Below, one piece after another: positions 1 through 34,149 of a stretch of 34,149 nt of DNA (within the stretch, counting starts at the first letter, position 1; every line of letters begins with the position of its first letter). A model generated the notes under the pieces. It was given only the letters and a program-made list of their open reading frames with translations, ran no database searches and was not told the origin of the DNA. This DNA comes from Bacteroidota bacterium. GTDB lineage: Bacteria; Bacteroidota; Ignavibacteria; Kryptoniales; JAKASW01. The position numbers and the translations under genes are program-made. The DNA lies in assembly GCA_021825585.1 (NCBI GenBank), contig JAKAGT010000036.1:1-34149 (forward strand). The letters are read 5' to 3'.

Positions 1-107
1 TGCAGGAGAGCGATAATCAGCCAGAGCAAGCCGTTGAATCCTTGGATCAGCCAGAATGTACGCTTCCTTTTCTCATTGGTACCGGTGAGCGGAATTACAA
101 GCTCCAT
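1..107 (-). CDS. Partial cassette ORF, N-terminus of unknown protein
   Basis: The reading frame is open from an ATG at 107-105 to the left edge, giving 35 complete codons. The predicted start is MELVIPLTGTNEKRKR followed by a hydrophobic stretch around residues 18-35, probably a first membrane segment. A good ribosome binding site (AAGGAG) lies about 7 bases upstream. It is the first gene of the cassette that begins at 168, with a leader of about 60 bases. This arrangement is like its neighbours. The family cannot be recognised from so little sequence. Confidence 0.6.
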   Translation of the reverse strand, partial: MELVIPLTGTNEKRKRTFWLIQGFNGLLWLIIALL

Positions 108-162
108 TTGCAGCTCCTTGTCAATGAGGTAATAGTCATTCAATCACGCCGCGGGGCATGAC

Positions 163-276
163 GCATAACGTCTTGCCGGACAAAGTCGTGGCACGCTCCT
201 TCTTTATGTAATGTGCGTGCCATGAAGCGAGGACCAAATATACAAATGACGAGCGTCTTTGTCCGGCATGTTATGC
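163..276 (-). repeat. attC site 1
   Basis: Boxes are GCATAAC (163-169) and GTTATGC (270-276). The outer stem pairs TGCCGGACAAAG on the left with CTTTGTCCGGCA on the right. The inner, site-specific stem pairs TGGCACGC with GCGTGCCA. It shares its outer stem almost exactly with attC site 3, and shares the motifs AAGTCGT, ATGAAGCGA and GACGAGCGTC with the other sites. Confidence 0.88.
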
Positions 277-750
277 GCCGCCGCCTGCAAGATCCTCCCC
301 TGTTTCTTTAAGCCGCTGTGCCGCCTCCTTCATTGATTGGACAGAGAAGTCGGCCTCACACGTTGACCACTCTTGATAACCGAGGAGAGTAAACGCGACC
401 AAGGCAATACCAGCTGTGAATATCAGCACATAGATAGATTGGATGGTTAGGTGCAATCTGGAATTTATCAGCATAATCAATATGAACACAATCGGGATAG
501 CTCGAGCCACGATGTAATTGGAAAGCACAAAATAGAGCCGGCCTCTTCTTCGGTGACTCTGCCATCTTGAGGCATGTCGGTTGTGACTTGTTCTCTCAAA
601 CCACATGTACAGCAAGATGACCGCTACTGCAACTAGGTCGTATCCGAACCTCTGAAGGGGAAAACCAGTTGTGTGCTCAGGCGCGGCGCCGACCATAAAG
701 CCGACTAAAAACCCCATGAGCATGTAAATGTAAGGCATCACGTTTTTCAT
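271..750 (-). CDS. Cassette-encoded small multi-pass membrane protein, unknown
   Basis: This encodes a 159-residue protein from an ATG at 750 with GAGGA five bases upstream; a longer in-frame form starting at 807 is possible but has no better site and would begin inside attC 2. Four hydrophobic segments are visible, near residues 5-21, 37-50, 80-96 and 103-121. The basic stretch between the second and third, with SHRRRGR, suggests a cytoplasmic loop. The C-terminal 35 residues are hydrophilic and probably helical. I do not recognise the family. The stop codon TAA lies inside the first core box of attC 1 (GCATAAC on the minus strand), so gene and recombination site overlap. Leader length from the cassette boundary at 795 is about 45 bases. 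Confidence 0.72.
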   Translation of the reverse strand: MKNVMPYIYMLMGFLVGFMVGAAPEHTTGFPLQRFGYDLVAVAVILLYMWFERTSHNRHASRWQSHRRRGRLYFVLSNYIVARAIPIVFILIMLINSRLHLTIQSIYVLIFTAGIALVAFTLLGYQEWSTCEADFSVQSMKEAAQRLKETGEDLAGGGA

Positions 751-789
751 TTCATTCCTCACGATTTTGTGATCTGGACAGGCGGTGAC

Positions 790-923
790 GCATAACGTCC
801 ACCGCAAAAAAGTCGTCCCGATTGCCGCTTACAAATGCGCGTAGCTCCAATGCCTGCGGCAATCGGGATGAAGCGAGTTCCATCATATACAATAATCGAG
901 CATCTTTTTTGCGGTTGTTAGCT
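790..923 (-). repeat. attC site 2
   Basis: Boxes are GCATAAC (790-796) and GTTAGCT (917-923). The outer stem pairs ACCGCAAAAAAG with CTTTTTTGCGGT. The inner stem pairs CCCGATTGCCGC with GCGGCAATCGGG. Its outer stem matches attC 4 rather than attC 1 and 3. An IS1380-family element begins two bases beyond the right box. Confidence 0.88.
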
Positions 924-925
924 GC

Positions 926-2416
926 CTAAAACCTGCGTGAAAAAAGGTGTTTTAGTGCCATGATCGAGTTGATAGTTTTTCATGCGACATAGCGGACATC
1001 AGAGCAATGGTGAAAGTTTTTTGATTTTATGTTGTGCATAATCAAAGACATCCTGGTAGAGACTGTTCCGTGGGAAGCGAAGTGTGGGAATATTGTGCGA
1101 GCGTACAAACTGTCCTGGCGTCAGCAAGAGACGATGACGGATGGTTGGGAGCGTGTACGATTGCCACACCGCTGGAAGACACAGTCGCTTGAACCAGATA
1201 ATCAGATTATATGCTAGCAGCGATAACTCAGCATATAAAGCGTTCGCTTCAAAAGAGTGCGTAGGCGCCGTTGCAAATGGGTAATCATCTTTGAGGACCC
1301 GTATGATCCGTTCCATTGCTGAGCGGCCTTGATAGAATTGGAATATATGATATGGTTCAAGCTCAAGATTGGTGACAATAACTGAATAGGCATATCGATC
1401 AATTGTAAAGAGTGTGGTTTGTGAAATACTATCCTGATCTGGTAACGTCCGCCTCAAGGCAACGAAACGCTCTTTGCGTTCCCACAGGTGAGGTTGGTAA
1501 GAGAATTCAGCGACAGAAAACGTTGGCGAGATTCTTCTATAGCGGAGGTCACCGACCATGGATTTCAGCGGAGCAGTCATGTGAGCAACAATGGTAAACT
1601 CGACGTGATTTTTCCTCAAAAACGAGACAAAATCGCCATCGTAGAACCCGGCATCGGCACGAAGACGGAGTCGGTCCTGATCAGGCAGTAGAGAGAAAAT
1701 TGTTTCGAGAAGTTCCCGGACTTGGTCCGCTGTATAAGCATTCCCCGGCCGGAGTAGTCCACCAAGACAATCACAACCATGAGCTTCGGTGACAACCAGT
1801 GGATGGTACGATTTCTTACCGGGATGAGAAGGATTATATCCCTTGACGACTCCCTCTTGGTTTCCGTACAGTGTCTTGGCAGTGGAGTCACAGTCAAGGA
1901 AGAAACTCGATCGAGCGCTTGGTAGCGCAAGAAAATGCATTCGCAGTTCATTGTGCACAGCGCGAACTTGCGGCAATAGTTCTGGCGCAGAACGAAGGAG
2001 GAACCGGCGTAACGTAGTAGGATCAGGAAAGTCCGGAAGTCCTGTGAGGTATTGGAAAACACCATTGGTTTTCAGAAGGGCGGAGACTTCTATCTTCTCT
2101 AATCCGACGATCATTGGATACAACAATGCAAGAAGAGATTCTGTTAAGCTGTAACGATTATTCCGTTGGCTGAAAGAAATGCGTTGGGATAAGTGAGAAC
2201 GAAAATGAAGTTGTTGAAGAAACTGGTGAAACAAATAAACACCACCAAAATGTGTGAGACCAGAAGCAACAAACTCGGTCTGTATTTTTCGAGATCCATA
2301 GCCCATTATTGAACCTAACCAATGGTTAGCCTCAATAATATAACGCATTCTTCCGTAACCCCTTGCAAAATAGATACTGTTCTGACTATTCAATGCCTTT
2401 TCACGCAGGTTTTAAG
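926..2416 (-). mobile_element. IS1380-family insertion sequence inside a cassette
   Basis: Near-perfect terminal inverted repeats bound the transposase gene: CTAAAACCTGCGTGAAAA from 926 on the left, and TTTTCACGCAGGTTTTAAG at 2398-2416 on the right. The element is about 1.49 kb. I see no clear target duplication next to these ends. It sits between the second gene of the membrane cassette (stop at 2491) and attC 2, so the cassette is enlarged but both its core boxes survive. Confidence 0.85.
999..2348 (-). CDS. IS1380-family transposase
   Basis: This encodes about 449 residues from the ATG at 2348; the same frame opens further upstream at a TTG at 2393, so the exact start is uncertain. The protein has the layout of IS1380/IS4-like DDE transposases: an N-terminal segment with GLTHFGGVYL, a first acidic motif in FFLDCDSTAKTLYG, a second in LRLRADAGFYDGDF, and a C-terminal AMERIIRVLKDDYPF motif carrying the third acidic residue, followed by a hydrophobic helix (LSLLAYNLIIWF). 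The three DDE-type acidic residues are therefore plausible at about residues 150, 228 and 345. No frameshift or internal stop is seen and both inverted repeats are present, so the element may be active. Confidence 0.87.
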   Translation of the reverse strand: MRYIIEANHWLGSIMGYGSRKIQTEFVASGLTHFGGVYLFHQFLQQLHFRSHLSQRISFSQRNNRYSLTESLLALLYPMIVGLEKIEVSALLKTNGVFQYLTGLPDFPDPTTLRRFLLRSAPELLPQVRAVHNELRMHFLALPSARSSFFLDCDSTAKTLYGNQEGVVKGYNPSHPGKKSYHPLVVTEAHGCDCLGGLLRPGNAYTADQVRELLETIFSLLPDQDRLRLRADAGFYDGDFVSFLRKNHVEFTIVAHMTAPLKSMVGDLRYRRISPTFSVAEFSYQPHLWERKERFVALRRTLPDQDSISQTTLFTIDRYAYSVIVTNLELEPYHIFQFYQGRSAMERIIRVLKDDYPFATAPTHSFEANALYAELSLLAYNLIIWFKRLCLPAVWQSYTLPTIRHRLLLTPGQFVRSHNIPTLRFPRNSLYQDVFDYAQHKIKKLSPLL

Positions 2417-2490
2417 TAACTGAAGTTGTTTTGCGTCTTGAGAAGGCTTTGGTGAGCTTAACGAATTGATTTCCGTTTGGCTCGACACAA

Positions 2491-2691
2491 TTACTTCGGC
2501 TCTTTCCTACGCAGTGCGTCCTTTGCCGTCTGAAATAGAAGCACTGCAGCAATAAGTGTTAATAGGTTTAGAACGAACCCTACGACAAACCAAAGTAGGG
2601 GGGACTTTCCTTTTCTTCTGGCGACCAAAGCAGCAAGCGAAGCCGTGATAAGGGACAGCACTACTAGAGTTATGTAGATAGACGGTCTCAA
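2491..2691 (-). CDS. Cassette-encoded small membrane protein (66 aa), unknown
   Basis: This 66-residue protein has two hydrophobic helices, around residues 5-24 and 33-53, separated by a short basic loop (ARRKGKSP), and a charged C-terminus. The start is a TTG at 2691 that overlaps the stop of the preceding gene by two bases; GAGGAGGG lies about 6 bases upstream, inside the preceding coding sequence. The overlap and shared orientation indicate translational coupling with the 378-residue membrane protein in the same cassette. The pattern resembles phospholipase-D-nuclease-like or other two-helix membrane proteins, but I do not recognise a specific family. Function is unknown. Confidence 0.68.
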   Translation of the reverse strand: MRPSIYITLVVLSLITASLAALVARRKGKSPLLWFVVGFVLNLLTLIAAVLLFQTAKDALRRKEPK

Positions 2692-3824
2692 TCTTTTCCC
2701 TCCTCATGGCTAGCCCGAGGCATCGAGGCATCTTCGGTCTGATAGCGGAAGATCACGTAGAATATGACCGCGAGTATAAAGGAAATGTTTGGTAGCAATT
2801 CGTTTGAGTACAGGAATCCGTTCTGTCTCGTTGCAGTAATGTAGACATCAACAAATTGAGAGATGAGAAGCACGCCAAAGAGGACTATGATTCGCTTGGC
2901 GATATTCTCTCCCTTCTTCAGTGACTTAATACAAAAGTTGGCGACCACGAAGCCTATGATAGCGGGCACCAGTGTGTTGACAAGTATGAAGGTAATACTG
3001 TACTGAGAGATGCTTTCGACCATGATGTCGGAGATATTTAATCCTGTCGCCTTGGAGAAGAAGAAGAGTAGTAGTCCTCCTAGAACTGCCAATACACGGA
3101 TTGTCTTCTCCGCGCGAGACGCAGACTCGTCGACGAGTCTGTATATGAATACACCTGCAAGAATCGTGCACAACAGAATCACCGCGTGGAACAGTAATCC
3201 GAAGATAACTGCGATTACACCTTGGAATGATTGCATGTTTGCTCCTGTCATTGTAAAGGGTTTGTTGTTGATGGCTTCCCTTTCAAAGTTTTGGGCCCAT
3301 TGAATGGAGACATATTTATCTGTCATAAAGTTAGCTCTATGCCAGACAAGTCCACCGATTGTCCCCGTGCTCACGCGAAACTCCACAAAATGAGCGCTAT
3401 CGTTAGCGACGTAGTTCCCCGGAGCGCTGTATGTCGTGTCCGTCCCCCAACTGAAACCTATTGAGTAGACTCGTTCGGGTAACATTTTGGAAATCAACGT
3501 CGGTGAGTCACGGTCAATTTCACCGAGATAACGGATGTTTGATGTGGTATCCTTTAGGAATAATGAAACTGGTTCCGCTGAATAACCGCTATCGGTTATC
3601 ATATGAAAAAGGAATATGCCACCACTGGGGTTAACCTTTTTCGACACGGATTTGTAAATAGGAACTATTAATACCAGGAATAAGATGCCGATAAGCGTAA
3701 TGGTTTTCCATCTCGCTTCGAAGAAGTCCTGTAGCTTATCGAAGGCTCCACGTTCATAGAAAATTGCACCAGCAATGCTCCCTACGACGAGAACGACTAA
3801 CCAGAACCAAGTACTATTTAGCAC
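2688..3824 (-). CDS. Cassette-encoded multi-pass membrane protein, unknown
   Basis: This encodes a 378-residue protein from a GTG at 3824 with GGAGG five bases upstream. Hydrophobic segments occur near residues 6-22 and 41-58, then a soluble, mostly beta-like domain spans about 65-195, then a cluster of four to five helices runs from 200 to the end. The soluble domain is probably extracytoplasmic, but this is inferred only from the layout. No known motif is visible. It is the first gene of the cassette starting at 3875 and is coupled to the 66-residue protein behind it. Two co-translated membrane genes in one cassette suggest that they act together. Function unknown. Confidence 0.72.
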   Translation of the reverse strand: MLNSTWFWLVVLVVGSIAGAIFYERGAFDKLQDFFEARWKTITLIGILFLVLIVPIYKSVSKKVNPSGGIFLFHMITDSGYSAEPVSLFLKDTTSNIRYLGEIDRDSPTLISKMLPERVYSIGFSWGTDTTYSAPGNYVANDSAHFVEFRVSTGTIGGLVWHRANFMTDKYVSIQWAQNFEREAINNKPFTMTGANMQSFQGVIAVIFGLLFHAVILLCTILAGVFIYRLVDESASRAEKTIRVLAVLGGLLLFFFSKATGLNISDIMVESISQYSITFILVNTLVPAIIGFVVANFCIKSLKKGENIAKRIIVLFGVLLISQFVDVYITATRQNGFLYSNELLPNISFILAVIFYVIFRYQTEDASMPRASHEEGKD

Positions 3825-3869
3825 TTATACCTCCATTCAAGTCTTGAGTCCTTAGCGCAAAACAATTTC

Positions 3870-4002
3870 AGCTAACGTCTCGCCGGACAAAGTCGTCCCG
3901 CTTGCCGCTATAAATATTGCTTGGCATCCACGATGCGGCAAAGCGGGATGAAGCGAGCTCCAAATATAAAAATGACGAGCGTCTTTGTCCGGCTTGTTAT
4001 GC
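3870..4002 (-). repeat. attC site 3
   Basis: Boxes are AGCTAAC (3870-3876) and GTTATGC (3996-4002). The outer stem pairs GCCGGACAAAG with CTTTGTCCGGC. The inner stem pairs CCCGCTT/TGCCGC on the left with GCGGCA/AAGCGGG on the right. Its left box is complementary to the right box of attC 2, and its right box to the left box of attC 4. Confidence 0.88.
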
Positions 4003-4078
4003 GAAGTGCGCCGCATATCGATACTTGATTATGTCACAATTATGATTCAATTTAGGCATGAACAACGCGAGGTAAAAG

Positions 4079-4348
4079 ATGGCAATAATAAAATCTATAT
4101 CGAGCCTCAGAAACCGAACGCGCGAGATCGCCGAGATTTGTCATGAACAGGATGAACCGGTGTACCTTACTACGAACGGTGAAGGGGATTTGGTAGTAAT
4201 GAGCATAGATCACTACGAGCGCCTCAAGGCTCAGGCTGATCTTTTTGAGAAACTTGGAGTTGCACAAGCACAATCGGCGCAGGGTAAGAGAGGTATCACC
4301 CACAAACAGATGATGACCAAGCTCCGCCGCCGAACGAATGCCAAGTAG
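4079..4348 (+). CDS. Phd/YefM-type antitoxin
   Basis: This is an 89-residue protein with the N-terminal dimerising, DNA-binding fold of the Phd/YefM family: residues 4-30 match the 'SISSLRNRTREIAEICHEQ' pattern, and the beta-strand run EPVYLTTNGEGDLVVMS is typical, followed by the helix starting DHYERLKAQ. The C-terminal part is basic and would be the toxin-neutralising tail. GAGG lies 6 bases before the ATG. The gene overlaps the following toxin gene by 11 bases. By family precedent it would neutralise the toxin and repress its own promoter. It is on the plus strand, opposite to the attC orientation, so it must carry its own promoter within 4003-4078. Confidence 0.88.
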   Translation: MAIIKSISSLRNRTREIAEICHEQDEPVYLTTNGEGDLVVMSIDHYERLKAQADLFEKLGVAQAQSAQGKRGITHKQMMTKLRRRTNAK

Positions 4349-4643
4349 ATACAAACTCCGGTACCTTCCTGTTGCGCAGGATGATCTCATTTCTATCTTT
4401 GACCACATAGCTGAGGACAGCCTGAATCGGGCATCGGGATTTGTCGAGAAACTCGATAGGACTGTCGGGTTACTGGAGGACAACCCGTTGTTGGGACGAA
4501 TACCACGACACGAGAAGCTTCGAGAGTACGGCTACCGCGTATTGATTGTTGAGTCATATTTGGTGTTCTACGTTATTCGGGGTCACACGGTTGAGGTGCA
4601 CCGCGTTGTTCATGCTTCCCGAAATCTCGATCATCTCATTTAA
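4338..4643 (+). CDS. RelE/ParE-family toxin
   Basis: This encodes 101 residues with the RelE/ParE fold pattern: an N-terminal strand (YKLRYLPVAQDDL), two helices (LISIFDHIAEDSLNRASGFVEKLDRTVGLLEDN in part), then LLGRIP, and strands around YRVLIVESYLVFYVIRG and VEVHRVVHASRN. The NPLLGRIPRHEKLREYGYR segment resembles ParE/RelE toxins that carry the 'G..p.lr..r.yrv' motif. The C-terminal VVHASRNLDHLI is also family-like. I cannot tell whether it acts on ribosomes (RelE-like) or gyrase (ParE-like). It is the downstream partner of the Phd-type antitoxin, and the pair fills one integron cassette. Confidence 0.88.
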   Translation: MPSRYKLRYLPVAQDDLISIFDHIAEDSLNRASGFVEKLDRTVGLLEDNPLLGRIPRHEKLREYGYRVLIVESYLVFYVIRGHTVEVHRVVHASRNLDHLI

Positions 4644-4660
4644 ACTCGGCGGCGCATTTC

Positions 4661-4794
4661 GCATAACGTCCACCGCAAAAAAGTCGTCGCGCTTTGACGC
4701 TATGAAAGTGCGAAGCTCGATGGGCGCGGCAAAGCGCGATGAAGCGAACCCGATATATGTCCCATGATGAGCGTCATTTTTGCGGTTGTTAAGC
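4661..4794 (-). repeat. attC site 4
   Basis: Boxes are GCATAAC (4661-4667) and GTTAAGC (4788-4794, a perfect GTTRRRY). The outer stem pairs ACCGCAAAAA with TTTTTGCGGT, the same stem as attC 2. The inner stem pairs TCGCGCTTTG with CAAAGCGCGA, loosely arranged. Spacing to the stop codon of the large cassette gene is 14 bases. Confidence 0.88.
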
Positions 4795-4807
4795 GCAGTT
4801 GCCCGTC

Positions 4808-7777
4808 TCATTTCAAAAGTAAGAGCTTTTGGGTATCATGGTACGGGCCAGCTTGTAATTCGTAGAAGTACACTCCGCTTGGAAGATTGGTTGCATCGAA
4901 AGTAACGAAATGAATCCCAGCGTTCTCACGTTCGTTGACCAACTGTCGAACCTCCCTTCCGAGAACATCGTACACCTTCAGCGTCACAAAACCGTTTACA
5001 GGCAACTGGTAGCGTATCGTGGTCGAAGGATTAAATGGGTTTGGATAGTTCTGCAACATAGCGAACTTTGTCGGAATTGTGCTTGAAGCTCGTCTTACTG
5101 GTGTTGCGGTCAAATCAACAGACTGTACAATGCTATTCGTAGGCCCCCAACCGCCACCTCCGAAGCGATAGATATTATTATTGTAGACGCAGACACTGAA
5201 CGCACCTGAACTATCTTGATTCGAGTTCATATCCTGCCATGAATCACTGTTAATATCGTATATTTTCGCCATTGCGTCCCCTCCAAAAACGTATATCTTT
5301 CCACTGAGCGCAACTGCCGATAGACCACTGTAAGGACTGGGCATTGGGGTCTTAGATGTCCAAGTATTTGTTGCTGGATCATACACCTGAATGTCATTGT
5401 AAACCACGTCCGAGCCTGTCTCCCAACTGTCTCCGCCAATCAAATAGATTTTTCCATTATACGTCGTGGCTGCGCATAAATATCTCCCACCTGTAAAGGA
5501 TGGCCCGCTTGACCATGCGTTCGTTGATGGGTCGAAAATTTGCATAGTGTTGAAGTAATCGGATCCGACGCCTCCGAGAACGTAAATCTTTCCGTTTAAA
5601 GCAACCGCCGAAGCCCATGAGCAGCCCGTGGGTAACGGCGTTCCAGTGCTCCATGTGTTGGATGCGATATTATAAACTTCAACGGTTGGGTCGGCCGACC
5701 AGTAGTAACTTGGGTCAAACCCTCCAATCACGTAAATGCTTCCGTTCAGAAGCGCTGCTACAGGGCTAACCCTCGCAGTAGGCATTGCTGCGAGTTCAGT
5801 CCATGAATCACTACTTGGGTCATAGACCTCAACGTTTGCTATCGCATTTTGAAATTGCTGGGATTGGGAGGACGAACATCCTCCAACCACATAGATTTTT
5901 CCACCATATTGGACTGCTGGCGCCCACGAACGAGAGATGGGCATTGGAGTTTTGTTAATCCAAGTCAGTTGATTAGTAGATGAAGTCAGCCATAAATTCT
6001 GATTGACCACGCCCATCAATGCAGTGTACGGGTCTGCACCTTGTCCTTGCCAGCCGTAGGGGTCAACAGAAATGGAATCTGAACCAACAATCTCCTTTAC
6101 CTCGAAATGAAGGTGTGGTGCGACACCTCCAGTATTTCCCGAATGCCCAATAGAATCGCCTTCGTTTACATTTTGGCCGACGCTTACATCAATGTCGTTG
6201 AGGTGGAGGTACTGGGTCAAATAGTTATTACCGTGAAGAATTCTCACCCACTTTCCAGATGCATCATCATTGACATTGTGTGCGACGATAACTTTGCCAC
6301 TTGCTGCAGCGTAGACAGTTGTACCGATGGGAACACGGTAATCGTACCCTGGGTGGCCATCATAATTTAATGTGGTCGGACCTGTTCCAAGGGTGCCTAC
6401 ATAGTTTGCTACCGAGGAAAGGAATGCCGTTCCATCTTGTTTCTTGTAGCTATAAAGATTGCCTTCGGCGGGAGGCTCATTTGGGTCAAGAACAGTAGCG
6501 ACCTCACCTGCAAAATCTTCGACTGTATCGTTCGGAGAATACCTGTGGCCCGAATGGTCAAAGACCGAAACAATCGGGCCATTATAAGGAGTGAGATTGG
6601 CAAGGGGGAAATGGAGGAATGGCGAAACCGTTGTTTGACCACTGCCAATGTCCATTACATAGATGTTCCAGTTTCCGTTAGCATCAGAAGCAAAAGCCAA
6701 CTTACTTCCATCTGGCGACCAAGATGGTTCGATTTCATTTGCGGAAGGTGTATTGGTCAGCCTCTGTAATCCAGTTCCATCTGGATTAATTGTGTAAAGG
6801 TCATATGTGCTGTCGGTTGGATTCATCGATGAGAAGGCAATAACATTCTTGGAAGACCAGCTTACGTAAACGTTGTTGATGCCTTGGTCTCCAGTGGTCG
6901 TAATGCGTGTTGTATCATCAGTTTTAAGGTCGACTATATAAAGGTCTCTTCGCTTTCCAGAATCGTACCAGCCGCTCATGCAGGCGGACACGACAAGCTT
7001 GGAGCCGTCTGGCGAGAAGGCAATGCTCTTGGCATCGTCAAGAAATCCACCAGGATTAGTCTGAAAAACTACTGTTCCCGCAGCGTCAGTATTGCCTATG
7101 AAAGATGTGAGGCCTCCAGAATATACTCTGACCTGTTGAACTTGTTGGTCTTGGGGAGTCGCCCCCGTGTTGATGTGAGCAAACCAAGCCAGCCTCGAAG
7201 TGTCCGCTGAGACAATTGGGCTCATTGCCCCTTCTCCTCCAGGAACAAATAGTATCTGTTTCATGTAGGGGCTGTCACCATCAGAGATGCTTCTTGTAAC
7301 GGGCAAGGCATTGGCAGCTGTCGCACCGCTCAAATCAAATCGCAGAACCTCCCAAAAGTACTTAAAATCCATAACAAGCATGTCGCCGCTGTTGCCTAAC
7401 CATGAGGGGTCATAAAATCTTCCTCCCCAATAGTCAGTGAAAGTGAAGTATGCCAAGGCGCGCTGTGCTGTCCCATCAGGATTAATGGCGAACAGGTCAT
7501 AGCCGTCGGACCCGCCTAAGCTATCTGATATGAACGCTACCGTGTTGCCGTCTGGCGACCAAGTTGGCTGCACATCGTTAGCAGCGCCATGGGTGAGTTG
7601 CCTTATTGAGTAAGAATCATAGACACGCGCATTTCTCAGATGGTGGTTGCTGGGAAGCGACATAGTCAGATGCGACAGAGTCGTGCTCTTGGTTTGGGCC
7701 TCGACGCGTACCAATCCACCAATCATTAAGATTGCAAGGAACGCAACGAGCAAACGGGGTGACGTACGATTTTTCAT
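4808..7777 (-). CDS. Secreted TolB-like propeller / M23 peptidase / Kelch protein with T9SS sorting signal
   Basis: This encodes 989 residues. An ATG at 7777 with AAAGGAG nine bases upstream is preferred over the in-frame GTG at 7783. Residues 1-28 form a signal peptide ending VEAQ. From about 40 to 390 there are PD40/TolB-type propeller repeats (PTWSPDGNTVAFISD, PSWSPDGSKLAFASD). From about 450 to 575 lies an M23/LytM-type domain with HPGYD near 475, YLHLN near 525 and HLHFEV near 554, so the zinc ligands and catalytic histidines look intact. Six or so Kelch repeats follow from about 610 to 880 (GKIYVVGG, GSIYVIGG, GKIYVLGG). Residues 904-989 are a type A Por sorting domain (NYPNPFNPST to QKLLLLK). 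It is probably exported and released or anchored by the type IX system. The gene fills an integron cassette of over 3 kb. Confidence 0.88.
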   Translation of the reverse strand: MKNRTSPRLLVAFLAILMIGGLVRVEAQTKSTTLSHLTMSLPSNHHLRNARVYDSYSIRQLTHGAANDVQPTWSPDGNTVAFISDSLGGSDGYDLFAINPDGTAQRALAYFTFTDYWGGRFYDPSWLGNSGDMLVMDFKYFWEVLRFDLSGATAANALPVTRSISDGDSPYMKQILFVPGGEGAMSPIVSADTSRLAWFAHINTGATPQDQQVQQVRVYSGGLTSFIGNTDAAGTVVFQTNPGGFLDDAKSIAFSPDGSKLVVSACMSGWYDSGKRRDLYIVDLKTDDTTRITTTGDQGINNVYVSWSSKNVIAFSSMNPTDSTYDLYTINPDGTGLQRLTNTPSANEIEPSWSPDGSKLAFASDANGNWNIYVMDIGSGQTTVSPFLHFPLANLTPYNGPIVSVFDHSGHRYSPNDTVEDFAGEVATVLDPNEPPAEGNLYSYKKQDGTAFLSSVANYVGTLGTGPTTLNYDGHPGYDYRVPIGTTVYAAASGKVIVAHNVNDDASGKWVRILHGNNYLTQYLHLNDIDVSVGQNVNEGDSIGHSGNTGGVAPHLHFEVKEIVGSDSISVDPYGWQGQGADPYTALMGVVNQNLWLTSSTNQLTWINKTPMPISRSWAPAVQYGGKIYVVGGCSSSQSQQFQNAIANVEVYDPSSDSWTELAAMPTARVSPVAALLNGSIYVIGGFDPSYYWSADPTVEVYNIASNTWSTGTPLPTGCSWASAVALNGKIYVLGGVGSDYFNTMQIFDPSTNAWSSGPSFTGGRYLCAATTYNGKIYLIGGDSWETGSDVVYNDIQVYDPATNTWTSKTPMPSPYSGLSAVALSGKIYVFGGDAMAKIYDINSDSWQDMNSNQDSSGAFSVCVYNNNIYRFGGGGWGPTNSIVQSVDLTATPVRRASSTIPTKFAMLQNYPNPFNPSTTIRYQLPVNGFVTLKVYDVLGREVRQLVNERENAGIHFVTFDATNLPSGVYFYELQAGPYHDTQKLLLLK

Positions 7778-7816
7778 TTGCACTTTCTCCTTTCGGTATT
7801 TGTGACGGGCAATTGC

Positions 7817-7950
7817 GCTTAACGTCCATCGGGAAGAAGTCGTTGCGGTCGCCCGCTACAAAAGTTGCGAAGCATCCAGACTGCGGGCGAACGCAATGAA
7901 GCGAGTTCCACATATACAAATGACGAGCGTCTTCTTCCCGAGTGTTAGGC
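7817..7950 (-). repeat. attC site 5 (closest to the integrase)
   Basis: Boxes are GCTTAAC (7817-7823) and GTTAGGC (7944-7950), both perfect to the core consensus. The outer stem pairs TCGGGAAGAAG with CTTCTTCCCGA. The inner stem pairs TTGCG-TCGCCCGC with GCGGGCGA-CGCAA. Read on the minus strand, a four-base ACGC bulge interrupts the first arm, similar in position to the extrahelical bases of known attC sites. Confidence 0.9.
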
Positions 7951-7982
7951 GACGGCACACGGAACGTTATGCTGATCATATG

Positions 7983-8624
7983 TCATTTACTCTTAAGGTG
8001 GTACACCTGTCGAAGCAACTTTATGTATTCAGCAAGAGATGGCAGACCGAGTTTTGCCCGGCGCGTGTCCACATTTGCGCTGTCGGCAATTGCATCTAGA
8101 ATTATTCTCCCATCAACTATGTTCGCCTGAGTGCCATAAAGTTGAGGCTTACCTTCACGCACCAGGACACGGTCGATGAAAACCGAGAAATCGCTTGCTG
8201 TAACTTCCCCTGCATAGTACGCCTTCTTGATAAAGGGTACGCATTCTCTTTGAAAGAGGGTGTCCGGTGAATGCTGGAGTATCAGGAAGGCAGCTTCGGT
8301 TCCCTCCCGTCCAACCAAGTCGCGTCCGGGCCACCCGTACTGGTCGATAATGCGCTTGAGAATTGCGGTGTTGGCAGAATCGAGCGAATACATCTTTCTG
8401 TCCACCTTTACAAGAGCTAGGGAATCTGTAGGGTGCACGGACAGAACCTTGATGAATTCCTGCCTAATGTCTTGATCGGCAACTTCCATTGCAAGAAGAT
8501 CTTCGCGCAACTTGGGGTTGCCAAACTTCGTTTCCAGCGTGTCGTGAGTCTCCTGAGGAAACGCCGACGCCATTGGTGTCGCCGCAAAAAGGATGGCGGT
8601 CAACGCACAAATTATTCGAACCAT
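7983..8624 (-). CDS. Secreted protein resembling DUF6624, first cassette gene
   Basis: This encodes 213 residues from an ATG at 8624 with GAGG five bases upstream. Residues 1-21 are a signal peptide (ICALTAILFAATPMASA), so the product is probably periplasmic or outer-membrane associated. The body contains the pattern seen in DUF6624-type proteins: ADQDIRQEF, a central DQYGWPGRDLVGREGTEAAFL segment (about residues 92-112), LQHSP, then CVPFIKKAYYAGEV and the YGTQ motif near 165. The function of that family is not known. The gene begins 43 bases from the cassette boundary at 8667 and ends 33 bases before attC 5, a textbook cassette layout. Being first in the array, it would be the most strongly expressed by any promoter on the integrase side. 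Confidence 0.8.
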   Translation of the reverse strand: MVRIICALTAILFAATPMASAFPQETHDTLETKFGNPKLREDLLAMEVADQDIRQEFIKVLSVHPTDSLALVKVDRKMYSLDSANTAILKRIIDQYGWPGRDLVGREGTEAAFLILQHSPDTLFQRECVPFIKKAYYAGEVTASDFSVFIDRVLVREGKPQLYGTQANIVDGRIILDAIADSANVDTRRAKLGLPSLAEYIKLLRQVYHLKSK

Positions 8625-8661
8625 GGTTACCTCGCTCTTTTGAACTGATCCGCGTGCTGTC

Positions 8662-8722
8662 GCCTAACTTCTTCAAAAACGTATTTCGTTTTTTGTACCA
8701 TAATTGTCTCAAAGACGACACC
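8662..8722 (-). other. Candidate attI region
   Basis: The 61 bases between the recombinase stop codon and the first cassette end in a perfect core box (minus-strand GTTAGGC, 8668-8662) that has no attC partner on its right side. The last bases read GAAGTTAGGC, similar to the end of known attI sites. Upstream, AAAAACG and CGTTTTT form a small inverted repeat that could be an integrase binding site. The boundary is inferred, not proven. Confidence 0.6.
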
Positions 8723-9628
8723 TCATGTCGTTTTGGTCCCCTTCGGTCGTACGATCGATTCAATCGGACTTCTAATCTGTCCGAGTTCCTTCTTGCTAAC
8801 ATGGGTATATATTTCAGTTGTCCGCACGCTGCTGTGGCCCAATAATTCTTGAATGAATTTAATATCCGTACCTTGCTCTAGCAAATGCGTCGCGAAACTG
8901 TGCCGCAGCGTGTGTATCGAAACGTGCTTGGAAATACCAGCCTTGTTGACCGCCCTTTCAAAAACCCTTTCTGCACTCCGAATTGTGTACGGCTTTCCTT
9001 TCTCCTGCCCCTCAAAAAGCCATTTCTTCGGTCGAGATACCTTCCAGTAATCCCTTAGCCCTTCCAGAACCACTTCGGAAAGGATAGTATATCTATCCTT
9101 CTTTCCTTTCCCACCATGAATATGGATCATCATTCGGTCACTGTCGATATCTTCTAATCTTAGCCGTACCATCTCGCCTACCCGCAGCCCTGCAGAATAA
9201 ACTAGCATCAACATGATTTTGTGTTTTAGATTACCAAGCACCTCAAAAACACTCTTCACTTCTTCTGGCGAAAGGACTACAGGGAGTCTATGTGCCCTCA
9301 AAGGTTTCGGCAAACCCGAAATTAGAATTGGCTTACCGTACAACTCACCGTATAGAAATTTCAATGCACTCATAACCTGTGAAATCGACCCCGCTGAAAA
9401 ATGCTTGTCGTCGATTAAATGGATCAAGTAATTTCTGATGTCGGTTTCCGTCAACTCTCTCGGATGCCTTGGTGCAAAATAGGCTGCGAACGCCCTCAAA
9501 TGACTGCGGTACGACTTATAAGTTGCCGGAGAATAGTTGCGCAGCTTCAGTTCTCGCCTGAGCACTTCGAACAGCCCCGGCACACGTCCGGAACCGCCAC
9601 CGCCACCTTCCCGCAGAGTCGCCTTCAT
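8723..9628 (-). CDS. Xer/IntI-like tyrosine recombinase next to the cassette array
   Basis: This encodes 301 residues from an ATG at 9628 with GAGG four bases upstream. An N-terminal SAM-like core-binding domain (about 20-100) is followed by the catalytic domain with R149 (SAGLRVGE), K174 (GGKGKK), H239-R242 (HTLRH), H265 (LLGHSS) and the nucleophile Y274 (YTHV), all present. The end (LGQIRSPIE) recalls IntI proteins. The roughly 20-30 residue insertion that defines IntI, containing an ALxRKYP-type motif before the HxLR box, is absent: only about ten residues separate the LRDYW helix from WLFEGQ. Unusually, residues 8-14 are a Gly-rich run. It points toward the cassettes, as in the 'reverse' integrons of Treponema. 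It is the only candidate integrase for the array in this window. Confidence 0.85.
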   Translation of the reverse strand: MKATLREGGGGGSGRVPGLFEVLRRELKLRNYSPATYKSYRSHLRAFAAYFAPRHPRELTETDIRNYLIHLIDDKHFSAGSISQVMSALKFLYGELYGKPILISGLPKPLRAHRLPVVLSPEEVKSVFEVLGNLKHKIMLMLVYSAGLRVGEMVRLRLEDIDSDRMMIHIHGGKGKKDRYTILSEVVLEGLRDYWKVSRPKKWLFEGQEKGKPYTIRSAERVFERAVNKAGISKHVSIHTLRHSFATHLLEQGTDIKFIQELLGHSSVRTTEIYTHVSKKELGQIRSPIESIVRPKGTKTT

Positions 9629-9636
9629 TCAACCTC

Positions 9637-9687
9637 GAATGATTGTTACAGCTGCCTGACTCCTACAAGTTGAATGAATGTAACAGC
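9637..9687. repeat. Direct repeat pair upstream of the recombinase
   Basis: GAATGATTGTTACAGC (9637-9652) and GAATGAATGTAACAGC (9672-9687) match at 14 of 16 positions and are 35 bases apart. They lie 9 and 44 bases upstream of the recombinase start codon. They could bind a regulator of the recombinase or be remnants of a duplication. Confidence 0.5.
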
Positions 9688-9708
9688 CATGGCCGGTTTT
9701 GTCAAGCG

Positions 9709-9840
9709 GACCATGCCGGTCGGGTATGCGACAAATTTGTAAAAAGCAATAGATTAACCACATAGGCACATTAGAAAACATAGATTTATTCGTTAATGTG
9801 CCTATGTGTTTTATATTTTTGTCGCAGACCCATGCCGGTC
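9709..9840. repeat. Nested inverted-repeat element between direct repeats
   Basis: CACATAGGCACATTA (9759-9773) and its exact complement (9794-9808) form a 15-bp stem. Outside it, TGCGACAAA (9727-9735) pairs with TTTGTCGCA (9818-9826). Both sit between two copies of CCATGCCGGTC (9711-9721 and 9830-9840). The inner part is AT-rich in a GC-rich setting. It resembles a MITE-like or hairpin insertion, or a strong bidirectional terminator. Confidence 0.65.
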
Positions 9841-9900
9841 CACTCCCGCCTGCCGGAAGAGCCGTTTTGACAGGCACGTGCCCTGAACCCACCACCGGCT

Positions 9901-10130
9901 AAGCGTCCGAGGCTGCCGCCCGTTCTCCGGAGGCTCCGGGTTGGCCTTCTACCATTACCGGGCAGCCTCCAGAGGCTCCGGGTCAGCCGTGGATAGCTAC
10001 CAGCCAACCTCCGCGGGTACGACCTAGCCTCGCGAGATTCGCCCGCAGCCTCCGAAGGCCGACCGATAACCGGTGCAGGTTACGCCCCAACCTCCTCCGA
10101 TTGCCTCATAGCCTCCGCCGGTTACCACGT
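9901..10130. repeat. Degenerate 21-bp tandem repeat array (about 11 units)
   Basis: Units of 21 bases (one of 20) can be laid end to end from 9901 to 10130. Most begin AGCCTCCG or AACCTCC and continue with GG-TACC-like sequence, for example at 9964, 10006, 10047, 10089 and 10110. No frame across it looks like a convincing protein: the minus-strand frames contain stops. There is no gene between the recombinase and the gene ending at 10220. Confidence 0.6.
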
Positions 10131-10164
10131 ATTCAATTCCGGCTCGGGATTTCACCCTTAGGAC

Positions 10165-10188
10165 CGGGGAGGCTCAATCGCCTCCCCG
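10165..10188 (-). terminator. Stem-loop after the unknown gene at 10220
   Basis: CGGGGAGGC (10165-10173) pairs perfectly with GCCTCCCCG (10180-10188) around a six-base loop. It lies 32 bases past the stop codon of the minus-strand gene. There is no clear U-run, so it may be a weak terminator or an mRNA end protector. Confidence 0.5.
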
Positions 10189-10219
10189 ATCATGTCCTTC
10201 GCCCTCAGTTGGGATCGTG

Positions 10220-10699
10220 CTACTTGGCGTTCGCGGTGGCCGTGGACTTGTTCGTTTTGCGCGCAAAGCGCTTACCGAACTCGTCCATCAGATCTTCCAG
10301 CCCTTCCATTCCTATCCCGGTGTCCTTACCCAGTCTATACACGGCAAGTGCCGAGGAATAGGCATCGACCGCAACTGCGTCGCACGTGTCGTCCACCAGC
10401 TGCTTTAACGACGTCAGAGCCTGTCCAACCTGTATCAGTTGGCGCCACAGCTCCACGTCCTTCTGCATTTCCTGCAGGTCGAAATTTGCCGGAAGCATGC
10501 CGGGATGCTGCGTTGCCGCTTCCAGCATTCTTGCGGTCCATGGCTGTGCCGCGTCATCGATGCGTACCAGCCTCCTCTTCTCTCCCCTGGAAATCTCGAT
10601 GAGAAACGGGAGTTTTTCCTTTGTGATCTTGATTCCCCCCAGGGCAGCCTCAAGGTCCGCCTGGGAAAGGACCGCGCTTACACGATTGGGTAGTGGCAT
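10220..10699 (-). CDS. Hypothetical cytoplasmic protein (159 aa)
   Basis: This encodes 159 residues from an ATG at 10699 with AAAGGAG eight bases upstream; an in-frame extension to 10729 has no better site. No signal peptide or membrane segment is seen. The protein starts MPLPNRVSAVLSQADLEAAL, is mixed alpha/beta in the first 50 residues, and looks strongly helical afterwards (LWRQLIQVGQALTSLKQLVDDTCDAVAVDAYSS in part). The C-terminus is Lys/Ala/Thr-rich. I do not recognise a family. A stem-loop follows the stop codon, and both neighbours are far away, so it is probably transcribed alone. Confidence 0.7.
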   Translation of the reverse strand: MPLPNRVSAVLSQADLEAALGGIKITKEKLPFLIEISRGEKRRLVRIDDAAQPWTARMLEAATQHPGMLPANFDLQEMQKDVELWRQLIQVGQALTSLKQLVDDTCDAVAVDAYSSALAVYRLGKDTGIGMEGLEDLMDEFGKRFARKTNKSTATANAK

Positions 10700-11272
10700 T
10701 TTCCACTCCTTTTGTTGAGTTCGGAGCATCGCAGCCCCCGCAACCCGGGCCTGCGCTTGTCTATCCGCACGTCCTGGTATCCGTCAGGAAGCCGGTCCGT
10801 GCTTCTTACGACCCGCCTATCCGGCGGCTCGATTGCGGACAACACGCCACGTGCTTCGTGATTCCTATGCGATCTCATGGATGATAATGGTATGGTCAGG
10901 CGACCGGTTTGGGCTTGTAAAGCTCGATATCCTATGTGCTCTCCCCGTACCCTCCGGCTCCGTCGCCGCCCGCGGGGATGTCGGAAATATAACTTGTGCC
11001 ATGGCGCATGTCAAATGGAATCTCGCCGGCTTTGCCGCCGGTGGAACTGCCCGCTCTCCCCCTTTCCCGCGGCCGCCTAAAGAAAGTTCGTTCCGTGGCT
11101 TGCAAACAACGCGAATATTCCGTAACAATGGAATCAGGAGAATGGAATTTTACGGTCACACGTCCGCAGTCAGGGTCGTCCATTTCATAAGGTGCATCTC
11201 CAACTGCCCGATGTTGCATGGAGCACCGACCAGGCATCCCATGAGTCCAAATCGCTATCCGCTACACAGACA
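10700..11272. other. Intergenic region, nothing clear
   Basis: This 570-base stretch separates two divergent genes and should hold both promoters. Open frames in it are short, Arg/Pro-rich, overlap each other on both strands, and lack ribosome binding sites, so I do not call a gene. No repeat or RNA was recognised. Confidence 0.5.
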
Positions 11273-12403
11273 ATGAAATCCAGCCCGGTCGAGAAAATGG
11301 TGAGGTTCTCGTACGGCTTCGCGGCCGTGCTGGTGGTCGTGGTAGTTTCGCTTGGACTGACCAAAGGTCCGGTCCCCCAGAAAGAAAGCTACTTTTCATT
11401 CTATGCCGATTCGTTCCTCAGTGAATTGCATGGCCGGATAGTGTACGTTGTCGCCCTTCTGAGCCTCGGAGCCGCAGCCTATTCCATCACAAGACGGTTC
11501 AGGAACTCCGCAAGACAGGAAGGCCTCGAAGACAAACCTCTCATCCGTCAACTCAAAGAACAGGCCGACCGGTGGTTCAGGAAGACATACGAATTATTGA
11601 GGATGCTATTCCCGATTTTCCTGAATCTCCTCCTCCTGTCGTACGTGGTCGGGTATGTGAACTCCGCAAACCAGTACCGATGGATCGACTCTAAACTCGC
11701 CGCGGCTGATCTCTGGCTGACGGGGACTTACCCCTTCCTGGCCCTGGAGGAAATCAGGTTCCCCGTTTGGCTGATCGAGGCTGTCAAGCTGTCATTCCTC
11801 AATCTGCCGTTCCTGATGGTACTTGCCGCATTGTACACTTTCTTCAGGAGCAAGAAGACATTTTCAAAATATGTCGTGGCCTTCTTCCTGAGTTTCGTAA
11901 TAATGACTCCCCTCTGGCTCCTTGTCCCGGCGATGAGTCCGCAGGACCGGTTCATCGACAACGTATATCACCAGAAGGACCCCGGCAGGATCAGCTCGGC
12001 CCTGAGGGACTTCACACCCGATCCGGAAGTTGAGAGCTTCCTGAAGCATATGAGGGAGTCGAAAGAGGGACTCGAGATAATGCCGACGACCACCTTCCCG
12101 AGCTCGCACGCAGCGTGGGCGACTCTTGCCGCAATTGTTCTTATCGAGGCAAACCCGGTTTCAGCGGCAGTCCTCGGCCCTTTCCTCCTCCTCTCGACTC
12201 TCGGGACGTTCTATCTCGCACAACATTATTTCGTCGACACGATTGCCGGCATCATCGTCGGTATCATGTCGACACTTGCCGCTTCGCTATTCTTCCGCGG
12301 GACTCGCGGTGAAGGCTCACCGGCAAAAGCGGAAGAAGCTTCCGCGGATGCTGCATTGACCTCCTCAACTCGTTCGCGTCGCAGGCATAAGGAAACAATT
12401 TAG
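11273..12403 (+). CDS. PAP2/AUR1-like integral membrane phosphatase or transferase
   Basis: This encodes about 376 residues from the ATG at 11273; the frame is open back to a GTG at 11192, so the start is uncertain. Six or more hydrophobic segments are seen, near residues 10-28, 55-70, 110-130, 165-190, 205-225 and in the C-terminal part. The type 2 phosphatidic-acid phosphatase signature is split across FPSSHAAWA (about 270) and QHYFVDTIAGI (about 313), giving the catalytic histidines and aspartate. The H-Y-F-V-D-x-I-x-G spacing resembles the PAP2_3/AUR1 branch, which includes inositol phosphorylceramide synthases, so a role in phospholipid or sphingolipid head-group chemistry is possible. 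The C-terminal tail is hydrophilic and basic. It converges on the DHOD-like gene. Confidence 0.82.
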   Translation: MKSSPVEKMVRFSYGFAAVLVVVVVSLGLTKGPVPQKESYFSFYADSFLSELHGRIVYVVALLSLGAAAYSITRRFRNSARQEGLEDKPLIRQLKEQADRWFRKTYELLRMLFPIFLNLLLLSYVVGYVNSANQYRWIDSKLAAADLWLTGTYPFLALEEIRFPVWLIEAVKLSFLNLPFLMVLAALYTFFRSKKTFSKYVVAFFLSFVIMTPLWLLVPAMSPQDRFIDNVYHQKDPGRISSALRDFTPDPEVESFLKHMRESKEGLEIMPTTTFPSSHAAWATLAAIVLIEANPVSAAVLGPFLLLSTLGTFYLAQHYFVDTIAGIIVGIMSTLAASLFFRGTRGEGSPAKAEEASADAALTSSTRSRRRHKETI

Positions 12404-12425
12404 GTCCACCCCCCGAAAAACAAGA

Positions 12426-12443
12426 GGGCGCCTCTCGGCGCCC
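12426..12443 (-). terminator. Rho-independent terminator for the DHOD-like gene
   Basis: GGGCGCC (12426-12432) and GGCGCCC (12437-12443) form a 7-bp GC stem with a TCTC loop. Read on the minus strand it is followed by TCTTGTTTTTC, a U-rich tract. It lies 22 bases after the stop codon at 12465, between two convergent genes. Confidence 0.8.
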
Positions 12444-12464
12444 CGGGTTGTAGCTGAAGAGAAG

Positions 12465-13472
12465 CTATACCAGCAATTTGTATCTGTTGAGAGCCTTTAC
12501 GTAGTTCGCGCGCTCGAAGGCGGAAGGGTCGGCCACCGATTCCTGACTCAGGCTTCCCTTCATCTGTTCGATAGATTGATATTCGTGGTCTTCCATCCAC
12601 CTCGTCAGATCGGCAAGCACATTCTTAATATGCTGAGGACCATGTTTCAGCAAAGCGGAGCACATCATGGTCACATCCGCGCCCGCCATAACAAGCTTCA
12701 GGACATCTTCGGCGGTGTGAATGCCACTCGATGCCGCGAGGCTTGCTTTCAGCCTGCCGTAGAATATCGCGACCCATCTCATAGGCAGACGGCAGTCGCT
12801 CGATTCGCTCAGCACGACACCCGGTTCGACCTCCAGCTTCTCGAGATCGATATCGGGCTGATAAAAACGGTTGAACATGACAAGGCCGTCGGCACCGGCA
12901 TTGACGATGCTGTCGGCGAAGCGCGAGAATGAGCTGAAGTACGGACTGAGTTTTACCGCGACCGGGATCTTCACGGCTTCCCTGATTGCGGCAAGCACGT
13001 CGACATACCGCTTTTCCACTTCGGCGGAAGTCAGCCGCATGTCGGTCGGTATGTAATAGACGTTCAGCTCCACAGCGTCCGCGCCGGCCTCTTCGAAATA
13101 TTTCGCGTACTTAACCCAACCGCCCGGGGTTATCCCGTTCAGACTCGGGATTATTGGAATCGAGAGCGACGACTTCGCCCGCCTCAGAAGATCCAGGTAG
13201 GCATCGGGCTCCAGATTGTATTCCTCCGCCCTGGGAAGGTAGGTAAGCGCCTCCGCGAAGCCTTCCGTACCATAATGAAGGTAGTGATCAAGCTCGGCGC
13301 TTTCATGCGCGATCTCTTCTTCGAACAGCGAATACATTACAATCGCCGAAGCGCCGGAATCCTCCAGCCGCTTCATGTTATCGATTTCCCTCGAAAGAGG
13401 GCTCGCCGATGGGACAATCGGATTCTTCAGCTCAAGCCCGAGATATTTCGTTTTCAAATCCACGTTCGCCAT
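12465..13472 (-). CDS. Dihydroorotate dehydrogenase-like flavoprotein
   Basis: This encodes 335 residues from an ATG at 13472 with GGAGAG upstream. The sequence follows the DHOD TIM-barrel: [18 protein letters not shown] at the N-terminus, IPSLNG near 112, [11 protein letters not shown] near 133, [11 protein letters not shown] near 175 (the conserved Lys of the FMN site), [11 protein letters not shown] near 197, and a phosphate-binding end with [28 protein letters not shown] in part. The region 80-100 ([18 protein letters not shown]) and the C-terminal extension are typical of the DHOD-like group found beside nifJ, not of PyrD itself. It follows nifJ by 245 bases on the same strand. I infer an accessory redox role, not pyrimidine synthesis. 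Confidence 0.88.
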
Positions 13473-13632
13473 TGCTCATGCTCTCCATGGTTTTCGCGTT
13501 ACTTCAATATTGCATCCCACGTTAGACGGCAACAAATGCTTCAAAGCCTTTCCCGTACTCATAATTTTTCCGTTGCCTGAATTCCCCCGACTCATTCGCT
13601 CACCCTCCTCTCTTAACAAGTGAAGAGGAGCA

Positions 13633-13663
13633 GGAGTCCCTCTCTTTCTATGAAAGGGACTCC
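13633..13663 (-). terminator. Hairpin between nifJ and the DHOD-like gene
   Basis: GGAGTCCC (13633-13640) pairs with GGGACTCC (13656-13663), and TTTC with GAAA inside. No U-run follows on the minus strand, so it may be a weak terminator, a processing site or an attenuator between the two genes. Confidence 0.4.
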
Positions 13664-13717
13664 CTGGTGAGTTCAAATTAGGGCAATTCCCGGCGCCTTT
13701 CAGCCATAGCCCAGTCT

Positions 13718-16700
13718 TCAGTTGGCCGGCGTCGAGGCAACCTTCGCAGTGTCGGCACCGTTGCCGGACTTCTGCGGCTCGTATTCCTTCGAGAGCTGCT
13801 CATACATCTTCCATCTCTGGTTGACATCGTCCTGGGCAAGCTCCATGAGGAACTTCATTCTGTCCGGATGAGTCTTCTTGAGCATATTGAACCGCGTCTC
13901 GAGGGACGTGAATTCGTCGACCTTGCCCTTAGGCGTTTTCGAGTCGAGTTTGAATGGATTCCTCGAGTCGTGCTGCAGCCTCGGATCGAAACGGAAGAGA
14001 GGCCAGTAACCGGTCTCCACCGCGACCTTCTGGTGCTGGGCGCCGAGCGACATGTCGATCCCGTGTTCGATGCAGTGGGCATATGCTATGATTATCGACG
14101 GCCCATCGTAAGATTCAGCCTCGAGGAATGCGCGTACCGTCTGCGCATCGTTGGCTCCCATCGCAACACGCGCGACGTAAACGTTTCCGTACATCAGCGC
14201 CATCAATGAAAGGTCCTTCTTGCGCATCGGCTTTCCGGCAGCGGCAAATTTCGCGACTGCCGCACGGGATGTCGACTTCGACATCTGCCCGCCGGTATTT
14301 GAATAGACCTCGGTGTCGAGGACCAGTATGTTCACATTTTTGCCGGAGGCGATGACGTGGTCGAGACCGCCGTATCCTATATCGTACGCCCAGCCGTCTC
14401 CGCCTACTATCCAGACGCTTCGCTTCACGAGATTGTCAGCAACGTTGAGCAGGCCCTGAGCTTCCGCAGATTTCATGCCTGCGAGTTTATCCTTTAAAGC
14501 CTTCACTCTCTGGCGCTGCTCATAAATCCCCGCCTCGCCGGACTGATCCGCTTCGAGAAGCTCCCTGGCGAGCTGGTCGCCGATCTGCGACGAAATCTTT
14601 CCGACAAGCTCGCGTGCAATCTCGGTCTGCTTGTCTATCGCGAGCCTCATTCCGAATCCGAATTCCGCATTATCCTCAAAGAGCGAGTTGGACCAGGCCG
14701 GTCCCCTGCCGTCGCCGTTGGTCGTGTAAGGCGTAGTCGGAAGGTTTCCACCGTAGATCGAGGAGCATCCTGTCGCGTTTGCAATCATCGTGCGGTCGCC
14801 GAAGAGCTGAGTCAACAGCTTTACATACGGCGTTTCTCCGCAGCCTGAGCAGGCACCCGAGTACTCGAACAGGGGCTGCAGGAACTGTGAATCTTTCACG
14901 TTGTCCAGCTTGATCGTCCTGCGGTCTACTTCAGGTATGTTCAGGAAGAAGTCGTAGTTGACTTTTTCAGCTTCTCTCAGAGGCGGCTGAGGCTTCATGT
15001 TTATCGCCTTGACTTTCGCCTCCATCTTGCTCTTTGCCGGGCAGAACTCGACGCAGAGACCGCATCCCGTGCAGTCTTCAGGCGCCACCTGAAGTGAATA
15101 CTTCATTCCCTTGTGCTCCGCACTCTTGAAGTCCATCGACTTGAAAGTCGGAGGCGCATCTGCCAATTCCTTCGGATCATACACTTTGACGCGGATGCTC
15201 GCGTGCGGGCAGATGATGACGCATTTGTTGCACTGAATGCATACCTCTTCTTCCCAGACCGGAATTTCGAGTGCTATGTTTCTCTTTTCCCACTGCGAGG
15301 TCGACGTCGGGAATGTGCCGTCGATCGGCATCGCGCTCACCGGCAGCATATCGCCCTTCCCTTCAATCATGCGCGCGGTTACCTTCTTGACATACTCCGG
15401 CGCGCTGTCCGAAACGACAGGCGGCATCTCAATTTCGCTGGAGACCTTTTCCGGCACCTTCACTTCGAAGAGATTCGCAAGCGTCTGGTCGACAGCCTGG
15501 AAATTCTGCTGGACGACCTGGTCGCCCTTCCTGCCGTAAGTCTTCTTGATGGATTTCTTGATTTGCTCTATGGCCTGTTCACGCGGTAGCACTCCGGAGA
15601 TCGCGAAGAAACAGGTTTGCATTATCGTGTTGATCCTGCTCCCCATATTCGTCTGGCGGGCCACCTTGTATGCATCGATGACGTAGAATTTCAGCTGCTT
15701 ATCGATGATCTGCTTCTGTATGAGCCTCGGAAGCTTGTCCCAAACCTTGTCTGGACCGTAAATGCTGTTCAGCAGGAACACACCGCCCTGTGCCGCTTTC
15801 TCGAGCACATCGAACTTCTCGACAAAGAACCACTGGTGGCAACCGATAAAATTCGCGCGGTTGATCAGATAAGTCGAGTGGATCGGCCTGGGCCCGAACC
15901 TGAGATGCGATACCGTCTGCGAACCTGATTTCTTCGAATCGTAAACGAAGTATCCCTGTGCATAATAGTCCGTTTCTCCGCCGATAATCTTGATGGAGTT
16001 CTTGTTGGCTCCCACCGTTCCGTCGGCGCCGAGTCCGTAGAACATCGCCCTGATGACTTCAGGTGGCTCTATGTCGAACGACGGGTCGTATTCCAGGCTG
16101 GTGTTGGTAACGTCGTCGACGATGCCGACCGTAAAATGATTCTTAGGCCTGGACTTCCTGGCTTCGTCAAACACAGCCTTGACCATCGCGGGAGTGAATT
16201 CTTTAGACGAGAGTCCGTACCTTCCGCCGATAACCCTCGGGTCGGATTTGATCGTACCCGACGCCTTGGCCTCGGCCAGAGCGGTAATCACGTCGCCATA
16301 AAGCGGCTCGCCCGTCCCGCCGGGTTCCTTCGTCCGATCCAGGACGGCGATATTCCTCACGGTCTTCGGTAGCGCGGCTGCCATCGCTTCCACAGAGAAC
16401 GGTCTGAACAGCCTGACCTTAATTACTCCGACTTTCTCTCCTTTGGCCGTAAGATACTCCACTGTCTCGTGTGCCGCCTCCGCGCCCGATCCCATCAGAA
16501 TAATCACGGTCTCTGCGTCAGGAGCTCCGACATACTCGAAGAGCTTATACCGACGACCGGTGACTTTCGCAAACTTGTCCATTACCGACTGGACGATTCC
16601 CGGACAGGCATCATAAAACTTGTTGACAGTCTCCCGGCCCTGGAAGTACACATCGGGATTCTGCGCGGAGCCGCGGAGGACCGGATTGTCGGGCGTAAGC

Positions 16701-17365
16701 GCCCGCTGGCGATGCCTGTAGACAAGCTCGTCGCTGATGACACCGCGCATCTGCTCGTCAGTAAGCTGCTGCATCTTCAGCACTTCGTGCGAAGTCCTGA
16801 AGCCGTCGAAGAAATGTAGAAAAGGAACGCGCGATTCCAGAGTAGCGGCCTGGGCGATGAGAGCAAAGTCGTTCACTTCCTGCACCGAGTTGGACGCGAG
16901 CATTGCGAACCCGGTCGACCTGGTTGCCATCACGTCGCTGTGATCGCCGAAGATCGACAGGGCCTGAGCGGCAATCGACCTGGCGGCAATATGAAATACC
17001 GTCGAGGTCAGTTCTCCCGCAATCTTGAACATGTTCGGTATCATAAGGAGCAATCCCTGTGACGCCGTGAAAGTCGTGGTTAACGCTCCGGCTTGCAGTG
17101 CTCCGTGGACGGCTCCCGATGCGCCTCCTTCGCTCTGCAGCTCCGCAACATGCGGAATAGTCCCCCACAAATTCGGTCTCGACTGTGCGGACCATTCATC
17201 CGACCACTCGCCCATGGGGGACGACGGGGTGATCGGGTAGATGGCAATAACTTCGTTAAGTTTATGCGCGACGTAGGCGGCTGCTTCATTTCCGTCTATC
17301 GTCACGACGTTCACGGAGGAGTCCGACTGTTTGTCCTTCTCTCCGTTTTTATTCTCTTCAGCCAT
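13718..17365 (-). CDS. nifJ: Pyruvate:ferredoxin (flavodoxin) oxidoreductase
   Basis: This encodes 1215 residues, the full length of the fused homodimeric enzyme that oxidises pyruvate to acetyl-CoA and CO2 with ferredoxin as acceptor, or runs in reverse. The N-terminal domain has YPITPSSPMGEWSDEW (about 43-58), the pyruvate-binding region. Two 4Fe-4S motifs are intact: CIQCNKCVIICP near 709 and CTGCGLCVEFCP near 767. The TPP domain begins at CSGCGETPYVKLL near 835, which supplies proximal-cluster cysteines, and has GGDGWAYDIGYGG near 990 and the VYSNTGGQMSKS motif. AAGGA lies upstream of the ATG. The last 20 residues are a low-complexity tail. It is oxygen-sensitive in most organisms, pointing to anaerobic or microaerophilic metabolism. 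It is paired with the DHOD-like gene downstream. Confidence 0.96.
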   Translation of the reverse strand: MAEENKNGEKDKQSDSSVNVVTIDGNEAAAYVAHKLNEVIAIYPITPSSPMGEWSDEWSAQSRPNLWGTIPHVAELQSEGGASGAVHGALQAGALTTTFTASQGLLLMIPNMFKIAGELTSTVFHIAARSIAAQALSIFGDHSDVMATRSTGFAMLASNSVQEVNDFALIAQAATLESRVPFLHFFDGFRTSHEVLKMQQLTDEQMRGVISDELVYRHRQRALTPDNPVLRGSAQNPDVYFQGRETVNKFYDACPGIVQSVMDKFAKVTGRRYKLFEYVGAPDAETVIILMGSGAEAAHETVEYLTAKGEKVGVIKVRLFRPFSVEAMAAALPKTVRNIAVLDRTKEPGGTGEPLYGDVITALAEAKASGTIKSDPRVIGGRYGLSSKEFTPAMVKAVFDEARKSRPKNHFTVGIVDDVTNTSLEYDPSFDIEPPEVIRAMFYGLGADGTVGANKNSIKIIGGETDYYAQGYFVYDSKKSGSQTVSHLRFGPRPIHSTYLINRANFIGCHQWFFVEKFDVLEKAAQGGVFLLNSIYGPDKVWDKLPRLIQKQIIDKQLKFYVIDAYKVARQTNMGSRINTIMQTCFFAISGVLPREQAIEQIKKSIKKTYGRKGDQVVQQNFQAVDQTLANLFEVKVPEKVSSEIEMPPVVSDSAPEYVKKVTARMIEGKGDMLPVSAMPIDGTFPTSTSQWEKRNIALEIPVWEEEVCIQCNKCVIICPHASIRVKVYDPKELADAPPTFKSMDFKSAEHKGMKYSLQVAPEDCTGCGLCVEFCPAKSKMEAKVKAINMKPQPPLREAEKVNYDFFLNIPEVDRRTIKLDNVKDSQFLQPLFEYSGACSGCGETPYVKLLTQLFGDRTMIANATGCSSIYGGNLPTTPYTTNGDGRGPAWSNSLFEDNAEFGFGMRLAIDKQTEIARELVGKISSQIGDQLARELLEADQSGEAGIYEQRQRVKALKDKLAGMKSAEAQGLLNVADNLVKRSVWIVGGDGWAYDIGYGGLDHVIASGKNVNILVLDTEVYSNTGGQMSKSTSRAAVAKFAAAGKPMRKKDLSLMALMYGNVYVARVAMGANDAQTVRAFLEAESYDGPSIIIAYAHCIEHGIDMSLGAQHQKVAVETGYWPLFRFDPRLQHDSRNPFKLDSKTPKGKVDEFTSLETRFNMLKKTHPDRMKFLMELAQDDVNQRWKMYEQLSKEYEPQKSGNGADTAKVASTPAN

Positions 17366-17696
17366 TTCTATTCCTTTTTTTCAATATGAACACTTGGTTG
17401 AAACCAGACACTGTTCACTGTGCAATTAGAATGCCGGAAACAAGCTTATGATATCTTTTGTTTTCAACGACTTACGATGTTTTGAAGTATGGAATTTCCC
17501 TGCCGGTGGTAATCTGCCCCAGGCAAACGAGAACCCTGAAGCCGTTTGGTTTACTTGACCTGAAAAAGAGGAACATTAATGGATGCGCAATGCAGGCTGA
17601 TAGAGTCGTCGCATCGATCGGGAAAACGCCGGTTGGAATGAATCGGCGGGAAGCAAGAGGTTGAACGGCTCAACCCGACTTCACCCGTAATCTTCT
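17366..17696. other. nifJ upstream region
   Basis: About 330 bases lie between the nifJ start and the terminator of the TonB receptor gene. The nifJ promoter must be here. The part near 17400-17470 is AT-rich on the minus strand, but I cannot assign a promoter or operator. A short plus-strand frame (17458-17664) has no ribosome binding site and is not called. Confidence 0.5.
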
Positions 17697-17727
17697 AAAA
17701 AAAGACGGCAGCCGAAGCTGCCGTCTT
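17697..17727 (-). terminator. Rho-independent terminator for the TonB receptor gene
   Basis: GACGGCAGC (17704-17712) pairs perfectly with GCTGCCGTC (17717-17725) around a CGAA loop. On the minus strand the stem is followed by a run of seven T. It lies 26 bases past the stop codon at 17751. Confidence 0.92.
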
Positions 17728-17750
17728 GTTGACAAGATTGCTAATCTACA

Positions 17751-20700
17751 TCAGAAGTTGTAACGCACGCCGAGCTGCATTTGCCATCGGGAATAGAACG
17801 GGTCGGGCGACCAGGGATGGCCGCTGTTTGGCAAAGCCAGGTTGAACGTCGGCTGGTTCGCAGAGTTCATCCCTTCATAGTTCAACAGAGTGTATGTGCC
17901 ATAGGGGACTGTCTCCACATAACCCCAATTGTGGTTAAGCAGATTCAGTACGTTGAGAACATCGAGAGTGAACTCGAAGTTCTGTCCTGCGATAGACGGA
18001 ATGTCCTGAGCGAGTCTCAGGTTCAACTGTCCGTCCCACGGAGACCTTCCGCCGTTCCTCGGAACGATCTGTCCCTTGTATTTGCTCAGGTACGGATCGC
18101 CGTTGATGTAGTTTTCCAGAGACGTGTACGCCGATGCCGAAGCAGGAACCCACTTGCCGCTCTGCTTGACGACGAGGTTTATGTCTCCGCCCGGCTGGCA
18201 ATTGCTGGGAACGTAGATGAGATCGTTCTGGTTCTGACCGTCGCCGTTTACGTCACCGTAGTAGATGTAAGAGAAAGGCGGTCCGGACTGACCTGTGTAG
18301 AACAAGGACAACGTCGTCCCGAAACCGTCGGCATAGTTGATGGTTTCAGAAATGGAGGCCACAACCCTGTCAGGTACGGAGAAGTCGGAGACTGCGAGGG
18401 GCGGGTTGTTCGGATCTCCGGGGACAGGATTGTAACGCCACTGGGAAATTGCCTGGCTCGAAGTAACCGCATTCTGATCGTAGGACTGGCTGTAAGTGTA
18501 CGAGAGGTCGGCAAACAATTGATCGTGAATCGACTGGTCTCCCAACATCTGGAAGATTCCTTCGCCGAATTGTCTCTGCAAAGACAAGATTAGGTCATAC
18601 TCATAGGGCTTGTTGGTGTTCGTCATATAAACGACGTTCGTATAAGTCGGATTAATCTTCTTGACGTTCCAGTACGGCGTGCTGCCGATCGGTGTGCCAT
18701 AAAGGGGTCTTCCGTCAAACGCGAGCTTCTGACCGGTGGGAAGGATGTTGATGTCCTGATAGAGCACGTCGTTGATCGACTGGCTGTAGATGCCTTCGAG
18801 CGTGCCGACGATGCCGAATGCCAGTTCATGATCCAGCGCCAGATCCACCCTGATCACCTGAGGCATCCTGAAGTTGTTTGCCGTGAGGTCGATCTCGGTG
18901 GTTTTAACCGGCGAGAGGAGAGAATCAGCAGGCAGGCCGCCACCCGGGCGCGGTTGATCCAGCGGATTAGGCGTGAAGAAGCCTGCCGGCAAGCCGTTCT
19001 GATAGAGACGGTTTACATCGACACCGGTGTTGCTGTACTGGTTGGATATCCACACGTATGGAACGCGGCCGGTGAACACACCCGCTCCACCGCGCAATAC
19101 CCAGAGCCTGTCCCCGTTAATGTCCCAGTTGATCCCGAGGCGAGGTGACCACATGAACTCCGGCTTGGGCACCTGACTCGTCTTCAACCCCATGAATGCA
19201 AACGTGGAGTCGAAAGCCGGGTTGTCGTAGGGATGATCAGGAAACGTCGGGACGTCGAGTCTCAATCCGTAAGTCAACTTCAGATTCGGTACGACGCTCC
19301 ACTCATCCTGAGCATAAACGCCGTATTGGACCGCACTCCAATTGGCCTTCGGCTCGGTGACACCGGGAATATTCGAATAACTATACTGATAATTGCTCGG
19401 TTTGCCCGCGGCCAAATCTGCAAGGCTGTTGAACTCATAGAAACCGTAATTATCCCTCAGGAACAGGTTGCTGAACCCGAATGATTCATCATGAGTGCCG
19501 AATGTGAGGAGATGGTTTCCGGCAACGAGCGACAGATTGTCCGTGAATTCCCAGATATCCTGGTTCAAGGCGTTCGCACCTGAAAACTGCTCGGTCCCAG
19601 CATAGAGATAACCATAGCTGAACGAGGGATCGTGAACGACCTCAATCATGGGGAATACCGGATTGGGGACGACGCGCGTATCGCGGATTGAAGTGTAGCT
19701 GAGGATCGCCTCGTTCGACAGACTTGAGCTGAACGTGCTGTTCAACTGCGCCAGTATGGAATTGGTCTTGTCGTTGAATGTGTATTCCGAAGACGAGAGG
19801 TAGAGAGTGGTCGCGGTGCGGGTCAGGTTGTCTTCGTTCGCATCGACGTAGTTGTCTCTAATAGTGAGTTTCTCCGTCTGCGAGATGTTGTAGTCAATTC
19901 TCGCAAACAGCTTGTTTGACGGAGTAAGAAGTGTATATGTATCGGCGTTCCCGGGGTTCTGGATGCCGTACTGGTTCTTGAGAATACTTGTGAAAGCCTG
20001 AATTGTCGAATCGGACGCACCGGAAACGTTGCTGAGCGGCTGTCTGCGTCTCGTGATTTCTCCGTTGACAAAGAAGAACAACTTGTTCTTCACGATCGGT
20101 CCGCCGAGACGGAAGCCGGTCTGCACGTTGCTGAAGTTCGGGTACGGGGTCTTGAAAGCGTTCGGGCTAGTGCCGACGAAGCTCTGGTTCTGCCCGAAGA
20201 AGTAGAGTGAGCCGTCGAACTGGTTCGTTCCGCTTCTCGTAATTGCGTTCACCTCACCGCCGGTGAAACCGCCCTGCCGGACATCGAAAGGCGCAACGGA
20301 AACCTGAAATTCCTGTATGGCGTCCAGACTAATCGGCGTCGTACCAGCCTGTCCACCAGGAGTACCGTTAGAAGGAAGACCGAAGAGATCGTTATAGTTC
20401 GCTCCGTCAATTTGAATGTTGTTATACTTGTTGTTCCTTCCCAGGGCGGAGTTTCCTACAAACTCCGGTGACAGTGATTCGAAATCCTGGAAGCTTCTGG
20501 TAATAGTCGGAAAATTCTCGATGAATCTCTTCGAAACAGTCGTCGCGGCGCCTGTACGATTGGTGTTCATCAGTCCGTTTCTCTCGGCTATTACTTCCAC
20601 CCCTCCGACACTGACGGCTTGTTGGGTGAGTTTGAAATTCAATTCGAGATTCTGACCGATTTCCAGGTTAATGTTCCTGACCTCCTGCGTCTTGTAACCG

Positions 20701-20957
20701 ATGTCCGAAACAGTGATTACGTAAGGGCCGCCGACTCTCAGGCCTCTTACAAAATAACGGCCATCCAGCTGTGTGCTGGTGCCGTACTTTGTTCCGGACG
20801 GGACGTGGAGTAGAATTACTGTTGCTCCAGGAACCGGCTGACCTTGTGTGTCTTTGACCGTTCCACTTACGGACGCGGTAGTGACGCCCTGTGCAAGAAT
20901 CACACGCGGAACAGCCAAGAGTAAGATCAGTAAAAGGAAACCACGTATCCTTTGCAT
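17751..20957 (-). CDS. Oar-like TonB-dependent outer-membrane receptor
   Basis: This encodes 1068 residues from the ATG at 20957 with AAGGAG upstream; an in-frame 40-residue extension lacks a signal-like start and is rejected. Residues 1-22 form a signal peptide (FLLLILLLAVPRVILAQ). Residues 28-112 are a carboxypeptidase-regulatory-like fold (SVSGTVKDTQGQPVPGATV, DGRYFVRGL). A plug domain follows at about 120-245 (NIQIDGANYNDLFGLPS, AIQEFQVSVAPFDVRQGGFTGG), then a large beta-barrel with long loops, ending in the aromatic WQMQLGVRYNF that the Bam machinery recognises. It resembles Oar/CarboxypepD_reg-like receptors common in Bacteroidota and Acidobacteria. The substrate is unknown; no SusD partner is adjacent. 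Confidence 0.9.
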   Translation of the reverse strand: MQRIRGFLLLILLLAVPRVILAQGVTTASVSGTVKDTQGQPVPGATVILLHVPSGTKYGTSTQLDGRYFVRGLRVGGPYVITVSDIGYKTQEVRNINLEIGQNLELNFKLTQQAVSVGGVEVIAERNGLMNTNRTGAATTVSKRFIENFPTITRSFQDFESLSPEFVGNSALGRNNKYNNIQIDGANYNDLFGLPSNGTPGGQAGTTPISLDAIQEFQVSVAPFDVRQGGFTGGEVNAITRSGTNQFDGSLYFFGQNQSFVGTSPNAFKTPYPNFSNVQTGFRLGGPIVKNKLFFFVNGEITRRRQPLSNVSGASDSTIQAFTSILKNQYGIQNPGNADTYTLLTPSNKLFARIDYNISQTEKLTIRDNYVDANEDNLTRTATTLYLSSSEYTFNDKTNSILAQLNSTFSSSLSNEAILSYTSIRDTRVVPNPVFPMIEVVHDPSFSYGYLYAGTEQFSGANALNQDIWEFTDNLSLVAGNHLLTFGTHDESFGFSNLFLRDNYGFYEFNSLADLAAGKPSNYQYSYSNIPGVTEPKANWSAVQYGVYAQDEWSVVPNLKLTYGLRLDVPTFPDHPYDNPAFDSTFAFMGLKTSQVPKPEFMWSPRLGINWDINGDRLWVLRGGAGVFTGRVPYVWISNQYSNTGVDVNRLYQNGLPAGFFTPNPLDQPRPGGGLPADSLLSPVKTTEIDLTANNFRMPQVIRVDLALDHELAFGIVGTLEGIYSQSINDVLYQDINILPTGQKLAFDGRPLYGTPIGSTPYWNVKKINPTYTNVVYMTNTNKPYEYDLILSLQRQFGEGIFQMLGDQSIHDQLFADLSYTYSQSYDQNAVTSSQAISQWRYNPVPGDPNNPPLAVSDFSVPDRVVASISETINYADGFGTTLSLFYTGQSGPPFSYIYYGDVNGDGQNQNDLIYVPSNCQPGGDINLVVKQSGKWVPASASAYTSLENYINGDPYLSKYKGQIVPRNGGRSPWDGQLNLRLAQDIPSIAGQNFEFTLDVLNVLNLLNHNWGYVETVPYGTYTLLNYEGMNSANQPTFNLALPNSGHPWSPDPFYSRWQMQLGVRYNF

Positions 20958-21295
20958 ACCTTGCTCCTTTTGGTTTGGTAGTAAATTGCTTTGTGAGGAT
21001 TCGAAACTGTTGATATGAGCAGAAATGCGGATGATACCCGAAAGGTATAAATTCTTCCTCTGCATCACTTCAACCACTGGAAAAAAATATCCTTCGCATC
21101 CTTTAAAAGCAAGTTAACAAAGCGTTAAAAGGTGTTTGACGCAACATCAGTTTAGCTATTCACCACGATCTCCGGATGTTACGCTGAATGTCTTGAGGTC
21201 CATCCCCCGCCACAAAATAAGTCCGTCCCTTCCACGGCCCGGAAGTCGCGAAGCCACCGGCATCCACTGCACTCGTACTTATATCATTAGCCTGT
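20958..21295. other. Upstream region of the TonB receptor gene
   Basis: About 340 bases lie between the receptor start and the stem-loop of the peptidase gene. The AT-rich part at 21080-21130 is the likely promoter region on the minus strand. No operator or RNA was recognised. A minus-strand frame at 21160-21387 overlaps the peptidase end and is not supported. Confidence 0.4.
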
Positions 21296-21330
21296 GAACC
21301 CCGTGGCAGATCGAGCCAGCCACGGGGTTC
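21296..21330 (-). terminator. Stem-loop after the M1 peptidase gene
   Basis: GAACCCCGTGGC (21296-21307) and GCCACGGGGTTC (21319-21330) form a perfect 12-bp stem with an 11-base loop, 30 bases past the stop codon at 21360. There is no U-run, so termination is likely but not certain. Confidence 0.6.
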
Positions 21331-21359
21331 CGGATCAACGTCAGGAAAGTTGGATTTGC

Positions 21360-23294
21360 TTATTGACCATTGCCGTCGAGCCGCCACACGTTATTTGCCC
21401 GCTGAACGTCCGGCAGGATGTGGCTCGGGTCGATGACAACTTCTTTGACTTTTCTCTCATCGTAAACAGGAAGGGCGTAGTTCTTCCCGTCGAACCATAT
21501 CTGGACAGGGAGCTTGTAATCCCTTGTCTGGTTGTCCTGGAAAGTTACCTGCACTTCGGTAGGCATGACCAGACTGCGCTCGTTGGTCATGTAGACCATA
21601 GTCACGCCGGAATCTGCAATGACCGAGTCGATTGCCTGGTCAAGCCTGTGAGTCGAGTAGAACCATCCCCGCCAGAACCAGCTCAAGTCCCGGCCGGTAT
21701 AGTCTTCAATCGTCCTGAAGAAGTCGGAAGGCTGCGGATGTTTGAACGCCCAGCGGTTGATATACGCCTTGAAGGCGGGATCAAACAACTTCGGGCCGAC
21801 GATGAACTCTCTAAGAAGGCGCAAACCGAAGGCCGGTTTGTAGTATTCGAGGAAGCCCATATTTCGTGGTTTCACCTGGTCAGCCCGGGTATCGATCGGT
21901 TGATCGTTAACCGCGGTCAGCATGCGTTTCGCGATACTGTCGGCGCGCAGGCCGATGTTCTGCCTTGCACTGTCGCCGTAGAAATCGTGGTTGGAATAGT
22001 AGTTGATGAAAGTATTGAATCCTTCATCCATCCATGCGTGGCGGCGTTCGTCGCTACCGACAGTCATCGGGAACCAGCTGTGTCCGAACTCGTGATCGGT
22101 GACATTGTATAGGAATTGCCCGCGGGCCCGGACCGTACAGAACACGATCTGTGGATATTCCATACCTCCGACGATGCCGGCAACGTTGGTTGCTACCGGA
22201 TAGGGATAGTGATAGTAGTTCGTCGAATAGTACATGAACGTGTGCCTCATCATCTGGATGACCGACTCCCATCCCGGTCCCCTGCTGGAGTCTTTGGCTA
22301 TTCCTTCTTTCGGATAGACGGCCATCAGGAGGATGTTGTCCCAGTGCGACGCGTCCCAGATGAATGCTTTCGATGCGGCCCACGAAAAGTCGCGCACGTT
22401 TTCCGCATGAAACTTCCATGTGAGGTCGCCTTTTCCCGATGGGCGCGTGCCCGGCTCCCCGACTTCATCTTCTGGGATTACGTGAACCGTCTTGTCGGAC
22501 TTTCGAGCTTCCGCGAGCCTGTCCCGCTCCGTCTTCGTCAGTACATCCTCAGGATTCTGGAGTGTCCCGGTTGCGACCACGAGGTAATCTCTGGGCGCAG
22601 TAATCTGCACGTCGAAGTCGCCGTATTCGAGGTAGAACTCTCCTTCTCCGAGATATGGGAGTGGATTCCATCCACGGACGTCATCATATACGTACATTCT
22701 CGGGTACCACTGCGCTATTTCGTACACCGTACCGTCCTTCGAATTGAACATGCCCATCCTGTCTGACCCGTAATGGGGTACTACGAATGACCAGCCGATT
22801 TCCAGTTGAACTTCGCCGCCGTGGGCGGGGACCGGCCTGGCTAAGTAAATCAGCATCCGGGTATCGCTTACGGTGAAATGAGCCTCTTCCTTCTTGCCGT
22901 TTTGTACGACCACCACACTGCTCAATTCGTCGCCGCCGTTCTTGAATGCGCCTCTCCACCTGACGCGAGGGCTGTCATATTCGTAGTTTCCCCAGCTTCC
23001 CTCTTTGAAGAGGTTCTGGTCGAGCTGGAGCCAGAGATGGCTGAGCGGTTCGGGCGAGTTGTTTGTATATGTAATGGTCTCGCTCCCGGTGACTCTGCTG
23101 TTGACGGTGTCGAGCGAAGCCTTGATCCGGTAGTCTGCGCGCTGCTGCCAGTATTCCGGGCCCGGCCTGCCGTCGGCCGCGCGGTAGACGTTAGGAGTGG
23201 GCCAGTTCATGGGTGCAAATATGTTCCCACCGGACTGTGCCATCGCGGCGGGTACGATGAAGAGAAGAGAGAGCAATCCAAGTCTCAATTTCAT
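21360..23294 (-). CDS. Secreted M1-family (gluzincin) metallopeptidase
   Basis: This encodes 644 residues from an ATG at 23294 with AGGAG nine bases upstream. Residues 1-19 form a signal peptide (LSLLFIVPAAMA). The N-terminal beta domain (about 50-330) contains VTGSETITYTNNSPEPLSHL, typical of M1 proteins. The catalytic domain has GGMEYPQ near 376 (the exopeptidase GxMEN-like motif, here with Y in place of N), HEFGH near 400, and the third zinc ligand in MDEGFN 18 residues after the second histidine. Arg-Asp and Tyr residues follow around 480-520. It most likely trims peptides in the periplasm or at the surface. It is expressed alone on the minus strand and ends at a strong stem-loop. Confidence 0.93.
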   Translation of the reverse strand: MKLRLGLLSLLFIVPAAMAQSGGNIFAPMNWPTPNVYRAADGRPGPEYWQQRADYRIKASLDTVNSRVTGSETITYTNNSPEPLSHLWLQLDQNLFKEGSWGNYEYDSPRVRWRGAFKNGGDELSSVVVVQNGKKEEAHFTVSDTRMLIYLARPVPAHGGEVQLEIGWSFVVPHYGSDRMGMFNSKDGTVYEIAQWYPRMYVYDDVRGWNPLPYLGEGEFYLEYGDFDVQITAPRDYLVVATGTLQNPEDVLTKTERDRLAEARKSDKTVHVIPEDEVGEPGTRPSGKGDLTWKFHAENVRDFSWAASKAFIWDASHWDNILLMAVYPKEGIAKDSSRGPGWESVIQMMRHTFMYYSTNYYHYPYPVATNVAGIVGGMEYPQIVFCTVRARGQFLYNVTDHEFGHSWFPMTVGSDERRHAWMDEGFNTFINYYSNHDFYGDSARQNIGLRADSIAKRMLTAVNDQPIDTRADQVKPRNMGFLEYYKPAFGLRLLREFIVGPKLFDPAFKAYINRWAFKHPQPSDFFRTIEDYTGRDLSWFWRGWFYSTHRLDQAIDSVIADSGVTMVYMTNERSLVMPTEVQVTFQDNQTRDYKLPVQIWFDGKNYALPVYDERKVKEVVIDPSHILPDVQRANNVWRLDGNGQ

Positions 23295-23624
23295 GAGAGC
23301 GTCTCCTTAAGTTGTTGGGGTTGAAGCTTTGGTAGAGGAAGTTGAATCAATTCGCCTTACGCTGCTCCTTAAGAGTTGTGAGAAACCGGCGGCAGGCAAT
23401 TGCGATCAGAGATCAATGCCGTTCGTTTGGCCGCCCGCAGAATGTTGGAATAGACGGGACGTTCAGGGAAAAGTTACTCGTTCAGGCGGTTCAAACCCGT
23501 CCGGAGGTTTCGATGGCGCCGGTTACCATTTCCCGTACACTTACACGGGCGCCCGCCTTTGGGTCTGGATACGTTTCCTTGCAGGACCTGCCCGGCCGGG
23601 CGGTTCCGGCCTGAGTTTGCAGGG
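23295..23624. other. Intergenic region after the pst genes, nothing clear
   Basis: This 330-base gap lies between pstB and the M1 peptidase gene. It contains a GCCCGGCCGGGC palindrome at 23590-23601 but no clear terminator. Plus-strand frames here lack start signals. No phoU gene follows pstB. Confidence 0.5.
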
Positions 23625-24401
23625 TCAGCCGAATCTGCCGGTGATATAGTCTTCCGTTTGCTTCTTTTGCGGCCTTGTGAACATACTGCGGGTGTTGTTG
23701 AATTCGATGAGTTCGCCCAGGTAGAAGAACGCTGTGAAATCGCTCACTCGCGCCGCCTGCTGCATGTTGTGGGTCACGATGACTATCGTATAAGTGTCCT
23801 TCAGCTGAAAGATCAGCTCTTCGATCTTTGCGGTGGAGATGGGATCCAGAGCGCTTGCAGGTTCATCCATCAGGATTACTTCCGGATTAACTGCCAGTGT
23901 TCTGGCAATGCAAAGCCTCTGCTGCTGTCCCCCCGAAAGACTTGCGCCCGATTTGCGAAGGGAATCCTTCACCTCATCCCAGAGGGCCGCCTGTACCAGC
24001 GTCCGCTCGACAACTTCGTCGAGTTCCTTCCTGGAATGCCTTCCGGTCAGCTTCAGTCCGGCGACCACGTTCTCATAGATAGTCATCGTCGGAAAAGGAT
24101 TCGGCTTCTGGAACACCATGCCGATCTTCCTTCTGACGAGGACCGGATCGATTCCGGGAGAATAGATGTCGGTCCCGTCGACAATCACTTTACCCTTGAT
24201 CGATGCATTACGCGCAAGCTCATGCATGCGGTTCAGGGTCCGGAGAAATGTTGTCTTGCCGCATCCAGACGGCCCGATTAAAGCTGTGACTTTCTTCTTC
24301 TGCATCGACACGCTTATTCCCTTGAGGACTTCGATGTTCCCGAAGAACGCCTTCAGGTCCTGCGCGACGATGCCTGAATTAATATCGTTCGAATTACTCA
24401 T
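23625..24401 (-). CDS. pstB: Phosphate ABC transporter ATP-binding protein PstB
   Basis: This encodes 258 residues, the normal PstB length. It is the cytoplasmic ATPase that powers high-affinity phosphate uptake through PstA-PstC. Walker A is GPSGCGKT (43-50), the Q-loop is at about Q98 in VFQKPNPFP, the ABC signature LSGGQQQR is at 155-162, and Walker B is VILMDE (175-180) followed by PASALDP. The H-loop is in VTHNMQQA. The FQKPNPFP and [11 protein letters not shown] stretches are specific to PstB. The start codon overlaps the pstA stop by four bases, so the two are translationally coupled. Confidence 0.97.
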
Positions 24402-25255
24402 ACTGTCTGATCAAATCTCTGTCTGGAAAAAACTCTAACGGCAAAATTGACTATCAGGATAGCCAACACAAGAATGAGGGCCCCTGCCCACGCCTGTCTG
24501 TGCCAATCTCTGTATGGTGAAATTGCATAATTGAAGATCTGTACCGGCAGGGTGGAAATCGGCTGGGTGACGCTGTAGCTGAAAAATGCGTTATTGAAAC
24601 TCGTGAACAGAAGCGGAGCGGTCTCGCCTAAAACCCTCGCGCCGGCAAGAAGGATTCCTGTTATTATACCGCTCTTCGCGCTTCTGAGGACGACCGACAG
24701 CACGGTCCTCCAGTATGGTACACCGAGCGCCAGCGATGCCTCCCTGATGGACGTCGGCACTGTCTGAAGAATCTCATCAGTGGTACGGAGAATCGTAGGA
24801 ATCATCATCACCCCGAGGGCGAACCCGCCTGCCAGGACGGAAAAACTCTTCATCGGCAGAACTACTACCGTGTAGGCAAAAACGCCCATCACTATCGAGG
24901 GGGTCCCGTTAAGCACGTCCGCCACGAACCGAACAAGCGTCGAGAACTTATTGTGCGGAAATTCTCCGACAAACATCCCGCCGAGAAGTCCGATAGGTAT
25001 TCCCAGGAGCGAAGCTAAACCCACTACGTACACCGAACCGATGATTGCATTCCCCATCCCTCCACCGTGCTCGCCAACCGGCGCCGGCCTGTGAATGAAG
25101 AAGTTCAGATTGACCGAAGACGCCCCCTTGAAAAACAAATAACCGACGATGAGGATGAGCGGAAGCAAGACGATCAAGACACTCGATGAAAAAAGGATAG
25201 TAACAAAAGCATTGGAGGTCTTTCGCCGCCAGTAAGAGAAGCCTCCCCCTTTCAT
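24398..25255 (-). CDS. pstA: Phosphate ABC transporter permease PstA
   Basis: This encodes about 285 residues from the ATG at 25255, which has AGGA five bases upstream and starts 12 bases past the pstC stop. A GTG at 25300, overlapping pstC by 34 bases, would add 15 residues and is the alternative. Six membrane helices are visible, the first at about residues 18-40. The inner-membrane permease loop is present around [23 protein letters not shown] (in part), which contacts PstB, and the segment [12 protein letters not shown] is family-specific. It pairs with PstC to form the phosphate channel. The operon order is pstC-pstA-pstB. Confidence 0.95.
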
Positions 25256-25266
25256 TATTGTCCTGC

Positions 25267-26235
25267 TTACTTCATTCGTGTCGTTCGCCAAATCAACCAC
25301 CTTGCTACTGCATTTACGACAAGTGTAACCAACAATAATATGAACGCAATCGCGATAAGTGCCGACAGATAATTTGCACTAGCCGCCTCGGTAAACTCGT
25401 TGGCAATAACGGCAGACATTGTATATCCGGGATCGAAAAGAGATTTGCTTATCTGAGGCGTGTTTCCTATCACCATGGTAACCGCCATCGTCTCGCCGAG
25501 GGCTCTCGCTAATGCGAGCACGATCGATCCGAAAATTCCGCTCTTCGCGTATGGGAGGGCAATTTTTTTCAGGGTCTCCCACCTCGTCGCGCCGAGTGCG
25601 TACATCCCCTCCGTCAAGGGGACCGGAACCGTGCTCAAGATTTCAGTGGAGACAGATATTATGAACGGAACGATCATTATTGCCAGAATTATGGACGCAG
25701 TCAGGAACCCTATCCCCAAAGGGTATCCCGTAAAAAACGGGAGAAACCCAAAACGGTCCATAAGGAAGGGTTCGACTGTGTTTGCCATTAAAGGAGATAA
25801 TACGAAGATTCCCCAGAGGCCGTAAATCACGCTTGGGATACCGGCCAGAAGTTCGACGAGCGGCTGGAGGCCGCGTTTCAGCCATTTTGGAGCCAGTTCC
25901 GCAAGGAAGACCGCTGTTCCCACTCCGAGCGGCGTCGCTATCAACAGCGAAAGGAATGAAGTGAGAAGGGTTCCGTAAATGAAAGGCAACGCCCCAAAGA
26001 CCCCGGTAACGGGATCCCACGTGCTCCCCTTGATGAACCTCCAAATTCCGCCTGACGCGAAAGCAAGTTGTGAGGACTCATACAGCTGGATTCCCAGCCA
26101 AACAAGGATCACAATTACAAGAAACGCAAAGAACCCGATGACGGCCTTAAAAATGTTATCCGCCCGAATAAAGGTCTTCCGCTGAACATCTCTGCTCCGC
26201 TCGGATACAATTATGTCATCAATTTCAGCAGCCAC
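25267..26235 (-). CDS. pstC: Phosphate ABC transporter permease PstC
   Basis: This encodes 322 residues with six or so membrane helices, the first at about 32-52. Family features include a FIYGTLLTS stretch, the AELAP motif near 135, GIPSVIYGLWG near 153, and the permease loop GATRWETLKKIALPYAKSGI near 235 that docks on the ATPase. The start is a GTG at 26235 without an obvious ribosome binding site. It is the first gene of the pst operon here. No pstS is present beside it: the prophage begins within 75 bases upstream. If pstS once preceded pstC, it is now on the far side of the prophage. Confidence 0.95.
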   Translation of the reverse strand: MAAEIDDIIVSERSRDVQRKTFIRADNIFKAVIGFFAFLVIVILVWLGIQLYESSQLAFASGGIWRFIKGSTWDPVTGVFGALPFIYGTLLTSFLSLLIATPLGVGTAVFLAELAPKWLKRGLQPLVELLAGIPSVIYGLWGIFVLSPLMANTVEPFLMDRFGFLPFFTGYPLGIGFLTASIILAIMIVPFIISVSTEILSTVPVPLTEGMYALGATRWETLKKIALPYAKSGIFGSIVLALARALGETMAVTMVIGNTPQISKSLFDPGYTMSAVIANEFTEAASANYLSALIAIAFILLLVTLVVNAVARWLIWRTTRMK

Positions 26236-26267
26236 TGAAACAAAGTACCCAGGGGTATTTACTTGTA

Positions 26268-26295
26268 GATTAAGTTAATGTTAACAGATTGTTAT
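26268..26295 (-). promoter_or_regulatory. Pho-box-like operator upstream of pstC
   Basis: Three hexamers on the minus strand are spaced exactly 11 bases apart: ATAACA (26295-26290), TTAACA (26284-26279) and TTAATC (26273-26268). The TTAACA-N5-TTAACA arrangement is that of PhoP/PhoB-type binding sites. It ends 33 bases before the pstC start, a fitting place for phosphate-starvation control. Confidence 0.6.
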
Positions 26296-26306
26296 GGAAT
26301 TAACAG

Positions 26307-27449
26307 CTACGAGCCTGTCTTGCGGCCCAAATCCGCGTTTTTGACGTGTTTACCGTTCTGCACTACTACCCTTAACAACCCCTTGCTACCCTCTACAACC
26401 GAGCCTGTCAGTAAATTGTCAGTACGGTTGTCAGTATTACCCTCCAACAATCTGTCAGTAAACCCCTCCACGGACGTGCGGGCCTTTTCCGCGTCGGCCC
26501 GGACGTAATACCTTTCCGTAATTCTAACGGACGCATGACCGAGCAACTTCGCCAGCGTGAACGGTGTTACCGTCTCTGCCATAACGCTTGCGAATGTGGT
26601 ACGCAAGTTGTGGAGGTGGTAATCTGGCACGCCAACAGATCGCACAATGTCTTTGAAGTGATTCGTTAGGCTTTCGCGTCCGTACTTGAACACGTTCACG
26701 CGCCCAGGGGCATGAGCGCGGACAGCCTCAAGCACCGGGATAAGTTTTTCCGGTAGCAGCACGACACGCTGCTTGTCACCTTTCGTGCCGTAGTGTAGTG
26801 TTGCGGTACGGTCGTCAAGATTGACATCGTCCCATCGAAGCGACACAGCTTCGAGCCGTCTGCATCCGGTGAACAGTAGAAACAGGTACACAGCCCGGTA
26901 CTCTAAGTTCTCAGCGTCCAGGGCGACGAGAAACTTGTCGAGAGCTTCGCGTTCGAGCGGCGTCGGGATTCGTACCGGCACCTTGACATTCTTTACCTCG
27001 CGCCAGACCGATTGCTCAATATAACCCCATCGGGCCGCCAGTTTGAACGCCACCTTATATGCTGCAAGATACACCGCCGCCGTCGCGGGTTGACGGGTAG
27101 CCTGTAGGTGGGCGATATGCCGGTCGGCGTCCTCCACGGTAATCCGTCTCAGGTCGCTAACGCGCTCCACGTCTACCGTCTCAGCGAGAGCATCGAACGC
27201 ATACCCGTAGGTGCGTACCGTGCCCGGCGTTAAGGTATCCTTAAAGTGCTGCATGACAACCTCCCTGAACTCCGACCACGAAATGGCCTTGATAGCCGGG
27301 AGATCATTCCCCCGGCTATCAATCGTCCTCTGGCGCAACCTGGCGGTTCGCTCGTCCTTAGTTTGGAGCGATTTTACCCGTCGAGTCTTGCCGCTGCCGG
27401 TCGAATAGAACCATATCGAACTTTTCTTGTCTCGGAAAATCGAACTCAT
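26307..27449 (-). CDS. Phage tyrosine integrase
   Basis: This encodes 380 residues from the ATG at 27449, which has GGAGGA seven bases upstream. The N-terminus (MSSIFRDKKSSIWFY) is of the type that binds arm sites; a core-binding domain follows at about 55-150. Catalytic residues are R197 (TGCRRLE), K223 (YGTKGDK), H280-R283 (HNLR), H305 (LLGHAS) and Y314 (ERYYV). The protein is longer than Xer proteins, with a C-terminal extension (about 325-380) of low-complexity sequence rich in TDNL-like repeats. It would insert the phage next to pstC. Its start overlaps the end of the ImmA-like gene by 92 bases in another frame. It is unrelated in layout to the integron-associated recombinase. Confidence 0.93.
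   Translation of the reverse strand: MSSIFRDKKSSIWFYSTGSGKTRRVKSLQTKDERTARLRQRTIDSRGNDLPAIKAISWSEFREVVMQHFKDTLTPGTVRTYGYAFDALAETVDVERVSDLRRITVEDADRHIAHLQATRQPATAAVYLAAYKVAFKLAARWGYIEQSVWREVKNVKVPVRIPTPLEREALDKFLVALDAENLEYRAVYLFLLFTGCRRLEAVSLRWDDVNLDDRTATLHYGTKGDKQRVVLLPEKLIPVLEAVRAHAPGRVNVFKYGRESLTNHFKDIVRSVGVPDYHLHNLRTTFASVMAETVTPFTLAKLLGHASVRITERYYVRADAEKARTSVEGFTDRLLEGNTDNRTDNLLTGSVVEGSKGLLRVVVQNGKHVKNADLGRKTGS
26406..26460 (+). repeat. Four phased TGTCAGTA repeats (candidate integrase arm sites)
   Basis: TGTCAGTA occurs at 26406-26413, 26417-26424, 26429-26436 and 26453-26460, all on the plus strand, with steps of 11, 12 and 24 bases. They lie in the 3' end of the integrase gene, 100-150 bases from the inferred attachment core, where arm-type integrase sites would be expected. 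Confidence 0.55.
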
Positions 27450-27840
27450 TGAGCAGTCCTCCATGTAAGTGTATGAGACGTTCGAGAAACCCGATCAGCC
27501 GCCGTAACTCCACGCCCTCCGGAACCTCACGACCTCGGAGAGTAAACCATGTGGCGGCGAACAGGTTAGCGTAGGTGTCCTCGTCGTCGGTGTCGAGGAA
27601 CCGCCACGCCTCAGTATAGGCGTAGTGATGAAATAACTCGTGCCACAACGTCCATTGTCGTTCGCGGGACAACAGTGTGTTATTGACTAAAATGACGCCG
27701 TGTGTAGGTAGGTACGCGCCGTGGAGGGGACGCTTGAAGTCCCTCGTACCCACAATATGCAATCCCTCCTGTTGCGCAAACTCTTCCGGAGTGTAGCCGG
27801 TGTCGCGTAGCCGCGCATACAAATAAAACGGACGGTACAT
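27358..27840 (-). CDS. ImmA/IrrE-family metallopeptidase
   Basis: This encodes 160 residues from the ATG at 27840, with AAAGG eight bases upstream; the frame extends to 27888 without a better site. The zinc-peptidase motif HELFHH is at 67-72, and further acidic residues (FLDTDDEDTYANLFAA, about 81-96) supply the third ligand, as in ImmA/IrrE. In ICEBs1 and related elements such a protease cleaves the repressor encoded beside it, triggering induction. The HTH repressor gene lies immediately upstream on the same strand, so the two probably form such a pair. The gene's 3' end overlaps the integrase start by 92 bases. Confidence 0.88.
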   Translation of the reverse strand: MYRPFYLYARLRDTGYTPEEFAQQEGLHIVGTRDFKRPLHGAYLPTHGVILVNNTLLSRERQWTLWHELFHHYAYTEAWRFLDTDDEDTYANLFAATWFTLRGREVPEGVELRRLIGFLERLIHLHGGLLNEFDFPRQEKFDMVLFDRQRQDSTGKIAPN

Positions 27841-27892
27841 CGTGCTTAACCTTTCTTGGTAAGTGTACTCAGGGGAATGGGCTATCAACCTA

Positions 27893-28339
27893 TTAAACTT
27901 GCTCCTGCATCTTTTGTAGTATCGCCTTCACCATTTGTAGGTATGGGAGTCTGTCGTGATCCCTCTGTGTACGGGCGTTTTCGATGTGGAACTTAACCGC
28001 GTCCTCCACGATTACTAGGTCGTCAATGCCGTCGCGCAGAGCATCCTCGCGTGCCCGCCGTGCGATGTCTGCCGCACGGGAGGCGGCGTCTATAGGCTCG
28101 TCACCTTTACGGACGCCCGTTAGTATATAATGAGTGTCCGCGCCTAGCTTATCCAACTTGTCGCGCATCACTCCAATCGGGCGCCGGGTGCCCTTAATGT
28201 ACCCCGTCAGGTTGGCGGGGCTTAGATCGAGCATACGGGCAAACTTCGTCTGCCACCCGCGACCCGCACCGCATAGAGCCTGCCCGAACTCCGCGATTCT
28301 CGCCCCCACATCGGCGTAAGGAAATGAGTCTTGTGTCAT
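27893..28339 (-). CDS. Phage repressor with N-terminal HTH
   Basis: This encodes 148 residues from an ATG at 28339 with GGAG ten bases upstream. Residues about 28-55 (WQTKFARMLDLSPANLTGYIKG in part) form an XRE/CI-type helix-turn-helix with the AxxLdlSpxnLtgYikG pattern of phage repressors that lack a peptidase domain. The C-terminal half (about 85-148) is helical and charged and probably mediates oligomerisation. It is divergent from the early operon and lies next to repeated operator-like sequences. Together with the adjacent ImmA-type protease it is the likely lysogeny switch. No RecA-dependent autocleavage (S24) domain is visible, which agrees with control by the protease. Confidence 0.85.
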   Translation of the reverse strand: MTQDSFPYADVGARIAEFGQALCGAGRGWQTKFARMLDLSPANLTGYIKGTRRPIGVMRDKLDKLGADTHYILTGVRKGDEPIDAASRAADIARRAREDALRDGIDDLVIVEDAVKFHIENARTQRDHDRLPYLQMVKAILQKMQEQV

Positions 28340-28356
28340 CTGTCAATTTCTCCAAG

Positions 28357-28399
28357 CTTTGTTTAACTTTGTGCTAAAACTCTATTGACTTTGTTCTAC
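28357..28399 (+). promoter_or_regulatory. Repeated operator-like sites in the divergent control region
   Basis: CTTTGTTTAA (28357), CTTTGTGCTAA (28367) and CTTTGTTCTAC (28389) are direct repeats at steps of 10 and 22 bases. The third overlaps the -35 box of the rightward promoter. They are the likely binding sites of the adjacent repressor. Confidence 0.6.
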
Positions 28400-28413
28400 G
28401 GGTGTGTTAAATT
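28385..28413 (+). promoter_or_regulatory. Rightward early promoter
   Basis: TTGACT (28385-28390) and TAAATT (28408-28413) are separated by exactly 17 bases, close to the sigma70 consensus. The first gene starts 22 bases downstream. The -35 box overlaps an operator-like repeat, so repression by the lysogeny repressor is expected. Confidence 0.65.
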
Positions 28414-28434
28414 ACACAGTCATTTAAATACAAC

Positions 28435-28683
28435 ATGAAACAATCACTCACATATAATAAGACGATGCGCAACCAAAGTCAAGCGAAATCACACAACGTT
28501 ATAAGTTTTCCTCTGCTCCTTTCACGCACCGTTGCGGAATTGGCCCTTGTTGTAGGTGCCCTCGTCTTAATCGGGGATTGTTTGGTTTGGGTGCGAGCGA
28601 CCGACTACACTGCCGCAACCCAAGCCGGTGCTGTTGCCATCACCTATGTAATTAACGCGGCCTACATTAACGAAAGAGTATAA
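28435..28683 (+). CDS. Small phage membrane protein, unknown
   Basis: This encodes 82 residues and is the first gene behind the early promoter. A hydrophobic segment spans about residues 32-53 (SRTVAELALVVGALVLIGD in part), with a weaker second one at 60-75. An internal ATG at residue 11 (MRNQSQAK) is an alternative start; neither has a strong ribosome binding site. The stop overlaps the next start (TAATG). No family is recognised. Confidence 0.5.
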   Translation: MKQSLTYNKTMRNQSQAKSHNVISFPLLLSRTVAELALVVGALVLIGDCLVWVRATDYTAATQAGAVAITYVINAAYINERV

Positions 28684-28886
28684 TGCCACACCACCCCGAA
28701 TGCCCGCATTGCGGGTATGAACTGCAACAGGACGACACGGTCTATGTCGAACAAGACCACTGCTACGTATGCGGCACATGCGCTCAAATGTACTACTGGC
28801 AATGCGGGGTCTGCGATTCCCTGAACCACGACACCTACAACGAATGCGAGGTATGCCATGAACCACGATACAGCACCGGCGACTGA
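28683..28886 (+). CDS. Small zinc-ribbon-like phage protein
   Basis: This encodes 67 residues with four cysteine pairs: CPHC (8-11), CYVCGTC (27-33), CGVC (41-44) and CEVC (55-58). The spacing fits two zinc ribbons or a double knuckle. GAAAGAG precedes the ATG, which overlaps the previous stop. Such proteins often bind nucleic acid or protein partners, but no specific role can be assigned. The first knuckle with CPHCGYEL is like DNA-replication or transcription-related zinc ribbons. The end overlaps the following gene by 29 bases. Confidence 0.65.
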   Translation: MPHHPECPHCGYELQQDDTVYVEQDHCYVCGTCAQMYYWQCGVCDSLNHDTYNECEVCHEPRYSTGD

Positions 28887-29067
28887 CCCCATCGTGACGG
28901 TGCGGCAACTGGCCGAACACCTGCAAACGTGCGAGGAAACCATTCGTCGTTACGCGCGGGCCGGGCTACTGACACCGGTGTTACGTGTCGGTCAACGGTA
29001 CAGGTTTCGCCGGGACGAAGCGACGAGAGAGTTCCATGCTCACATTATGAAGGGCTGGACGCCGTGA
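28858..29067 (+). CDS. Excisionase/MerR-like HTH protein
   Basis: This encodes 69 residues from an ATG with GAGG six bases upstream. Residues 13-55 (VTVRQLAEHLQTCEETIRRYARAGLL in part, then RYRFRRDE) match the winged helix-turn-helix of the excisionase/HTH_17 family. Located in the early operon of a prophage with an integrase, it could be an excisionase or a regulator of early genes. It is divergent from the integrase, so its expression would be tied to induction. It overlaps the zinc-ribbon gene by 29 bases. Confidence 0.78.
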   Translation: MNHDTAPATDPIVTVRQLAEHLQTCEETIRRYARAGLLTPVLRVGQRYRFRRDEATREFHAHIMKGWTP

Positions 29068-29110
29068 CCGTTTTAACTGAGTGCACTTTCCCAAACCAAC
29101 AGAGGACGCC

Positions 29111-29746
29111 ATGCAAGACAAACAACTTGTGCGAATTGTAAAGGTAAGCCCGACCTCAGGCTACTACAACGCCCGCGACTTTTTCGAGGGTAAGGCTGTA
29201 CGCGTGACGGAGGTACACGGCGACGGTGTTACCGGCCTTGAGTTCGTAAAGCCAGGGGATGATCGGGAGGCGAGACGCCGTTTCGGGACCTCCCCGCGAA
29301 TTCTATACTGCACCACTGAATCCATCAACGCCTTTGGCGACGCCAAAGTTGGCGACCGCGTGTTTTCCATGCTTGGCGGCGACGCGAGGCCCGACGGCAC
29401 TAACGGAACGGTGTGTCGCGTCGATCTTGACGTACTGCCGGTCGGCGTGCATTACGACAATGACCGTAGGAACGCGAAACACGCGACGGACTTCTTCACG
29501 CTCGCCGGTTGTTTCGGCCCCTCGACCCCGCACCCGGTTCTCTTCTGGAAGAAGCCGGAGATTGTCGCGCCGCCTCAACCACCCCGGACGACTAAGAAGT
29601 CTGTACATCTCTACGCTAACGTGTACGCGGACGGCACGCTTGGAGTCGGGTACGCCTCCCGCGAAGAGGCAGATGCGGCTGGTCAAAGGGTACGCGGCCC
29701 TTTTAGCACCGTGGAGATTAACGCCGACATCGAGGTGCCTGCGTGA
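29111..29746 (+). CDS. Hypothetical phage protein (211 aa)
   Basis: This encodes 211 residues from the ATG at 29111 with AGAGGA upstream; a longer frame starts at 29081 without a better site. The product is soluble, mixed alpha/beta, with an early segment KVSPTSGYYNARDFFEGKA, Gly/Asp-rich loops, a proline-rich linker near 157-167 (APPQPPRTTKK) and a C-terminal domain of about 45 residues starting VHLYANVYADG. The C-terminal part may bind a small ligand or protein, but I recognise no family. It ends four bases into the next gene (GTGA overlap). Confidence 0.65.
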   Translation: MQDKQLVRIVKVSPTSGYYNARDFFEGKAVRVTEVHGDGVTGLEFVKPGDDREARRRFGTSPRILYCTTESINAFGDAKVGDRVFSMLGGDARPDGTNGTVCRVDLDVLPVGVHYDNDRRNAKHATDFFTLAGCFGPSTPHPVLFWKKPEIVAPPQPPRTTKKSVHLYANVYADGTLGVGYASREEADAAGQRVRGPFSTVEINADIEVPA

Positions 29747-30051
29747 CGCGCAAGAAACCCAAGAAAACCAAGGAAGTCCGCGAGGCGCTATCCTGCACTT
29801 GCCCGGCTGAGGAAATGCAGTCTTTTGGCCACAACGTCTACGGACAGGAGATGTTTTTGTGCAAGAGACACGCGCATTGGCGTCTCGTCGGAGAAAAACT
29901 CACTCGTGCCGAGTATGCTCGACAGGTAGCGGCGAAGCGCGAGGAACTCGCAAACCATTTAACAGAAGAGGACACCATTGGAAGAGACACCGCAACAGTT
30001 ACCCCCGACGCCGATACTACAGACGACGCCGGAACTCAAACAACTAACTAA
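29743..30051 (+). CDS. Hypothetical phage protein (102 aa)
   Basis: This encodes 102 residues from a GTG that overlaps the previous stop. The N-terminus is very basic (RKKPKKTKE). Cysteines and histidines in SCTCP, FLCKRHAHW suggest a single small zinc site (about residues 18-45). The C-terminal third is acidic and Thr-rich (ATVTPDADTTDDAGTQ) and overlaps the next gene's start by 74 bases in another frame, so that tail may be a by-product of the overlap. Function unknown. Confidence 0.6.
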   Translation: MTRKKPKKTKEVREALSCTCPAEEMQSFGHNVYGQEMFLCKRHAHWRLVGEKLTRAEYARQVAAKREELANHLTEEDTIGRDTATVTPDADTTDDAGTQTTN

Positions 30052-30709
30052 GGCGCTTGCGTCGGCTCAGGCTGAATACAGGCCGCTCGTGAGAAACAAG
30101 ACGAATCCGCACTTCCAAAGTGACTACGCGGATTTGCAAGCAGGTATCAACGCGACGCGAGAGGCGTTGCGAAAACACGAACTGGCCGTCGTACAACTCC
30201 CCGCTGTGATGCCGGGTGTAAACGGTGGCGCTCGTGTTGAGGTTACAACAATACTCGCGCATAGCTCAGGCCAGATGATCGTCAACACCCTAGCGATCCC
30301 TCTAATCAAAGCGGACGCACAGGGCGTTGGCAGCGCCATTACATACGGACGCAGATACAGCTACGAGTCGATTACCGGCCTCGCACCTGTTGATGGCGAC
30401 GACGACGGCAACAGCGCAAGCGAGAAGGAACAAGGTAAACCGGTCGCGCAGGGACAGAAGAAGCCGGAGGCGGCAAAGCAAACCGCAACTGCCAAGACGC
30501 CCGACGAGAAAACAAAAGCTTTCCTTGATGCCATGACGGGCTTCAAAACATTCCTCGGAGACGCTAAGTACGAACAGGTGCTCAAGAATCAGAAATTCGA
30601 GAATGCCGAAAACATCACTACGAGCACCGACCGGAATAAGGTCTACAAGGCTATGTCGTTAGCGGTGGACGTACAGAATGCAGCCAAGAAAGCGACGGGT
30701 GCGGCATGA
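29978..30709 (+). CDS. erf: ERF-family single-strand annealing protein
   Basis: This encodes 243 residues from a TTG at 29978 with AGAGGA five bases upstream. The ERF superfamily core spans about 18-145: LTKALASAQAEYRPLVRN, NPHFQSDYADLQAGI, ATREALRKHELAVVQ, then a segment like VTTILAHSSGQMIVN, and the family-specific AQGVGSAITYGRRYS near 112-126, ending with DDDGNSA. Members anneal complementary single strands in phage recombination and genome circularisation. The Lys/Ala/Gln-rich linker (150-175) leads to a small helical C-terminal domain. It is coupled to the Gp157-like gene by a four-base overlap. Confidence 0.92.
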   Translation: MEETPQQLPPTPILQTTPELKQLTKALASAQAEYRPLVRNKTNPHFQSDYADLQAGINATREALRKHELAVVQLPAVMPGVNGGARVEVTTILAHSSGQMIVNTLAIPLIKADAQGVGSAITYGRRYSYESITGLAPVDGDDDGNSASEKEQGKPVAQGQKKPEAAKQTATAKTPDEKTKAFLDAMTGFKTFLGDAKYEQVLKNQKFENAENITTSTDRNKVYKAMSLAVDVQNAAKKATGAA

Positions 30710-31230
30710 GTGCGCCCCTATACCAGATTCACGCGGACATAGCCCGACTGATTGATGAATACAACTCTGCCGAATCCGACGAGGACTTGCAGCGCATCGA
30801 GACGGAGCTTAACAGTCTCAACATGAACCTCGAAGAGAAGGTTGTGAATATCGGGTACGTGATCCTCAACCTGCAAGCCGACAACAGGGAGCTTGACGGC
30901 CAGATCGCAAAGTTCGCAGTCGAGGTTGACCGACTTAAAACGACGAAGGCCGTGCGGGACAATCGTATCAAGCGGCTCAAAGACGACTTGCTTGCCGCGA
31001 TGGAAACGGCGCGACTGCCGAAGGTTAAGACCGCCGACATTAGCGTCACCGTAGCGAAGAACGGTCAGCCATCAGTCAACGTAACCGACGCCTCGAAGGT
31101 GCCGGACAAATACAAGATCATCCAAGACCCGCTTGTCGATAAAAAGGCGATAGCGAGGGACTGGCAGGAAACCCACGAAGCCCCGGATGGGGCGGAGGTA
31201 ACGCAGGGTAAACACTTACTCATTAGATAG
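30706..31230 (+). CDS. Siphovirus Gp157-family protein
   Basis: This encodes 174 residues starting at an ATGA overlap with the ERF gene. The product is mainly helical with a strong coiled coil (about 20-100, containing LEEKVVNIGYVILNL, then ADNRELDGQIAKFAVEVDRL in part). A beta-rich C-terminus has the KVKTADISVTVAKNGQPSV and VPDKYKI motifs typical of the siphovirus Gp157 family, often found beside ERF or RecT recombinases. Its exact role is not established; resistance to superinfection or a role in recombination has been suggested for relatives. Its position supports a recombination or replication function. Confidence 0.85.
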   Translation: MSAPLYQIHADIARLIDEYNSAESDEDLQRIETELNSLNMNLEEKVVNIGYVILNLQADNRELDGQIAKFAVEVDRLKTTKAVRDNRIKRLKDDLLAAMETARLPKVKTADISVTVAKNGQPSVNVTDASKVPDKYKIIQDPLVDKKAIARDWQETHEAPDGAEVTQGKHLLIR

Positions 31231-31239
31231 GAAGGTGAC

Positions 31240-31464
31240 ATGGACGACAGCAAGGTCAAGCTAACCGGACTATGGAAAAACACATCCAAGAACGGTAAGG
31301 AATACTACAAAGGTTCGCTCACGTACTCGTCGGATATTCTAATCTATCTAAACGAGAACAAGCGGAACGAGAAAGACCCCGACGCCACGCTTTATATCGT
31401 CACAAAGAAGCCAAAGGCTGACGGCGCGACGGCACCGAGCGCCGCAGAAGATGCTCCCTTCTAA
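31240..31464 (+). CDS. Small protein with SSB-like acidic C-terminal tail
   Basis: This encodes 74 residues from an ATG with GGAAGG upstream. The first 55 residues are beta-rich: VKLTGLWKNTSKNGKEYY, GSLTYSSDILIYLN and DATLYIVTKKPK. This layout is like small OB-fold-type or DUF736-like proteins. The last residues, AAEDAPF, resemble the acidic tail ending in PF by which single-strand DNA-binding proteins recruit partners. Between the Gp157-like gene and the helicase, such a role would fit, but it is inferred. The protein is much shorter than a normal SSB. Confidence 0.65.
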   Translation: MDDSKVKLTGLWKNTSKNGKEYYKGSLTYSSDILIYLNENKRNEKDPDATLYIVTKKPKADGATAPSAAEDAPF

Positions 31465-31473
31465 ATAGGGCTG

Positions 31474-31547
31474 TTGGGCGTAGCTCAGATGGCAGAGCGC
31501 CGGGGCGAAAGCCTCGCGCGACGTGGGTTCGACTCCCACCGCCCAAC
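31474..31547 (+). tRNA. tRNA-like gene with aberrant anticodon arm
   Basis: The acceptor stem is perfect (TTGGGCG 31474-31480 with CGCCCAA 31540-31546). The D arm is GCTC/GAGC with an eight-base AGATGGCA loop. The T arm is perfect (GTGGG/CCCAC) with the consensus loop TTCGACT. The anticodon arm is odd: CGGGGC (31501-31506) pairs with GCCTCG (31511-31516) around GAAA, a GNRA tetraloop. The alternative seven-base loop GCGAAAG would give anticodon GAA (Phe) but lacks U33 and leaves a C-C mismatch in the stem. No CCA is encoded. It may be called as tRNA-Phe or undetermined by automatic tools. Confidence 0.7.
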
Positions 31548-31583
31548 CTCATTTCTAACTATCACCAATCACAGAGGTACATT

Positions 31584-31805
31584 ATGGCGCAGGCCACAAG
31601 GGAACCTAACGAGTTCCAACCCATAACCATTACTATCGAAACAGCCGATGAAGCCGAGGCGCTTTGGCACCGATTAAATGTCGGGGTGGAGCAGCGGTTA
31701 ACCGCCTACTACCAGACGGAAGGCGTTGACGCGAAGCGTATCGAGGCCGCTGCCGACGTTCTGTTTAACGTGTGCCGCCCATACCTTCGGCCATGGAGGG
31801 CGTAA
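31584..31805 (+). CDS. Hypothetical phage protein (73 aa)
   Basis: This encodes 73 residues from an ATG with AGAGG about 7 bases upstream, starting 37 bases after the tRNA-like gene. The sequence (FQPITITIETADEAEALWHRLNV) predicts a beta strand followed by helices, and it contains no cysteine motif or membrane segment. The stop overlaps the next start (TAATG). No family is recognised. Confidence 0.6.
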   Translation: MAQATREPNEFQPITITIETADEAEALWHRLNVGVEQRLTAYYQTEGVDAKRIEAAADVLFNVCRPYLRPWRA

Positions 31806-32134
31806 TGAGCGACGAACAGTTTTCTCACCCCATCGCAGACGCACCCTGCGACAGCTGTAAACTCGAAAAGGTGTGTAAGCAGTACTTCCTCGCGTGCGAC
31901 GACTTTGCGCAGTTTGTCGCTGAGGCGGGAACGTTACCGGAGCACTACGGTGAGTCCGGTGCATGGAGGAAAACGCCAGAGGAATCGGTGCTTCGTCAGC
32001 CGTCGCGCAAGATGTATCGCCGGGCGGGGATGAATGTCGGTACGGGTCAGGTAGAGCGGGAACTTACGCCGTCACAGGCCGAAGAGGTACAAGCAGAGAT
32101 CACCACGATAGCAAGAGAGGTGACTATTGGGTGA
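31805..32134 (+). CDS. Hypothetical phage protein with cysteine motif (109 aa)
   Basis: This encodes 109 residues from the ATG at 31805, with GGAGG upstream; the frame is open further left but that start is inside the preceding gene. Near the N-terminus CDSCKLEKVCKQYFLACDDF (about 14-33) has four cysteines in the C-x2-C-x5-C pattern, similar to small metal-binding phage proteins of unknown role. The remaining part is charged and helical. It overlaps the next gene by eight bases. Confidence 0.6.
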   Translation: MSDEQFSHPIADAPCDSCKLEKVCKQYFLACDDFAQFVAEAGTLPEHYGESGAWRKTPEESVLRQPSRKMYRRAGMNVGTGQVERELTPSQAEEVQAEITTIAREVTIG

Positions 32135-32666
32135 GTTTAAGGCGGTCGTTGACAGTGGCGAACGCCGTACTTTCGACACCGGAAGCGTGCGCGACATGAG
32201 CGCCGGGAAAGGTCGATTCGACCTTATGCCCGTGTACCCTCTTATGCGTCTCGCGCAACACTACGAGAACGGCGCGACAAAGTATGACGCCCGGAACTGG
32301 GAAAAGGGGCAGCCGTTAGGTGCGTACCTCGATAGTGCTATTCGACACACGTTGAAACTGCTCGCCGGATGGAGAGACGAAGATCATGCGGCTGCGGCGA
32401 TTTGGAACCTTATGTCGTTCATTCAGACGCAAAGGTGGATTGAGCAAGGTAAGCTCCCTAAAACACTTGACGACCTAAGCGGGACGCTCGAATGGCAACA
32501 CCCCGTTCGGGCGCTTGACACAGTAGCAGAAAGGGAAACGCAACATGACAACGGAAACGGTACGAGTGAGCAAGGCGCTTCTGTCGGCCAAACAAACGCC
32601 GCCCCTTACGAGGGCTATTGTTCTACTGTCGCTACGCCCCGCTTTGACGGCGAAAGAACTAAGTGA
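32127..32666 (+). CDS. dATP/dGTP diphosphohydrolase-like protein (DUF5664)
   Basis: This encodes 179 residues from a TTG with AGAGGTG upstream. Residues about 28-105 carry the pattern of the phage dATP/dGTP diphosphohydrolase N-terminal domain: GRFDLMPVYPLMRLAQHYENGA, KYDARNWEKGQPL, then AIRHTLKLLAGWRDEDHAAAAIWNL in part. The ExxxD- and H-containing helices fit the MazG-like all-alpha fold. Relatives hydrolyse purine deoxynucleotides, in some phages to bias the pool toward 2-aminoadenine; no PurZ is in view. The last 40 residues overlap the next gene in another frame and look non-conserved. Confidence 0.8.
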   Translation: MGEFKAVVDSGERRTFDTGSVRDMSAGKGRFDLMPVYPLMRLAQHYENGATKYDARNWEKGQPLGAYLDSAIRHTLKLLAGWRDEDHAAAAIWNLMSFIQTQRWIEQGKLPKTLDDLSGTLEWQHPVRALDTVAERETQHDNGNGTSEQGASVGQTNAAPYEGYCSTVATPRFDGERTK

Positions 32667-32991
32667 CGAGCTTGGACTGCCGGTAAAGACGGGACGACGA
32701 TATAGGCTTGAGGCACTCGACTACATTCGTAAGTACGGGACACAAGCCTGGGACAGCGAAGTTAGTACGCTAAGTGAAGCGATACAACTCGAATACCTTA
32801 ATACTCCCGACCCGGTGACGCGCATCGAGTGTGGTATGTATATCCGGTATGACGAATATATGTCACTGCTCGACACGGGTAATCCGACCGTGCTTAGTTG
32901 CGGCCCCGTCGAACGATTCGGCAAAGCGGTGTGCGACCCGCGCGGCAACCCTTACTACAGACGTATGGTGCCCGATGGATGCTCAATCTAA
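32545..32991 (+). CDS. HTH-containing phage protein (148 aa)
   Basis: This encodes 148 residues from an ATG within the preceding gene; the overlap is 122 bases. Residues 23-60 (TRAIVLLSLRPALTAKELSDELGL in part, then KTGRRYRLEALDYI) fit a winged or simple helix-turn-helix with the AKELSDELGLP pattern. The second half has no recognised domain; it includes IECGMYIRYDEYMSLL. A role in gene control or replication initiation is possible from its place just before the helicase. The ribosome binding site is modest (GGGAAA). Confidence 0.6.
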   Translation: MTTETVRVSKALLSAKQTPPLTRAIVLLSLRPALTAKELSDELGLPVKTGRRYRLEALDYIRKYGTQAWDSEVSTLSEAIQLEYLNTPDPVTRIECGMYIRYDEYMSLLDTGNPTVLSCGPVERFGKAVCDPRGNPYYRRMVPDGCSI

Positions 32992-33289
32992 ACCGCTCGG
33001 TCGATGGGAGCTTGAGATGGCTCAACGGCTACTACGTTGCAGGCTCCCGAAACCGATACTGCAATTCACCGACCACCTATCAAAGCACGGTCACAAGGGC
33101 GTCACGGACGGTCAGCGTTGGCAACTCTATAAGTATGCTCACCACTTCCGCTTACAGATGCCGGAGTACGAGCGTGAGGTGGTGCTGTGGCTCGGACAGC
33201 ATAAGCGACCAGAACCGGAGAGGTCCGTACTTGAATCTGTTAAGCCCAAACACCCAGACAATCAGTTGAAATTATTTGAGAAGGTATGA
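32975..33289 (+). CDS. Hypothetical phage protein before DnaB (104 aa)
   Basis: This encodes 104 residues from the ATG at 32975 (MDAQSKPLGRWELEMAQRL); it overlaps the previous gene by 17 bases. The sequence is basic and helical, with PILQFTDHLSKHGHKGVTDGQRWQLYKYAHHF in part, and ends DNQLKLFEKV. The stop overlaps the helicase start (ATGA). In many phages a small protein in this position helps load the helicase, but no loader motif is visible, so the role is open. Confidence 0.62.
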   Translation: MDAQSKPLGRWELEMAQRLLRCRLPKPILQFTDHLSKHGHKGVTDGQRWQLYKYAHHFRLQMPEYEREVVLWLGQHKRPEPERSVLESVKPKHPDNQLKLFEKV

Positions 33290-34149
33290 CTAACGATGAA
33301 ATCATAAGCACCGAAAAGGCTGTGTTGGGCGCAATGCTTGGAGACAACAGTTGCGTGCCGGAGGTGGTGGCAGTACTTAAACCGGAGTGCTTCTATGACG
33401 GAAACAACCGCAACGTAATGCGTGCTATCGTGGACTTGTATGCGGCAGGCAAACCGATAGACAATATCACCGTCAAGGAGCGCCTGCGGGCTAACCACCA
33501 GCTACCTCCGGGTGGTGGCTCGTCATATCTCAACGAGTTAATGAACTCCGTGGCAACGTCGGTACACGCGCAGACTCACGCCGAAATAGTGCATGACCAT
33601 TATATGCGGCGCGAAATCCTGCGTGTGTTGGCATCAGGTAAACAACTCGCCGCGAAGCACACGACACCGTTCGAGTTAATGGACACGGTGCTTGGTGAGT
33701 TGGCCGCCATTGACGACCCGCGCAATACGTCACGAGTAAAAGCTGTCGCGGAGGTGCGCGACGAGGTTATGCGGGACGTAATCGACATCGTGGAGCACGG
33801 CAAGCCGATTGGCATACAGACGGGCTTTACCGACCTCGACAGGATTTTAGGTGGTCTCCAAAAGACCGACCTTATTATCCTTGGTGCGCGGCCATCTGTC
33901 GGCAAGACGGCCCTCGCTTTAGCGGTAGGCGCGAAAGTTGCGGTGCGCGGAACGCCCGTACTACTCGTCTCCCTTGAGATGGGGAGAAGAAAACTCGTGC
34001 ATAGGATCGCGTCAATGTCGGGCGCGGTGGTGCCGACGCAGATAAACCTCGGACAAGTATCGCCGGAAGAGCTTCGGCGCATCTTTGAAGCTCAAGACGA
34101 CCTATACTCTGCCCCGCTGTTCATCGACGACACGCCGGGTCTCACATTG
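33286..34149 (+). CDS. dnaB: Replicative DNA helicase DnaB (partial)
   Basis: This gene runs off the right edge after 288 codons. The N-terminal domain (about 5-105) has the DnaB pattern STEKAVLGAMLGDN, LKPECFYDGNNRNVMRAIVDLY and ELMNSVATSVHAQTHAEIV in part. The ATPase domain begins near residue 170 with GIQTGFTDLDRILGGLQKTDLIIL, followed by Walker A ARPSVGKTAL (about 203-212) and LLVSLEMG. It is the hexameric helicase that unwinds DNA at phage replication forks, and with ERF it sets the replication-recombination module. It starts at an ATGA overlap with the preceding gene. Confidence 0.95.
   Translation, partial: MTNDEIISTEKAVLGAMLGDNSCVPEVVAVLKPECFYDGNNRNVMRAIVDLYAAGKPIDNITVKERLRANHQLPPGGGSSYLNELMNSVATSVHAQTHAEIVHDHYMRREILRVLASGKQLAAKHTTPFELMDTVLGELAAIDDPRNTSRVKAVAEVRDEVMRDVIDIVEHGKPIGIQTGFTDLDRILGGLQKTDLIILGARPSVGKTALALAVGAKVAVRGTPVLLVSLEMGRRKLVHRIASMSGAVVPTQINLGQVSPEELRRIFEAQDDLYSAPLFIDDTPGLTL

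Follow-up and report, generated by a model that had tools for sequence, protein, structure and literature searches.

What use could a phage have for a tRNA gene whose product is probably unable to read a codon? The question is raised by a gene at 31474-31547(+) of the window (the whole stretch of 34,149 nucleotides of a Bacteroidota contig that was analyzed), which combines a complete tRNA body with an anticodon arm closed into a hairpin and lies within a prophage. The presence of tRNA genes in phages has long called for an explanation, mostly sought in codons; non-decoding phage tRNAs with intact bodies, sometimes as the sole tRNA, would suggest that the body has functions of its own. The occurrence of similar genes in unrelated viruses suggests that certain phage tRNAs might serve a purpose other than decoding, with simple decay as an alternative. 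The answer that we tentatively prefer, at a probability of about 0.47, is a prophage-borne non-decoding tRNA (pseudo-tRNA), the body of which has been retained for a role as a processing signal and/or in relation to tRNA-binding enzymes.

Sequence and fold of the tRNA-like gene

The gene is recognized as tRNA-derived by the covariance model of Rfam RF00005, its score of 41.9 bits exceeding the gathering cut-off of 29 bits (E 8.8e-6), and ARAGORN calls it (as 31474-31548) as the only tRNA in the window, with no isotype ("tRNA-???"). Among the 47 tRNA-model matches in the whole genome, it is the second weakest. Its parts, with stems and conserved bases read by eye from the sequence, are as follows:

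31474..31547 (+), tRNA-like gene, from U1 to C73 and without an encoded CCA
31474..31480 (+), 5' strand of the acceptor stem, UUGGGCG, 7/7 pairs with 31540-31546
31483..31498 (+), D arm, GCUC-AGAUGGCA-GAGC, 4/4 pairs, G18 and G19 present
31501..31516 (+), closed anticodon arm, CGGGGC-GAAA-GCCUCG (positions 28-43), 6 bp with a GNRA loop, as judged from folding energies
31517..31522 (+), C44 (opposite C27, unpaired) and variable region GCGAC, one base more than usual
31523..31539 (+), T arm, GUGGG-UUCGACU-CCCAC, 5/5 pairs, canonical T loop
31540..31547 (+), 3' strand of the acceptor stem, CGCCCAA, and C73

All three body stems are complete, and the bases of tertiary contacts (U8, A14, G15, G18, G19, A21, and C48) are kept together with the T loop, in agreement with the preliminary description of this DNA, which had called the acceptor, D and T arms textbook. 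The order from the D to the T stem is G26, C27, the hairpin (28-33 paired with 38-43), C44 and GCGAC, with a C.C mismatch at 27-44 and a spacing of 24 nt vs. the usual 22-23 nt.

The whole RNA has a minimum free energy of -37.4 kcal/mol (z -3.4 vs. dinucleotide shuffles). When individual folds were enforced, the zipped 6-bp arm with the GAAA loop yielded -33.7 kcal/mol, and the zipped arm with a bulged 2-bp extension -37.4 kcal/mol, vs. -24.6 kcal/mol for an open 7-nt loop on a 5-bp stem with the C.C mismatch and -25.3 kcal/mol for a 7-nt loop on a 3-bp stem. The zipped 6-bp arm with GAAA, thus, beats the seven-base-loop reading by about 8-9 kcal/mol, and the probability of the C33-G38 pair in the computed fold is 0.999. 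The earlier account of the arm (a 6-bp stem with a GAAA loop, no U33, one mismatch) proved exact.

U33 is present in each of the other 46 tRNA genes in this genome, and none (0/46) has C-G at 33-38. The tRNA-like gene has C33 and, in its best fold, a 6-bp arm with a 4-base loop in place of the seven-base loop with U33 on a 5-bp stem that is characteristic of a functional elongator tRNA, and no isotype was derived by ARAGORN from its anticodon. Because the arm is predicted to gain ~8-9 kcal/mol over the seven-base-loop form, normal decoding is very unlikely; the preliminary statement that such an RNA could not decode normally is well supported by the closed loop, the absent U33 and an arm longer by one base. 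Judged by structure only, the gene qualifies as a bacterial pseudo-tRNA (tRNA-Other type), i.e., a tRNA fold without decoding.

The host tRNA set is complete, including tRNA-Phe(GAA). The suggestion of a decayed tRNA-Phe would fit the nominal bases 34-36 of the tRNA-like gene, which read GAA, but not its acceptor end, where C73 and U1:A72 differ from the host tRNA-Phe (G1:C72, A73). As in tRNA-His, a G at position -1 is able to form a pair with C73; such a pair has an appreciable likelihood of arising by chance.

Prophage setting and search for relatives

The prophage runs from its integrase gene onward, and the contig ends at 34149. The genes relevant to the position of the tRNA-like gene are listed below:

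26307..27464 (-), tyrosine-type phage integrase at the prophage edge (PF00589, 3.7e-20)
29978..30709 (+), ERF/Erf-like ssDNA annealing protein (PF04404, 4.5e-22; phrog_2324)
30706..31230 (+), Siphovirus Gp157 / Mu Gam-like end protection protein (PF05565, 7.8e-30; phrog_253)
31240..31464 (+), small ORF of 74 aa, ending 9 nt upstream of the tRNA-like gene, no Pfam/PHROG match
31584..31805 (+), small ORF of 73 aa, beginning 36 nt downstream of the tRNA-like gene, no Pfam/PHROG match
31805-32134, small ORF between the 73-aa ORF and the dATP/dGTP diphosphohydrolase-domain protein
32127..32666 (+), dATP/dGTP diphosphohydrolase N-terminal domain protein (PF18909; phrog_801)
33286..34149 (+), DnaB-like helicase, truncated where the contig ends (phrog_19, 1.5e-54)

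The tRNA-like gene sits between two genes of the early/replication operon of the prophage, downstream of ERF and Gp157 and about 4 kb away from the integrase. No tRNA was detected at the integrase-side junction (26236-26306); the far junction lies beyond the contig end, and a contig carrying the rest of the prophage was looked for and not found. Other features of the window, recognized by eye only, include two overlapping small ORFs at 4079-4643 (89 and 101 aa), which resemble an antitoxin of the Phd/YefM type and a toxin of the RelE type, as well as a transposase-like ORF (999-2393, minus strand) and a second tyrosine recombinase-like ORF (8723-9628, minus strand), both outside the prophage.

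No orthologue of the tRNA-like gene was found with prophage proteins, prophage DNA or the tRNA body with a free anticodon arm as queries. Comparison of the Gp157, ERF and DnaB proteins with viral contigs yielded no match or, for ERF, only distant ones (at 37-39%), and neither the 8-kb prophage stretch nor the flanking small ORFs matched phages. Two distant matches of Gp157 were found in 100 related genomes, with no tRNA near either of them (ARAGORN). A strict GNRA-arm pattern had no match in viral and genome contigs and, among 391 genomes of the class, retrieved the gene of the window only; a same-lineage pattern with the anticodon arm left free had no match in viral contigs. One match in the phylum (G549), a truncated tRNA without the hairpin, was rejected as a relative form.

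Closed and irregular anticodon arms in unrelated phages

Looser patterns, run on viral and genome contigs, demanded an intact D-arm end, the T loop, C33, G38 and S at positions 32 and 39, with acceptor pairing left free; all counts below refer to viral matches. Because these elements are required, the patterns favor intact bodies and closed arms, and the existence of closed arms among the matches is not a rate, the closed arm being partly built into the search. The unrelated phage tRNA genes retrieved include those with 7-bp stems and the tetraloops UUGU (L232), CAGA (L281), GGAU (L287) and GCAA (L064), those with 6-bp stems and GCGA (L062) or UUGA (L304), and one with a shorter closed arm of 5 bp and CUUU (L258). 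Other tRNA genes are located close to L062, L064, L232 and L304, and a 3' CCA is encoded in L064 and L304. Single tRNA matches of their contigs are L287 (42 kb), about 0.7 kb upstream of recT, and L258 (92 kb), directly upstream of DNA polymerase A and after a small acidic ORF; a search of viral contigs for relatives of the latter polymerase returned only L258 itself. The arm of L064 (GCCGGGGCGCAAGCUUCGG) matches that of the tRNA-like gene (GCCGGGGCGAAAGCCUCGC) at 16 of 19 positions, with different bodies, and this likeness may be due to chance. The set L060/L064/L071/L072 was rejected as a case of conservation, as its members are 100% identical and represent a single phage.

Non-canonical anticodon arms (5 closed and 20 otherwise irregular) are present in 25 of the 38 viral matches with at least 4 T-stem and at least 3 D-stem pairs. 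Within this group, 6-7 of 7 acceptor pairs are retained in 22/25 genes and all 7 in 12/25, vs. 0/42 unrelated background matches reaching 7 pairs. Since the patterns made no demand on the acceptor stem, these values indicate that broken arms go with intact bodies. The loops of the comparable phage tRNA genes are varied and share no motif.

The preliminary description had singled out the GNRA form as one to be sought in related phages. GNRA loops are found in 2/28 intact viral matches, i.e., they are neither conserved nor enriched in comparable phage tRNA genes; a GNRA-capped class of phage tRNA-like genes, not being over-represented, was rejected. The tetraloop itself is probably incidental, and any reading that depends on it is thereby weakened. 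A separate observation concerns a Novosphingobium mangrovi contig (L110:7733-7804), in which a tRNA-Phe(GAA)-like gene with C33 and the loop CCGAAAG lies directly before a tRNA-Ala-like gene; it may be a mobile-element tRNA.

A blast search with the tRNA-like gene led to an unannotated counterpart in Lactobacillus phage A2 (NC_004112 38396-38466; L307), the only tRNA match in this complete 43-kb genome. Both genes are lone tRNA matches of temperate phages, retain the acceptor, D and T arms intact, lack U33 and have an anticodon arm that can close on a 4-base loop; the A2 gene differs in its loop (AUAA), its weak bulged stem, its body sequence and its phage family and, as far as tested, is analogous and not homologous. 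A copy identical to the A2 gene over 70 bases is carried by a plasmid of L. paracasei (Lacticaseibacillus paracasei), vs. 12 substitutions in 208 aligned bases beside the gene (P about 0.03, marginal and post hoc), and the A2/plasmid homology ends at the 3' end of the gene. Two further degenerate tRNA-like stretches flank 38396-38466 in A2 (at about 38.27-38.75 kb). Genes of this kind are missed by annotation or left without an isotype, and a body-only function would be testable in cultured phages such as A2.

Retention, decay and other explanations

Taking these observations together, we suggest that the tRNA-like gene, probably co-transcribed with the flanking genes of the operon, would yield an RNA excised by RNase P and 3'-end processing. 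RNase P and the 3'-end enzymes read the acceptor/T domain, and the anticodon arm is unneeded. With its whole body kept and its anticodon arm closed into a 6-bp hairpin, the RNA would be unable to read codons and, most likely, would be kept by selection for work of the body only, marking the cut between the mRNAs on either side and/or tying up tRNA-body-binding enzymes. Of these roles, operon processing by RNase P and 3'-end enzymes would be the simplest one fitting the position of the gene.

Retention of the body is favored by its intactness next to a closed arm. In a simple simulation of decay by uniform changes, scored for at least 3 changes in the arm together with an undamaged body, this outcome was obtained at most about 3% of the time; the simulation loses most of its force, since one event (e.g., template switching) could have changed the arm. 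The same reading is further supported by the unrelated phage genes sharing this form (L232, L281, L287, L064, L062, and L304), by the acceptor pairs kept in 22/25 viral genes with non-canonical arms and, marginally and post hoc, by the identity of the A2 gene in the plasmid next to a flank with 12 substitutions. In addition, the lone-tRNA cases L258 and L287 lie upstream of polymerase A and recT, respectively, comparable to the gene of the window, which lies downstream of ERF and Gp157. The lack of an orthologue, the varied loops without a shared motif and the bias of the patterns weaken it. A broader proposition, that phages repeatedly make "bodies without anticodons", i.e., stable non-decoding closed-arm RNAs retained in replication operons, where they would direct processing by RNase P/Z or bait body-recognizing enzymes or defence effectors, appears rather unlikely.

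A limited literature search brought up no account of closed anticodon arms in phage tRNA genes. The closest known kind is that of bacterial pseudo-tRNAs such as Bacillus cereus tRNA-Other, which was judged inactive in translation and forms part of a longer regulatory transcript (PMC3399842). Both are non-translating tRNA-like RNAs tied to acquired DNA, with bodies callable as tRNA; tRNA-Other has a Trp (CCA) anticodon and belongs to a genomic island, whereas the gene of the window has a closed arm and belongs to a phage early operon.

Nearly as likely as a retained body is a recently decayed phage tRNA (possibly a tRNA-Phe, given the nominal GAA), in which decoding ended with a small number of changes, or a single template switch, in the anticodon arm, leaving no function and a body not yet eroded. 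This is consistent with the heterogeneity of broken-arm phage tRNA genes in loop and stem, with the lack of tetraloop enrichment and of an orthologue, and with a host set already supplied with tRNA-Phe(GAA); moreover, deletion of U33 from CUGAAAG would leave the 6-base CGAAAG, as seen between the CGGGG and CCUCG strands. It is less easily reconciled with the confinement of every lesion to the arm (the simulated outcome of at most about 3%), with intact body arms in most comparable phage genes, and with the at least 3 separate edits between this arm and a canonical one.

A decoy, or nuclease-resistant bait against host tRNA-attacking systems, which would offer no loop to anticodon nucleases and occupy acceptor-end or body-recognizing effectors, is improbable. 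Some phage tRNAs, the anticodon loops of which are changed yet still readable, are known to circumvent anticodon nucleases by loop mutations (PMC10264068), a closed loop being an extreme form of such a departure from the host form, and phage tRNAs are also known to counter tRNA-cleaving defences (PMC11555353). These phage tRNAs still decode, whereas the RNA considered here cannot replace a cleaved tRNA. As a lure for anticodon nucleases it is unlikely, with no loop to bind; bait for acceptor-end or body-recognizing effectors is possible.

Less probable is a working tRNA with an unusual loop of 8 nt (GCGAAAGC) or 6 nt (CGAAAG) that opens on the ribosome: suppressor tRNAs with enlarged anticodon loops exist, but the present RNA has no U33, its closing pairs form at a probability of about 1, and it carries the C.C mismatch at 27-44. 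The least probable reading, a remnant of tRNA-dependent lysogeny or of an attachment site, is disfavored: in other hosts, temperate phages have a tRNA gene replacing one broken by integration (PMC10865867), but those tRNAs are decoding ones, associated with a tRNA attachment site, and such an origin is not indicated here because there is no tRNA at the integrase-side junction, the only one on this contig, the gene itself lying inside the operon.

Two minor observations concern the tRNA genes of the host. The tRNA-His of the host (G000:C67:9317-9391; L012/L313) and of eight genus relatives (L314-L321) reads GCTGGCG...CGCCAGT-A, with c or t at -1, i.e., it has G1:U72 and A73 and not the usual G-1:C73 identity pair. 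A tRNA-His exception without the usual G-1:C73 has been described for Alphaproteobacteria, and the host form resembles it. Tandem repeats with units of 133 bp and about 309 bp are located downstream of tRNA-Pro(CGG) and tRNA-Pro(TGG) (L042:1379-1810, corresponding to G000:C86 at about 124.2-124.7 kb, and G000:C22 at about 74.5-75.2 kb). Each repeat unit contains a partial tRNA-Pro copy without the 5' acceptor strand, in which the anticodon arm is a 7-bp hairpin (TGGCGCG-CCT/CTT-CGCGCCA, with TAGCGCG in one copy).
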